From: a bacterium
GTDB lineage: Bacteria; Verrucomicrobiota; Verrucomicrobiia; Verrucomicrobiales; Akkermansiaceae
Assembly (NCBI GenBank): GCA_018222765.1
Contig: JAAEZT010000026.1
Location: forward strand, 1 to 56,708
Direction: 5' to 3'
DNA: 56,708 nucleotides
Of the stretch, positions 1 through 56,708 are shown piece after piece. The position numbers were made by a program, and so were the translations under genes. The stretch's first letter is position 1, and every line of letters starts with the position of its first letter. Under the pieces are notes generated by a model. That model was not told the DNA's origin, made no database searches, and saw only the letters and a program-made list of their open reading frames with translations.

Positions 1-323
1 ATACCCAAGTTCACGATAAAACGCCGCCTCCCGCTCCGACTAATCTTGTGGTGAAGGGGAATCAACTCACCTGGAAAGCCACTGCCGATCTCGAAAGCGG
101 ACTAGCGCACTTTATCATCGAGCGGGATGGTAAGGCCATTGCCACCGTGCCCGAGCAGCCAACAAATAAATTCGGACGTCGCGTATTCCAGGGGCTGCAA
201 TATAGCGACACGCCCGCGCAACCTCTCGTGCAAATGCGCTTCACCGACCCAATGCCCGAAGCGGGCAGGACACACCAATACCGAGTGATCGCAGTGAATA
301 CCGTCGGTCTGAAATCGAATTAA
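1..323 (+). CDS. C-terminal end of a protein with a fibronectin type III-like domain (partial)
   Basis: The reading frame is open from base 3 to the stop at 321-323, so the gene begins outside the window. The visible ~106 residues read as one beta-sandwich module: a Pro-rich linker (TPPPAPTNL), then [21 protein letters not shown], and a closing [14 protein letters not shown]. That pattern is characteristic of fibronectin III domains that end secreted glycoside hydrolases and other surface proteins in this phylum. The catalytic part is not visible, so the function of the whole protein cannot be stated. The next gene is convergent and its stop codon directly abuts this one. Confidence 0.75.
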
Positions 324-1091
324 CTATTTACCCGCTTCGCCTTTCGGCAGGTTCTTGCGAATCTCTTTGGCCACCGCTTCAGCGAGGAGGGCGGACCCTT
401 CGGCGGTGAAGTGGACGTCGCCGGGCTTCTTGCCAAACTTATTCATTTTCCCGGCCATGACGGCGTGGAGGTCGTTTACTTTGATCCCATGCTTTTTCAT
501 GACGGCGAGCGCCGCCTCGTTGTAGATTTTGTCGTCGCCGACTTTACGTCCGAATTCACCTTCGGGTACAGGTGTGGTGGTGGCGAAGACGAGGGTCGAT
601 CCGGTCTCTTTGAGTCGCTTGACAATGGTCTCGAGATTGGCGGCATACTTTTCAGGGGAATGGGTCAAGGTGCCGCGGACTTTGTCGCGCTTGCCCTGGT
701 TCTTTGATTCGGAATGGCGATAGCAGAGATCCCAGAGTCCCCAGTTGAAGTGAATTAACTCCCACGAACCGTTCTTTTTGTGGAGCCACTTATCGAGATT
801 CGCGATCCCCATTCCGGTGTGTCCGGCATTCCCCGGGATACGATGCACATTCGCGACGCCTTTTAAATTTTCCCGCGCACCGGCGGTGTAGCCAATCGAA
901 ATGGAATCCCCGATAATGAGAACGCGGGGCAGGGAGGGGTCGTCGATGGATTTCGTAAAGGCGGGATTGGTTTTGCGGTCCTTCTTGGAGGCTTCACCCG
1001 GAGTGATCACGCCTTTCTGCGCCATGAGAACGGGAGAAAAGAGAAGGCAGAGGAGCAAGGGAAGGGAGCTGAAGAATTTCACCATAGTCAT
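324..1091 (-). CDS. Secreted SGNH/GDSL-family hydrolase
   Basis: Probable extracytoplasmic esterase or lipase-like hydrolase of the SGNH fold. From the chosen start (ATG at 1091; a second ATG at 1085 is equally possible) the protein is ~255 aa. It opens with a signal peptide, MVKFFSSLPLLLCLLFSPVLMAQ. The nucleophile block VLIIGDSISIGY puts the catalytic Ser near residue 63, a GNAG stretch could supply the oxyanion Gly/Asn, and the closing GDVHF (Asp ~225, His ~227) supplies the D-x-x-H dyad. The frame stays open upstream to 1217, but that extension would precede the signal peptide and overlap the divergent gene starting at 1199, so I reject it. The substrate is unknown; acetylated sugars or sugar esters are typical for such proteins. 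Confidence 0.85.
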   Translation of the reverse strand: MTMVKFFSSLPLLLCLLFSPVLMAQKGVITPGEASKKDRKTNPAFTKSIDDPSLPRVLIIGDSISIGYTAGARENLKGVANVHRIPGNAGHTGMGIANLDKWLHKKNGSWELIHFNWGLWDLCYRHSESKNQGKRDKVRGTLTHSPEKYAANLETIVKRLKETGSTLVFATTTPVPEGEFGRKVGDDKIYNEAALAVMKKHGIKVNDLHAVMAGKMNKFGKKPGDVHFTAEGSALLAEAVAKEIRKNLPKGEAGK

Positions 1092-1198
1092 TGGGCTTGA
1101 AGCTAGTGGCCCATCAGAGATTAGCGAGTTCATTGATCCCAGAAAGTCGCGTGGATTCTCTTGGCAAAGTCCGTCTCGGTATTCTATATCCGCCCTCG

Positions 1199-1597
1199 AT
1201 GCTTCTACAGGATACAATTGAATGGCCGGATGAAGTCGAAGTTCTTATGGATCAACTTGAAGGCGAATCAGCCGAACGGGATCTCACCCGCGAGGAACGC
1301 GCCCTCATGGATATCTACGAGACTGTTCCGGTTCTTGAGAGTCAGGATTGCCTCCATGAATTTTGGCAGAGCGGAATGAACCACCAACGGATCATTAATT
1401 CCTTTGAGCTCATCGGCGCGACCGGCTTGGTCGATCCTCTCAATGCCAGCCGTTGGTGTGAGACCCGCACGGAGGACCGCAATGATTACAGCGAAACCGA
1501 AGCGTCTTATCTCACCTCGATCGAAGAAGAGCTTGCGGAAGGCATGGATGAACTGGTCGATCTCGTGGTTGCGTTCATTGAAGAAGAAATGGAGTGA
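1199..1597 (+). CDS. Hypothetical acidic protein, weakly DUF4375/DMP19-like
   Basis: 132-aa cytoplasmic protein, strongly acidic, from an ATG at 1199 (MLLQDTIEWPDEVEVLMDQ). The middle reads CLHEFWQSGMNHQRIINSF followed by ELIGATGLVDPLNASRW. The order 'small insert, IGA, paired helix' resembles the DUF4375/DMP19 C-terminal fold, but the match is weak and I do not assign a function. The C-terminus is a Glu-rich amphipathic helix (EELAEGMDELVDLVVAFIEEEME). It is divergent from the SGNH hydrolase with about 107 bp between starts, which fits a shared promoter region. An in-frame extension to 1091 exists but would consume that region. Confidence 0.6.
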   Translation: MLLQDTIEWPDEVEVLMDQLEGESAERDLTREERALMDIYETVPVLESQDCLHEFWQSGMNHQRIINSFELIGATGLVDPLNASRWCETRTEDRNDYSETEASYLTSIEEELAEGMDELVDLVVAFIEEEME

Positions 1598-1695
1598 GGA
1601 GGGAATCTCTGCGGAGCTTGGGCTTTAGCCCGAATCCATCCCATAGGTCCTATTCGGCCCTGACATCCTGTCTCCGTATCTCCGGACTCCAATTA

Positions 1696-2730
1696 TCAGT
1701 CCTTCCCCAACAAGGCCTCTAAATGCGCCTCGACCCCCAGGGCCAAGCCCTGCACGTTGTAGCCTCCCTCCAGCAGGGAAACGACGCGTGACCCACAATG
1801 CTTCCCGGCAATCTCCATGACCAACTTGGTCAGTTGCGCAAATCCTTTGTCAGTGAATTTAAAATCACCCAGCAAATCATCGTGGCGTGAATCAAAACCA
1901 GCGGAGATGAGAACCATGTCAGGTTGGAACTTCTCGGCCGCCGGTAAGAGTTTTTCTTTGAAGGCGCCAAGAACGGCTTCGTCGTTCGCGCCACGCGGAA
2001 GGGGCACATTGATATTGAATCCCTCGCCTTTCCCTTTGCCTGTTTTGTCGGCAGCTCCTGTTCCAGGGAAGGCATAAAGCGCGTGGGTGGAGAAAAGCAA
2101 TACACTCGGGTCATCATAAAAGGCCCACTCGGTGCCATCGCCATGATGGTAGTCCCAGTCCACAATGAGAATTTTCCTCAGCTTGTGTTTTTCCTGCGCA
2201 TAGCGCGCGGCCACCGCGACGTTGTTGTAAAAACAAAAGCCATACTCGCCATTGTTCGCGGCATGATGGCCGGGTGGCCGGATCGCGCAAAAGGCATTCC
2301 TCAACTTCCCGGCACACACGGCATCGACCGCACTCAAGGCTCCTGAAACTGAGAGCCGGCAAATGGCATCATCGTGTGCCTGCTTTCCTGCCACGGCGAG
2401 ATGCTCCTCAGAGTGAATCATCTTAATGAAGGGCAGGGGATCAACGGTCGGTTTGATTGGGACTAGCTTCTTGTCCAAGCCGGCCTCTTTAATCTTTTCG
2501 TGGATCGCTTTGAGTCGTGCCGGTGATTCCGGATGAGTTCCGCCCTGGGTGTGTTCCAAATAGCGAAGGTCGCTCACCAATCCTGTGTTCATCGTCGAAG
2601 GCTTTTCTTTCTCTTCTTTCTCCTCGGCTGAAGCAAGATCCATCCCGGTCCACAGGGGCGCAGAGCCCAGACCAAGACCAAGGGATTTCGTGGTATTCAA
2701 AAATTGGCGTCTCGAGGGGGAGGTCTCCAT
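1696..2730 (-). CDS. Histone deacetylase-family amidohydrolase with a Tat-type leader
   Basis: Zinc-dependent deacetylase of the arginase/HDAC superfamily, 344 aa from the ATG at 2730. Visible motifs: RPPGHH at 151-156 (catalytic His pair), DWDYHHGDGT at 191-200 (zinc ligands Asp193 and His195), SAGFDSR at 276-282 (zinc ligand Asp280) and EGGY with the transition-state Tyr at 324. All key residues are present, so it should be active on an acetylated amine, perhaps acetylpolyamines or acetyl-lysine. The N-terminus METSPSRRQFLNTTKSLG with a following Gly/Leu stretch is a twin-arginine leader (SRRQFL), implying export after folding. The open frame runs on to 2904, but that extension would bury the leader. 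It stands alone, with no obvious operon partner. Confidence 0.9.
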   Translation of the reverse strand: METSPSRRQFLNTTKSLGLGLGSAPLWTGMDLASAEEKEEKEKPSTMNTGLVSDLRYLEHTQGGTHPESPARLKAIHEKIKEAGLDKKLVPIKPTVDPLPFIKMIHSEEHLAVAGKQAHDDAICRLSVSGALSAVDAVCAGKLRNAFCAIRPPGHHAANNGEYGFCFYNNVAVAARYAQEKHKLRKILIVDWDYHHGDGTEWAFYDDPSVLLFSTHALYAFPGTGAADKTGKGKGEGFNINVPLPRGANDEAVLGAFKEKLLPAAEKFQPDMVLISAGFDSRHDDLLGDFKFTDKGFAQLTKLVMEIAGKHCGSRVVSLLEGGYNVQGLALGVEAHLEALLGKD

Positions 2731-2951
2731 GGTGGATCTGCGATCTTGGCGTTCTTTCACCCCACACTGGAAGAGGAAATTTTTCAATACAAGCGGGAAG
2801 GTGGAATGATTCGATGCTCTGAGCTCCCGACCCTCGTGGAAAAGAAGGGCGTCTTTGGAAGCCTGCAGGGCCGGGTCCTTGCTAAGGATCACTCCCGCGA
2901 ACAACGGTTCTCGGCATCAGGTCGAGCCTAGGAAGTCTCCGGCGCGATTCG

Positions 2952-3296
2952 TCACTTCTTGGGGGTTTTGGTATCGATGAGCTGGAGGATTTTCCCCAGT
3001 CCTTTCAGGGCAAGCTTCACTTTGAAGTTTCGCGTTTTCAAGGCGGCGGCATTTACCGCAACCGCGGCCGATCCGGGGCCATGAGTGCGGGCCTTTTCAG
3101 TGATCTTTTCGCGGAGGTCGGGCGGAATCTGGTTGAGAAGTTTTTGAGAGACTCCTTTCATGCCGGCCCCAACTCCCGCGACCCATTGCTCCGCAGTCTG
3201 CCCATCCTGCTTGGTAGGATTTTCCCCATCATCCGAATCTGCCGATTTCTCTGAGGGCGGGGGAGTTGGTTTCTTCTCAGGCTTGTCAGGGTTCAT
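2952..3296 (-). CDS. Hypothetical protein with disordered N-terminus
   Basis: 114 aa; not recognised. The first ~35 residues are Pro/Lys/Ser/Asp rich and probably disordered (MNPDKPEKKPTPPPSEKS). The rest is helical with a Gly/Ala-rich part (AGVGAGMKGVSQKLL), a charged segment (PPDLREKITEKARTHG) and a basic C-terminal helix (KVKLALKGLGKILQLIDTKTPKK). No signal peptide or convincing membrane span is seen. A possible small gene ends 19 bp upstream on the same strand, so the two could be co-transcribed. Confidence 0.5.
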   Translation of the reverse strand: MNPDKPEKKPTPPPSEKSADSDDGENPTKQDGQTAEQWVAGVGAGMKGVSQKLLNQIPPDLREKITEKARTHGPGSAAVAVNAAALKTRNFKVKLALKGLGKILQLIDTKTPKK

Positions 3297-3315
3297 TTTC
3301 TGGACTCAGAGTATC

Positions 3316-3516
3316 CTATACAACCCGGGATTCTTCGAGGGCAATTTCCCAAGAAGTATCGACCCCCGGCGGGTTGTTTGGAAAGACTGTTGCCACTGAG
3401 CCGTGCTCCAGCACATTCCGCGAATCTGTCTGCTCGAATGGAATCAAAATATTTCCGCTGGCCTCCTCGAGAATCCGCACCACGGTAGGAGGTGAGCAAG
3501 AACAAGAAGGTTTCAC
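3316..3516 (-). CDS. Possible small protein, unrecognised
   Basis: An open frame of up to 66 codons. Its C-terminal 55 residues have ordinary protein composition (VVRILEEASGNILIPFEQ ... NPPGVDTSWEIALEESRVV). It ends 19 bp before the start of the minus-strand hypothetical at 3296, which suggests an operon. The ATG at 3516 would overlap the divergent TIGR03643 gene. The two GTG codons at 3483 and 3480 give a non-overlapping start right after the Cys/Ser/Pro-rich leader and are more plausible. No family is recognised, and it may be chance reading. Comparing nearby genomes for a conserved frame would decide. Confidence 0.35.
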   Translation of the reverse strand: MKPSCSCSPPTVVRILEEASGNILIPFEQTDSRNVLEHGSVATVFPNNPPGVDTSWEIALEESRVV

Positions 3517-3758
3517 TCTCCCGGCTCTCCCCCGAGGAAAAGAGTTCGCTCATCCGCATGGCGTGGGAGGACCGGACGACCTTCGAGGAAATCCGTCGCA
3601 AGACAGGCTTTGTCGAAGCCGAAATCATCAAGCTGATGCGTCGCGAACTGAAGCCCTCGAGCTTCCGTCTCTGGCGCAAGCGCGTCAGTGGGCGCAAGAC
3701 CAAGCATGAGAAACTTTTCCGGCAGTCGCAGGATGGTCCCGCTTCGTTGGAGTTGTGA
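3492..3758 (+). CDS. TIGR03643 family small basic protein
   Basis: 88-aa conserved protein of unknown role. The family core is clear: IRMAWEDRTTFEEIRRKTGF, then VEAEIIKLMRRELKPSSFR, then LWRKRVSGRKTKH. The first part looks like a helix-turn-helix (EDRTTFEEIRRKTGFVEAEII); the second is very basic, so nucleic-acid binding is a reasonable inference. The frame is closed by a TAG at 3486-3488, so the start must be the GTG at 3492 or an internal ATG at residue 23. An AGGAGG immediately before the GTG is too close to serve it well. The next gene is a DUF2256-DUF3253 protein, a known companion of this family. Confidence 0.8.
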   Translation: MSKNKKVSLSRLSPEEKSSLIRMAWEDRTTFEEIRRKTGFVEAEIIKLMRRELKPSSFRLWRKRVSGRKTKHEKLFRQSQDGPASLEL

Positions 3759-3879
3759 GGGCTCTCTCGTTCAGAATGGAAGATCCCACCTCGCGTGCTA
3801 AGCGGTCTTCCCAGGCCATCCAGGTGATTCGTTCTCGTCGCTCCGCCTGCCATCCCGTTCCCAGAAAAAGGAAACACCC

Positions 3880-4245
3880 ATGACGCCCACCAAAATCTGT
3901 CAGCGCTGTGGCCGCCTCATCGAGTGGCGGAAAAAATGGGAGAGCTGCTGGGACGAAGTCCGATTCTGCTCCGCCCGCTGTCGAAGGCAAAAGCCCAGCA
4001 AGATGGATCAGCAACTCGAACAAGCCATTCTCTCTCTCCTTGCCACCCGCCCCCGGGGAGCGACCATCTGTCCCAGCGAAGCTCTACAGACCCTCACCCC
4101 AGAAAAGCAGTTGCACGACCACATGGAGCAAGCCCGCCAGGCCGCCCGCCGTCTTGTCGCCCAGGGGCAGATTGAAATCCTACTCGAAGGCCAAACCGTC
4201 GACCCATCCACCGCCAAAGGCCCGATCCGTCTCCGTAAGGTCTAG
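3880..4245 (+). CDS. DUF2256-DUF3253 fusion protein
   Basis: 121 aa. Residues ~5-40 are a DUF2256 zinc-ribbon: ICQRCGRLIEWRKKWE, then WDEVRFCSARCRR, giving a C-x2-C ... C-x3-C metal site. Residues ~45-121 are DUF3253, a winged-helix-like module with LEQAILSLLATRPRGATICP, a mostly helical middle (HMEQARQAARRLVAQGQIEI) and a C-terminal KGPIRLRKV. Both domains have unknown biochemical roles; their shape suggests DNA or RNA binding. It follows the TIGR03643 gene after 121 bp. In other bacteria these families often sit near photolyase/cryptochrome-type genes, but none lies in this window. Confidence 0.85.
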   Translation: MTPTKICQRCGRLIEWRKKWESCWDEVRFCSARCRRQKPSKMDQQLEQAILSLLATRPRGATICPSEALQTLTPEKQLHDHMEQARQAARRLVAQGQIEILLEGQTVDPSTAKGPIRLRKV

Positions 4246-4354
4246 CCGATGCAACTCCCAGCCAAATGGACATCCGGCGCGATGACAAGCGGCCTCCGAT
4301 TCACCCGTTTGCACCTGCCTGCCTCATTATCCGGGCTGAAGCCAGGCTCCGTCG

Positions 4355-6529
4355 TTATTTCCCGAGGAGGGTTTTCATTCCTTCGCCAAGGGATTTGCCG
4401 ATGAGGTATTGCGTTTCGCCATTTTGGTTCCAGTGGAAGCCCTGGTTCTGGGGTGAAACGTTGGCTTCGCGCCAGAATGGGCGGGTGTCGGCGGCGGAGA
4501 CATTGCCGTTGAATTCGGGGTAGAGGACGGGGTTGGCGACGGCGAGTTGACCTTCGAGCATGATGAGCCGGTTGCCGGAGGCGGAGGCCCCGCTGATGCC
4601 GGTATTGGCGACGGCGAAGGGTAGGGTGGGATTTCCCAACTCGGCGCGGATGTCGCGGATGAAGTCGGCGAGATTTTCCTGGTAGCTGGAGGCGGTGAAT
4701 TCGTTGCCGCCGTCGTTCCAGCCCTGATGCCAGGCGAAGCCGGCGATTTGATATCCTTGTCCGGCGAACTGGGGGAATTCCGTGGAGAGATTATCAAGGA
4801 CGGCGTGGACGTAGTCGATGAGGCCGAGGTAGTAGTTGCCCACTTCACCACCGCGTTTGGCGACGGCCCCGGGTGAGCGGAAGTCAGCGTAGAGGCTCTT
4901 GCCGCCCCAGCAGGTTTTGATGATGAGGACGGGTTCGTCATAGGAATCGCCGATGGTCCAACCGAATCCCATTTCGGGGCCGATGCGGGCGTCGTCGACA
5001 CCGAATTCGGGAAGAAGCGGGCCTTTCTTGATGTTGGCGCCCTGGGTGAGGTCGTTGCGGTTGTAGTAGACTTGGACGTCGTCACGGGCGATCCAGTTGT
5101 TGGCACCGTCGACGAGCATGCCGTAGTTGGCGGGATCGTCGGTTGTTTCGTAGCGGAGGCTTCCGATGGCGCCGTTGACGCCGCCATTTCCGGTTTCGCT
5201 TCGGCCGTGGCCCTGCATATTGGATTGACCGGCGAGGATGAAGACTTTCACGCCGTTGGGATTGTTATCCCAGGTACGGAAGACGGAGGAAGTTGCTCCG
5301 GTCAGCGGGCGACCGGCGAGGTCGGTGAGGCCGTTCGTCTCGAGGGTGTATTCCGAATTGAGGCTGAGAGGGAAGGCGATGGTTAGAATGACGGTGTTGG
5401 GGGTGTCGCCGATGACGGCCGAGGAGATGGGCAGGAGGGCATCGCCTCCGACGATCAGGGAATAGTTGAAAGGCCGGGTCGCGAGGTCGGGATCCATTGC
5501 TTCGGAGAAGGTGAGATTGACGGTGGTGCCATTTCCCCAAACTCGGTCGAGAGTGGGATCGCGAAGGTCGGGTTCGCCGACGCGGAAGTAGAGGGTCTCT
5601 GCCCCCGGGTTGGGATTGTCAAAGGGGCCGAAGCTTGTGAGTGCGCCATCAGGATTGGCTTCAACCGCGGGAGCGATTCCCGGTTGAAAGGTTACGAGGT
5701 CCTCGGACCAATAGAGGCCGTAAAATTCGCCGGGATTTGATTTCCAGGTCAGGGTGATTTCGTCGGTGGTGTCATCATACGAAACGTCGGCGACTTCGAG
5801 TGGTTGGCGGACGGCGTCGCTTTCGACGATCTGGATACCGGTGGGTCCGATGTGGTTGAAGCCGTTGCCCCAGACCTGCGCGGTGAAGGATCCTCCGCCG
5901 AGGCCTTTGTAGACCATATAGTTTCCGGGAGTTTCGGCCCCGGTGATTTCGGTAAAGGTGCCATTAAAAGCGCCGGAGAGGAGGGTGAAGTCGGCTTCGG
6001 GTGCGCCATTGACGACGATCTTACCGGTGCCATCGCCGAATTGATCGCGGTTGGCGCCAAGATAGAAAACGACGTCGAAGGTATCGAAGGGAATGTCGGT
6101 GACAATGATGTCGAAGATGTTGGAACCATCGCCGGGGTCATTGGTGGAGTTCGCATGGCCATCCATGAGGTTGGCGTTGCCGTTGCCAAGCAGGGTGGTG
6201 CGGGGAGGATTCCAGATGTAGGGTCCACCGTTTCGGCAATCATTGAGGGTGAAGGTGGCGGTGGATCCTTCAGTGCCGGTGAGGGTGACGGCGGGACGCG
6301 GGGAGTTGGGAGCCCAGGGGAGTTCGTAGTTTTGCCAGCCAGAGGTTTGCCAATCTCCGAAGCCGGCCGAATCAGTTGGGGAGAGAGTCATGAGCGGCTC
6401 CCAACCGGCCTTACCAAGTCCTCCTCCTCCCTCACGCCAGAAGTTGACGCTAATGATTTCGACAGCGGGCAGGAAAGTCGTGGTGGCGAGGGAGATCCCG
6501 GCAAGAAGGAAGGTGTGTGATCGGTTCAT
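4355..6529 (-). CDS. Secreted SASA-type carbohydrate esterase (sialate O-acetylesterase-like)
   Basis: 724 aa from the ATG at 6529, chosen because MNRSHTFLLAGISLATTTFLPAV is a signal peptide. Residues ~25-235 are a Gly-rich beta domain of unknown type, ~245-320 resemble a fibronectin-like module, and ~325-415 an Ig-like SbsA/Big_5 module (TVNLTFSEAMDP ... LTDLAGRPL). The catalytic SASA domain fills ~425-724. It has the nucleophile block FILAGQSNMQGHG (Ser ~436), the middle block FAWHQGWNDGG (600-606) and the C-terminal catalytic His in GFHWNQNGETQYLIG (~699). The family removes acetyl groups from sialic acids or plant and marine polysaccharides; the exact substrate is not readable. It is monocistronic, convergent with the DUF2256-DUF3253 gene. 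Confidence 0.88.
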   Translation of the reverse strand: MNRSHTFLLAGISLATTTFLPAVEIISVNFWREGGGGLGKAGWEPLMTLSPTDSAGFGDWQTSGWQNYELPWAPNSPRPAVTLTGTEGSTATFTLNDCRNGGPYIWNPPRTTLLGNGNANLMDGHANSTNDPGDGSNIFDIIVTDIPFDTFDVVFYLGANRDQFGDGTGKIVVNGAPEADFTLLSGAFNGTFTEITGAETPGNYMVYKGLGGGSFTAQVWGNGFNHIGPTGIQIVESDAVRQPLEVADVSYDDTTDEITLTWKSNPGEFYGLYWSEDLVTFQPGIAPAVEANPDGALTSFGPFDNPNPGAETLYFRVGEPDLRDPTLDRVWGNGTTVNLTFSEAMDPDLATRPFNYSLIVGGDALLPISSAVIGDTPNTVILTIAFPLSLNSEYTLETNGLTDLAGRPLTGATSSVFRTWDNNPNGVKVFILAGQSNMQGHGRSETGNGGVNGAIGSLRYETTDDPANYGMLVDGANNWIARDDVQVYYNRNDLTQGANIKKGPLLPEFGVDDARIGPEMGFGWTIGDSYDEPVLIIKTCWGGKSLYADFRSPGAVAKRGGEVGNYYLGLIDYVHAVLDNLSTEFPQFAGQGYQIAGFAWHQGWNDGGNEFTASSYQENLADFIRDIRAELGNPTLPFAVANTGISGASASGNRLIMLEGQLAVANPVLYPEFNGNVSAADTRPFWREANVSPQNQGFHWNQNGETQYLIGKSLGEGMKTLLGK

Positions 6530-6658
6530 TTTTAGACGGAGACTGTAGCTGAGTAAAATGAGATGGAAAATGTAATAATGGAGGGGCAACCTGTTCGTTA
6601 TTGAGGCGCTTTTGATGCGAACCTAGGGTGTGGGAGACGGATTTCCGCGTCGAGATTC

Positions 6659-8095
6659 TCATGAGCCGACCACTCGCTTTTCCCAATCAGTGCCGTCGTG
6701 AATCAAGTGATGGGTGAGGCAGTCGAGGTGGTCCTCGGGCTCGTGGGTGATGTAGAGGAGTTGGGTGAGTCCGGTGGCAACGATGCGGTCGATGACGCGA
6801 AGGACGAGAGCCCGATTAATGCCGTCGAGTCCCTGGCAGGGTTCGTCGAGGATGAGGAGTGGCGGTTGTTTGACGAGAGCGCGGGCGATGAGGAGGAGGC
6901 GTTGTTGCCCGAAGCTCAGCGAGCGGAACGGTTGGGTGGCGAGCGCGGTCATGCCGACGACTTCGAGCCACTCGCGGGCAATTTGGAGTTGGGTAGGGTT
7001 GGCTTCCTGATAAAGGCCGACACTATCGAAGAATCCTGAAACGATGACCGTGAAGGCATTGGTGCTGACGCGATATTGTTGGTGGAGAGCGGGGGAAATG
7101 ATGCCGAGGTGATTTTTGATGTCCCAGATCGTTTCGCCCTGGCCCCGGCGCATTCCCATTACCGTGACGTCGTTGGAATAACACTGGGTGTGGTCACCGC
7201 TGACGAGGTTGACGAGTGTGGATTTTCCACAGCCGTTGGGCCCGCTGATTTTCCAATGATGACCACGTTCAACGAGCCAGTCGAATGAGGAAATGATTTC
7301 GCGGCCACCATGCACCACGGTGACCTGCTTCATCGAAACGAGGGGTCCGGTCCAGGTGGCGGGAGCGATGGAGGGATCGCGGGAAGGAAGGGTGTCGATT
7401 TCGCAATCGAGCTCCATAAGTTGGGTGAAGGCGGGATTATTTTCGACTTCGTTTTTTGTGCCGGAGAGGACGCATTCGTTCTGATCGGCACAGGCGAGAT
7501 GCGTGGCGAGGTCATCGAGGTCACCGAGGCGATTGGCGACGATAACGAGGGTAATGGTCTTGGCATACTCCCGGAGAAGGTCGGTGAGATGGGCCCGGAA
7601 TTGTTGGTCGAGACCGTCGAATGGTTCGTCGAGGATGAGGAGATCGGGGGAGAGAATGAGCGCTCGTGCCAGCATGAGGCGGCGACGTTCTCCGGTAGAG
7701 AGGAGGCGGAATCCGCGGTCGGTGAGATCGGCGAGGCCGAGTTCGGTAATGAGATCATCGAGTGGCGGAGAGTTGTCCGGTTGAACTTCGTGGATGAGTT
7801 CGAGGACGGTTCTGCCCGGGTCGATTTTGTCGAGGAACTCGCTGTCGTCTTCGCGGATTTCGCGGGCAAGGAGCGCGTCTTCGAGCTCGAAGGAAAGATG
7901 GCCGATCTGCGTGAAGGTGGTGGAGCGTTGCCCGGAAGAGAGGCCATCTCCTTCGGCGAGCATGTCGCCGAGATGCGATTTGCCGCCGGCATTGCGTCCG
8001 ACGATGCCCCAGGTTTCTCCGGAGGAAATGGTGAGCTCGTCAAGCTTCACGCAAGTGCTTGTGGACGGCGTATTTTTGAGAGTGATGGAGGGCAT
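6659..8095 (-). CDS. modF: ModF-like twin-domain ABC ATPase
   Basis: 478 aa with two ABC ATPase cassettes and no membrane segment. Cassette 1: Walker A GRNAGGKSH (33-41), signature LSTGE (132-136), Walker B LLILDEP (152-158). Cassette 2: Walker A GPNGCGKST (285-293), signature LSFGQ (393-397), Walker B LLILDEP (413-419). Several stretches closely follow E. coli ModF as I remember it, such as YSNDVTVMGMRRGQGETIWDIK, YRVST and SGFFDSVGLYQ. ModF accompanies molybdate uptake genes in enterobacteria, but no modABC is present here, so a molybdate role is not supported by context. The first Walker A ends in Ser-His instead of Ser-Thr, a mild deviation. It ends the minus-strand run and starts 3 bp after dnaB stops. 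Confidence 0.85.
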   Translation of the reverse strand: MPSITLKNTPSTSTCVKLDELTISSGETWGIVGRNAGGKSHLGDMLAEGDGLSSGQRSTTFTQIGHLSFELEDALLAREIREDDSEFLDKIDPGRTVLELIHEVQPDNSPPLDDLITELGLADLTDRGFRLLSTGERRRLMLARALILSPDLLILDEPFDGLDQQFRAHLTDLLREYAKTITLVIVANRLGDLDDLATHLACADQNECVLSGTKNEVENNPAFTQLMELDCEIDTLPSRDPSIAPATWTGPLVSMKQVTVVHGGREIISSFDWLVERGHHWKISGPNGCGKSTLVNLVSGDHTQCYSNDVTVMGMRRGQGETIWDIKNHLGIISPALHQQYRVSTNAFTVIVSGFFDSVGLYQEANPTQLQIAREWLEVVGMTALATQPFRSLSFGQQRLLLIARALVKQPPLLILDEPCQGLDGINRALVLRVIDRIVATGLTQLLYITHEPEDHLDCLTHHLIHDGTDWEKRVVGS

Positions 8096-8098
8096 GCT

Positions 8099-9547
8099 CT
8101 AACCGGGTTCCGGTTGGAAGGACCGGGTCTCAAATCGCATGAGGTCGGGAATGAAGGTGAGCGGGACAGCGCCGGTGGGGCCGTTTCGGTTCTTGGCGAG
8201 AACGAGTTCGGCCTCGCCGTCGTCTTCGTCGCGTTCCTCCTGATTATCGACATAGTAGACCTTTCGATAGAGGAGTCCAACCATGTCGGCGTCTTGCTCG
8301 ATGGAACCGGATTCACGAAGGTCGGACATGCGTGGAACGCCGAGGGCGGATCCGGTGCGGCCTTCCGGTCCCCGGTTGAGCTGGGCGAGAACGATGACCG
8401 GGACATTGAGTTCCTTGGCGAGAGCTTTGAGGCCGCCGGAGATTTCCGCGATCTCACGCTCACGGGAATTGGAAGCCTGCTTGGTGGTCGACCTCATGAG
8501 CTGAAGGTAATCGACCGCGATCACGCTGATGCCTTCGTCCCGGTGTTTGCGACGGGCTTTGGCCCGGAGGTCGTTGATGGAAATGCCTGCCGTGTCGTCG
8601 ATGAAGAGTTTCGCGGCCGCAACCTCACCGGAGGCTTTCTTGATCCGTTCGAGGTCGGCTTTGTTGGGCGTGTACCCCTTCATGAGTTTGGCGAACTGAA
8701 AGCGCGCGCGGGAGAAGACGAGACGCTGCACAATTTGCACCGTGGACATTTCGCAAGAGAAGACCATGGCGGGCTTGCCGGAGGTGACGGCGATGTGTTC
8801 GACGATGTTCATCATGAACGAGGTCTTACCCATCGAAGGACGGGCTGCGATGACGAACATGTCGGGTGCCTTGAGTCCGTTGGCCATCTTATCGAGGTCC
8901 GGATAGCCGGTGGTGAGGCCGGTGATACCCCGGTCGCCGGCGAGGAACTCCTCGAGATACTTCATGACCTCGATGACGGCTTCTTTCACGCCGATTTCGA
9001 TGTTGGTTTCGGAGGCTTCGCGAATCTCGAGGACCTTTTGCTCAACTTCATCGAGGAAGTTAACGACGTCCTCGGGGTTATCGTATGCGGTGGTGATCGA
9101 CTCGGTGCAGGACTTGATGATGTTGCGGAGAATAAACTTCTCTTTGACGATCGTGAGGTGGGAATCGAAGTGTGCGGCAGTGGGAGCGTAGGTGTAAATT
9201 TCGGTGAGGGCCGATGGTCCGCCGATGGTATCGAGGAGATTGCGGTCGATCAGGTGCTGGGTCAGCGCGAGAAGTTCGACGGTTTTTCCTTCCTCGAAAT
9301 GGGTGGTGAGGACGGCATAAAGCTTGCCGTGGGACGGGACGTAGAAGTGGGCGGGCGTGAGTTGTCCCTCGATGGCGCGCCCGATGTATTCCTCGGGATT
9401 CTGCAGCATGGAGCTGAGAAGGCTTTTTTCGGCTCCCACCGCATGCGGTGGCGGAGTCAGAGAATCGCCCTTTTTCTCTTTCCCGCCGTCTTGAAGACTG
9501 GGGCCATTCTTATCGATTTTTTTGAAGGGTGGTTTGTCGTCAGCCAT
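8099..9547 (-). CDS. dnaB: Replicative DNA helicase DnaB
   Basis: 482 aa from the ATG at 9547; the frame continues to 9589, but MADDKPPFKK is the more natural start. The N-terminal DnaB domain (~35-160) begins PPPHAVGAEKSLLSSML. The RecA-like motor starts after GITGLTTGYPDLDKMANGL with Walker A ARPSMGKTSF (GKTS ~240-243), followed by MVFSCEMS, the Walker B-type VIAVDYLQLM, VIVLAQLNR and SDLRESGSIEQDAD. The C-terminal loop VLAKNRNGPTG is intact. No intein is inserted, although dnaB is a common intein site. It unwinds DNA at the fork and loads primase. The downstream ATPase gene (ModF-like) begins 3 bp after its stop, so the two are probably co-transcribed. Confidence 0.97.
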   Translation of the reverse strand: MADDKPPFKKIDKNGPSLQDGGKEKKGDSLTPPPHAVGAEKSLLSSMLQNPEEYIGRAIEGQLTPAHFYVPSHGKLYAVLTTHFEEGKTVELLALTQHLIDRNLLDTIGGPSALTEIYTYAPTAAHFDSHLTIVKEKFILRNIIKSCTESITTAYDNPEDVVNFLDEVEQKVLEIREASETNIEIGVKEAVIEVMKYLEEFLAGDRGITGLTTGYPDLDKMANGLKAPDMFVIAARPSMGKTSFMMNIVEHIAVTSGKPAMVFSCEMSTVQIVQRLVFSRARFQFAKLMKGYTPNKADLERIKKASGEVAAAKLFIDDTAGISINDLRAKARRKHRDEGISVIAVDYLQLMRSTTKQASNSREREIAEISGGLKALAKELNVPVIVLAQLNRGPEGRTGSALGVPRMSDLRESGSIEQDADMVGLLYRKVYYVDNQEERDEDDGEAELVLAKNRNGPTGAVPLTFIPDLMRFETRSFQPEPG

Positions 9548-9645
9548 CGGAGTGGGCGAAGCATGCTCTGGAATGCGGGGGCGATGCAATGGCCGGAAAT
9601 GGTGTCCGGAAGATTACAAAGAATAGCTGTGAATAACTCGACGGA

Positions 9646-10902
9646 CTAGAGAGCCTGCAAGGCGCGGATTCTGGTCAAAACCGGGGGGTGGGAATGGTCG
9701 AGGAAGACCTCGAGGGGGTGCGGCGTGAGATTCGAGAGATTATTGGCCGAGAGCTTTTTGAGGGCGGTGACGAGGTGCTCGGGGGTGTCCTGGACCTTCG
9801 CGGCGTAGGCGTCGGCTTCGAATTCGTGTTTGCGCGAGAGGATATTCATTAGGACCGAGAGGACGCGTGAGATTGGCTTGAAAACGATCATAAAGAGGAC
9901 CAGTCCCACGTAGATGGCGCCGGAGGAGACGCCGAAGGCGGCGTAGAGTAGGGAGCCGAAGGCGGTTTCGGGGTTGGTCGCCATGCCGAGGAGGAAGAAC
10001 ATCACGGCGGTTTGGATGATGGAGATGACGAGGCGCTGCACGATGTGCTTCTTTTTGAAATGTCCAATTTCGTGAGCGAGAACGGCGACGAGTTCATCGG
10101 TGCTTTGGCTTTCGATGAGCGTGTCGTAAAGAGCGATCTTTTTTCGTTTTCCGAAGCCCGTGAAAAAGGCGTTGGATTTGGAAGAGCGTTTCGAGCCGTC
10201 CATGACGGAGATTTCCGTGAGCGGGAAGTCGCATTTTTTGGCCATGCTTTGGATAGCCTTGTTGAGTTCTTCGTCTTCGAGAGGGCTGAACTTGTTGAAG
10301 AGTGGGAGGATCAACGAAGGGGCGAGATAGGTCAGGGCAAGCGAGATTGCCGTGAAGCTCAGCCAGGCGAAGATCCAGGCGTTGTCGACCGAGTAAAAGA
10401 TCCAGAGAATGAGGGCCATGATGGGCAGGCCGATGAGGGCCATCATGAAGTGTGATTTGATTTGGTCGCCGATGTAAGTGGCGCGGGTTGTTTTGTTAAA
10501 TCCGAATCGTTCCTCGAGAACGAAGGTGTGGTAAATGTCGAAGGGTAAAGAGATGAGCCAGGAACCGAGATACATCAGGCCGATGTAGCAGAGTCCGGTG
10601 ACGACATTTCCGAATCCCCAAGCGCGGACCAGGGTGTCGAGCCAGCCGAAGCCGCCGATGGTCCAGAAGGCGAGAAGGATGGTGAGAGAGTAAATCGAGG
10701 AGGTGATTCCGAAGCGAGCCTGGGCGCGTTCGTAGTGCTGGGCCTTGGCGTATTTTTCGTCGTCCCAGACGCCCTGGAATTCTTCGGGGAGCTCGGGCCG
10801 GAGGTTTTTGAGGGTGAGAATGGTTGCGATGAAATCGAGTTTCCACAGGAGGAAAAGGACGAGCATCAGAGTGATCGCGAGGAGGTTAAATTCAGGTGGC
10901 AT
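9646..10902 (-). CDS. M48-family integral membrane metalloprotease (Ste24/CAAX protease type)
   Basis: 418 aa, multi-spanning: hydrophobic segments near 5-30, 68-85, 100-120, 152-172, 176-200, 290-310 and 325-345. The zinc protease motif HEIGH is at 277-281, and the third ligand Glu362 sits in RKHEFEADAYA. The length and the N-terminal membrane block match the eukaryote-like Ste24/CAAX prenyl protease subfamily rather than short HtpX. It probably degrades or trims membrane proteins. The gene ends ~100 bp upstream of the dnaB start on the same strand, so read-through into dnaB is possible. It is divergent from the SprT-like gene. Confidence 0.92.
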   Translation of the reverse strand: MPPEFNLLAITLMLVLFLLWKLDFIATILTLKNLRPELPEEFQGVWDDEKYAKAQHYERAQARFGITSSIYSLTILLAFWTIGGFGWLDTLVRAWGFGNVVTGLCYIGLMYLGSWLISLPFDIYHTFVLEERFGFNKTTRATYIGDQIKSHFMMALIGLPIMALILWIFYSVDNAWIFAWLSFTAISLALTYLAPSLILPLFNKFSPLEDEELNKAIQSMAKKCDFPLTEISVMDGSKRSSKSNAFFTGFGKRKKIALYDTLIESQSTDELVAVLAHEIGHFKKKHIVQRLVISIIQTAVMFFLLGMATNPETAFGSLLYAAFGVSSGAIYVGLVLFMIVFKPISRVLSVLMNILSRKHEFEADAYAAKVQDTPEHLVTALKKLSANNLSNLTPHPLEVFLDHSHPPVLTRIRALQAL

Positions 10903-10968
10903 CGGTGGTAGGGAGGATTGAGGGGCATGGGATGAGGGACAAGGGGAAACTTTTTTTTATTTAGGTTC

Positions 10969-10996
10969 TTGAAATATTTAAGTATTCCGTAATAAT
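10969..10996 (+). promoter_or_regulatory. Candidate sigma-70-type promoter for the SprT-like gene
   Basis: An AT-rich island in the divergent gap carries TTGAAA (10969-10974) and AATAAT (10991-10996) with a 16-bp spacer. If real, transcription would begin near 11003, which favours a SprT start at one of the ATG codons near 11091/11097 over the GTG at 11004. The assignment is by consensus only. Confidence 0.3.
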
Positions 10997-11003
10997 CCAC
11001 TCC

Positions 11004-11597
11004 GTGTTTCGTGCCGCCCGCCAAATCGAGTTTGCTTTTCTGCAGGAAAAGCAGGATGAGCCGAGTGTTTCGGAGTGTTGCTCGCATTTGATGGGGATGG
11101 ATACAAGTCTCACCGAGACCTGCACCAAGCTCTTGTTTGAAATGGGTCTGGATGATTTGGCCAAGCGGGTGAGCGTGGGCTGGAATCGACGGATGCGCTC
11201 GAGTGCTGGGCGCGCGACCTGGCCAACGGCCTTGATTGAGTTGAATCCGCGTTTGCCGGATATTTCCCAGGAAGAAGTTCGCCGGACGATGTTGCATGAG
11301 TTGGCGCATTTGGTGGCCTACGAGCGGAATGGAAATCGACGTATTCAGGCGCACGGTCCCGAGTGGCAGCAGGCTTGTGCTGATGTCGGTATCCCCGGTG
11401 AGAAAGCAACACATCGTTTGGAGCTTCCTTCGAGATCAATAAGGCGGCGTTGGCGATATCAGTGCCCCTCATGTGGGACGAGCTTTGACCGGGTTCGTCG
11501 GTATAAGGGGCGGGTGGCTTGTTACGATTGTTGCCGCAATGTGAATGGTGGCGATTATCACGAAAGCTTCCGGTTGGTAGAGCTTAGTTTGGTGTAA
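11004..11597 (+). CDS. SprT-like zinc metalloprotease domain protein
   Basis: Up to 197 aa. The SprT core has the zinc protease motif HELAH (98-102 when counted from the GTG at 11004) and a third ligand His117 in AHGPEW, followed by a C-terminal zinc ribbon with Cys154/157 and Cys173/176. Bacterial SprT proteins are poorly characterised; the eukaryotic relative Spartan cleaves DNA-protein crosslinks. The start is uncertain: the GTG at 11004 has no visible ribosome site and lies right after a candidate promoter, and ATG codons at 11091 and 11097 would still keep the whole SprT domain. The 3' end overlaps the convergent PAS-AraC gene by 14 bp. Confidence 0.85.
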   Translation: MFRAARQIEFAFLQEKQDEPSVSECCSHLMGMDTSLTETCTKLLFEMGLDDLAKRVSVGWNRRMRSSAGRATWPTALIELNPRLPDISQEEVRRTMLHELAHLVAYERNGNRRIQAHGPEWQQACADVGIPGEKATHRLELPSRSIRRRWRYQCPSCGTSFDRVRRYKGRVACYDCCRNVNGGDYHESFRLVELSLV

Positions 11598-12327
11598 GTC
11601 GCTTGCGGTAGTCTCTCGGTGACAAGCCGATGAGTTCGGAGAATTTTTTGGAGAAGGCCGAGTGATCGTAGAAGCCGACTTGAAGTGCGATCTCAGTCAC
11701 GGGCAGTTTGGTATTTACGAGGAGCTCACAGGCTTCAAGGACTCTTAATCGTCCAACGTATTTTTGCGGGCTGGTTTTGAAAGTGTCCTGAAAACGCCGT
11801 TGGAGTTTTCGAACGGACATGCCGACGCTCTTGGCGAGATCGTGCATGGAGACTTTGGAGGCCGAATTGTTTTTAAGATACTCGGTGACGGGGAGGAGAT
11901 CGAGGTAGGGTTGGAGTGAGGTGCGGACTCCTTCGAAGCTTTTGACCAGGCCGCACACTCCGGCGACTTTCCCGTCTTGGTCGAAGAGTGGGATTTTGTT
12001 GGTCACGAACCACTCGGGAGTGCCGATTTGGTTGGGGAAAAGTTCGATAATTTCGATGAGGGGTTCCTTTGTCGAGATGACCTTGCGGTCGTCGTTCATG
12101 TATTTCTCGGCCATTTCGATGGGGAAGATTTCGCGGTCGGATTTTCCGATCATCTCTTCCTCGGACTGAAAGCCGCAGCGTTCCACGAAGGTCTGGTTTC
12201 CGGCCATAAGTCGGAGCTCTAGATCTTTGACGAAATAGAGGGTGTCGGGCATGTAGTTGAAAAGCCCGGAAACCTGTCCAGGGCAGAGTTTTTCGACCCA
12301 TTTCCTCTTGATGTCTTGGGGCGACAT
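11584..12327 (-). CDS. PAS-AraC transcriptional regulator (paralogue 1)
   Basis: 247 aa. A single PAS sensor domain covers ~18-130: FNYMPDTLYFVKDLELRLMA, then NQTFVERCGF, IGKSDREIFP and IPLFDQDGKVAGVCGLVKSF. An AraC double helix-turn-helix fills ~145-247, with the hallmark second-helix pair TEIALQVGFYDHSAFSKKF and LSPRDYRKRL. There is no receiver or histidine kinase domain, so the PAS presumably binds the inducer directly. It is divergent (72 bp between starts) from the Gfo/Idh gene at 12400 and probably controls that operon. The protein at 37116-37895 has the same architecture and the same placement beside sugar genes. Confidence 0.92.
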   Translation of the reverse strand: MSPQDIKRKWVEKLCPGQVSGLFNYMPDTLYFVKDLELRLMAGNQTFVERCGFQSEEEMIGKSDREIFPIEMAEKYMNDDRKVISTKEPLIEIIELFPNQIGTPEWFVTNKIPLFDQDGKVAGVCGLVKSFEGVRTSLQPYLDLLPVTEYLKNNSASKVSMHDLAKSVGMSVRKLQRRFQDTFKTSPQKYVGRLRVLEACELLVNTKLPVTEIALQVGFYDHSAFSKKFSELIGLSPRDYRKRLTPN

Positions 12328-12399
12328 GTCGTTTTAATACACAAAATAATCGCTCCCGCACTAGAAAATGATTGTTGAGATCGCTATGTTTTGAGCCTC

Positions 12400-13530
12400 A
12401 TGTCGAACGAGAAAATTAACATCGCGATTGTCGGGCTGGGATTTGGTGCCGAGTTTATCCCCATTTATCAACGTCATCCGCACGCCAACATGGCGGCTAT
12501 TTGCCAGCGGACGCAGTCAACCTTGGATGAAATCGGAGATAAGTATGGCATCGAAAAGCGTTATAATGATTACGACGCTCTTTTGGCTGATCCGGAGATT
12601 GATGCGGTTCATATTAATACCGCGATTCCTGATCATGCGGCGCATACGATTGCGGCCCTGAAGGCCGGGAAGCATGTTGCTTGCACCGTACCGATGGCGA
12701 CTTCGGTGGAGGATTGCCGACAGATCGTGGAACTCTCTCAGCAGACCGGCTTGAAATACATGATGATGGAAACGGTGGTTTACGCGCGGGAGTTTCTCTT
12801 CATGAAGGAGCTCTACGATAAGGGGGAGCTCGGAAAGTTGCAGTTTTTGAAAGCATCCCATCAACAGGACATGGAAGGCTGGCCGGGTTACTGGCCGGGG
12901 CTGCCGCCGATGCATTATGCGACGCATTGTGTGGGACCTGTTTTGGGCCTTGGTCGCCATGAAGCGGAGTATGTTTCGTGCTTTGCATCGGGAACAATCG
13001 CAGAGGAGATGCACGAGTGTTACGGGTCGCCCTACGCCATTCAGAGTTGTCACATTAAATTTAAGGACAGTGATCTTTCGGGGCTTGTATACCGTTCGCT
13101 TTTCGATGTGGCGAGGCAGTATCGGGAGTCGTTTGAAGTCTATGGTGTCGATAAATCAGTGGAATGGCCTTTGATCGAAGGTGAGCCACTTGTGGTTCAT
13201 ACGGCGAAGAAGCCGGAGCCCGAGATTCCGGAGAAAGTTGAGTGTCCTGATTTTGCGCATTTACTCCCTGATGAAATCGCGCCCTTCACGACGGGTGGCG
13301 TTTACGGAGGTGATGAAGGCGAGGACCACCTGTCCTATACCCAGGGTGGAGGTCATGGAGGATCTCATCCCCACTTGGCCCATCAATTTGTGGAATTGCT
13401 GAGAGGCAAGGGCGAGGGCTATCCCAACGCGGCTCAATCAGCAAATATTACCTGCACGGGAATTCTTGCCCACGAGTCCGCTCAAAAAGGTGGAGAGCTC
13501 ATCAAACTTCCTGAGTTTACCCTGCAGTAG
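12400..13530 (+). CDS. Gfo/Idh/MocA family oxidoreductase with altered EKP motif
   Basis: 376 aa from the ATG at 12400; another ATG lies at 12391. The N-terminal Rossmann fold binds NAD(P) through INIAIVGLGFGAEF. Most family members then carry E-K-P, whose Lys helps catalysis; here the same spot reads CTVPMA (residues 95-100), so the Lys is replaced by Val. The C-terminal half holds WPGYWPGLPPMHYATHCVG and a Gly/His-rich loop (YTQGGGHGGSHPHLAHQFVE) that may form the active site or a metal site. The start is shared with a divergent PAS-AraC gene, and the stop is only 8 bp from the ThuA/cytochrome fusion gene. A role in sugar or inositol oxidation is inferred; catalysis may differ from the standard dehydrogenases. 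Confidence 0.88.
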   Translation: MSNEKINIAIVGLGFGAEFIPIYQRHPHANMAAICQRTQSTLDEIGDKYGIEKRYNDYDALLADPEIDAVHINTAIPDHAAHTIAALKAGKHVACTVPMATSVEDCRQIVELSQQTGLKYMMMETVVYAREFLFMKELYDKGELGKLQFLKASHQQDMEGWPGYWPGLPPMHYATHCVGPVLGLGRHEAEYVSCFASGTIAEEMHECYGSPYAIQSCHIKFKDSDLSGLVYRSLFDVARQYRESFEVYGVDKSVEWPLIEGEPLVVHTAKKPEPEIPEKVECPDFAHLLPDEIAPFTTGGVYGGDEGEDHLSYTQGGGHGGSHPHLAHQFVELLRGKGEGYPNAAQSANITCTGILAHESAQKGGELIKLPEFTLQ

Positions 13531-13538
13531 TCGTCGTC

Positions 13539-16500
13539 ATGGAACGTCTTGCTTTAATGATACCGCTGGTGCTGGTTGCGGCGCTCTCTTTCGCGTTGAA
13601 CAAAGCGGAGACCCCGGAGGAGAAGCAGGGCCCGGTTCGAATCTTGTTCCTTGGGCACGATTCGAAACATCACAATTCCAATGCTTATTTCCCAATGCTT
13701 GCCAAGGCTTTGGGGCGGGATGGGATTTACTTCGATTACCATACCAATGTTGAGGAAGCCTTGGGAGACGCGGAGTATTTGGCGAAGTTCGATGGAGTGC
13801 TGCTTTACGCAAACCACAACGCGATCACGCCGAAGCAGTTTCAAAATCTGACGCAGTTCATTGAGAATGGCGGCGGATTTATTCCGGTGCATAGCGCGAG
13901 TGCGTGTTTTGGAAACGAACCAGGCTTTGTGAAGTTGGTCGGAGGTAAGTTCGCCCATCACAAAGGGAAGGAATTCAAGACTTCCGTAGTTGCTCCGAAG
14001 CATCCGGCGATGAAGGATGTGAAGGAATTTAATGCCTGGGATGAGACTTATGTGCATTCCGGTCATGGAAGTGATCGCACGATTTTGATGGTCCGGAAAC
14101 CAGAGGGCGATGATAACGTGAGGGAACCCGAGCCCTGGACCTGGACCCGGGAGCAAGGAAGGGGACGCATTTTTTACACGGCCTCGGGACATGATCAACG
14201 GGTATGGTCGCGTGGGGAATTTCACCAGCTCTTGAAGTCCGGAATTCTTTGGTCAATCGGTGATGAACGAAAGAAGAATTACGATGCATTTGTCTCATCG
14301 CGCAAAGCTCTGACTTATGAAACGCGGGACAATATCCCCAACTATGAGAAGCGGCCCAAGCCACTGCAGTATCAGCACCCGCTGAGTCCCGAGGAGAGTT
14401 TGAAATATACTCAGGTTCCGGTGGGTTGGAAACTGCAGCTTTTTGCCGCCGAACCCCAGATTGTGAATCCGATTGGCTTGGCCTGGGATGAGCGCGGACG
14501 GCTATGGGCAGCGGAGACTGTGGATTACCCGAATGAGATTAAAGCTGAGCGCAAAGGCGCGGATAAGATCAAAATTCTCGAAGACACGAATGGAGATGGT
14601 CGATGTGACAAGGTGACGGTCTTTGCTGACGGTCTCAACATTCCGACCTCTCTAACATTCGGAAATGGTGGCGTTTACGTTCATCATGCTGCCGAGACTC
14701 TCTTCCTCAAAGATACCAATGGCGATGATAAGGCTGATGTCCGGCAGGTTGTGCTTAAGGGATGGGGAACGGGAGACACCCATGCGGGACCGTCGAATCT
14801 TCGCTATGGTTTGGATAATCAGATTTGGGGGGCAGTCGGTTATTCCGGTTTCTCTAATAATGGTCAGAGGTTTGGAATGGGAGTATATCGCTTTACCAAG
14901 AGTGGTTCCTCTCTGGAATTTCTCCACCAATTCAACAACAATACCTGGGGAATGGGGCTCAATCCAGCCGGTGACGTTTTTGGTTCCACAGCCAACAATA
15001 ACCCCAGCTTTTTTGGAGGGATTCCGGCAACCATTCTTCCAGGAGGAAAAGGTCTCAGCGCCAAGATGATTGCATCGTCTCCGACCTTTCATCCAATCAC
15101 GCCGAATATTCGTCAGGTCGATGTCTTTGGGGGCTATACTGCGGCAGCGGGTCATGCCTTCGCAAATTCAGACAACTTCCCGGAATCATGGCGCGGCAAG
15201 AGGGCCTTTGTGGCCGGACCGACGGGGAATCTTCTGGGCATGTTTGATACGAGTCGCGATGGTGCGGGATATAAGTCTAAGAATGCTTTTCAGTTAGTTG
15301 CTTCGGCTGACGAGTGGTTCTCGCCGGTTGCTGCCGAAGTAGGTCCCGATGGAAACCTTTGGATCTCGGATTGGTATAATTTTATCATTCAGCATAACCC
15401 AACGCCGAATGCGGGTCGAGGTGGATACAATGCCAGGAATGGAAAAGGTAACGCTCACATCAACCCAAACCGGGATCGGCAACATGGACGAATCTACCGC
15501 TTGGTTTGGGATGAAGCGCCAGAGTCAAAAACGAAGTCGCTTGCGGGAGCTTCTACCAATGAATTAGTTGCGGCATTATCCGACCCCAATCAGTTCTGGC
15601 GGCTGACGGCGCAGAGGCTTTTGGTCGATGGAAAGAAGACCGATGCCGTGTCTCAATTGAAGGCCTTGGTCGCTTCTGATGGCGTAGGATCAATTCATGC
15701 TCTTTGGAGTCTCGACGGTCTGGGCGCTCTGGATTCCGGAACACATCGTGGTGCGCTGCTTTCGACCGATCCTGTTTTGCGAAGGAATGCCATCCGCGCT
15801 CTTCCGCCTACTGAAGCGGGTGTCGCCCTGATGTTTCAATCGGGCGTGATTAACGATTCAGACCTCACCACCCGCCTCGCGGCTTTTGTTGCTTTAGCGA
15901 AATTCCCATCAAGTGGACCGGTGAAGAATGCGGTCACTTCTCTGGGGGCGCAGGAAATTAACCAGAAAGATGAGTGGTTGTCGGCGGCGTTGGATGCGGC
16001 TGGCAAGAAACATGGTGCGGATTCTCGAGCTGACCTGGAATATCGGCTCTCTGACGAAAATCTTTTAGAGGGAGCAAAGTGGCAGGTTTTTGTCCATAGC
16101 GGGAGAGGGGGGAAGCAAACCCAGCCGGCCAACGAAGGTGTCAAAAAGGGCCCTTGTTTGAAGATCGCATCGGACAAGCCGACTGATACTTCGTGGGGAG
16201 CCGTCACCGAAGTTAAACCCAGGACGCAGTATCGCCTGAGTGGTAAGATTAAAACGGCAGGCATCAAGGGTGGCGGCATGGGGGCTTTGTTTAATGTCCA
16301 CGAACTGCAGAGTCCAACCCGTGTCGCGACGAAGGCCCTGAAGGGGCAGAATGACTGGACAGAGGTCTCGGTGGATTTCAACTCGATGGGTCGCTCCAAG
16401 ATTACCATCAATGCGCTCTATGGTGGTTGGGGGCAATCGACCGGAACAGCTTGGTGGGATGAGGTTCGACTCTCTGAATTGGTTGCAGTTCCCAAGGCCG

Positions 16501-16802
16501 TCTCGGAAGTGAAACTGAAAGCCGGCGATGCCGTGCGGGGGAAGGTTCTTTTCAATACCCATCCGGTGGCTGCTTGCAGCCGATGTCATGCGATTGCGGG
16601 AGCAGGTGGCGTAATCGGGCCGGCTCTCGATACCATTGCGGGAAGGAAAGGCCCCGAGTATATCAGGAGATCCCTTCTCGATCCGAATTCAGAAATTGCG
16701 GAGGGTTATCCCTTAAAGGTATCGCCAATGCCTCCGATGAATCTCCTTTTGGAGCCCCAAGAGATTGAGGATATTCTGGCTTATCTTCAGACACTGAAAT
16801 AG
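13539..16802 (+). CDS. ThuA / PVC-type dehydrogenase / cytochrome c fusion protein
   Basis: 1087 aa, exported (MERLALMIPLVLVAALSFAL). Domains in order: ThuA-like (~30-245, with RILFLGHDSKHHN and GGGFIPVHSAS); PVC-type membrane-bound-dehydrogenase beta-propeller (~285-650, PVGWKLQLFAAEPQIVNPIG, DTNGDGRCDKVTVFADGL); a short helical-repeat segment (~655-800); a carbohydrate-binding-like beta domain (~835-985); and a C-terminal cytochrome c domain with the haem site CSRCH at 1013-1017 and a late Met-rich SPMPPM as axial-ligand candidate. Electrons from substrate oxidation could therefore pass to an attached haem. ThuA proteins are tied to keto-sugar metabolism. It is almost certainly co-transcribed with the Gfo/Idh gene 8 bp upstream. 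Confidence 0.9.
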   Translation: MERLALMIPLVLVAALSFALNKAETPEEKQGPVRILFLGHDSKHHNSNAYFPMLAKALGRDGIYFDYHTNVEEALGDAEYLAKFDGVLLYANHNAITPKQFQNLTQFIENGGGFIPVHSASACFGNEPGFVKLVGGKFAHHKGKEFKTSVVAPKHPAMKDVKEFNAWDETYVHSGHGSDRTILMVRKPEGDDNVREPEPWTWTREQGRGRIFYTASGHDQRVWSRGEFHQLLKSGILWSIGDERKKNYDAFVSSRKALTYETRDNIPNYEKRPKPLQYQHPLSPEESLKYTQVPVGWKLQLFAAEPQIVNPIGLAWDERGRLWAAETVDYPNEIKAERKGADKIKILEDTNGDGRCDKVTVFADGLNIPTSLTFGNGGVYVHHAAETLFLKDTNGDDKADVRQVVLKGWGTGDTHAGPSNLRYGLDNQIWGAVGYSGFSNNGQRFGMGVYRFTKSGSSLEFLHQFNNNTWGMGLNPAGDVFGSTANNNPSFFGGIPATILPGGKGLSAKMIASSPTFHPITPNIRQVDVFGGYTAAAGHAFANSDNFPESWRGKRAFVAGPTGNLLGMFDTSRDGAGYKSKNAFQLVASADEWFSPVAAEVGPDGNLWISDWYNFIIQHNPTPNAGRGGYNARNGKGNAHINPNRDRQHGRIYRLVWDEAPESKTKSLAGASTNELVAALSDPNQFWRLTAQRLLVDGKKTDAVSQLKALVASDGVGSIHALWSLDGLGALDSGTHRGALLSTDPVLRRNAIRALPPTEAGVALMFQSGVINDSDLTTRLAAFVALAKFPSSGPVKNAVTSLGAQEINQKDEWLSAALDAAGKKHGADSRADLEYRLSDENLLEGAKWQVFVHSGRGGKQTQPANEGVKKGPCLKIASDKPTDTSWGAVTEVKPRTQYRLSGKIKTAGIKGGGMGALFNVHELQSPTRVATKALKGQNDWTEVSVDFNSMGRSKITINALYGGWGQSTGTAWWDEVRLSELVAVPKAVSEVKLKAGDAVRGKVLFNTHPVAACSRCHAIAGAGGVIGPALDTIAGRKGPEYIRRSLLDPNSEIAEGYPLKVSPMPPMNLLLEPQEIEDILAYLQTLK

Positions 16803-16877
16803 TTCTGGCTGAGAAGATGAAGCTTGACCCGGCGGGGAGAGTTAATTCTAACTCTTTGGAAGGTAAAGTCTTTTAAT

Positions 16878-19800
16878 ATGATAGATCATATTCGTTTTCT
16901 CTTAAGGTGTTCTCTGGCGGTTATCCTCTCTCTGGTGTCGAATTCTACTTTGTCCGCTCAATCTGTGGTCATTTCCGAATTCATGGCCTCCAATGACAAC
17001 ATCTTGAATGATGAGGATGGCGATAGTGAGGACTGGATTGAGATTTTTAATGAAGGTGCATCAGCGATGAACCTTACCGGATGGCATTTGACTGACGATG
17101 CCGCTTCGCTGACAAAGTGGACCTTTCCGAATGTCATTCTTGATCCAGGAGAGTTGCTCGTTGTTTTCGCATCCAATAAAGACCGGGCTGATCCGGGGGG
17201 AGAGCTGCATACAAACTTTAAGCTCTCCAGTTCGGGCGAATATCTCGCGCTGGTTCGGGATGATGGGACGACGGTGGAATATGATTTCGGCCCAAGCTAT
17301 CCTCAGCAGGTCACTGATGTGTCATATGGACTTCAGCAGTCGACCAGCACCACGACCCTTATCGCAGGTGGTGCTTCCGTGAAATACCAGGTCCCCACAA
17401 ATGCCGCCGATGACGTCAATGAGGGGACTAACCCCAACTCATGGATCAGAACCAATTTCAACGACGCTTCCTGGACCAGCGCAACGACCGGGATCGGATA
17501 TGCGACGGGTAGTCCTGATGCTTATGATCCCTATATTGCGAGTGATGTGCAGACGGAGATGTTTTCGAACGGCCGTCCCTCGATCTATATTCGTATTCCC
17601 TTCACCGTTGCTAATCCAACAGACTATTCGTCGTTGAGCTTGAAGATGAAGTATGACGATGGCTTCGTGGCCTACCTTAATGGCGATCCGCTTTCAGTCG
17701 CTGAGATTAATAATCCTTCGCCCGATCAACTGAACTTCGAATCAATCGCAACGGCAACTCATGGTGATGGAGACTCGATTGTTGATGAAGTTTTCCCGCT
17801 TTCGACATCACTTCTTAATGTCGGAAACAACGTACTGTGCATTCACGGACTGAACCGTTTTGCGACAAGCTCAGATGCGCTTTTTCTACCGACACTCGAG
17901 GGTGTCGAAATAACCGGGGGGACCACTCCGGCCTACTTCACAACACCGACACCAGGATCGGCGAACATTGCCGGTGCTTCCTCTCCCGGGCCGCTTGTTC
18001 GGAGTGTGACAAAAGACCTGCCGCCTTTAAATCTTGATGCCGGAAATCTCGTTATCGAAGCGGATGTCACGCCGACACTCAATCCCATTGCTGGTGTCAG
18101 TTTGGTTTCGCGGATCATGTATGGGGGAGAAACGACGCTTGTTATGGTAGACGACGGGACAGGATCTGATGCGACCGCAGGTGACGGAATTTACACGGCC
18201 ACAATTTCAACAGCCGGAATGACGGCCGGGCAGATGCTCAGGTGGCGGGTCACCGCTGTGGATTCGATGGGAGATAGTTCCAGATTGCCGCTCTTTCCCG
18301 ATCCTTTGGATTCACCGGAGTATTTTGGAACAATTGCTGAGGATCCCTCGGTGGACAGTTCGAACCTTCCGATTTTTCATTGGTTCACCTCTAGCCCGAG
18401 TGGAGCCACCACCAATTCAGGATCGCGTGGATCGGTTTATTACCTGAATCAATTTTACGACAATATTCAGGCTGATCGGCACGGGCAATCGACGGGTGGC
18501 TTTCCCAAGAAGAGCTACGACTTTGACTTTAATAAAGGAGATCGCTTTCTTGTTGAGCCCGGAGGAAACCGTGCCAAGGACATCAACATGCTCACGAACT
18601 GGGCGGATAAGTCCAAGACGAGGAACACCATTGGCTATGAGATGATGCGGAAGTCAGGTCATCCTGCACACTATGCCTTTCCGGTGAGAATTCAGCAGAA
18701 TGCTGCCTTTTTTAATATTGCTGATTTCGTGGAAGATGGCGATGACCGCTATCTGGAGAGAGCGGGGCTGGATGGCGAGGGAGCGCTTTACAAGATGTAT
18801 AACCGTCTTGATTCCTCCTCGAGTGGGATTAACAAGAAGACCCGCAAAGAAGAGAGCAACAGTGATCTTGCTGCATTGGTTTCAGGGTTGGGGCAGTCGG
18901 GAGACGCCAAGTTGCGCTACGGGTATGATAACATGAATATCCCAGGCACGATCAATTATTTGGCTGCTCTTGATATGACGAACAATAGCGATCACGGGCA
19001 CAAAAATTATTACCTCTATCGTGATACCAATGGGACTGAGGAGTGGCGCCCGTTGATCTGGGATATCGATCTTAATCTCGGACGGAATTGGCGGAGTGGG
19101 CCGGCATATTTTGACGATGTGTTTCGCAATAATAATCTTCGAGCGGGACCTTCCAACCGGATGAAGGATCTAATTTTCGATGATCCGACTTTGAACGATA
19201 TGTACCGTCGGCGGGTAAGAACCCTCATGGATGAAATGTATGGTTCTCCTTCCTCTCCAAACAATTATTTGCAAGACCGCGTTAATGAATTGGTGGCTTT
19301 GATCGATCCGACTGATGATAATGCTAATACGGGTTCAGACGACGCAGATCTTGATTATCAGCAATGGGGGTCATGGGGAAATAACAACCCGATGCGTGCG
19401 GCGTCCAATCGGATTTTGACGGAGTATATCCCTTCGCGTCGCGCCCAGCTTTATGGTCTTGCCGAATTGCCCGCTGCTCAACCTGTGGCGGCGCCGATCA
19501 ATATCAGTTCGGTTGATTTCAATCCCGCATCGTCAGGGGCATCGTCAGATCAGAGCGGGGAATATCTTACTTTGACCAATCTCAATACTTACGCCGTGGA
19601 TTGTTCCGACTGGGTGATTTCCGGAGGGGTGTCGCTCACCTTGCCTCCGGGGTCGGTGATTCCGGTGGGCGGGACACTCTACGTGGGAAGAGATGCCGTG
19701 GGATTCAGAGCGCGGAGTGTGAGCCCGAAGGCTGATGAGAAAAGGTATTTGGTCAGCGGGTATGGCGGGCAGCTTTCAGCGAGGGGTGAAACCATTCTCC

Positions 19801-20795
19801 TCCACGATCATCTTGGTAACCTCATCGATAGCGAGACCTATGTCGGGAGTGAAACACCATCGCAGCAATATTTGCGGATCACCGAATTGCTTTATGCCCC
19901 GGTTGGGCCGACGGCAGGAGAGCTTGCAAGCATTCCAACGTTGAGTGCATCGGATTTCGAATTCATAGAGTTGGTCAATAACAGCCAGGTCAGTCTGGAT
20001 CTCAGTGGAGCCCGGTTTGTCGAAGGTGTGACGATGACCTTCGCAGGTGGAACGGTCTTAAGCCCTGGACAAAGGATTATCGTGGTCGCGAACCAGGCGG
20101 CCTTTGAGCTGCGGAATGGAGCAGGGTATCCGATCCTTGGAGAGTTCACCGGGAACCTTAGTAATGGTGGAGAAGAAATCCAAATCATCGACAGCGTTGG
20201 GGAGAATGTCCTCGAGTTCAGCTACCGCGACGACTGGTATGATCAAACTGATCAGGACGGCTATGCCTTGTCTTTGCTGGATCCGCTCGGGACGCCGGTG
20301 ACCGATTTTGACCAAGTTGAAAACTGGGGGATCAGTTTAGCGATTGGAGGAGATCCCGGACAATCAGCTTCGGGGTTTTCATCGAGTTTCGAGTATTGGA
20401 AAAACCAGGAATTTACCCAAGCGCAGGTTTTGGACCCCTTGGTAGTCGGGGAGCTTGTTGACCTCGATGGTGACACATTGGGAACTCTCCTGGAATACGC
20501 TCTCGGACTTGACCCGGAGGTCGCCGACACAGATCTGGGGTATAGCAGCTTGATCGCGTCTGACGGGGGTTCCGATTATCAGGCTCTCAGTTTTAGGCGG
20601 CAGAAAAACACTCTGGATATTACTTACACGGTGCAAGTGAGTGACAATCTTGAAAATTGGAGTCCAATTTCCCAGGTCGTTGGAACGCCCGTAGACAATG
20701 GTGATGGCACGGAGACGGTGATTGTCCGCGATGCTCTGGCTCATCCGGCGGGTAATCAGAGATTCATCCGCTTGTCTGTCGCTCTAACTCCTTAG
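16878..20795 (+). CDS. CotH-kinase and lamin-tail domain surface protein
   Basis: 1305 aa from the ATG at 16878, chosen because a signal peptide follows (MIDHIRFLLRCSLAVILSL ... LSAQ). Order: a lamin-tail domain (~30-145; VVISEFMASNDNILNDEDGD, DWIEIFNEG); a beta domain (~170-350); a CotH-like kinase domain (~535-750; KKSYDFDFNKGDRF, INMLTNWADKS, and the acidic motif PLIWDIDLNLGRNW); two more lamin-tail-like domains (~870-1125; ISSVDFNPAS, RITELLYAP, FEFIELVNN); and a C-terminal beta segment with DGDTLGTLLEYALGLDP. CotH proteins phosphorylate spore-coat proteins in Bacillus; exported versions are frequent in this phylum with unknown targets. No anchoring motif is recognised at the C-terminus. 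Confidence 0.88.
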   Translation: MIDHIRFLLRCSLAVILSLVSNSTLSAQSVVISEFMASNDNILNDEDGDSEDWIEIFNEGASAMNLTGWHLTDDAASLTKWTFPNVILDPGELLVVFASNKDRADPGGELHTNFKLSSSGEYLALVRDDGTTVEYDFGPSYPQQVTDVSYGLQQSTSTTTLIAGGASVKYQVPTNAADDVNEGTNPNSWIRTNFNDASWTSATTGIGYATGSPDAYDPYIASDVQTEMFSNGRPSIYIRIPFTVANPTDYSSLSLKMKYDDGFVAYLNGDPLSVAEINNPSPDQLNFESIATATHGDGDSIVDEVFPLSTSLLNVGNNVLCIHGLNRFATSSDALFLPTLEGVEITGGTTPAYFTTPTPGSANIAGASSPGPLVRSVTKDLPPLNLDAGNLVIEADVTPTLNPIAGVSLVSRIMYGGETTLVMVDDGTGSDATAGDGIYTATISTAGMTAGQMLRWRVTAVDSMGDSSRLPLFPDPLDSPEYFGTIAEDPSVDSSNLPIFHWFTSSPSGATTNSGSRGSVYYLNQFYDNIQADRHGQSTGGFPKKSYDFDFNKGDRFLVEPGGNRAKDINMLTNWADKSKTRNTIGYEMMRKSGHPAHYAFPVRIQQNAAFFNIADFVEDGDDRYLERAGLDGEGALYKMYNRLDSSSSGINKKTRKEESNSDLAALVSGLGQSGDAKLRYGYDNMNIPGTINYLAALDMTNNSDHGHKNYYLYRDTNGTEEWRPLIWDIDLNLGRNWRSGPAYFDDVFRNNNLRAGPSNRMKDLIFDDPTLNDMYRRRVRTLMDEMYGSPSSPNNYLQDRVNELVALIDPTDDNANTGSDDADLDYQQWGSWGNNNPMRAASNRILTEYIPSRRAQLYGLAELPAAQPVAAPINISSVDFNPASSGASSDQSGEYLTLTNLNTYAVDCSDWVISGGVSLTLPPGSVIPVGGTLYVGRDAVGFRARSVSPKADEKRYLVSGYGGQLSARGETILLHDHLGNLIDSETYVGSETPSQQYLRITELLYAPVGPTAGELASIPTLSASDFEFIELVNNSQVSLDLSGARFVEGVTMTFAGGTVLSPGQRIIVVANQAAFELRNGAGYPILGEFTGNLSNGGEEIQIIDSVGENVLEFSYRDDWYDQTDQDGYALSLLDPLGTPVTDFDQVENWGISLAIGGDPGQSASGFSSSFEYWKNQEFTQAQVLDPLVVGELVDLDGDTLGTLLEYALGLDPEVADTDLGYSSLIASDGGSDYQALSFRRQKNTLDITYTVQVSDNLENWSPISQVVGTPVDNGDGTETVIVRDALAHPAGNQRFIRLSVALTP

Positions 20796-20807
20796 GAACT
20801 AAAAATA

Positions 20808-20839
20808 ATCCCCTGACAAACTTTCGAATGTCAGGGGAT
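20808..20839 (-). terminator. Intrinsic terminator of tRNA-Phe
   Basis: A perfect 11-bp inverted repeat, ATCCCCTGACA (20808-20818) and TGTCAGGGGAT (20829-20839), with a 10-nt loop. Read on the minus strand it is followed by a T-rich run (ATTATTTTTAG), as expected for Rho-independent termination of the tRNA transcript. It also lies 13 bp past the CotH stop and may work in both directions, but the plus side lacks a T tract. Confidence 0.75.
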
Positions 20840-20848
20840 GTAGAAGAG

Positions 20849-20924
20849 TGGTGGCTCATCTCGGGTTCGAACCAAGGACACGCGGATTTTCAATCCGCTG
20901 CTCTACCAACTGAGCTAATGAGCC
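20849..20924 (-). tRNA. tRNA-Phe (GAA)
   Basis: A 76-nt cloverleaf on the minus strand. The acceptor GGCTCAT pairs with ATGAGCC, the D-arm is GCTC...GAGC, the anticodon stem is GCGGA/TCCGC with loop TTGAAAA (anticodon GAA), and the T-arm is CTTGG-TTCGAAC-CCGAG. Discriminator A and the CCA end are encoded. It stands alone between the CotH gene and pdxH. Confidence 0.97.
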
Positions 20925-21003
20925 ATGCAGTGTGTGCTGCGGGCGGCGTGATAATGGCCGATGCGAGAATTGGCAACAGAAAATCAACTTTGAGCGTGAT
21001 TTT

Positions 21004-21645
21004 TTACGGGCTCAGGCGTGAGATCTGCCACTGGTCATCATTTAGTTCGAAACAGATCCGGTCATGCAACCGACTGGGGCGACCTTGCCAGAATTCGATG
21101 CAGGTTGGCTTAAGTTGGTAGCCGCCCCAAAAAACAGGCAGGGGGACTTCCGAGGTTTCTGGATACCTTTGCCGAAAATCTTCTTCACGCTCTACGAGTT
21201 GTTCCCGGCTAACGACTTCACCCGATTGCCATTCGGAAACCCAAGCTCCAATTTGAGATCCATAGGGTCGGGAGTGGAAGTATTCTTCGGAAATTTCGCG
21301 TGATGTTTTTTCGACGGTCCCGCGGATGTTCACCTGACGCTCGAGCTCCTTCCAAAGAAAGGTTAGCGAAGCATTCGGGTTTTCAGAGAGGTTACGGGCT
21401 TTTTTTGAATGATAGTTGGTGAAGAACTGAAAGGTCTCTTCGTGGAGCCCTTTTAGGAGGACGGTTCTACTGGAAACCTCGCCGTCACTGCCGCTCGTTG
21501 CCAGGGTCATGGCATTGGGTTCGATAATGTTGGCTTCCTGGGCTTCGATCATCCATTTTTCGAATTGTTGAAACGGATTCGAATCAGCTTCATTCTTGCG
21601 TAGTCCTTTTTGGGTGTAGTTTTCCCTGAGTTCGCCGAGTTTCAT
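21004..21645 (-). CDS. pdxH: Pyridoxamine 5'-phosphate oxidase
   Basis: 213 aa, normal family length. It oxidises pyridoxine or pyridoxamine 5'-phosphate to pyridoxal 5'-phosphate using FMN and O2. Visible family blocks: NPFQQFEKWMIEAQEA, NAMTLATSGSDGEVSSRTVL with the following LLKGL, FFTNYHSKKARNLSENP, QVNIRGTVEKTS, the SRPYGSQIGAWVS stretch, and WGGYQLKPTCIEFWQGRPSR with RLHDR. The start ATGA overlaps the stop of the membrane protein upstream, so the two are translationally coupled. Many enzymes in this window need the product, among them GcvP and the aminotransferase. Confidence 0.96.
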   Translation of the reverse strand: MKLGELRENYTQKGLRKNEADSNPFQQFEKWMIEAQEANIIEPNAMTLATSGSDGEVSSRTVLLKGLHEETFQFFTNYHSKKARNLSENPNASLTFLWKELERQVNIRGTVEKTSREISEEYFHSRPYGSQIGAWVSEWQSGEVVSREQLVEREEDFRQRYPETSEVPLPVFWGGYQLKPTCIEFWQGRPSRLHDRICFELNDDQWQISRLSP

Positions 21646-21965
21646 TTTTTTGTATCGGGATCGGTTTCGTCGTCGTTGATTTCGAGGGGGACATATTCAT
21701 CGCCTTCTTTCGCAAGTCTGATTTGGTTGATCCAAAGAACCGCAACGACCCCCAGAAATGCGAAGGATAGCTCGAGGAAAAACGGGGTGAACATAATACC
21801 CGAGACCTTGCGGAAAAACTCTCCGGCAAATCCAGGTAAAGCACCCAACGCGAAGATGCCAATGACGATCAGAGTAATCGCAAGGATGGGAATGAATCCG
21901 GTCAGGAGAAGTTTCGTCCGTTTGGTCACGGAGGGGAGAATTGCAAAATATTGCCTCTCTGGCAA
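21642..21965 (-). CDS. Small membrane protein, unrecognised
   Basis: 107 aa with two hydrophobic segments, ~19-46 (LLLTGFIPILAITLIVIGIF) and ~58-80 (FTPFFLELSFAFLGVVAVLW), a basic N-terminus and an acidic C-terminal tail (EINDDETDPDTKK). No family is recognised. The stop overlaps the pdxH start by 4 bp (ATGA), so it is the first gene of a two-gene operon. It is divergent from cysS: the ATG at 21965 overlaps the possible upstream extension of cysS, but not the preferred GTG start of cysS at 22047. Confidence 0.7.
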   Translation of the reverse strand: MPERQYFAILPSVTKRTKLLLTGFIPILAITLIVIGIFALGALPGFAGEFFRKVSGIMFTPFFLELSFAFLGVVAVLWINQIRLAKEGDEYVPLEINDDETDPDTKK

Positions 21966-22046
21966 TGTCTGCGATTACCGGGTGGGATGGTCAATGGAGT
22001 CAGGTGGTGCTTGCCCGCAGGCCGCTCACTGGTTAAGTCTCCGCGC

Positions 22047-23411
22047 GTGAGGCTTTTTGACACATTGAAGCGGGACTATGTATCCCTTGAGCCGGTTGAT
22101 GGAAAAACATTTCGGTTTTACTGTTGTGGCCCGACTGTATACGGGCCAGCCCACATTGGAAATTTTAGGACCTTTGTGATGCAGGACGTCTTCCGTCGGG
22201 TTCTTGAGGTTGGAGGCCAGAAAACAAAACACGTTAGAAACATCACTGACGTCGATGATAAGACGATCCGCGATTCAGTGGCAGCCGGGCGGTCTCTGGA
22301 AGAATTCACGGCGCAGTGGCGGGATAAATTTCACGCAGATTGCGAGCTTCTGAATTGTCTGGCTCCCCATGTCGAACCGAGTGCAGTGAAGCACATTCCC
22401 GAGCAGGTTGAAATGATCAAGGAATTGATCGATAAAGGCCATGCCTATGCCTCGGATGACGGTTCGGTATATTTCATGATCTCGTCGTTTCCGGAATACG
22501 GGAAACTTTCGCATTTGGATAACCGCGAGCTCGATTTGGGAAAAACTCAAAATTCCCGTGCTGATTCTGATGAATACGACAAGGACGACGCTGCTGACTT
22601 TGTGTTGTGGAAAGGACGTCGTGATGAAGACGGGGATAACTTCTGGGAGAGCCCGTGGGGACAAGGGCGTCCTGGATGGCATTTGGAGTGCTCGGCAATG
22701 ATCCGCAAGTACCTTGGAGAGACTTTTGATCTGCATAGCGGTGGGGTTGATTTGGTATTTCCTCACCACGAAAATGAAATCGCACAATCGAAGTGCTCCT
22801 GCGGAGGAGAGTTCGCGAGAAATTGGTTTCATGTCACGCACCTTCGGGTTGAGGGGAAGAAGATGTCCAAATCCTTGGGGAATCTCTACACCCTCGAAGA
22901 CCTTGCCAAAAAAGGGTATTCCGCGATGGAAGTCCGATACGTTTTACTCAACGGGCACTATCGCAAGCCAATTAATTTCGGTTTTGATTCGCTTCACGCG
23001 AGTCGGGAAGCTCTGGGGAAACTTGCCAAGGCCGCCGAGGGGATATCGGCTCCGGGCTACAGGGAGATTTTGAAAGGGGGCGATTACGGAGTCTTTGCGG
23101 GGGCTTTGCAAAAACTCAATGATGATCTTAATACGGCTGGAGCGATTGGTGAGTTGTTTGGAAATCTCAAAGCCGCTGAATCAGAATCCGACTGGTTTGG
23201 CTTTTACTCAGTGCTGGCGTCCCTGGGGCTTATCCTGCCAGAAGCGGAGAAGAAAATAGCACCGGAGGAGATTAAAAAGCTCGCTGAAGAGCGTTGGCAG
23301 GCGAGGGAGAATCGGGATTGGGCGGCATCGGACCGACTGCGCGATGAGTTGTTAAAGAAAGGTTGGGTGGTTAAGGATGGTCGGGAAGGGTATGAGCTGG
23401 TGTCAGCCTAG
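22047..23411 (+). CDS. cysS: Cysteinyl-tRNA synthetase
   Basis: Charges tRNA-Cys with cysteine. I place the start at the GTG at 22047 (VRLFDTLKRDY), giving 454 aa; the frame is open back to 21951, but that extension does not look like family sequence. Signatures: CGPTVYGPAHIGNFRTF with the HIGN form of the HIGH motif at 36-39, DVDDKTIRDS, GWHLECSAM, GGVDLVFPHHENEIAQ, and KMSKS at 272-276. Zinc-binding Cys and His residues (CGP, ECS, HHENE) are in place. A C-terminal helical anticodon-binding region follows. It stands as a single gene. Confidence 0.97.
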   Translation: MRLFDTLKRDYVSLEPVDGKTFRFYCCGPTVYGPAHIGNFRTFVMQDVFRRVLEVGGQKTKHVRNITDVDDKTIRDSVAAGRSLEEFTAQWRDKFHADCELLNCLAPHVEPSAVKHIPEQVEMIKELIDKGHAYASDDGSVYFMISSFPEYGKLSHLDNRELDLGKTQNSRADSDEYDKDDAADFVLWKGRRDEDGDNFWESPWGQGRPGWHLECSAMIRKYLGETFDLHSGGVDLVFPHHENEIAQSKCSCGGEFARNWFHVTHLRVEGKKMSKSLGNLYTLEDLAKKGYSAMEVRYVLLNGHYRKPINFGFDSLHASREALGKLAKAAEGISAPGYREILKGGDYGVFAGALQKLNDDLNTAGAIGELFGNLKAAESESDWFGFYSVLASLGLILPEAEKKIAPEEIKKLAEERWQARENRDWAASDRLRDELLKKGWVVKDGREGYELVSA

Positions 23412-23475
23412 TTACGGATGAATAAGGGTCTTGCCTTGATTTGTTAGGATTTCTTAGGTAATCAAGGGGCCTCTC

Positions 23476-24594
23476 ATGACTAAAAAAGGCATGGAAATCT
23501 CTAGGATCAGTTCGCAATTTGCAATTGATGGGACATTTGTGGGCGGGAAGGAGATCGTCAGCGGTTTGATTAATGTGACCTACCTTGCGGAATACGTGAA
23601 CGACGATGGTGAACGGTCGCGCTATGTTTTGCAGAGAATCAACGAGCAGGTTTTTCCTGAACCACACTCTGTGATGCGGAATATTTCCAAGGTGACAAAG
23701 CACATCAACCGAAAGGTGTTTCGTCGAAAGCGTGACTTTGGCGGGCAAACACTCAATTTGTATCCTGGACGGGATGGAAAGGATTTTGTCGAAGGACCGG
23801 AGGGAGGTGTTTGGCGTTGTTACAACTACATCGAGGGCTGTTGCAACTACGACATTGTTGAAAATACCCGGCAGGCTTACCAGGCCGCGAAAGCATTCGG
23901 AGCTTTCCAGGATCTGATTAGCGATCTTTCACCCAGCGAGATTTCCATTACCATTCCGGATTTTCATAATACGCCGAGTCGGTATGGCAAGCTGATGAAG
24001 GCGATTAAGGAGGATCGCTTTGATCGTGTGAAGCTGGTCACCGAGGAAATTGATTTCATCAATAACAGAGAGAAGATCGTGCATGTTCTCTTGGATCATC
24101 TGAAGAAGGGGGGGTTGAAGGAGCGCATCACCCACAACGATACCAAGTTGAATAATGTTATGATCGATGAAGCCTCTGACGAGGCTGTTTGCGTGATTGA
24201 TCTCGATACCGTAATGCCTGGACTGACACTATACGATTTTGGCGATTTAGTGAGAACCGCGACGAGTCCGGTCGCCGAGGATGAGAGGGATCTGGATAAG
24301 GTTGAGATGCGGATGCCGATGTTTGAAGCGCTTGTGGAGGGGTATCTGGAAACTGCCCGCAATTTCCTGACTCCGCTTGAGGTGGATCTTTTGCCGTTTT
24401 CCGGGAAGTTGATTTCGTTTGAGGTCGCTCTGCGATTTTTGACTGACTATCTCGAAGGAGATGTGTATTTTCGGGTTAACCGGGAGGGGCAGAACCTTGA
24501 TCGTTGTAGAACACAACTGGCTCTGGTGAAATCGATTGAAGATCAGGAAGAGCAAATGTTGAAGTTTGTAAAAAAGGTCGCTCGATTCAATTAA
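23476..24594 (+). CDS. NahK-like N-acetylhexosamine 1-kinase / APH-fold phosphotransferase
   Basis: 372 aa, cytoplasmic, aminoglycoside-phosphotransferase fold. The catalytic loop HNDTKLNNVMID (220-231) and the metal-binding IDLDTVMPG (241-249) are intact. Other stretches, such as YVLQRINEQVFP, VMRNI, DFHNTPSRY and SFEVALRFLTDYLEGDVYF, resemble bifidobacterial N-acetylhexosamine 1-kinase as I recall it. That enzyme phosphorylates GlcNAc or GalNAc at C1 in the lacto-N-biose pathway. No phosphorylase or epimerase partner is nearby, so the sugar substrate here is inferred from likeness only. Start: the ATG at 23476, with another Met at residue 6. Confidence 0.85.
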   Translation: MTKKGMEISRISSQFAIDGTFVGGKEIVSGLINVTYLAEYVNDDGERSRYVLQRINEQVFPEPHSVMRNISKVTKHINRKVFRRKRDFGGQTLNLYPGRDGKDFVEGPEGGVWRCYNYIEGCCNYDIVENTRQAYQAAKAFGAFQDLISDLSPSEISITIPDFHNTPSRYGKLMKAIKEDRFDRVKLVTEEIDFINNREKIVHVLLDHLKKGGLKERITHNDTKLNNVMIDEASDEAVCVIDLDTVMPGLTLYDFGDLVRTATSPVAEDERDLDKVEMRMPMFEALVEGYLETARNFLTPLEVDLLPFSGKLISFEVALRFLTDYLEGDVYFRVNREGQNLDRCRTQLALVKSIEDQEEQMLKFVKKVARFN

Positions 24595-24637
24595 AATGAA
24601 GCTTCCGTTTGCCTGCATGTCCCGATAGTTCTCGGCC

Positions 24638-25102
24638 ATGTTCAGTGTCAGCGATCTCAAAGAAGAGCAGGTGAAGCAAATCCGCTTGTGGGTTGAAGAA
24701 GGGGCCCAGATGGCTGATGTCCAAAAGGGCCTCGAGAGCGAATTTGGTTATATCGTGACATATATGGATACGAGATTTCTTTCGCTGGATCTTGGGTTGG
24801 AGTTTCAAGTCAAAGAAGAGCCAGAGCCACAGGTTGTTCCGGAGGTAGAAATCAAGGAGCCTGACTCAGGCGCAGAGACAGGGCCTGCTGGCGATATTTC
24901 AGTGAGCATTCACGAAGATCCTCTTCAGGGGTCTGTGATCAGTGGCGCTGTTGTTTTTAGCGACGGGCAGGGTGGGCAATGGATGATCGATCAGGAAGGG
25001 CGCCTTGCCATGGACCCTGACACGCAGGGTTATCAGCCTAGCGAGGCAGATGTCGTGGAGTTTCAGGAAAAGCTCAGGGAAGCGGTCGAGAGTCAGGGCT
25101 AA
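24638..25102 (+). CDS. Hypothetical protein with helical N-terminus
   Basis: 154 aa, acidic, no signal peptide or membrane span. The first ~50 residues form a helix-turn-helix-like unit (EEQVKQIRLWVEEGAQMADVQ, then KGLESEFGYIVTYMDTRFL), the shape of a small DNA-binding or oligomerisation domain. An acidic Pro/Glu linker follows (~60-90), then a beta-rich C-terminus (VISGAVVFSDGQGGQWMIDQEGRLAMDP). No function is assigned. It is convergent with hisI, and the two stop codons share the tetranucleotide CTAA. Confidence 0.7.
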   Translation: MFSVSDLKEEQVKQIRLWVEEGAQMADVQKGLESEFGYIVTYMDTRFLSLDLGLEFQVKEEPEPQVVPEVEIKEPDSGAETGPAGDISVSIHEDPLQGSVISGAVVFSDGQGGQWMIDQEGRLAMDPDTQGYQPSEADVVEFQEKLREAVESQG

Positions 25103-25548
25103 GCGCCGTAGACTGCGTCGGGGTCGAAAGTTTTTTCGTCATCGACGAATTTCAGATCAACGGGATTGTTTTCAGGGAAACTCACAGCGCGGTAAAAGCA
25201 TGAGCGACGTCCGGTGTGGCAGGCTCCGGCACCTTGTTGAGTGACGTAGAGGATGATGGCGTCCTGGTCGCAGTCGGTGCGGATTTCGTGAACTTTCTGA
25301 GTGTGGCCGGAGGTGGCTCCTTTGTGCCAAATTTCCTGACGTGAGCGTGAGTAGTAAACGGCCTCACCTTTCTCAATGGTCATCTTAAGAGTTTCGGCAT
25401 TCATATAAGCCAGCATCAAGGGTTCACGCGATTCGTGGTCGATTGCCATTGCTGCGATGAGACCGTCCGAATCGAATTTCGGGCTAAAGGTAAGTGATTC
25501 GTCGAGTTCCTTTTTGTCGGGGCGTGGAGAAAATTGCAGCTCGCTCAT
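25099..25548 (-). CDS. hisI: Phosphoribosyl-AMP cyclohydrolase
   Basis: 149 aa from the ATG at 25548. It opens the purine ring of phosphoribosyl-AMP in histidine synthesis. Family blocks: GLIAAMAIDHESREPLMLAY, MNAETL, GEAVYYSRSRQEIWHKGATS, SGHTQKVHEIRTDCDQDAI, and the zinc-binding CHTGRRSCFYR. The C-terminal HisE pyrophosphohydrolase half found in fused proteins is absent. The start overlaps the stop of the membrane protein upstream (ATGA), suggesting translational coupling. No other his gene is in the window. Confidence 0.96.
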   Translation of the reverse strand: MSELQFSPRPDKKELDESLTFSPKFDSDGLIAAMAIDHESREPLMLAYMNAETLKMTIEKGEAVYYSRSRQEIWHKGATSGHTQKVHEIRTDCDQDAIILYVTQQGAGACHTGRRSCFYRAVSFPENNPVDLKFVDDEKTFDPDAVYGA

Positions 25549-26363
25549 GGCGCGGAACCCTTGTCCCTTTTTTTGAGATGGTCCAGACAATACTCTTCCC
25601 CGTCAGGTGAGACGCGGAAATCCAATTCTGGGTCTGAGATTTCTGTTTTACCGCATTCGGCACAGCGGTGGAGCGTTTGCTCTCCTGACGGTCGGCCAGA
25701 TTCGAATTTGGCCCGACGAGCCCGGAGCTTCCCGCGATTACGCATCCACCTAATCAGCTTGGGAGTGGCCCAAGTGAGATAAACAATTTGTGGTCCTAAA
25801 AATGAGGCGGCAAAGATCGGCATTCGAATGCAATTCCCAACAAGGCTCATCCCAGCCAGGGCCGCGACTAACCAAACGGGAACAGGTAAAATAAAGAAAA
25901 GGCGGAATACAAACTGAGGCTGCAGGGTGGCGAAGGCGAAAAACATACTGAGGTAGTAGTGACTCCTTCCAGCGGCAGCGAAGGCGATCGGGTCGAAGAA
26001 ATAGATCAATGATTGGCTGATAATAACGGCGTAGACAAAGAGGGAAGTCCGCAGTTCTCCCCAAAAAGTTTCCAAGACATCATTGATAAGGAAGGAGATC
26101 CTCATCGCGATGAAGGCGAAAAAGCAGCTGAAAATTAGACCAAATCGGGAGAAGGGATCGACGAGAGGATAGAAGACAAAGCTAACCAGTCGCCAGATTT
26201 CGCCTTCTTTGATCTTTGGGGCGGAGGGAATAAATACTTCGGCCGCTTCTGGCCGGAAGAGAAGCAGAACGAAAAAGACAAGCTGGAGCGAGGCGATCGA
26301 GCGGATTAATCCGGGAAAAGCCAGCCAGCCGAATTTCCGTTCGAGAGAGAATCGTTTATTCAC
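25545..26363 (-). CDS. Rhomboid/derlin-like membrane protein with C-terminal zinc knuckle
   Basis: 272 aa from the GTG at 26363 (VNKRFSLERKFG); an open extension to 26534 would run into gcvT and lacks membrane character. About six hydrophobic segments follow, among them SIASLQLVFFVLLLF, GLIFSCFFAFIAM, TSLFVYAVIISQSLIYF and FFILPVPVWLVAALAG. The topology suggests the rhomboid/derlin group, but no Gly-x-Ser/His dyad is evident, so it is probably not a protease. The soluble tail carries a possible zinc knuckle: Cys234/Cys237 and Cys259/His262 (CAECG ... CLDH). It overlaps hisI by 4 bp. Confidence 0.65.
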   Translation of the reverse strand: MNKRFSLERKFGWLAFPGLIRSIASLQLVFFVLLLFRPEAAEVFIPSAPKIKEGEIWRLVSFVFYPLVDPFSRFGLIFSCFFAFIAMRISFLINDVLETFWGELRTSLFVYAVIISQSLIYFFDPIAFAAAGRSHYYLSMFFAFATLQPQFVFRLFFILPVPVWLVAALAGMSLVGNCIRMPIFAASFLGPQIVYLTWATPKLIRWMRNRGKLRARRAKFESGRPSGEQTLHRCAECGKTEISDPELDFRVSPDGEEYCLDHLKKRDKGSAP

Positions 26364-26428
26364 TAGCGCTAGAAAAGGGCTTGAAGGTCGGATTGACAAG
26401 CAACAAGGGTAGGCACACATTTCTCGTA

Positions 26429-27511
26429 GTGAGTGATGTCCTAAAACTTTCTCCATTGGATCAACAGCACCGGGATTTGGGCGGAAGAATGGTTCCTTTT
26501 GCGGGTTGGGAAATGCCCGTCGTCTACTCCTCAATTATTGAGGAGCATCAGACGGTGCGCAAGGAGGTGGGGATTTTCGATATTTCACACATGGGGCAGG
26601 TATTTGTCTCCGGGAGATCCTCGACGAGTTGGTTGAACCGAATGCTGGGGAATGACGTGGACTCTCTGGAGGTTGGCAATGCCCACTATACCTTTCTTCT
26701 GAATGAAGAGGGCGGAGTGATCGATGATCTAATCCTTTATCGATTGGGGGATAAGAGCTACCTTTTAGTAGTAAATGCTTCCAAGATCGAGGAGGACTTT
26801 GATTGGCTTAAGAAGCATAGCGAGGAGGGAGTTGAGATTCTAAATGATAGCTCGGAGTGGGCGGGCATGGCAATTCAGGGTCGCAAAGCATGTGAAGCTT
26901 ATTTCGGAGCCAGCGGAGGGCGAACACTGCCGCAGCGCAATGCGGTGGATGATCTCAGCTTGGAAGGGAGTCGTTTTATTGTCTGTCGAACCGGTTATAC
27001 CGGGGAGGATGGTTTTGAGCTCTTTTGCCCTAAGTCGATGGCTTCGCAATGGTGGGAGGGATTTCTTGCCGAGGGAGTTAGGCCCTGTGGACTGGGCTCG
27101 CGGGATAGCTTGCGACTGGAGATGTGTTACCCTTTGAATGGAAGTGATCTTACCCCGGAGAGAACGCCTTTGGAGGCGGGGTTGGGCTTTTTTGTCGGGT
27201 TGGGAAAAGACGAATTCGTAGGTGGAGAGGCTCTCCGGCAGCAAAAAAAAGAAGGACTCAAAAAAAGGCTCGTTGCGATCGAGGTGACCGAGCGCGGTGC
27301 TCCGCCAAGGGCCGGGTATTCTGTTTTATCCGAGGATGGAGAGCCTCTGGGAAACTTGAGTTCGGGGGGGATTTCACCGTGTTTGCAAAAAGGAATTGGT
27401 CTGGCCTATCTTCCGGTGGCCAGTGCAAAAATCGGGACCAAGCTGGCGATTGAAATTCGGGGGGAAAAGATTTCCGCTCAGGTGGTTAAAAAACCTTTCT
27501 ATAAGAAATAA
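26429..27511 (+). CDS. gcvT: Glycine cleavage system T protein (aminomethyltransferase)
   Basis: 360 aa from the GTG at 26429 (VSDVLKLSPLDQQHRDLGGR); an upstream TTG frame exists but adds non-family residues. It takes the aminomethyl group from lipoylated GcvH and makes 5,10-methylene-THF and ammonia. Family blocks: MVPFAGWEMPVVY, GIFDISHMGQ, NAHYTFLLNEEGGVIDDLI, the FIVCRTGYTGEDGFEL region, GLGSRDSLRLEMCYPLNGSD and GNLSSGGISPCLQKGIGLAY. First gene of gcvT-gcvH-gcvP-nudix. Only ~65 bp separate it from the divergent rhomboid-like gene, and I see no glycine riboswitch there. Confidence 0.96.
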   Translation: MSDVLKLSPLDQQHRDLGGRMVPFAGWEMPVVYSSIIEEHQTVRKEVGIFDISHMGQVFVSGRSSTSWLNRMLGNDVDSLEVGNAHYTFLLNEEGGVIDDLILYRLGDKSYLLVVNASKIEEDFDWLKKHSEEGVEILNDSSEWAGMAIQGRKACEAYFGASGGRTLPQRNAVDDLSLEGSRFIVCRTGYTGEDGFELFCPKSMASQWWEGFLAEGVRPCGLGSRDSLRLEMCYPLNGSDLTPERTPLEAGLGFFVGLGKDEFVGGEALRQQKKEGLKKRLVAIEVTERGAPPRAGYSVLSEDGEPLGNLSSGGISPCLQKGIGLAYLPVASAKIGTKLAIEIRGEKISAQVVKKPFYKK

Positions 27512-27530
27512 AGATCTCTAGATCTCAGTT

Positions 27531-27905
27531 ATGACAGCACCAGATAAGCTCCACTACACGCGCGATCATGAATGGGTCCGTCTTGAAGGCGAGATTGCTA
27601 CCATCGGGATTACTGATCATGCCCAGGAGGAATTGAGCGATGTTGTTTTTGTCGAACTTCCTGACCTTGGAGATATTGATGTAGGGTCTCCAGTTGCGGT
27701 GGTGGAAAGTGTCAAAGCAGCCAGCGATATTTACACGCCCATCGCGGGAGAGATCATCGAAATCAACATGGACCTGGTTGCTGATCCGGCCAAAATCAAT
27801 ACCGATCCCTACGAGGGTGGTTGGATTTTTAAAATTCGGGTGAGCGATCCGACCCAAGTGAATAATCTGATGGACGCCAGCTCCTACATTGCCTCGGTGC
27901 GCTAG
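27531..27905 (+). CDS. gcvH: Glycine cleavage system H protein
   Basis: 124 aa, the lipoyl carrier of the glycine cleavage complex. The lipoylated Lys62 is in [19 protein letters not shown]. Conserved ends: [35 protein letters not shown] and [16 protein letters not shown]. It shuttles the aminomethyl arm between GcvP, GcvT and the lipoamide dehydrogenase, the last of which is not in this window. It follows gcvT by 19 bp and precedes gcvP by 5 bp. Confidence 0.97.
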
Positions 27906-27910
27906 GTCCC

Positions 27911-30709
27911 ATGAAAAGCTCATTTCCGCAACGCCACATCGGACCATCGATGGCGGGTCGGGAGGCGATGCTGGAGGTCCTCGGTTATGGCAGCCAGGCC
28001 GAGCTCGTCGGAAAAGTTGTTCCTGGCGATATTCGCTCGGGGTCTGGATTAGATTTGCCAGATGGTTTGCCTGAAGAGCGGGCCCTAGCCAAATTGCAGA
28101 AGATTTTTTCCCGAAATGAGATTCACCGCTCGTTTATCGGGCAGGGGTATTACGGAACATTTGTGCCGTCAGTGATTCAGCGCAACATTCTTGAAAATCC
28201 GGGTTGGTATACTGCCTATACTCCTTATCAGGCCGAGATTTCCCAGGGGAGAATGGAAGCACTTCTGAATTTTCAGACCATGGTGGTTGAGCTGACTGGT
28301 CTGGATGTTGCCAATGCTTCATTGCTTGACGAAGCGACCGCTGCTGCCGAAGCGATGAGTCTTTCTATGGCAATGAAGCCAAGGGGGACGACATTTTGGG
28401 TTGATGAAGAATGTCACCCTCAGACGATTGCAGTGGTGCAAACCCGGGCCGAGCCCCTGGGAATCAGGGTTGTGGTCGGGAAGCTTACCGAGTTTGAAGC
28501 GGAAGAAGGTTTTTTTGGGGCACTGGTGCAGTATCCTTCAACGCTTGGGAATGTGCGTGATTTCTCTGAGTTTGCCGAGACGGTTCACCGGGCAGGTGGG
28601 CTCCTGACGGTTGCGGCGGATTTGTTGGCCCTCACCTTACTGAGAGAACCTGGCGCGATGGGCGCGGATGTTTGTGTAGGTTCCTGCCAGCGATTCGGAG
28701 TACCACTTGGTTTTGGGGGACCGCATGCAGCATTCATTTCCTGCACCAATAAGCTGAAGCGCAAAATTCCGGGACGCCTTATCGGGGTTTCGCTCGATTC
28801 TCAGGGGAATCCCGCATTCCGGCTCTCCTTGCAAACGCGTGAGCAACACATCCGTCGGGACAAGGCGACTTCCAATATTTGCACAGCCCAAGTCCTGCTG
28901 GCGGTAATGGCATCAATGTATGCCGTTTATCACGGCCCCGATGGGCTGAAAGAGATCGCAAAACGGGTTAACGGAATGGCGAGTCAATTGGTGGGGGCGC
29001 TTGCGGAAGCGGATTGTGAGGTTCTAACCGAAACTATTTTCGATACCGTCGTCGTTGATGCCGGACGGAATGCTTGCGATATTTTGAAGGAAGCGAACGC
29101 GCATGGATATAACCTGCGGGACTTTGGTGATGGACGAATCGGAATCTCTTTTGATGAGACTAGTACTCCAGAGGATCTCCAGTTTCTCTGTCGCATTTTT
29201 AATGCCTCGGATGATGTCGAGGACACTGCTTCGATCGATTTGGCGCTTCTTAGAAAGTCGGAATACCTGACGCAGAAGGTGTTTCATCTTTACCGCAGTG
29301 AGACCGAGATGATGCGATATATCCATCGTCTGGAGACCCGGGATCTTGCTCTAAATCGATCCATGATTCCACTCGGGTCCTGCACCATGAAGCTCAATGC
29401 CGCGTCGGAAATGGTTCCGGTGAGCTGGCCCGAGGTTTCGCAAATTCACCCTTTTGCGCCTTCAAGCCAGACCGGGGGATATCGTGAAATGCTCGATGAT
29501 CTTTCTGAAAATTTGGCTAAGATTACGGGTTTTACGGCAGTATCGCTGCAGCCAAATGCGGGATCCCAGGGGGAGTATGCAGGCTTACTGGCAATTCGCT
29601 CCTATCATCTCTCTCGCGGCGATTCCCATCGAACGAGTTGTTTGATTCCCGTTTCAGCTCACGGAACGAATCCAGCTTCGGCAGTGATGGCGGGGTTTAC
29701 AATAATTCCGGTCAATTGTGACGATGAGGGAAATATTGATCGCGAGGATTTAGGTCTGAAGATTGATCAGAATCGCGAATCCCTCGGAGCTCTCATGGTG
29801 ACCTATCCCTCCACTCACGGTGTTTTTGAAGAGGGAATTAAGGAAGTGTGTGATGAGATTCATCAGGCCGGTGGGCAGGTTTACATGGATGGGGCAAACA
29901 TGAATGCTCAGGTTGGTTTGACCAGTCCTGGGGAGATCGGTGCTGATGTCTGTCATCTTAATTTGCATAAGACTTTCTGTATTCCGCATGGTGGCGGGGG
30001 GCCGGGAGTGGGCCCGATTGGGGTGAGGGAACATCTTGTTGATTACCTTCCCGGGCACCATGAGCTGGGAGACGACACCAACGTGGTTTGTTCGGCTCCA
30101 TATGGGAGCGCATCGATCAATGTCATTTCCTGGATGTATCTCGCGATGATGGGACCTGACGGATTGAAAGACGCCACCGAGGTTGCTATCTTGAACGCCA
30201 ACTATCTTGCCCATCAATTAAGGGACGCGTTTCCAATTCTCTATACCGGAAGAGATCAACTGGTGGCACATGAGTGCATCATTGACTTGCGTCCGATTTC
30301 CGAAAAGAGCGGAATTACTGTGGAGGATGTCGCGAAGCGATTGATCGATTACGGTTTCCACGCTCCGACGATGAGTTGGCCGGTAGCGGGGACCTTGATG
30401 ATCGAGCCGACAGAATCCGAATCGAAGGAAGAGTTGGATCGTTTTTGCGAGGCGATGTTGTCGATTCATCGGGAGATTGAAGAGGTCGTCGAAGGTGAAA
30501 GCGATCCCTTGGAAAACGTTTTGAAGAATGCTCCTCATACCGCTGCAATGATTTCATCTGACGACTGGAATCATCCATATTCACGAGAGAAAGCAGCATG
30601 TTTAAGTCATGATAAATATTGGCCTCCAGTGGGACGGGTTGACAATGTTCATGGAGATCGCAATCTCGTCTGCACCTGCGACACGGTCGAAGCCTATGCC
30701 AAAGTCTAA
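27911..30709 (+). CDS. gcvP: Glycine dehydrogenase (decarboxylating), single-chain P protein
   Basis: 932 aa, so both halves are on one chain rather than split GcvPA/GcvPB. It uses pyridoxal phosphate to decarboxylate glycine and hand the aminomethyl group to GcvH. N-half: [55 protein letters not shown]-half: [35 protein letters not shown], and the PLP-Lys site [21 protein letters not shown] with Lys687. Translation is coupled to the Nudix gene, whose start lies inside the last codons. Its cofactor comes from the pathway that includes pdxH in this window. Confidence 0.97.
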
Positions 30710-31232
30710 TCATAAGATCTTACCCGATTGGGAAAAATGGGAACCCGGTATCCATGCCACCCTCATGTTTGTTCATCAAGGTAGTCGTGTTCTACTCATT
30801 GAGAAATTGAGGGGAATCGGAGAGGGCAAGATTAATGGCCCCGGAGGGAAAATTGATCCCGGAGAGACCCCGGAACAATGTGTCATCAGGGAATGCCAGG
30901 AGGAGTTGCATATCACCTGTCTCGATCCGGTGAAGCGGGGCGAGCTTTGGTTTGCGATGAACGACATTCCGGATATTCACTGCCACGTGTATACCGCGAC
31001 TCAATTTGAAGGGATCCCAACCGCCACGGATGAAGCCATCCCGTATTGGTGTGAGATCGAGGAAATTCCGTTTGAGCGGATGTGGGAAGACGACTCTTAC
31101 TGGCTCCGGCAGGCTCTCGCGGGGGAGGAATTCGATGCTCGTTTCCTTTTTGATCACGAATCAATTCTTGGATACGATATTACTTTTGGAGAGGATTCCC
31201 GTGACAGGTGGCAGGGATATGAGGTCAAATAG
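30696..31232 (+). CDS. Nudix hydrolase, MTH1/MutT-like
   Basis: 178 aa from the ATG at 30696 ([18 protein letters not shown]), overlapping the end of gcvP by 14 bp; an in-frame extension to 30609 lies wholly inside gcvP. The Nudix box [20 protein letters not shown] follows G-x5-E-x7-R-E-x2-E-E, but the usual Gly near its end is His (EELHI). The C-terminal part ([36 protein letters not shown]) is typical of MTH1-like 8-oxo-dGTP/oxidised purine pyrophosphatases. It probably sanitises the nucleotide pool; the position after gcvP may be only incidental. Confidence 0.87.
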
Positions 31233-31317
31233 CCCGAATTAGGGTGAAATCCCCGTAATGAGGGGGATGAAGGCGTGACAGGCCCTCGCGAACTTGGCAT
31301 ATTTTAATACGTTAACT

Positions 31318-32145
31318 ATGAAGCGACGTAAACTATTGCTCCTCTCCTCCGGCGCCCTGATCACACTCCCGTCCTGCGGTTCCAAGAAGTCGAAGGATAC
31401 GGCTCAGAAGTCTACCAATCCGAATTCCAAAGTGGTTCCGCCAGGTGGCGCGGAGAGGGCATACCGTCCTTCAGCTTATGCCGGTCGAGGCTTGAAGAAT
31501 CCCAGTATCAATTTACCCTCCAGCTTCTGGGGACGAACCGTCACCCATCGCAGTGGCCCAAGTTCCCAGCCCTACGTCGCGATGACCTTTGATGATGGTC
31601 CTCACCCTCAGAATACTCCGCGGTTGCTCAACATACTTCGTGACCGGAACATCAAAGCAACTTTTTACGTCATCGGTAATTGTGTTGATCGTTATCCGGA
31701 CATTGTCCGTCGTATCGTCGCTGAAGGTCACGAGATCGGGAATCACACCTACACTCATCGGAAGTTGACGACTCTGGGCTCCAGCGAAGTCCGTGATGAG
31801 ATGAGTAAAACGCAGGCTGCCATTGTGCGCGCCGCCGGAGTGAAACCCCGCACTATGCGACCTCCATACGGCGCGTTGAGAATAGACCAAAGAAACACCA
31901 TTTTTTCCGAATTCGGCTATCCCACCATCATGTGGTCTGTCGATCCAAAGGACTGGAAGCGCCCAGGGCCATCGATTGTGAGTTCGCGTATTCTTTCCTC
32001 ATCCAGAAACGGTTCCATCATTTTGGCTCACGATCTTCACAAGCCAACCATTGATGCGATGCCGCGAACCTTCGACGGACTTCTTGCCAGGGGATTCAAG
32101 TTCATCACGGTATCCCAAATGCTAGCGCTGAAGGGGCAGGCTTAA
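31318..32145 (+). CDS. Polysaccharide deacetylase (NodB domain), probable lipoprotein
   Basis: 275 aa from the ATG at 31318. The N-terminus MKRRKLLLLSSGALITLPSC ends in a lipobox-like LPSC (Cys20; Pro at -2 is unusual), then a Ser/Lys-rich linker. The NodB catalytic domain shows motif 1 TFDDGPH (90-96), motif 2 HTYTH (His143 and His147, zinc ligands), motif 3 RPPYGA (181-186), and later SVDPKDWKRPGPS and ILAHDLH. These residues define metal-dependent removal of N- or O-acetyl groups from chitin, peptidoglycan or other glycans at the cell surface. It is likely a single gene upstream of the dynamin-like GTPase (33-bp gap). Confidence 0.93.
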   Translation: MKRRKLLLLSSGALITLPSCGSKKSKDTAQKSTNPNSKVVPPGGAERAYRPSAYAGRGLKNPSINLPSSFWGRTVTHRSGPSSQPYVAMTFDDGPHPQNTPRLLNILRDRNIKATFYVIGNCVDRYPDIVRRIVAEGHEIGNHTYTHRKLTTLGSSEVRDEMSKTQAAIVRAAGVKPRTMRPPYGALRIDQRNTIFSEFGYPTIMWSVDPKDWKRPGPSIVSSRILSSSRNGSIILAHDLHKPTIDAMPRTFDGLLARGFKFITVSQMLALKGQA

Positions 32146-32178
32146 ACGATTCGTCCCTGCGTCCACTACTTCCTAATC

Positions 32179-33894
32179 ATGTTCGGTGACCGCTATTTTG
32201 CGATTCGACAGCGCTTTACTGATGTTGTCACCCGAGTGCGTGATTTAGGGGGGGAGTGTGAAATTGATGTCGAAGCGTTGCTCGATGATGGTGATTTTTT
32301 GAAGGAACTCCGTCGGCCGTTTCTTATTTGTTTTTGTGGGGAAACGAATTCGGGAAAATCAACTTTGATCAATGGATTGTTTGGAGAAAAGCTCTGCGAG
32401 GTCAGCGACCGTCCCAATACTGAAAAGATCATCAAGTATCAGTTCGGGAGGAAGAAACGGAGTGAGAATGCGAACGCTCATGTGGTAGAGAGATTTCTCC
32501 CTATCGAGTTCCTTCGTGAATTTCATCTCGTAGATACTCCCGGGTCGGAAGCTTTGATTTCCGGGAACACCGAGGCTATTGAGAAGTTTCTCCCCATTGC
32601 CGATCTTCTTGTCTTTGCGTTCCCCGGGGATAATCCATGGGGAGCTCATACCTGGCAATTGGTTGCAAGGCTTCCAAGTGCCATGTTAAAGAATGTTATT
32701 TTTGTGCTGCAGCAAGCTGACCTTAAGTCCGAAGATGATTTACGAATCATTGTTGGCCACATGGAGAAACTGGGGGAGCAAAAGACGGGAGAGACTCCGC
32801 GGATCTTCCCAATTTCAGCCAAGTTGGCTTGGGAGGCCAAAAGTGGAGAGGGGATTTCGGAGGAAATTTGGCAACAGAGCGGGTTTCCCTCACTCGAGGC
32901 ATTTATTGAGCGAAAGGTGAGCGGTAATTTTGAACGCCATCGCGTTCTGCGCGATATTTGGGATGCGACCCAAAGCGCTTTGAATCGGATTGAGCAGGGG
33001 ATTCAGGAGCGTCGGATCACTCTTGATAGCGATGAATATTTTCTGAAGGAAATTGAGACTGAAGTGCATGTTCGTCGGGATAGCCAGGTTACAGCTTTTT
33101 CGCGGAAATTTTCGGCCCTCTCAGATGTCTTTTTGGAGCAGGGGCAGGATTCGCTTGGAGCGCTCAATTCGCAGCTTTCCCTTCTGCAGAGTCTTTATTC
33201 CTTGTTCCGACGTGAGCGATTACCGACGAGTATCGAAAAGAGACTTATCGAGGCGGTGAAGAATGCCGTCGAATCGCATGCTGGAAAAGATGGATCCGAG
33301 TTGGTGCAAAATTGTCGCAAGCACTGGGAAACAGCTGTGCCAAGAATTGAAGAACGGCTGGAGCAAACTCCGCCCGATTTCAACATTGATGCCGATTCTC
33401 TTTCCGGCGCCCGGCAGCGATTCATCGATCGTTTGGGCGAGGCGTCCAAGCTTTCTGTGGCCAACTTGAAGATTCGCGGAACCCTCGATCGCCAGATGGA
33501 GGAGCGCCGCACTGTGTTACGGTATTATCTTACGATTATTCTGTCTGCGATCATGGCGGCTGGAATTTTTGGTGGTTTGGGAGTCTCACTGGCTCCCTGG
33601 ATTACGCTGGGAGTGGCTCTCTTCTTCCTTTGTGGTGCTGCTCTTTATTCGCAGAAATCAAAAGAAATCCTCTCGGCTAATTTCGCCGAGCGTATCGATG
33701 ATCTCAGGCAGCCATTCGCAGAATCTCTCGCCGCCGACTATAAAGAGGGCGTTCGGGAATTTTATGTGGAGTATGGTGGCTTGTTCGAAATCGTGCGTCG
33801 CCGTATTGCCGATCAAAAACTTCTGTTAAAACCGCGCCTTGAACGTTGGAATCACCTGTTTCTTGAGTTGAAAGCCATCGAGCAGGAAATCTAA
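32179..33894 (+). CDS. Bacterial dynamin-like GTPase
   Basis: 571 aa. The GTPase domain holds G1 FCGETNSGKSTLING (P-loop 54-61), a G2 Thr in RPNTEKI (Thr81), G3 HLVDTPGSEA (119-122) and a G4-like VLQQADLKS. A long helical region (~250-445) with heptad-like stretches follows, then a hairpin of two membrane segments at ~449-488 (YYLTIILSAIMAAGIFGGLG, LAPWITLGVALFFLCGAAL), and a helical C-terminus. This is the layout of membrane-remodelling bacterial dynamins. It lies 8 bp upstream of the E1 alpha gene, so the two may be co-transcribed, although no functional link is known. Confidence 0.85.
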   Translation: MFGDRYFAIRQRFTDVVTRVRDLGGECEIDVEALLDDGDFLKELRRPFLICFCGETNSGKSTLINGLFGEKLCEVSDRPNTEKIIKYQFGRKKRSENANAHVVERFLPIEFLREFHLVDTPGSEALISGNTEAIEKFLPIADLLVFAFPGDNPWGAHTWQLVARLPSAMLKNVIFVLQQADLKSEDDLRIIVGHMEKLGEQKTGETPRIFPISAKLAWEAKSGEGISEEIWQQSGFPSLEAFIERKVSGNFERHRVLRDIWDATQSALNRIEQGIQERRITLDSDEYFLKEIETEVHVRRDSQVTAFSRKFSALSDVFLEQGQDSLGALNSQLSLLQSLYSLFRRERLPTSIEKRLIEAVKNAVESHAGKDGSELVQNCRKHWETAVPRIEERLEQTPPDFNIDADSLSGARQRFIDRLGEASKLSVANLKIRGTLDRQMEERRTVLRYYLTIILSAIMAAGIFGGLGVSLAPWITLGVALFFLCGAALYSQKSKEILSANFAERIDDLRQPFAESLAADYKEGVREFYVEYGGLFEIVRRRIADQKLLLKPRLERWNHLFLELKAIEQEI

Positions 33895-33902
33895 CTAATC
33901 CC

Positions 33903-34925
33903 ATGTCTCTTTTGAAATCGACCTTCAACGAGCTACCTGTCAAACCGACCGACGGTGAGTTGATGCGCCGGACGCTCCGCGTAATGATCTTGGCGCGGAC
34001 TCTTGAAGGTAAATTGTCGAGTCTCTACAAGGCCGGCAAGATTGTAGGAGGTGTCTATCTGGGAACCGGACAGGAAGCGTTCTCGGCATCATTGGGATGC
34101 ACTCTTGATCAGGAGAAAGACATTTTTGCGCCCTTAATTCGAGATCAGGCTGGGAGAACAGGATTTGGCGAAGAGATCATCGATGCCACTCGGACCTATC
34201 TGGGTTCAGCGAAGGGGCCGATGAGGGGGCGTGATGGAAATATTCACCGCGGGAGGCCAGATCGGAGAATGCCTGCCATGATCAGCCATTTGGGGGCGGC
34301 GGTGTCATTGGTGGCAGGGATGCTGGTTGCTCGAAGAATGCAGGGTAAACTGGATGGTGTGGTAGGCGCGACCTGCGTCGGTGATGGGGCGACCTCAACC
34401 GGAGCCTTTCACGAAGGTCTGAATATGGCGGCAGTGGAGAAACTGCCCTTGGTTGTGCTGGTTGCTGACAATCAATTTGCTTATTCTACTCCCCGCGAGA
34501 GACAGTTCGCTTGCGATAATCTGGTGAAGCGTGCCGCCGGATACGGGGTGGCCGGATATGAAGTGGATGGAACAAACTTGGAAGAATGTCTCGCAACAAT
34601 TCAATCTGCAGTGCGGGCCGCCAGAGAAGGAGGCGGTCCCCAGCTTGTCGTCGGACGGTTGTTGAGGTTATGCGGGCACGGAGAGCATGACGATGGGTCT
34701 TATGTTCCGTCTGATCTCAGAGAATCCGAACTCGGGAGTGATTGTTTGGAGATCGGAATTTCGCAAATTGTTGCGAGAGGGCTGGCGAGTGAGGAGGAGA
34801 TCAAGCAATGGCAGATGGAGGCTGCTGAGGAGGTTCAGAATGCCGTTGCGATTTCGCAAAAAGAGGCTGGGCCCGACCCGTATCAGGAAGACTGGCAAGC
34901 GGTTTCAGAAAGGGGGATGTCCTAG
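33903..34925 (+). CDS. pdhA: Pyruvate dehydrogenase-type E1 component, alpha subunit
   Basis: 340 aa. It carries the thiamine diphosphate motif GDGATSTGAFHEGLNMAAVE, ending in the metal Asn of VLVADNQFAYSTP, and the phosphorylation-loop-like region LLRLCGHGEHDDGSYVP. Further blocks: YKAGKIVGGVYLGTGQEAFS and PAMISHLGAAVSLVAGML. It decarboxylates a 2-oxo acid and passes the acyl group to lipoyl-E2. The usual Gly/Ser-rich loop reads GHGEHDD. Substrate could be pyruvate, acetoin or a branched-chain oxo acid; I favour pyruvate only from general likeness. First gene of an E1 alpha/E1 beta/E2 operon. Confidence 0.88.
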   Translation: MSLLKSTFNELPVKPTDGELMRRTLRVMILARTLEGKLSSLYKAGKIVGGVYLGTGQEAFSASLGCTLDQEKDIFAPLIRDQAGRTGFGEEIIDATRTYLGSAKGPMRGRDGNIHRGRPDRRMPAMISHLGAAVSLVAGMLVARRMQGKLDGVVGATCVGDGATSTGAFHEGLNMAAVEKLPLVVLVADNQFAYSTPRERQFACDNLVKRAAGYGVAGYEVDGTNLEECLATIQSAVRAAREGGGPQLVVGRLLRLCGHGEHDDGSYVPSDLRESELGSDCLEIGISQIVARGLASEEEIKQWQMEAAEEVQNAVAISQKEAGPDPYQEDWQAVSERGMS

Positions 34926-34927
34926 CA

Positions 34928-35893
34928 ATGAGTTTCACCTATATTGATGCCATTCAACAGGCACAACTTGACCTCCTCAGGGAGCGGGAGGACGTGTTTC
35001 TGTATGGGCAGGATATTGGAAGCTTCGGAGGGGCCTTCAAGGCAACCAAGGGTTTCATTGAGGAATTTCCAGATCGAGTACTCGATGCCCCCATCAGCGA
35101 GGATGCGATGGCCGGGATGGCAATCGGTGCGGCGATTAGCGGCATGCGTCCGATCGTGGAGATGCAATTCGCGGACTTTTCCTCGATAGCTTTCAATCAA
35201 ATCGTCAACCAGGCCGGAACGCATTTTTATCGGACGGGAATACCGGTCCCGCTTACGATGCGGATGCCTTGTGGTGGAACTCCGGGGTCGGGACCATTTC
35301 ACAGTCAAATGGTCGAGACGCTCTATGCCCATTATCCGGGGATTGTCGTGGTGACTCCGGCGACTGTTGCGGATGCCTATCATTTACTCAAAGCTTCGGT
35401 CTTGCTCGATGATCCGGTTGTTTTTTGTGAGCACAAATTTCTCTATCGCTGGCTTAAATCAAAGAGCCTCGATTATGATGGACTGTCTCTGGGGGCCGCT
35501 CGAATTACACGGCCTGGAAAGCATGCTACGGTCGTGACATACAGCGCGATGGTTCACGAAGCGGTCCGGGCGGCTAATCGTCTGGCCGAGGAAGGATGGG
35601 AGATCGAAGTGGTGGATCTTCGTTCAGTGAAACCCCTCGACACAGATACCGTGATTGCTTCGGTAGCGAGGACCGGAAGACTCCTCGCCTTGGGCGAGGC
35701 ATTTCCCTGGGGCGGTGTCACCGCCGAAGTTGTTTCGCGGGTTGTCGCGGAGGGCTTTCATCTTCTCGATGCACCTCCGATGCGCTTAAATGCCAAAGAT
35801 ACCCCAATTCCGTATCATCCGGATCTTTGGGCGGTACATCGCCCAACTCCCGAATCCATTGTGCAGAAGCTCCGTGAACTTTTAAACCTCTAA
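34928..35893 (+). CDS. pdhB: Pyruvate dehydrogenase-type E1 component, beta subunit
   Basis: 321 aa, partner of the alpha subunit and site of the other half of the thiamine diphosphate pocket. Family blocks: VFLYGQDIGSFGGAFKATKG, RVLDAPISEDAMAGMAIGAA, RPIVEMQFADFSSIAFNQI, PCGGTPGSGPFHSQMVETLY, and WEIEVVDLRSVKPLDTDT with the C-terminal GEAFPWGGVTAEV. The gene begins 2 bp after the alpha stop, fitting a one-to-one complex. No regulation specific to it can be seen. Confidence 0.93.
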   Translation: MSFTYIDAIQQAQLDLLREREDVFLYGQDIGSFGGAFKATKGFIEEFPDRVLDAPISEDAMAGMAIGAAISGMRPIVEMQFADFSSIAFNQIVNQAGTHFYRTGIPVPLTMRMPCGGTPGSGPFHSQMVETLYAHYPGIVVVTPATVADAYHLLKASVLLDDPVVFCEHKFLYRWLKSKSLDYDGLSLGAARITRPGKHATVVTYSAMVHEAVRAANRLAEEGWEIEVVDLRSVKPLDTDTVIASVARTGRLLALGEAFPWGGVTAEVVSRVVAEGFHLLDAPPMRLNAKDTPIPYHPDLWAVHRPTPESIVQKLRELLNL

Positions 35894-35898
35894 TCGCC

Positions 35899-37119
35899 AT
35901 GCCACAGGTTCCCATTATCATGCCCCAACTCGGTGAGTCGATTGCCGAAGCCCGGATTGTCAGACTCTTAATTGGCGTTGGTGATCAAGTGGTCGCGGAT
36001 CAGGACATTATCGAGGTTGAGACAAATAAGGCCACTATGGCGGTAACGACCCTGTGCGGTGGCACGATTACCGAACTTCGAGGAGAGGAGGGGTCGAATT
36101 ATGCTGTGGGGAGTCTTCTTGGGGTTTTGGAGGCGACGGCAGAGGAAATCGAACGAACAGGCTCTCCAACGATCGGCGAAGAGAGTGGCCCGATATCAAA
36201 TGGCAATGAGGAAGAGGAGAATCTTCACTTCAGGCAAGCCGATCAAAGTTACGAGGAACCGAAGTTGGTGGAACCGAGTATCAAAGGTCTTCCCGTTCCG
36301 GCTGGAACAAAAGGCGCGCATTATCTTTCTCCCCGGATGCGGGCGCGCATGGACGAACTTGGATTGCGGGGTGCCGATATTTCCGCTATTGCCGGGAGTG
36401 GAGCGGGTGGCCGGGTTACCGTTGAGGATCTTGAAAAGTTTTTGGAGTATATCTCCGAATGGCCGCACAGTGCGGCCTCTCCAATGCGACTGTCCGTCGC
36501 GGATGCCATGCTGCGCAGTTGGTCCCGTCCTCTGGCTTCTGTCGGTCTTCCAGTGGTTCTCGATTCAGTTCTCGAACATCGCTCGCGTCAAGATCCCAAG
36601 CCTGGGCTGACTTTATATGTTCTCCGGGCTTTCGCGATTGCCCTGGCGGAAGAGCCGACTACGGCGGGTTTTCTGATTGGCGAAAAAATCGTTCATCCCA
36701 GAGCTTACGATATTGGGGTGGCTGTTCAGGTGGAGGATGGCGTAATGGTGCCGGTGTTGCGCAATGTTGATCAGCATACCGTTCCAGAGTTGGCTGAAGA
36801 TTACCGGCATTTGGTTGCCGCGGCCAGAGAACGTCGTCTTACTCCCGATCAAACAAGCGGAGGCATCGCGACCGTGACAAATTTTGGCACCTTTGGATTG
36901 AAATGGGGCACGCCTATTCCGCTTCCCAATGAAACTCTCATTTTAGGATTGGCGGCAGGAATCAAAAAGCCCAAGTGGAGTGATGAAGTGGGTGCCTTTG
37001 TTCCGGTGACCGAGACGGAAATTTGTCTCACCTTCGATCATCGCGTTGTCGATGGCGGGGGAGCCGGGCTTCTCCTCCAACGGATCGGCAAGCTTTTGCA
37101 ATATCCCGAAAATCTCTAA
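35899..37119 (+). CDS. pdhC: 2-oxo acid dehydrogenase E2 acyltransferase (dihydrolipoamide acyltransferase)
   Basis: 406 aa. An N-terminal lipoyl domain with Lys44 in EVETNKATMAV, an acidic linker (~85-130), an E1/E3-binding domain at ~140-178 (LSPRMRARMDELGLRGADIS, GAGGRVTVEDLEKF) and the C-terminal catalytic domain. The catalytic motif FDHRVVDGG (His381, Asp385) is intact. It transfers the acyl group to CoA. The E3 dihydrolipoamide dehydrogenase that must complete the complex is not in this window. The stop overlaps the stop of the convergent PAS-AraC gene in the tetranucleotide CTAA. Confidence 0.93.
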   Translation: MPQVPIIMPQLGESIAEARIVRLLIGVGDQVVADQDIIEVETNKATMAVTTLCGGTITELRGEEGSNYAVGSLLGVLEATAEEIERTGSPTIGEESGPISNGNEEEENLHFRQADQSYEEPKLVEPSIKGLPVPAGTKGAHYLSPRMRARMDELGLRGADISAIAGSGAGGRVTVEDLEKFLEYISEWPHSAASPMRLSVADAMLRSWSRPLASVGLPVVLDSVLEHRSRQDPKPGLTLYVLRAFAIALAEEPTTAGFLIGEKIVHPRAYDIGVAVQVEDGVMVPVLRNVDQHTVPELAEDYRHLVAAARERRLTPDQTSGGIATVTNFGTFGLKWGTPIPLPNETLILGLAAGIKKPKWSDEVGAFVPVTETEICLTFDHRVVDGGGAGLLLQRIGKLLQYPENL

Positions 37120-37895
37120 GTCGAGCGGGAGTAATATTCGCGATATTCTCGGGGGCTCATATGCATCACGGAAATAAATGCGCGAGTAAATGAAGCATGT
37201 TCTTGATAGCCCAGAGAGATTGCAATCTGTCCAATGCTCAAGGTGGTATTCAATAGCCGGTCGCAAGCTGCCGCCATGCGGGCATGGACCAGATAGCGTT
37301 TTGGGGTGGTTCCGAAATATTTACGGAAACGACGTTCCAGGCTGCTTGCCGACATGTGGACTTTTCTTGCAAGTTCCTTGATGCTGATTGGATCATCTAG
37401 ATGATCGTGAATATAATCCACCAGATCAGAAATGGCTCGTTGGGGAGTGGGGAGAGGAGGACCTTCGCCGTGCTCGAGGCGTCTTGAGATTCCGGCAGTT
37501 CCAATGATTTGGTTGTCTTCGTCAAACAAGGGGATTTTCGAAGTCATTCGCCATTCGATTCCGCCGCCTTGCCGGGTAATGATTTCCAATTTATTTTGCA
37601 TCGATTTACCGGTGCTAATGACGCTTTCGTCGTCTTCCTGAAATGTTTTGGCCATTGTCGGGGCAAATAGCGTGGCGTCGGTTTCGCCAATCAGATCTTC
37701 GGGAAGACGGCGGAGCAATTCTGCATAGGCTCGGTTTGCGAAAACGATGGCTCCCTGACGATCCTTGAGCCAGAACATGACCTCGGGGAGGGCTTCGAAC
37801 AAACCAAGAGCGATCTGGCCCGATCTGAGGTTTCCCACAAACTCAATGAATTTAGGGTTTTCCTTGGAATGCTGGTTTCGTTCGCTCATAGTCAT
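37116..37895 (-). CDS. PAS-AraC transcriptional regulator (paralogue 2, next to xyl genes)
   Basis: 259 aa. A PAS domain covers ~28-140: LFEALPEVMFWLKDRQGAIV, NRAYAELLRR, IGETDATLF and IPLFDEDNQIIGTAGISRRL. The AraC helix-turn-helix pair fills ~155-259 (ISIKELARKVHMSASSLERR, IAISLGYQEHASFTRAF, MSPREYREYY). It has the same layout as the protein at 11584-12327. It is divergent from xylA with ~116 bp between starts, so it is the obvious regulator of the xylose operon. The PAS pocket, not a receiver domain, is expected to sense the inducer. Its end overlaps the E2 gene's stop. Confidence 0.92.
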   Translation of the reverse strand: MTMSERNQHSKENPKFIEFVGNLRSGQIALGLFEALPEVMFWLKDRQGAIVFANRAYAELLRRLPEDLIGETDATLFAPTMAKTFQEDDESVISTGKSMQNKLEIITRQGGGIEWRMTSKIPLFDEDNQIIGTAGISRRLEHGEGPPLPTPQRAISDLVDYIHDHLDDPISIKELARKVHMSASSLERRFRKYFGTTPKRYLVHARMAAACDRLLNTTLSIGQIAISLGYQEHASFTRAFISVMHMSPREYREYYSRST

Positions 37896-37919
37896 TCTGA
37901 CGATTTAAGACAAAAGAAC

Positions 37920-37932
37920 GATGGATTCCATC
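37920..37932. promoter_or_regulatory. Candidate operator: perfect inverted repeat in the regulator-xylA gap
   Basis: GATGGA-T-TCCATC is a perfect palindrome (6-bp arms, 1-bp centre) 25 bp upstream of the regulator start and 80 bp upstream of xylA. AraC proteins more often bind direct repeats, so this may serve another factor. I do not see it in the other regulator's divergent gap. Confidence 0.3.
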
Positions 37933-38011
37933 ATGGCAAAAGAAAAGGTATTTCTGCTAGTATCTTCCGGCGGTCGGGAAGATCCTTCCGCGCAATTCCG
38001 AGAAAAGAACC

Positions 38012-39322
38012 ATGTCCGAATACTTTCCTAACATACCCAAGATCCAATATGAGGGTCCTGATTCCGATAACCCCTTGGCCTTTCATCACTACAATCCGGA
38101 GGAGGTGATTGCCGGCAAGTCGATGCGGGATCACATGCGTTTCGGCGCTGCTTATTGGCACTGCATGCGCAATGGGCTGGGTGATCCATTTGGAGAGGGC
38201 ACGGCTTTGATGCCATGGGACGATGGAAGTGACTCACTGGATAATGCGATTGCGCGCGTTCCGGTCTTTTTCGAATTCCTCGAGAAGATTGATATCGATT
38301 ACTATTGTTTCCACGACCGTGACATTTCTCCCGAAGGGGAGACGCTCGCTGAGACTCACAAAATGTTTCACCGCGTGGTTGATGAATTTGAAAAGTATCA
38401 GCAATCCAGCGGCAAAAAGCTTCTCTGGGGAACTGCATGCCTTTTCTCCCATCCACGATATGCTCACGGAGCATCAACTTCGCCCAATGCCGATGTCTTC
38501 GCCTATGCAGCCAGCCAAGTGAAAAATGCCATCGATGCGACTCATCGTCTTGGCGGTCCGGGCTACACTTTCTGGGGTGGGCGCGAAGGATATGGTTCAT
38601 TGATCAATACGGACATGAAGCGTGAGGTAGATCATCTGGCGGCCTTCCTTCACCTTGCTGTCGATTACGCCAAGAAGATTGGCTTTACTGGTCAATTTTA
38701 TATCGAGCCCAAGCCGCGCGAACCTTCTACCCACCAGTATGATTCCGATTCGGCGGCTTGTTTGAATTTCCTTCGCGAATATGATCTCCTTGATCACTTC
38801 AAGCTGAATCTCGAGACTAATCACGCCACTCTCGCCGGCCATACCATGGAGCATGAGATGGAGGTGGCCATCGGAGCCGGAGCTCTTGGCTCGGTTGATG
38901 CCAATCGTGGTGACGAGCTTCTCGGATGGGATACCGATCAGTTCCCAACAAATCTCTACGGCACAACCAATATCATGATCCGCCTCCTTAAGATGGGTGG
39001 ATTCACTACCGGTGGACTTAACTTCGATGCCAAACGTCGTCGCGAAAGTCACGAGCCCGAAGACCTCTTCCATGCTCACATCGGAGGGATGGATGCCTTC
39101 GCGCGTGGCTTAAAAGTTGCCGCCAAAATTATCGAAGATGGCAAGTTCGACGACTTTGTGAAGACCCGCTATGAGTCCTTTGACTCAGGTATCGGTGGTC
39201 AGGTTGAAGCGGGATCTATTAGTCTTGAAGACCTCGATTCCTACGCCGTTGGTATTACCCCTCCGCAACTTACGAGCGGACGTCAGGAGCGTCTCGAGAA
39301 TTTGCTCAATGATTACCTCTAG
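38012..39322 (+). CDS. xylA: Xylose isomerase
   Basis: 436 aa, the length of class II xylose isomerases. It converts D-xylose to D-xylulose. Family blocks: [24 protein letters not shown]-like [76 protein letters not shown] and [20 protein letters not shown]. The active-site His (HDRD) and metal-binding Glu/Asp residues in these blocks are present. First gene of the operon; divergent from a PAS-AraC regulator, and followed 12 bp later by the xylulokinase gene. Confidence 0.97.
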
Positions 39323-39334
39323 GATTGTTCAACC

Positions 39335-40885
39335 ATGTCTCTCGTTCTAGGATTAGATTCTTCGACCCAAAGCCTCTCGGCGGTTCTTCTTGATGCTGAT
39401 CAAGGTGTCGTCGTGGCCGAGGATTCGGTGAATTTTGGAGACGATCTCCCCCAATATCAACAAAGCCACGGTTATGCCGAAGGCGGAGTGAGAGGGGAGA
39501 TCCATGCTAATCCTATGATGTGGGTCGAGGCCCTAGATCTCCTTCTGGCACGAATGAAATCCAATGGGGTGGACTTCAGTTCTGTCGTTGCCGTTTCCGG
39601 TTCCGGGCAACAGCACGGGAGTGTCTATCTTCGTTCTTGTTTTGGCGAGAAGCTCTCTGAATTGGATTCCGCTCAGAGTTTGGTTGAGCAAATCGAAGGA
39701 TGCCTGACTCGAAAAAGTTCTCCGATCTGGATGGACAGTTCGACTTCCGCGGAATGTGCCGAGATTGCTTCGGCAGTGGGTGGAAATGAAGTCGTTTGCG
39801 CCAAGTCCGGTTCGATTGCCGTGGAGCGTTTTACCGGATCTCAAATCCGGAAATTTTCTAAAACAGAACCAGAGGCCTACGCCGAAACGGGAGTGATTCA
39901 TCTGGTGAGTTCATATTTTGCTTCCATCCTTGCGGGCAGGAACGTCCCGATTGATCGAGGCGACGGTGCCGGAATGAATCTCATGAACCTTTCTTCCGGT
40001 GACTGGGACGAGGATTTGGTGGAAGCCACTGCGGATGGATTGAAAGACAAACTTCCTCCTGTCGCTCCTTCGAATACCAACTCAGGGCCGATTTCGTCAT
40101 ACTTTGTTCAGAAATATGGCTTCAGCGAAAACTGTCAAACCGTGATCTGGTCCGGAGATAATCCCTGCAGCCTCATCGGAATGGGCGCAGCGAAACCAGG
40201 CAAGGTGGTCATTAGTTTGGGAACCAGCGATACTTTGTTCGCGGCTATGTCCGAGCCGAAGACCGATCCCAATGGCTACGGTCACGCCTTTGGTAATCCT
40301 GTCGGTGGCTACATGAGCCTCATCTGTTTCAAAAATGGATCTCTTGCGAGGGAAGCGATCAAAGACCAATTCAATCTCGAATGGTCTGCTTTTGAGAAAG
40401 ACGGACTTGCACAAACGCCTATCGGAAACGACGGCATCCTTATGTTGCCGTTTTATGAGCCGGAGATCACACCCCGTATTGATACCGGTGGTCCGGTGTT
40501 CTCTACTAATAACGAACTCACTCCAGAGCAAAGCGTCCGAGCTGTTTTGGAATGTCAGTTCCTCAACATGCGAAACAATTTCGGATGGCTCGGCGTTGAA
40601 CCGACTCGCATTTCTCTCACCGGTGGTGCGTCGGCAAATGATGGAATCGCCCAGGTTGTCGCAAATGTCTTCGGGGTTCCTGTCGATCGTCTTGATGTTC
40701 CCGGATCTGCCACTATCGGAGCAGCAATGCGGGCAGGACATGCAATTGGAATCGACCTTGATGTCCTAGAGAATAATTTTTCACAATCCAAAGAAGGTTC
40801 GACTATTGAGCCTGAAGAAGGAGCGTTTGAGATCTACCAACAAATGCTTCCTCAATTTTCCCAGTTCATTTTAAGCCAACACTAA
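39335..40885 (+). CDS. xylB: Xylulokinase (FGGY family)
   Basis: 516 aa. It phosphorylates D-xylulose to xylulose 5-phosphate for the pentose phosphate pathway. FGGY-fold blocks: [17 protein letters not shown] (ATP phosphate-1 motif), [62 protein letters not shown], and the C-terminal [20 protein letters not shown] with [14 protein letters not shown]. It follows xylA directly, so the specificity for xylulose is well supported by position. Start: the ATG at 39335. Confidence 0.95.
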
Positions 40886-40907
40886 TCCTCAAAAACCAAA
40901 TTATATT

Positions 40908-41963
40908 ATGCCAAGACCAGTCACCCTCTTCACCGGCCAGTGGGCCGATTTGCCACTCGTCGAGCTCCTGCCAAAAGTTAAGGAAATGGGATACGACGGA
41001 GTTGAACTCGCCTGTTGGGGGGATCACTTCGATGTGCAAGCCGCCCTCAATGATGACAGTTACATTACAAATCATTGGGAGCTTCTTAAAAAGAACGACC
41101 TCGCGTGTTACGCCATCTCATCCCATCTTGTGGGTCAGGCGATCTGCGACAATATCGACGAGCGCCACGCGGCAATTCTCTCGCCTGAAATCTACGGCGA
41201 CGGAGATCCTGAAGGAGTTCGCCAGCGTGCCGCCCAGGAAATGATCGATACTGCCAAAGCTTGTCGTAAGTTTGTCGACGCGGGTGCTGACTATATGGCT
41301 GGAAAGCTTCCTTCCGGAATCGGAGCCGTTGTCAACGGCTTTACTGGCTCCAGCATCTGGCATGCGCTCTACGCGTTCCCTCCAACTGACCAAGCGTTTC
41401 TCGAAAAAGGCTACGTCGATTTTGCAAATCGCTTTGGGCCAATCCTTGATGCTTTCGAAAAACAGAATGTTAACTTCGCACTCGAAGTTCACCCTACAGA
41501 AATTGCTTTCGACATTGCTACTGCCGCCCGCGCCATTGAAGCCGTCGGTGGACACAAGCGATTCGGCTTTAACTACGATCCAAGCCACCTCGGCTACCAG
41601 GGTGTCGATTACGTCCGCTTTATTCGCGAATTCGCAGACCGTATATTCCATGTTCACATGAAGGACGTCTGGTGGGGGCACGGTGACGGAACGGTTGGTG
41701 TCTTCGGTGGGCACACGGATTTCTGCGATGCGCGTCGCGCCTGGGATTTCCGTTCGGTCGGACGTGGCGATATCAACTTTGAAGAAATTATTGTCGCCCT
41801 GAACGATACCCAATACAGCGGACCTCTCTCAGTTGAATGGGAAGATGGACGGATGGAGCGTTTTCACGGAGCCACCGAAAGTTGCGCCTTCACCAAGGCT
41901 CTCGACTTCCCGCGTAATGAAGGCGGAATGTTTGACTCGGCATTCGACGGAGATAACCAGTAA
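40908..41963 (+). CDS. Sugar phosphate isomerase/epimerase family protein (xylose isomerase-like TIM barrel)
   Basis: 351 aa, a single AP endonuclease 2-type TIM barrel. Metal-site blocks: [48 protein letters not shown] and [12 protein letters not shown]. Members act on ketosugars, inosose or hydroxypyruvate. It sits in one operon with xylAB (22 bp after xylB) and two Gfo/Idh dehydrogenases (12 bp before the first). That neighbourhood suggests oxidised-sugar or inositol-like substrates, but the exact reaction cannot be read. Confidence 0.87.
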
Positions 41964-41975
41964 AAACAAATTATT

Positions 41976-43055
41976 ATGGCAACTAAAATTGGAGTAATCG
42001 GAGCAGGTGGGATGCTGCAGTATCACGCAGCCGGGTTCAAACAAGGCGGAGGCGAAATCGTCGCCGTCGCGGACGTCGCACCGGGCGCAGCCGCCACAGC
42101 AGCTGAAAAATACGACATCGCGCAGTCATTTGAGAGCGTTGAGGAAATGCTTGAGAATTCGGGCTGCGATGCGGTAAGTATTATCGTTCCCAACAAGTTC
42201 CACGCGCCACTGGCGATCCAGTGCATGCAGGCGGGGAAGCACGTCTTCTGTGAAAAGCCTCCTGCGCTCAGCGCAGAGGAGGTCGAAGAAATGATTGGGG
42301 TTTCGCAAGCCACCGGGAAGCGTCTCATGTTCAACTTCAACAACCGGGCGCGTCCCGAGTCCCGTGAGATGATGAAGTTTATTTCAGCCGGCGATGCTGG
42401 GACGATCAATTCGGCGCAAGCCAAGTGGATTCGGCGCACCGGTATTCCGGGCTTCGGTGGTTGGTTTACGACCAAGGCTTTGTCTGGCGGAGGCCCACTC
42501 ATCGACCTCCTTCACATGGTGGATCTCGCGATGTATTTCATGGGATATCCTGAGCCAGCCCACGTCATGGGGCAGACCTTTGATACATTCATTACCGATA
42601 AGGGCTTCAAGGGCCCGTGGGGTATACCAGACCGTGCAGATGGCGTCACCGATGTTGAAGCTGCTGCTCACGGATTCGTTTCTTTTAAGACGGGTCAGGT
42701 TCTCTCGCTGCAGGTTTCCTGGGCCGAGATGATCAAGCGTGAAGAGGTTTCAGTTGTTTTCCAGGGCACCCAAGCTGGAGGAAAAGTAGAACGCCTCTTT
42801 GGCACCGATGGTCTGGATGAAACGGCGATCGATACCTGCGAGCTTTATGTTCAGGAGGATGGGAAGTCGGTTGACCGCACCGTCGTTGTCGAGGAATGCG
42901 AAGATATGGGCCGGATTAATTCCGCTGCCAACTTCGTGGAGACCATCGATGGCAAAGCCGAACCTCTCAATACACCGGATCAGGCACTTTCCCTGATGAA
43001 GGTGATTGATGCCATTTATCAATCTGCACAAAGTGGACAACCAGTCAGCCTTTAG
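41976..43055 (+). CDS. Gfo/Idh/MocA family oxidoreductase (xyl operon, first)
   Basis: 359 aa with an N-terminal NAD(P)-binding Rossmann fold (KIGVIGAGGMLQYHAAGF) and the catalytic-Lys motif FCEKPPALSAEEVEE (Glu93-Lys94-Pro95). C-terminal substrate domain: INSAQAKWIRRTGIPGFGGW, SGGGPLIDLLHMVDLAMYFM with the conserved His/Asp region. The standard EKP motif contrasts with the altered protein at 12400. It lies 12 bp after the TIM-barrel gene and 12 bp before its relative. A two-electron oxidation of a cyclic sugar or polyol is the likely reaction. Confidence 0.88.
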   Translation: MATKIGVIGAGGMLQYHAAGFKQGGGEIVAVADVAPGAAATAAEKYDIAQSFESVEEMLENSGCDAVSIIVPNKFHAPLAIQCMQAGKHVFCEKPPALSAEEVEEMIGVSQATGKRLMFNFNNRARPESREMMKFISAGDAGTINSAQAKWIRRTGIPGFGGWFTTKALSGGGPLIDLLHMVDLAMYFMGYPEPAHVMGQTFDTFITDKGFKGPWGIPDRADGVTDVEAAAHGFVSFKTGQVLSLQVSWAEMIKREEVSVVFQGTQAGGKVERLFGTDGLDETAIDTCELYVQEDGKSVDRTVVVEECEDMGRINSAANFVETIDGKAEPLNTPDQALSLMKVIDAIYQSAQSGQPVSL

Positions 43056-43067
43056 TTCTCTAGAATC

Positions 43068-44222
43068 ATGAACCGTAAACTGAGAATGGGAATGGTCGGT
43101 GGGGGCCGTGGAGCCTTCATTGGTCAAGTCCATCGTATGGCTGCCAATTTGGACGGCAAAATCGAATTGGTTGCAGGGGCGTTTTCCGCTAACCCTGAAA
43201 AGTCCAAACTTTCGGGACAGGACTTCTTTATTGATCCAGATCGGGCCTATGGGAGCTACGAGGAAATGGCTGCTGCTGAAGCCGCTCGTGAGGACGGCGT
43301 CGATTTCGTCAGCATCGTGGTGCAGAACCACCTTCACTTTGCCGTGGCCAAAACCTTCCTCGAAGCAGGAATTAATGTGATTTGCGACAAACCGCTCGCG
43401 TTGAATATCGAAGAAGCCAAGGAGCTTCAGAAGATTGTTCACAATTCAGATCTCGTTTTCGCGCTGACTCATAACTACACCGGTTATCCAATGGTTAAGG
43501 AAGCCAAGCGCATGCTTGATGAAAAGGAATTGGGACGGGTGCTCAAGATCGTCGTGGAATATCCGCAGGGTTACGCGGTGGGAGATGTCGAAGGGGAAGG
43601 CTCAGGTGCCATCTCGAACTGGCGCGCCGATCCCAAGATCGCCGGAGCATCCAATTGCATGGGGGATATTGGAACGCATGCTCATAATCTTGCCCGCTAC
43701 ATTACCGGGCTGGAAATCGATGAACTTGCGGCCGAGTTGACCGCCTTTATTCCTGGCCGTGAATTGGATGATGATGGAAATTGCCTTGTCCGTTTCGAAG
43801 GTGGCGTGAAGGGAATTATTTACGCTTCCCAGATTTCCAATGGGGATGAGAATAACCTTAATATCCGCATCTATGGAACGAAAGCTTCCATCGAGTGGCA
43901 TCAGGAAGATCCCAACGAGCTCGTCGTCAAATACGCCAATGCTCCGCGGAAGACCTATCGCCGTGGAAATGACTACCTTGGCGAAGCCGCCAAGGGCAAT
44001 AGTCGGACTCCGTTTGCGCATCCTGAGGGCTTCATCGAGGCATTTGCCAATGTCTATTTAGCCGCCGCCGCTGCAATTACTGACAAGATCGATGGAAATG
44101 AAGCACCGGAAGCTGGTTATGACTTCCCGACGGTTGACGACGGCGTTGCGGGCATGGCCTTTATCAAGGCTTGCGTTGAGTCATCCCAAAACAACGCAGC
44201 CTGGACCAAGCTCGATACCTAA
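43068..44222 (+). CDS. Gfo/Idh/MocA family oxidoreductase (xyl operon, second)
   Basis: 384 aa. N-terminal NAD(P) site RMGMVGGGRGAFIGQVHRMA and the motif ICDKPLALNIEEAK (Asp107-Lys108-Pro109, a common DKP variant). C-terminal blocks: ALTHNYTGYPMVKEAKRML, LKIVVEYPQGYAVGDVEG, GASNCMGDIGTHAHNLARYI, with the catalytic-type Asp/His in GDIGTHAHN. It diverges clearly from its neighbour, so this is not a recent tandem duplication. It is the last gene of the operon, with a strong hairpin terminator 20 bp downstream. Confidence 0.88.
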   Translation: MNRKLRMGMVGGGRGAFIGQVHRMAANLDGKIELVAGAFSANPEKSKLSGQDFFIDPDRAYGSYEEMAAAEAAREDGVDFVSIVVQNHLHFAVAKTFLEAGINVICDKPLALNIEEAKELQKIVHNSDLVFALTHNYTGYPMVKEAKRMLDEKELGRVLKIVVEYPQGYAVGDVEGEGSGAISNWRADPKIAGASNCMGDIGTHAHNLARYITGLEIDELAAELTAFIPGRELDDDGNCLVRFEGGVKGIIYASQISNGDENNLNIRIYGTKASIEWHQEDPNELVVKYANAPRKTYRRGNDYLGEAAKGNSRTPFAHPEGFIEAFANVYLAAAAAITDKIDGNEAPEAGYDFPTVDDGVAGMAFIKACVESSQNNAAWTKLDT

Positions 44223-44241
44223 AATCCATTAAAACTCTCCC

Positions 44242-44278
44242 AAGAGCTGCTCTTTACTACAAAGAGCGGCTCTTTTTG
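44242..44278 (+). terminator. Rho-independent terminator of the xylose operon
   Basis: A 14-bp stem, AAGAGCTGCTCTTT (44242-44255) with AAAGAGCGGCTCTT (44261-44274), one G-T wobble, a 5-nt loop ACTAC, followed by TTTTG. It sits 20 bp past the stop of the last Gfo/Idh gene. Confidence 0.9.
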
Positions 44279-44318
44279 TATTCTTGTGAATTCCTATTCT
44301 ATCTCTATAGTCGGGCCA

Positions 44319-44906
44319 ATGAAGCGGTTAATTTTATTCTCATTTCTGCTCGCAGGCTTGAGTTCTTGTTCTTCTTCGTCGGAAGAAGGGGAGTCCGCCC
44401 AAAAATCAAAGGTTGGGAAGGAATATAGCCTCAATCAAAAGAATCCGTTCGAATGGAGCGACGACGATGTTCAAAAAGCAACGAACGGGACTATCGAAGG
44501 CGGGAAGCGAAGCCGTTACGATAAGGCCGGATCTTCTATGTATGCTCAGAAGGGAGCAGCGTCATATCTCAACAAGAGTTACACCAAGGAAACTTGGAGA
44601 GGTGGTAAAAACTACAATACCGGATCTTATCAGGCGGAGAGCTTCGGAAGCGCTGGAAAGCAGTCGAGACTCAGCAATCAACGTTCTGGCGAAAACTCGC
44701 AGGTGGCGAGAGCGTCGGGACAAAACTATTTGACCGGCTCATATCGCACTGGCTCAGCCCAAGAGACCGGACGCTCGGCCCAGACAGGTTCGAATGGTTA
44801 TGTAGATAATCGGCGCGATAATTATGGCTGGATTCCGACAGTTTACAGCCGCGACGATCATCGTCGCATGAGTATGGGGGAGGCCAAGAGCCTCTTGAGT
44901 CGCTAG
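44319..44906 (+). CDS. Hypothetical lipoprotein with Gly/Ser/Thr-rich repeats
   Basis: 195 aa from the ATG at 44319. MKRLILFSFLLAGLSSC is a lipoprotein signal with Cys17 in LSSC. The mature part is low-complexity and basic, with recurring short elements: NYNTGSYQAESFGSAGKQSR, then NYLTGSYRTGSAQETGRSAQ. No catalytic domain is seen. A related but different start at 44286 would precede the signal. Function unknown; a surface or matrix-associated protein is possible. It is followed 42 bp later by the ion channel gene. Confidence 0.7.
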   Translation: MKRLILFSFLLAGLSSCSSSSEEGESAQKSKVGKEYSLNQKNPFEWSDDDVQKATNGTIEGGKRSRYDKAGSSMYAQKGAASYLNKSYTKETWRGGKNYNTGSYQAESFGSAGKQSRLSNQRSGENSQVARASGQNYLTGSYRTGSAQETGRSAQTGSNGYVDNRRDNYGWIPTVYSRDDHRRMSMGEAKSLLSR

Positions 44907-44948
44907 TGGATCTCAATTTTTAGTAAGGGCCAATGGCCCCAGGAGACG

Positions 44949-45773
44949 ATGGAAGAGAATCAAGAAGAGTCATTGAAGGAGCGTCTTTGGCGGGTGATTT
45001 TCGAGGCAGAAACGCCGATGGGCAAAGCTTTCGATGTTGTTTTGCTCTGGGCCATTGTCCTGAGTGTCGTTGCGGTGATGTTGGAAAGTGTTGCGAGTAT
45101 TGATGCAAAATACCACACAACCTTGAAGGCCTTTGAGTGGGGGTTCACTATTCTATTCACGATAGAGTATCTTCTGCGAATCTTTCTCGTTCGTCATCCG
45201 CTGAAGTACATGCTGAGCTTTTTCGGAATTGTAGACCTTTTATCCTGTATCCCAACTTATCTCGGTCTTTTTATAGGAGGAGCCCATTCCCTCATGGTCA
45301 TTCGTATTCTCCGGTTGTTGAGGATGTTCCGTGTGCTCAAGATGGTTGGGCATGTCCGGGGCGGACAAGTCATCATGCGCGGTCTTTTACAAAGCAGGGC
45401 CAAAATATTTGTTTTCTTCTTCAGTGTGCTGTTATTTGCAATTTTGGCGGGCACCTTAATGTATTTGGTGGAATCGGGTGAGCCGAATACTCAGTTCACT
45501 AATATTCCTATCAGTATTTATTATGCGATCGTTTCGATAACAACGGTGGGATACGGAGATATCGTCGCGACCACGATTACTGGGAAGTTTCTGACCTCAT
45601 TTTTTGTTCTGAGCGGTTACGCTATCATTGCGGTCCCTACCGGCATCGTGACTTCGGAGTTGATCAAGTCTCACTTTGGAGACCACACGAGCGAAGCCTG
45701 TCAGGGATGCGGAATTCACGGGCATCTGCCGGATGCCAAGTATTGTCGCTGCTGTGGCGATAAGTTGCATTAG
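44949..45773 (+). CDS. Voltage-gated-type potassium channel with C-terminal zinc ribbon
   Basis: 274 aa with six membrane segments. S4 at 118-131 has regularly spaced Arg ([14 protein letters not shown]), and the selectivity filter TTVGYGD is at 198-204. Pore flanks: [20 protein letters not shown] and [20 protein letters not shown]. After S6 a short cytoplasmic tail carries a zinc-ribbon-like unit with Cys251/Cys254 and Cys266/Cys269 (CQGCG ... CRCCG). The tail could gate or anchor the channel by metal or redox state. It precedes menB by 11 bp. Confidence 0.9.
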
Positions 45774-45784
45774 GGCGTTGCAGG

Positions 45785-46627
45785 ATGGCGACACCGAGGC
45801 AACACTTGGGCATGTGGAATTCAGCCGCTGATTTTGAGGATATTCGCTACGAAAAAACTGAGGATGGTGCGATCGCCAAGATCACCATCAATCGCCCGGA
45901 AGTCAGGAATGCATTCCGGCCTCTTACCGTGAACGAGCTTCTTCAGGCGTTTGAACTGGCTCATCAGGACGAACAAGTAGGGGTCATCATCCTCACCGGA
46001 GAAGGAGAGAAAGCATTTTGCTCCGGAGGCGATCAAAAGGTCAGAGGGCATGCCGGCTACCTGGGTGACGATGGCGTTCCCCGCCTCAATGTTCTCGATT
46101 TGCAGAAAAAGATTCGTTCCTTACCTAAGCCCGTTGTGGCGATGGTGGCAGGCTATGCCATCGGAGGTGGGCACGTACTTCATATCGTGTGCGATTTGAC
46201 GATCTCAGCTGACAATGCCCGATACGGCCAAACTGGCCCTAAGGTAGGTTCTTTCGACGGAGGATTGGGCTCGAGTTATCTTGCTCGTATCGTGGGGCAG
46301 AAGAAAGCGAGAGAGATTTGGTATCTTTGTCGCCAGTATGATGCTCAAGAAGCTCTTGAAATGGGCTTGGTCAACACGGTGGTACCTCTGGATGATTTAG
46401 AAAATGAGACCGTGAAATGGTGTCGTGAAATGCTGGCTCACTCGCCGCTTGCATTGAGATGTCTCAAGTCGGCCATGAACGCTGATTGTGATGGTCAGAT
46501 GGGATTGCTTGATCTGGCCGGCAATGCGACTTTGCTCTACTATATGAGCGAAGAGGCGAAAGAGGGAAAACAGGCCTTTATCGAGAAGAGAAAGCCTGAT
46601 TTCGGTAAATTTCCCAGAGTTCCTTAA
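45785..46627 (+). CDS. menB: 1,4-dihydroxy-2-naphthoyl-CoA synthase
   Basis: 280 aa, crotonase fold. It closes the second ring of the naphthoquinone in menaquinone synthesis. Blocks: [57 protein letters not shown] and [20 protein letters not shown]. The SFDGG sequence, with Gly where some homologues have Asp, is the bicarbonate-dependent type of MenB. Cotranscription with menA is near certain (11-bp gap). The rest of the men pathway is not in the window. Confidence 0.96.
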
Positions 46628-46638
46628 TCAGCCAACTG

Positions 46639-47511
46639 ATGTCGCAGTGGAAAGCTTGGATCCTGGCCGCGCGGCCAAAGACTCTTCCTGCTGCCATCGT
46701 GCCGGTTTGGTCGGGAAGCTTGCTAGCCTATGAGCAAACGGGGAGTTTTCATTTAAGCCTGGCCCTCCTGACGGTGTTTGGGGCGATATCCATTCAAGTT
46801 GCCACCAATTTTTTTAATGACGTCATCGATTCTCAAAAAGGCGCTGATACTAGAGAACGAGTTGGCCCGCAAAGGGTAACCGTGAGTGGTTTATTGGCTC
46901 CTCAGGCCGTCTATTTCGGGGCTTTTCTCATGTTGATATTGGCTAGTTTCTGCGGCTGGTTTCTCTTCCAATCCAGGGGGTGGCCTATTCTCTTGATTGG
47001 GATTCCTTCACTCTATCTCAGCTTTGGCTACACGGGAGGACCATTTCCCTTGGCCTATCGGGGGATGGGGGAGCTTTTTGTCATTCTCTTTTTTGGTCTG
47101 GTGGCAGTAGGAGGGACGGTTTTCGTGCAAACAGGACTGTGGACCTCGGAATCACTTATTCTAGGCGTTCAGATTGGCCTTCTCTCTGCCGTCCTCATCG
47201 CAGTGAATAATTATCGGGATGTCAGTGAGGATGCGCCGGCGGGAAAGCTTACCCTTGCAGTGCGATTTGGAAGGCCTTTGGTTCGTTACTTGATTGTCGG
47301 GATGACTTTGGTGCCGGCGATGCTGATACTGTGTCACTCGGAGTATTCTATGGCCTGGTTTTTGCCAGCCTTGGGAGCTGCGGTAATCTTTGTTATCCTT
47401 GAATTGAAGTTTCTCAGTCCTGACGGGGTGCCTTCTTCTTTACTGGGCTTATCCGCATTGCATCTCATTCTTTTTGTTTCGTTACAGAATTTTGCGATGT
47501 CATTGACCTAA
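46639..47511 (+). CDS. menA: 1,4-dihydroxy-2-naphthoate polyprenyltransferase
   Basis: 290 aa, multi-spanning UbiA-superfamily prenyltransferase. The metal/diphosphate motif NFFNDVIDSQKGADTRERVG (Asn60, Asp61, Asp64) and the second Asp-rich motif NNYRDVSEDAPAGKLTLAVR are present, together with the start WILAARPKTLPAAIVPVWSG. It attaches the isoprenoid tail to dihydroxynaphthoate at the membrane. Only a 9-bp gap separates it from the STAS gene downstream. Confidence 0.95.
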   Translation: MSQWKAWILAARPKTLPAAIVPVWSGSLLAYEQTGSFHLSLALLTVFGAISIQVATNFFNDVIDSQKGADTRERVGPQRVTVSGLLAPQAVYFGAFLMLILASFCGWFLFQSRGWPILLIGIPSLYLSFGYTGGPFPLAYRGMGELFVILFFGLVAVGGTVFVQTGLWTSESLILGVQIGLLSAVLIAVNNYRDVSEDAPAGKLTLAVRFGRPLVRYLIVGMTLVPAMLILCHSEYSMAWFLPALGAAVIFVILELKFLSPDGVPSSLLGLSALHLILFVSLQNFAMSLT

Positions 47512-47520
47512 GGGTTTCAT

Positions 47521-48078
47521 GTGCATACATTTGGGCAACACACCACGATTTTGAGCGTCACAGGCCATGTCTTGAGCAAAATGTTCGAATCCCATGTTTG
47601 GATTCGTCCGGAGGGAAGGGGGACTTTTCAAGTGAGTCCCTCGATTAAGAATTTTGGCGAGAGCCAAATCATTGCCGGGCGGAATAATCTGGTGGTCGAT
47701 TTAGGAGCTTGTACCGGAATGGACTCTACCTTCATGGGAATGCTGGCCGGATTGGGGATGCTCCTTAAAAAGAATGGGGAAGGGCAGCTTAGCATCGTTG
47801 GGACCACTGAGAAAACCAAGGCCTCCCTCGAGGAGCTGGGTTTGAATCATCTCATGGAGATTGAACCAAGTACTGGTCCATGGATTGGAAAGTTAGATGA
47901 GGCGAGAAATGACCTTAGACCCCTGAACGATCAGAAGAATTTAGCTAAAGAGGAGCATATTTTGGAATGTCACGAGAACCTCTGTGACGCCGATAGTGAG
48001 AATTTCGAACGTTTTGAAACAGTTCTCGGCGTGATGGGATCGAAGAAGGTCAACCCTTCGAAAAGTAAGCCCGGTTGA
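47521..48078 (+). CDS. STAS-domain protein (anti-anti-sigma factor type)
   Basis: 185 aa from the GTG at 47521, 9 bp after menA. Residues ~8-105 resemble a STAS fold: TTILSVTGHVL, NLVVDLGACTGMDSTFMGML and SIVGTTEKTKASLEELGLN. The Ser69/Thr70 in MDSTFMG is the place where phosphorylation switches such proteins. A ~75-residue acidic tail (LDEARNDLRPLNDQ ... CHENLCDADSENFERFE) follows and is unassigned. The 3' end overlaps the convergent Ser/Thr kinase gene by 29 bp. A partner-switching role with that or another kinase is only an inference. Confidence 0.8.
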   Translation: MHTFGQHTTILSVTGHVLSKMFESHVWIRPEGRGTFQVSPSIKNFGESQIIAGRNNLVVDLGACTGMDSTFMGMLAGLGMLLKKNGEGQLSIVGTTEKTKASLEELGLNHLMEIEPSTGPWIGKLDEARNDLRPLNDQKNLAKEEHILECHENLCDADSENFERFETVLGVMGSKKVNPSKSKPG

Positions 48079-49456
48079 GTTCGGGGGGGCTGAGGAGTCC
48101 GTCATCATCGACATCGATGAGAGGAAAATACTTTCTCAGCCTTTTCAATAGTTCCTTGGTTGGCGCATAGGCGAACTCGTCGATTGTTAATTGACCATCA
48201 TTGTTTTTGTCTCTCCGTTGAACCAGAGCTGCGACTGAATCCGGCAGCCTGAGAACTTTAATTAGTTCTTTTCCGGAAGGAAGTTTCAGTTCTTCTGGGG
48301 AGTCATCCGAACCCGCAGTGGAGGAATCATTTCCGCTGTTTCCTGAAATGGGTGAAATGACGACCCCTAGTAAAAGCACAGCGATAATTCCGGATATGGC
48401 GAACCAAACCCATTTGGGAATACCATCTTTCCCCTTACGAGGTTCTCCCAAACTATCCCAGGTGTTGTTGTGCTGTTCCTGAGCGCTGTGTTCAACTCTG
48501 CCAGTGTCCTGAGCAAGGCCTCCGGGAGCGGCGCCGGGAATGCGAAGTCTGGAAGTTGGGGCGTCGGCTTTGACGGTGATGGGCTGGCTGAGTGGGCTGA
48601 CGGTGGATGGCTCCGGAGGATCGTAAGTTCCATTGAGAACGCCCATGAATTGGTCGAGTGCGGTTTGCGCTGAATCAGGCCGGTCAGTAGCTCGGCAAGA
48701 CATGAGATTCATGACCCATTTACATAGGCCAGGGTGCATGTCGGGGCGAAACTCCCGGAGGTCCTTATATTTCCCGGTCAGGTGGCCGGCCATGACCAGG
48801 GCCACGGAATCTCCATCGAAGGGATATTGTCCGGTGAGAGCGTAGTAAAATACCACGCCGAGAGCGTAGAGGTCCGTGCGAGCGTCGAGTTCGAGTTGTT
48901 CGAACTGTTCCGGGGCCATGAAGTAAATCGAGCCAAACAGAGAGTTTTCGTGCGCAATGGCCTGTTTTGACGGTTCGATGGAAAACTTAGCCAATCCAAA
49001 ATCGAGGAGTTTGAGTTGCATCCTTCCGCTAGGAAGCCAAGTCACCATGAAATTTTCCGGCTTGAGATCACGGTGCTGCAGATGGGCCGCGTGTGCGGCG
49101 ACAATTCCTTCCAGGGACTGTTCTGCTATTATGAGGAAATCTTGCTCGGTAAAGGGGGCGCGAACGATGATCTCCTCGAGTGTTTCTCCCTCGAGGAGTT
49201 CCATCACCACAAAGGGTCCATCACCGTCTTTACCAAAGTCGTAGACGCTGACAATGTTGGGTGAATTCAAGGCTGAGAGGGAATGGCATTCGCGGAGTAA
49301 TTCCTCCACAGAGTCCTTTGAATCGTTCGAATCACTGGCAACAAGGCGCTTGATTGCAACCTTACGCTTCAATTGCTTGTCGTATCCTTCGTAAACGGCC
49401 CCGACACCGCCCTGTCCGAGTTTTCGGCGGATTTCGTAACGTTCTTGAATCTCCAT
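48050..49456 (-). CDS. Membrane-anchored Ser/Thr protein kinase with EF-hands
   Basis: 468 aa. Kinase domain ~7-270: Gly loop GQGGVGAVYEG (14-24), Lys36, HRDLKPEN (128-135), DFG (152-154) and APE (181-183), all intact. A Pro/Ser-rich juxtamembrane region follows (~280-345), then one membrane span at 349-369 (WVWFAISGIIAVLLLGVVISP). The extracytoplasmic tail has two EF-hand loops: D416-KNNDGQLTIDE-427 and D448-VDDDGLLSPPE-459. It may sense calcium outside and phosphorylate inside. It is convergent with the STAS gene. Confidence 0.92.
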   Translation of the reverse strand: MEIQERYEIRRKLGQGGVGAVYEGYDKQLKRKVAIKRLVASDSNDSKDSVEELLRECHSLSALNSPNIVSVYDFGKDGDGPFVVMELLEGETLEEIIVRAPFTEQDFLIIAEQSLEGIVAAHAAHLQHRDLKPENFMVTWLPSGRMQLKLLDFGLAKFSIEPSKQAIAHENSLFGSIYFMAPEQFEQLELDARTDLYALGVVFYYALTGQYPFDGDSVALVMAGHLTGKYKDLREFRPDMHPGLCKWVMNLMSCRATDRPDSAQTALDQFMGVLNGTYDPPEPSTVSPLSQPITVKADAPTSRLRIPGAAPGGLAQDTGRVEHSAQEQHNNTWDSLGEPRKGKDGIPKWVWFAISGIIAVLLLGVVISPISGNSGNDSSTAGSDDSPEELKLPSGKELIKVLRLPDSVAALVQRRDKNNDGQLTIDEFAYAPTKELLKRLRKYFPLIDVDDDGLLSPPELNRAYFSKG

Positions 49457-49616
49457 TTTCCTTGATGAAAGTCTCGGCGGAATTCTGGAAGTTTCTAGAT
49501 GGTGACGGCTCAGTTGGAAAGCATGGATGCCAAGAATAATGACATTTCAGTATTGCCACGCCAGCGTCCTCCCGTTAGCGTCCGCCCGCCTCGACCAGTA
49601 AGGGCATTTTCTAATC

Positions 49617-49706
49617 GGACAGATGGCAGAGTGGTCGAATGCGCACGCTTGGAAAGCGTGTGATGCAGCAATGTATCCGAGGGTTCGAATCCCTCTCTGT
49701 CCGCCA
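49617..49706 (+). tRNA. tRNA-Ser (GGA)
   Basis: A 90-nt class II tRNA. The acceptor GGACAGA pairs with TCTGTCC, the anticodon stem ACGCT/CGTGT (with one non-Watson-Crick pair) holds loop TGGAAAG (anticodon GGA), a long variable arm follows, and the T-arm is GAGGG-TTCGAAT-CCCTC. Discriminator G and CCA are encoded. Its 3' end is repeated 0.9 kb downstream at 50608-50617. Confidence 0.96.
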
Positions 49707-49707
49707 T
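49698..49707 (+). repeat. Direct repeat, left copy (3' end of tRNA-Ser)
   Basis: TGTCCGCCAT, the last 9 bases of tRNA-Ser plus one flanking base. It is identical to the right copy at 50608-50617. The pair brackets the hsdM fragment and a small membrane protein gene and may be an att core. Confidence 0.45.
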
Positions 49708-49775
49708 TTGTATGAATTATCTGGAGGGGCTGCACCTTGCCGCTACTCTCCTTTAAGCGGACCAGTGCTGTTTGA

Positions 49776-50066
49776 GGCAAAGAACACGCCCGGCCGATCA
49801 AGCAACATGGCGAGGGTCTCGAAGACGCGCACCGCTTTCTGATACCGGACAGCTGCCACTGGAACGACGTTCATTCAACAGCTCAAAGCATCGGCGGCGC
49901 CCTAAGGCACGCCATGCGGGAGATTGAGCGGGTCAAATCCGACATTCTCTACCGCGCCTTCGGCACCGGCGACTGGGTGGATAAGGAGAAGTTCACCGAC
50001 GATCTGAACAAGGTCATCATTGAAGGCTTCTCCGCGATCGATTATAAGAAAAGATCGGTTTTATAA
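49776..50066 (+). pseudogene. hsdM: Type I restriction methylase HsdM fragment (remnant)
   Basis: A 96-codon open stretch bounded by stops at 49773 and 50064, 70 bp past tRNA-Ser. It reads as the HsdM segment just before the methyltransferase domain: EDAHRFLIPDSCHWNDV, SIGGALRHAMREIERVKSD, ILYRAFGTGDWVDKEKFTDD and LNKVIIEGFSAID. In intact HsdM this is followed by hundreds of residues with the catalytic NPPY; here the frame ends with YKKRSVL and a stop. Everything before ~residue 15 is also missing. The identification is from remembered family sequence and should be tested. No hsdR or hsdS is near, so this looks like debris from an integrated element. Confidence 0.65.
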
Positions 50067-50123
50067 TGTTCAAAATTCCTTTGCCCTGTTTTAAAATGGG
50101 GCTGGTTTAATGGGGGTAGTTAA

Positions 50124-50525
50124 ATGAAAACGAAAATTGCAAATCCCAACAAACCATGGTGCCCAGTCTGTGAGGATCATGCGGATTACGATTTGAAAGA
50201 GTGGACGACGAGTGAAGGGAGAAAAACTGCTTCGTTTTATACCTGTAATCGATGTGGTTCAGATACCTGGAAACCAACTTCACCAGGGATCTATGGATTT
50301 GTTGTGATCTTGGTTTTGGCTTTCTTGTATTTTATGGCTTTTGTTGTCGGGCCTGACGCTGGGGAGAGCCTACTTGAGATTTTGTTTGTTCAAATATGCG
50401 TGCTGGGAGTTACCTGTTACCTGGTCAGGGTGGCATGGAAAAACGCGGTTCATTGGAGAAAATTCCATAAGTGGAGAAAGAGACAGTATCAGGAATTGAT
50501 CGATGCTAGCCGTAAGCAAAAATAA
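50124..50525 (+). CDS. Small membrane protein with N-terminal zinc ribbon
   Basis: 133 aa. Cys13/Cys16 (WCPVCEDH) and Cys41/Cys44 (YTCNRCG) form a rubredoxin-like zinc ribbon, followed by two membrane segments at ~57-75 and ~84-104 and a basic C-terminal tail (WRKFHKWRKRQYQELI). No family is recognised. It lies between the hsdM fragment and the second copy of the tRNA-Ser 3' end, so it may be cargo of the former element. The codons look more A/T-rich than those of neighbouring genes. Confidence 0.6.
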   Translation: MKTKIANPNKPWCPVCEDHADYDLKEWTTSEGRKTASFYTCNRCGSDTWKPTSPGIYGFVVILVLAFLYFMAFVVGPDAGESLLEILFVQICVLGVTCYLVRVAWKNAVHWRKFHKWRKRQYQELIDASRKQK

Positions 50526-50607
50526 AAAGCGGAGGAAACATTTTATAAGCGCTTATCCTCTCCAAACTCCCTAAATCCTTATTTTTCCTCGCGAGGGAAA
50601 ATCGTTT

Positions 50608-50617
50608 TGTCCGCCAT
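50608..50617 (+). repeat. Direct repeat, right copy (tRNA-Ser 3' end)
   Basis: TGTCCGCCAT, identical to 49698-49707. Further upstream both copies also share a GAGGG block (GCGAGGG here, CCGAGGG in the tRNA), but at unequal spacing, so the match is only short. This marks the likely right edge of an element that inserted into tRNA-Ser. The rest of the 50526-50667 gap holds no gene I can support. Confidence 0.45.
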
Positions 50618-50667
50618 AACCCCCTTGCGCTTGCGTGGGCAGGGTTGTGGTTGTTAAGAGGAAAGGA

Positions 50668-52131
50668 TCAGGCCAATATATCCTTAATGACGTGTGCTTC
50701 CTCTTCCACGCCAGTTAGTCGTTGATCGAGCCCCTGGAATTTGAAGGTGAGTTTCCGGTGATCAATTCCTAAACGGTCCAGAATGGTTGCGTTAAGATCG
50801 CGGATATGGACGGGGTTCTCCACGATGTTGTAGCTGTGGTCGTCGGTTTTTCCATATTCGAAGCCCCTTTTGACCCCGGCTCCGGCCATCCACATGGAAA
50901 AGCACCGACCATGGTGGTCCCGTCCGTGGTTGTCCTTTGTGAGTTTACCTTGTGAGTATATGGTGCGGCCGAATTCACCACCCCAGACGACCAGGGTGTC
51001 TTCAAGCATGCCCCGTTGATCCAGATCATTGATGAGTGCCGCGGCCGGTTGGTCAATGTCCTCGCATTGCTGACGGATTTTCGAAGGAAGTGAGCCGTGC
51101 TGATCCCATCCACGGTGGAAGAGTTGGATGTAGCGGACTCCCTTTTCAGCCATGCGGCGGGCGAGGAGGCAGTTGCGGGCAAAGCTGCCGGGCTTGTCGA
51201 CTGCGGGGCCATAGAGTTCCTTAATTTTGTCGGGCTCACCTTCAATATCCATGAGTCCGGGGACCTCGGCCTGCATCCGGTAGGCAAGCTCGTATTGGGA
51301 AATTCGGGCCTGAATTTCAGGGTCGGCGAATTTGTCGTAATTCAACTCGTTGAGTGCCTTGAGGCTGTCGAGTTGTCCCCGGCGCGCTTCGCGGTCAAAG
51401 CCCTCGGGGTTTTTGAGGTAGAGGACTGGTTCTCCGGCACTACGGAGTTTGACGCCCTGGTGCTTGGCGGGAAGAAAACCGCTCCCCCAGAGGCGGTCGT
51501 AGAGAGCTTGTAGTTGACCTCGGCCGCGGGAAATCATGACGACATAGCCTGGCATATTTTCGTTCATCGTTCCCATGCCGTAACTCAGCCACGCCCCCAG
51601 GGACGGTTTCCCTTGTTGTTGGGCGCCGGTGTTGATGTAGGTGATGGCCGGATCATGATTCACTGCTTCAGTGTGAAGTGACTTCATGATGGTGATTTTG
51701 TCGACAATCCCGGCGGTGTGGGGAAGGAGGTCCTTGTTGACCCAGGTCTGATGCTCGCCGAATTTGCCAAACTCAAACATGGGGGCGACGCAAGGAAAGG
51801 AATTCTGTCCGCTGGACATGCCGGTGAGCCGTTGATCCTGACGAACGGAATCGGGGAGTTCGGTCCCGTGTAGTTTGCGTTGGATCGGCTTGTAGTCGTA
51901 GAGGTCGATGTGGCTGGGACCTCCGGCCATGAACATGTAAATGACCCGTTTTGCCTTTCCCGGGAAATGAGGGAGGTCGGGGAGACCGCCGTAAACTCCT
52001 CCTTCCGAAGCTGAGGCCGAACCAATCAAGCCGGGGTTGAGCAGGGTGCTCAGGGCCGCCGCCCCGAGTCCGTTACCGGATCGCAGAAGAAATTCACGAC
52101 GTGATTCAGTCAGTGGATTGAAATAATTCAT
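50668..52131 (-). CDS. DUF1501 family protein, Tat-exported
   Basis: 487 aa. The leader [20 protein letters not shown] has a twin-arginine motif (SRREFL), so it is exported. Family blocks: [94 protein letters not shown] and [15 protein letters not shown]. These resemble the alkaline-phosphatase-like fold with metal-binding Asp and His, so a sulfatase/phosphatase-like hydrolase is possible. It begins 2 bp after the upstream PSD1/cytochrome gene stops, the standard pairing in this phylum. Function in vivo is unknown. Confidence 0.92.
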
Positions 52132-52133
52132 GG

Positions 52134-55100
52134 CTAGTTGCGTGTCAGTGTTTCGTCGAGATTGAGAATGGTTTGGGCTACCACCATCCAGGCGGCGTGC
52201 TCGGCTGGGTCGATGGATTCATCGCGAGGAGAATCACCGGCGGCGAGGTATTTCTTTGCGGACTCCGGATCTTTCCGAAACCTCTCAAGATTGGCGTTTA
52301 AGAGCCTGGTGAGGATTTCCACTTCTTGTTTTTCTGCCGGGCGTGAGGTTGCAAGGCGATATCCAAGATCGATCCTTTTTTCGGGGGCACGGTCTGCCGA
52401 ATTGATTAGGCGTTGCGCCAAGACTCGCCCCGCTTCCACAAATTGTGGATCGTTTAAGGTCACGAGAGCCTGCAGTGGAGTGTTTGTCCTCTGGCGTTGA
52501 ATGACACACTTTTCACGACTTGGGGCATCGAAGATCAGCATGTTGGGCATGGGAGAGCTGCGCTTCCAGTAGGTGTACATCGAACGACGATAGAGCTTTT
52601 CCCCTTTGTCCTGACGATAGCGAAGCCCTCCGTTTAGGCTGACTTCATTCCAAATATTTGCCGGTTGATAAGGTTTCACCCCTGCTCCTCCGACCTCCTT
52701 GGTGAGGAGGCCGCTCACCGCGAGAGCCTGGTCCCTGATAAACTCACCCTGAAGACGGAATCGTGGCGCTCGGGCAAGGAGCTCATTGGCGGCATCTTTT
52801 TCGCGATGAAGCGATTCAACCCGGGAGCTGCGACGATATGTTTTGGACGAAACGATTTTCTTGATCATTCGCTTCACATTCCAGCCGCTTTTCACAAAAT
52901 CGACGGCCAGCCAGTCGAGCAATTCGGCGTGGGTGGGTGGAGTTCCTTGGGCTCCAAAATCCCCCACGGAGCGCACGAGTCCCTCTCCAAAGAGCATCAT
53001 CCAGTAGCGATTGACCGCGACCCGGGCGGTGAGGGGGTGATTCGGATTTGTCAGCCACTTAGCGAGACCGAGGCGGTTCGGCGGAGCATCTTTTGGCATC
53101 TCAGGGAGCGCATCCGGAGTTCCGGGTTTGATTACCTCATCCTTTTTGGGGGAATCATAGGCACCTCGATCGAGAACGTAGGTCATGCGCATTTTGTTTT
53201 CGGGATTGTCCTGCATGATCATTGAGGTCACGGGCTTTTTATTCAAGTCGGCCTCTTGTTTGAGAATCTTTTGATGGGCATCCGTGAGGTTTTTGAAAGT
53301 CTTGTCTTCGCCGCCGAGATACCGGGCTAGTAAAACCTTCATGTCGCTTTTGCTCCGCTGATTGGCAGGAGTGGCAAGAATGTTTTCGATTGGGTCTCCG
53401 ATCGCAGTCGCGGCGATTTCAGATTGAGGCAAAGCTCGATGATAGATCCGAAGATCATCGAGTTCTCCTTTCCAACGCGAGCTTGTGGACCTGCTTCCAA
53501 TTCGAAAAGGCTGGGACGTTACGATGGTCTCGCTGAGGTTGTCAGCCTGGACTTGGTTTTTAGACAGTTTCCCGTCGATGTAGATTTTGACTCCGGCGGC
53601 TTTACTGCTCCCATCGTATGTCAGGACGACATGTTGCCACTTCCCCTGGGTGAGTTCGTCGACTGAAATAACCTTGAGGGCATTGGATCCCCATTTGTGG
53701 ACGATGTGTGTGCCGATCCGTCCACCTTCAGTCCAGAAATCGAAGCCACGATAGGCGGCTTTGTCATCCATTTTTGAGAAGATGGCGCCAGAGGCTTTCC
53801 CATTTGGTTTCACCCATGCGCTGAAAGTGAAAGGTTTATTATGCTCAAGGTTCACCAGGGCATCGGTCTTGAAGCTGTGATTGCCGTCTAGTTTCAGTGA
53901 TTTTGATTTCTCCCGGTTACCCACCGAAAATTTTCCACGTTCGGCTACGACTGCGCTTCCAGTGACACCATCGCGGAACTCCTTGAGTGTTGCGTCGATT
54001 GGAAACCAATGGGCGAGATTTTCGGGTTGTTTGGATTGTCCCGAGGATTTGGCTTTATTGGAGGCTTTCTCAAGCCAGGCTTTGAATTCTGGGAGTTGTG
54101 AGACCTTGGCCCGATGGGCTTCGATCTTGTTTTTAGCTTCAGCGATCTCTTTCTTTAGTTGGGCTAATTTGCCGTCCCGGTCCTTGTTGGGAACTTCCAC
54201 TAAGGGAGCCTGATTGCCGTTGCGGGTCTGCATGCCGGGATCAGTGGTGTTGTTGAAGTAAGCGAAGAACTGGAAATACTCTTTCTGGGTAATGGGATCG
54301 TATTTATGGTCGTGGCATTGCGCACATTCCATGGTGAGTCCCATCCAGACATTTGCGGTGGTTTGCACCCGGTCAGCAACATACTCGACCCGGAGTTCCT
54401 CGGCAAATGCCCCTCCTTCGTCACTGGTGGCGTGGTTGCGATTAAAACCGGAGGCGATTTTTTGCTCAACCGTGGCATCGGGAATGAGGTCGCCGGCAAT
54501 CTGCTCGATCGTAAATTGGTCGAAGGGTTTGTTTGAATTATAGGCATCAATGACCCAATTGCGCCAGGGCCACATATCGCGGGGGCCATCGGCATGCATC
54601 ACGCTGGTGTCGCCATAGCGGGCCGCATCCATCCAGGCCAGAGCCATTCGTTCTCCGTAATTTTCGGACGCGAGAAGGCGGTCGACGACTTTTTCCCAGG
54701 CTTTCGGTGAGGTGTCATTGACGAAGTCCTCAACTTCTTCAGGGGTAGGGGGCAATCCGGTGAGGTCAAGAGTGACCCGACGGATCAGGGTTCGCCGATC
54801 GGCGTCAGGTTGGGGGTTGAGCCCCTCCGTCTTCAAGCGCCGGTCGATAAAGTGGTCCAAGTCGTTAATATTCGGTTCCTGTTTCGGAGAAACGAAAGAC
54901 CAGTGGTCATCATATTTAGCTCCCTCGGCAATCCAGGTCTCGAGAGTTGTGATTTGCTCGGGGGTGAGGGTCTTGTTTGCCTTGGGAGGAGGCATGAGAT
55001 CCTCGGGATCCTTGGTTTTGAGGCGGGCGACGAACTCACTCTTGGCAACATTACCGGGTGACAACACTCCAGCGTCCAAGGCGTCTTCACGTTTGTCGAG

Positions 55101-55241
55101 CCGAAGGTCACCCTTGGTCTCGCCTGGTCCATGGCATTTGAAGCAGGTATCCGAGAGGATGGGTCGAACGTCGCGGTTGAAGTCAACTGCTGCGAGGGGA
55201 AGGCTTATTGCCAGAAGGGCGAGTGAGATTGGTCCTTTCAT
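52134..55241 (-). CDS. Planctomycete cytochrome C / DUF1549 / LamG / DUF1553 protein
   Basis: 1035 aa from the ATG at 55241, where a signal peptide starts ([19 protein letters not shown]). Order: planctomycete cytochrome C domain with haem motif CFKCH (33-37, [20 protein letters not shown]); DUF1549 (~120-330; [25 protein letters not shown], and a second Cxx[14 protein letters not shown]); a LamG/concanavalin-like insertion (~400-600; [20 protein letters not shown]); DUF1553 (~690-1000; [33 protein letters not shown], and [13 protein letters not shown]). It is likely a large exported haem protein that works with DUF1501; substrate unknown. Confidence 0.92.
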
Positions 55242-55384
55242 AGGATTGAGAAATCGAATGAAGTACTGACTACCTCTGATAATTTCCACTTAAGAGGTAT
55301 CTCAATAATCCAATGTTTCAAGTTCCCTAAACGAATCCTAGAGGCTTTGTCTTGCAGGATTGGCGCAAGATGTCGGGAATTTCC

Positions 55385-56467
55385 TTATGATAAGAATGCA
55401 GGGAGCTCAGCGTCCAAAGCGTCAAGGAGTTCCTGCATCGTTTCTGGCGTCTCATTCCCCATGTTGGAAATACGGAAGGTTTTTCCTTTAATCTTTCCGT
55501 ATCCGCCATTGATAAGGAAGTTGTGCTTCTCTTTAACAGCTTTGATCCAGCCGGTTTGGTCGAGATTTTCAGGGGTCTTAAAGCAGGAAAGTGACTTCGA
55601 GCGGAACCCTTCGGCGGGGAGTAGTTCAAAACCGTGCTTCGCGCCCCAAGCATGCACCATGGCATTGTTTTCCTGGTGGCGGGCGTAGCGATGCTCGAGG
55701 CCCTCTTTGAGGATGACTTTTACACGCTCGCGCAAGGCATAAAGATGAGGGATCGCCGGGGTGGAAGGAGTGTTGTCCTTGGCGTCGTTCTTCGCGAATT
55801 CACAGAAGTCGAAGTAGTATCCACGATCTTCGATCTGGGCAGCTCTCTCCAGGGCTGCGTCAGAGGTAATGAAGACGGATAATCCGGGAGGGAGAGCGAA
55901 AGCTTTTTGCACGCCGGCAAGGAGAACATCGATTCCGAGTTCGTCGAAATTGATGGGCATTGCGGAGAGCGAAGAAACGGTGTCGACGACGAGTAGGACG
56001 TCCTCGAAAGAATTGACGACTTCAGCGATCTCCTTGAGCGGGTTCAAGACGCCGGTTGATGTTTCATTGTGCACCAATGTGACGACATCGAAGCCACCCT
56101 CGGAGAGCTTGGCTCTGACTGCTTCGGGGTCAATCGACTCTCCCCATTCGACTTGAATTTTTTCAGCTTTTTTTCCGCAGCTTTGCGCTACACCGTACCA
56201 TTTATCCGAAAACGCTCCGCAGCAGAGGTTGAGTACTTTTTTCTGAACGAGATTACGAATGGCTCCTTCCATGACGCCCCAGGCGGAGGAGGTGGAGAAG
56301 AAAACCGGGCGGGAGGTGCCGACAATCTGTCGAATGCCAGGTTGAATCGAGGCGTAAAGTTCTTCGAAATCTGCTCCTCGGTGACCAATGGTATCTCCGG
56401 CCATTGCTGCGTAGGTTTCAGGGGCGACATCAACGGGTCCGGGAATGAATAGCTTGGGCTTCGACAT
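55385..56467 (-). CDS. Class V aminotransferase (serine-glyoxylate / alanine-glyoxylate type)
   Basis: 360 aa. PLP-dependent; the Schiff-base Lys188 is in LAGVQKAFALPPG, Asp162 in VVDTVSSLS contacts the pyridine nitrogen, and HNETSTGVLNP (133-143) plus the N-terminal LFIPGPVDVAPE are family hallmarks. It could serve serine, alanine or phosphoserine with glyoxylate or oxoglutarate; the sequence alone does not fix this. Serine/glycine metabolism also includes the gcv operon in this window, 25 kb away. Confidence 0.88.
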   Translation of the reverse strand: MSKPKLFIPGPVDVAPETYAAMAGDTIGHRGADFEELYASIQPGIRQIVGTSRPVFFSTSSAWGVMEGAIRNLVQKKVLNLCCGAFSDKWYGVAQSCGKKAEKIQVEWGESIDPEAVRAKLSEGGFDVVTLVHNETSTGVLNPLKEIAEVVNSFEDVLLVVDTVSSLSAMPINFDELGIDVLLAGVQKAFALPPGLSVFITSDAALERAAQIEDRGYYFDFCEFAKNDAKDNTPSTPAIPHLYALRERVKVILKEGLEHRYARHQENNAMVHAWGAKHGFELLPAEGFRSKSLSCFKTPENLDQTGWIKAVKEKHNFLINGGYGKIKGKTFRISNMGNETPETMQELLDALDAELPAFLS

Positions 56468-56541
56468 TGCGCGTGAAGCTGTCTCGATCCGGGCTTTCTG
56501 TCGAGAGATTTTCGAGAGGGAATCGGTGGAATTTCCAGCTT

Positions 56542-56708
56542 CTAGTCCCAGATGAAATGATCCAGTCTCAGACGTTTGGCACGATCGGCGGCGTCCTGAG
56601 CGGAAGGGCTTCCGCTTCGTGAGATTTTTTCAGCAAGTTTGATGGCGCCAGTCCATTGTTGTTTTTCTTCAAGGAGCTTGAGTGCTCCTTTGCCGCACTC
56701 GTCAAACC
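56542..56708 (-). CDS. C-terminal end of a helical-repeat-like protein (partial)
   Basis: The frame is open from the window edge to the stop at 56542-56544; only the last ~54 residues are visible. They are helical (FDECGKGALKLLEEKQQW, TGAIKLAEKISRSGS) and end in RAKRLRLDHFIWD. The pairing of helices hints at a tetratricopeptide-type repeat, not proven. The gene starts beyond the window. About 75 bp separate it from the aminotransferase start, with the same orientation. Confidence 0.6.
   Translation of the reverse strand, partial: FDECGKGALKLLEEKQQWTGAIKLAEKISRSGSPSAQDAADRAKRLRLDHFIWD

What the first reader, a model, noticed from the sequence alone, without database searches (positions are those of the whole stretch)
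49776..50066. Remnant of a type I restriction methylase (hsdM) downstream of tRNA-Ser
Seen: a stop-bounded 96-codon frame just past tRNA-Ser whose product matches, to my reading, the HsdM segment IGGALRHAMREIERVKSD ... LYRAFGTGDW ... DDLNKVIIEGFSAID. Known: type I RM genes are frequent cargo of islands that insert at tRNA genes. Inferred: the island was mostly lost, leaving one internal piece with neither the N-terminus nor the catalytic domain.
Basis: partly seen in the sequence, partly recalled or inferred. Interest (0 to 1): 0.65.

Follow-up and report, generated by a model that had tools for sequence, protein, structure and literature searches.

The report
Decayed restriction-methylase piece beside tRNA-Ser
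A roughly 320-base broken piece of a type I restriction-modification methylase gene sits next to a serine tRNA gene, probably inside a small leftover of an inserted element; it shows no sign of protein-level selection and is an ordinary gene fossil.

Summary
The frame at 49776-50063 encodes part of the N-terminal domain of a type I DNA methylase (PADLOC MTase_I 3e-13; PacII M subunits 1e-9). About residues 30-142 of about 500 remain, without the catalytic domain.

One congeneric species (G008) has the same piece at the same place with a different stop. The copies differ equally at codon positions 1, 2, 3 (16/17/16), against 45/23/98 in the neighbouring kinase gene, and diverge like adjacent intergenic DNA: a pseudogene, not a small conserved gene.

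The island idea gains support. The tRNA 3' end TGTCCGCCAT recurs 910 bp downstream (49698-49707, 50608-50617), followed by a hairpin like that directly after tRNA-Ser in G005 and G007. The stretch between holds the HsdM piece and a 133-aa ORF; a relative of that ORF is operon-like with the right-flank gene family in G079, so the ORF need not be cargo. G004 has different content beside the tRNA. No intact hsdM was found at this tRNA. Ordinary: low interest.

The parts
49617..49706 (+). tRNA-Ser (GGA), intact, presumed insertion target
   Evidence: ARAGORN; the other three matches in its own genome are 76-81% identical
49698..49707 (+). left copy of the direct repeat TGTCCGCCAT (tRNA 3' end plus one base)
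49722..50036 (+). hsdM pseudogene: codons for about residues 30-142 of an approx. 500-aa type I M subunit; TGA at 49773-49775; right edge uncertain, about 50028-50042
50124..50525 (+). 133-aa ORF between the two repeats; two CxxC pairs at the N-terminus and a hydrophobic middle (by eye); may or may not be cargo
   Evidence: in-frame indels against G008
50608..50617 (+). right copy of the direct repeat TGTCCGCCAT (displaced tRNA 3' end)
50614..50655 (+). displaced tRNA-Ser-type hairpin (CCAT, stem, GCTTGC loop, GTGG, then T-rich)
   Evidence: aligned with tRNA 3' flanks of G005 and G007; fold of 50598-50662 z = -3.1

Best explanation
A mobile element inserted by site-specific recombination at the 3' end of tRNA-Ser(GGA), regenerating the tRNA and leaving a displaced copy of the tRNA 3' end in front of the original tRNA terminator. 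It carried, or later collected, a type I M gene of the two-M (PacII-like) kind. In an ancestor of G000 and G008, or in a form passed between them, deletions cut the gene to its codons for about residues 30-142, now within about 15 bp of the tRNA on the left and fused to the upstream region of a 133-aa ORF on the right. Since then the piece has drifted without protein-level constraint and makes no methylase. Shown: homology, shared borders, different stops, flat codon-position pattern, duplicated tRNA end. Inferred: the integrase-driven insertion, the former presence of a whole gene, the order of deletions, and whether the 133-aa ORF came with the element.
For: HsdM homology; same piece and borders in G008 with a different stop; differences by codon position 16/17/16 over 318 nt against 45/23/98 in the kinase next door (chi-square p = 0.0008); dN/dS 0.75 (bootstrap 0.38-2.0) against 0.20 (0.14-0.29); divergence of the piece (0.174) like that of the intergenic DNA before the tRNA (0.183); repeat of the tRNA end, 10 bp here and 11 bp in G004, followed by a tRNA-type hairpin; different sequence after this tRNA across the genus, with a serine recombinase frame ending on the tRNA in G018 and a tyrosine integrase 4.8 kb downstream in G001; no HsdM_N or N6_Mtase match in its own 97.8%-complete genome.
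Against: No integrase in the 910 bp; no whole hsdM seen at this tRNA; the repeat is only 10-11 bp. In G079, of another family, a relative of the 133-aa ORF directly follows, on the same strand, a relative of the right-flank gene 50668-52131 and of its neighbour; so the ORF may be an old neighbour of the right flank, although in the window it faces the other way and the repeat lies between them. The dN/dS interval for the piece is wide (down to 0.38), and its divergence, like that of the intergenic DNA, is about half the kinase dS of 0.354. The G008 contig ends before the right repeat, so that border is seen only in G000 and G004. Only 2 of 20 genomes readable past this tRNA (G005, G007) show the native-type hairpin directly after it.
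Confidence: 0.85

Rival explanations
1. A short stand-alone gene: an HsdM_N-like small protein kept for its own function, for example as a decoy that binds S or M subunits.
For: The 96-codon frame is open in the window; no indels between G000 and G008 over 318 nt; the lower end of the dN/dS interval is 0.38.
Against: Different in-frame stops in the two species and a flat codon-position pattern; found in 2 of 27 genus genomes; absent from the close relative G004.
Confidence: 0.03
2. The HsdM piece came by illegitimate recombination next to the tRNA, already truncated; no tRNA-targeting element brought it. The repeat and hairpin at 50608 mark an older or separate event.
For: No integrase or other RM gene nearby; the left HsdM border lies about 15 bp past the tRNA; a TTCTCC stretch is shared at the right border (by eye); the 133-aa ORF may belong with the right flank.
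Against: The duplicated tRNA end plus hairpin bracket this stretch in the window and in G004; the site is variable across the genus.
Confidence: 0.12

Closest known systems
Type I M subunits of the two-M kind (PacII M1M2S, PDB 7vru)
   Same: Matches of 39-61 bits, together over residues 29-151 of the two M chains; the nearest intact gene found (L066, 45% identical) is the first of two adjacent M genes
   Different: Here only about 105 codons remain, with a stop; no catalytic domain, no S or R gene
Remnants of integrative elements at tRNA 3' ends
   Same: Direct repeat of the tRNA 3' end brackets the stretch, tRNA kept whole
   Different: Only 910 bp between the repeats and no integrase

Membership tests
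Type I M subunit (HsdM) | HsdM_N domain (PF12161) | tested here: met
   33.7 bits, cut-off 24.5, for the G008 copy; the window copy has 17.4 bits, below cut-off, but MTase_I at 3.2e-13
Type I M subunit (HsdM) | N6_Mtase catalytic domain (PF02384) | tested here: not met
   No N6_Mtase match at E 1e-3 in the own genome; the homology ends before that domain
Type I M subunit (HsdM) | Open, selected reading frame | tested here: not met
   Stops and flat codon-position pattern
Two-M (m6A/m4C) type I system | Two adjacent M genes | tested here: not met
   One partial M piece only; assignment to this kind rests on similarity alone
tRNA-targeted integrative element | Direct repeat of the tRNA 3' end at the far border | tested here: met
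tRNA-targeted integrative element | Integrase gene inside | tested here: not met
   The three PF00589 matches of the own genome lie on other contigs; between the repeats one search shows the 133-aa ORF and no other frame over 84 aa with a start codon. Serine recombinase families were not searched in the window.

The most novel reading that the evidence does not exclude
The fusion of the tRNA end to about codon 30 of hsdM is not a random deletion scar: elements of this genus used an attachment site lying inside the 5' part of hsdM, so that insertion or excision at tRNA-Ser itself cut the gene, a built-in way of switching off a restriction system.
Probability: 0.03. Interest if true: 0.55.

Novelty: new member of a known kind. 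Interest (0 to 1): 0.14.

Why it matters
Little beyond annotation: it should be called a pseudogene, not a gene or a defence system. It gives a two-species example of a restriction gene decaying at a tRNA insertion site, and marks tRNA-Ser(GGA) as a place to look for mobile cargo in this genus.

Tried and rejected
Conserved small gene: rejected on stops, codon-position pattern and distribution. Intact hsdM at the same tRNA in relatives: of the 10 of 27 genus genomes with an N6_Mtase match, only G018 has it on the tRNA-Ser contig, 70 kb away; many contigs end close to the tRNA, so this is not exhaustive. Genus N6_Mtase loci as source: the 8 loci held, of 18 matched places, gave at best E 0.018 to the remnant. 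A tRNA close beside the relatives' hsdM: none in 19 loci, each only 2.1-6.5 kb long. Viral contigs: no relative of the HsdM piece or of the 133-aa ORF; both scans find close relatives only. A partial tRNA hit in G008 contig 152 looked like a possible second attachment site but, by reading its sequence, is another tRNA gene. The right flank of G008 was sought with 50530-50900; its best match is 77% identical and starts at query base 141, probably a paralogue. Papers: two searches; of PMC9613975 I saw passages, of the others the listing with the start of each abstract.

Full report
Observation. The window is contig C63 of a 4.33-Mb assembly in 87 contigs, 97.8% complete. ARAGORN finds tRNA-Ser(GGA) at 49617-49706. 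The frame 49776-50066 has 96 codons and a stop. Its product matches PADLOC type I methyltransferase models (3.2e-13 and 5.6e-13), the two M chains of PDB 7vru (1.4e-9 and 7.6e-9) and class I methyltransferase genes on 3 of 72,556 plasmid records (best 2e-15). Pfam HsdM_N scores 17.4 bits, under its cut-off of 24.5, and NCBIfam gives nothing. 7vru is PacII M1M2S, a type I system with two different M subunits (PMC9613975, passages seen).

Extent. I took the 24 open frames that match the piece, from loci of the order-wide search, an earlier locus (L003) and the genome-contig scan, and ran them by tblastn against the remnant region of the window and of G008. For 21 of 24 the best hit in the window runs from 49722 or 49737 to 50033-50042 in one frame, across a TGA at 49773-49775. 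The exceptions are L066 (49737-50060) and two frames cut short at their start (49824 and 49830 to 50039). In G008, 95 codons of the same stretch are open (L046:3425-3709), score 33.7 bits with HsdM_N and align with residues 29-126 of the 499-residue 7vru_A. So the piece covers roughly residues 30-142 and lacks the catalytic domain. The nearest intact gene found is 45% identical (L066, an uncultured proteobacterium assembly by its record title); it is the first of two adjacent M genes with HsdM_N and N6_Mtase domains. In 386 genomes of the order, 24 match at E 1e-3 or better; besides the window's own and G008, the 22 others are 31-43% identical over the matched places.

Neutral decay. G008, of the same genus, has the piece in the same place between tRNA-Ser and the 133-aa ORF. 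Over 49722-50039 the two sequences are 84.6% identical with no gap. Differences by codon position are 16, 17 and 16; in the protein kinase gene on the other side of the tRNA they are 45, 23 and 98 over 468 codons; the two patterns differ with p = 0.0008. dN/dS is 0.75 (bootstrap 0.38-2.0) for the piece and 0.20 (0.14-0.29) for the kinase. The piece diverges by 0.174, the intergenic DNA before the tRNA by 0.183. Against a simple neutral reading: both values are about half the kinase dS of 0.354, the dN/dS interval is wide, and no indel has struck the piece. The window has TGA where G008 has TGG; G008 has TAG where the window has AAG at 50010-50012. The truncated form is therefore older than the two stops, and either older than the split or passed between the two lineages.

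Borders. TGTCCGCCAT, the tRNA 3' end plus one base, recurs 910 bp downstream (49698-49707 and 50608-50617). These are its only two places in the window, where shuffles give 0.12 on average; 1 of 100 shuffles had two. In G004, 94% identical over 50119-55204, the shared repeat is 11 bp (TCTGTCCGCCA). The right copy is followed by a hairpin that aligns with the sequence directly after tRNA-Ser(GGA) in G005 and G007: CCAT, a stem, a GCTTGC loop, and a closing arm with a T-rich tail. tRNA-Ser(GCT) genes of G012 and G015 have the same style of hairpin. The window hairpin folds at z = -3.1, that of G005 at z = -6.8. I infer that 49708-50617 was inserted between the tRNA and its terminator. This tRNA was found in 22 of 27 genus genomes (21 by ARAGORN, G007 by its sequence). 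In G013 and G026 the contig ends 2 bases after it, so 20 are readable; of these, by eye, only G005 and G007 have this hairpin directly after the tRNA. One of the two G019 contigs ends 6 bases after it. In G018 a large serine recombinase frame (L052:1951-3819, minus strand) ends on the tRNA (L052:2024-2113), running over it antisense; in G001 a tyrosine integrase lies about 4.8 kb downstream, its frame reaching the end of the contig. The site is thus variable and insertion-prone.

Right edge and the 133-aa ORF. A relative of this ORF in G025 shares sequence from about 50028 onwards without HsdM before it, so the last codons of the frame, about 50036-50066, probably belong to the upstream region of the ORF. 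A TTCTCC stretch stands on both sides of this border and may be the scar of the deletion (inference, by eye). The ORF has only sub-threshold family matches: a zinc ribbon (PF12760, 0.054), transcription factor S (TIGR01384, 0.016) and mitoregulin (PF22002, 0.0008), all under their cut-offs. It is found in 7 of 97 related genomes, own included, with stops in 4 of 9 places, and differs from G008 by in-frame indels. Its dN/dS is 0.49 (0.29-0.80) against G025, 0.66 (0.35-1.41) against G008 and 1.75 (0.69-6.3) against G004: weakly constrained at most. In G079, of another family of the order, its relative directly follows, on the same strand, relatives of the two right-flank genes (L057:3514-3864, 3866-5317 and 5295-6812; the middle one is 41% identical to 50668-52131). 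So the ORF may be an old companion of the right flank and not cargo. In the window, however, it faces that gene and the tRNA repeat lies between them. I cannot decide this.

G004. In place of the HsdM piece, G004 has about 955 bp between tRNA and ORF, with an ORF ending in a PEP-CTERM-like tail (name recalled, not from a call). Bases 4-52 of that segment resemble the tRNA flank of G020 (82%). So the content next to the tRNA changed even between close relatives.

Absence of a working system. No HsdM_N match and no N6_Mtase match reach E 1e-3 in the window's own genome. Ten of 27 genus genomes have an N6_Mtase match, but only the window's genome and G008 match the HsdM piece.

Verdict. The correct annotation is: hsdM pseudogene (N-terminal domain, 49722 to about 50036), probably in a 910-bp remnant of an insertion at tRNA-Ser(GGA). 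It is ordinary.

Noticed in passing
window 50124-50525; L057:3514-6812 (G079): 133-aa ORF with two CxxC pairs and a hydrophobic middle; in G079 its relative directly follows relatives of the two right-flank genes on the same strand, whereas in the window it faces them. Relatives in 7 of 97 related genomes, own included.
   Followed up: partly
L052:1951-3819 (G018): Large serine recombinase frame that ends on tRNA-Ser(GGA) of another species of the genus, running over it antisense; a likely element at the same site.
   Followed up: partly
L043:5089-6043 (G004): About 955 bp with an ORF ending in a PEP-CTERM-like tail (name recalled) stand in place of the HsdM piece in a close relative.
   Followed up: partly
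window 50668-55289: Among the 15 stretches compared, only G004 has this gene pair next to the tRNA site.
   Followed up: no
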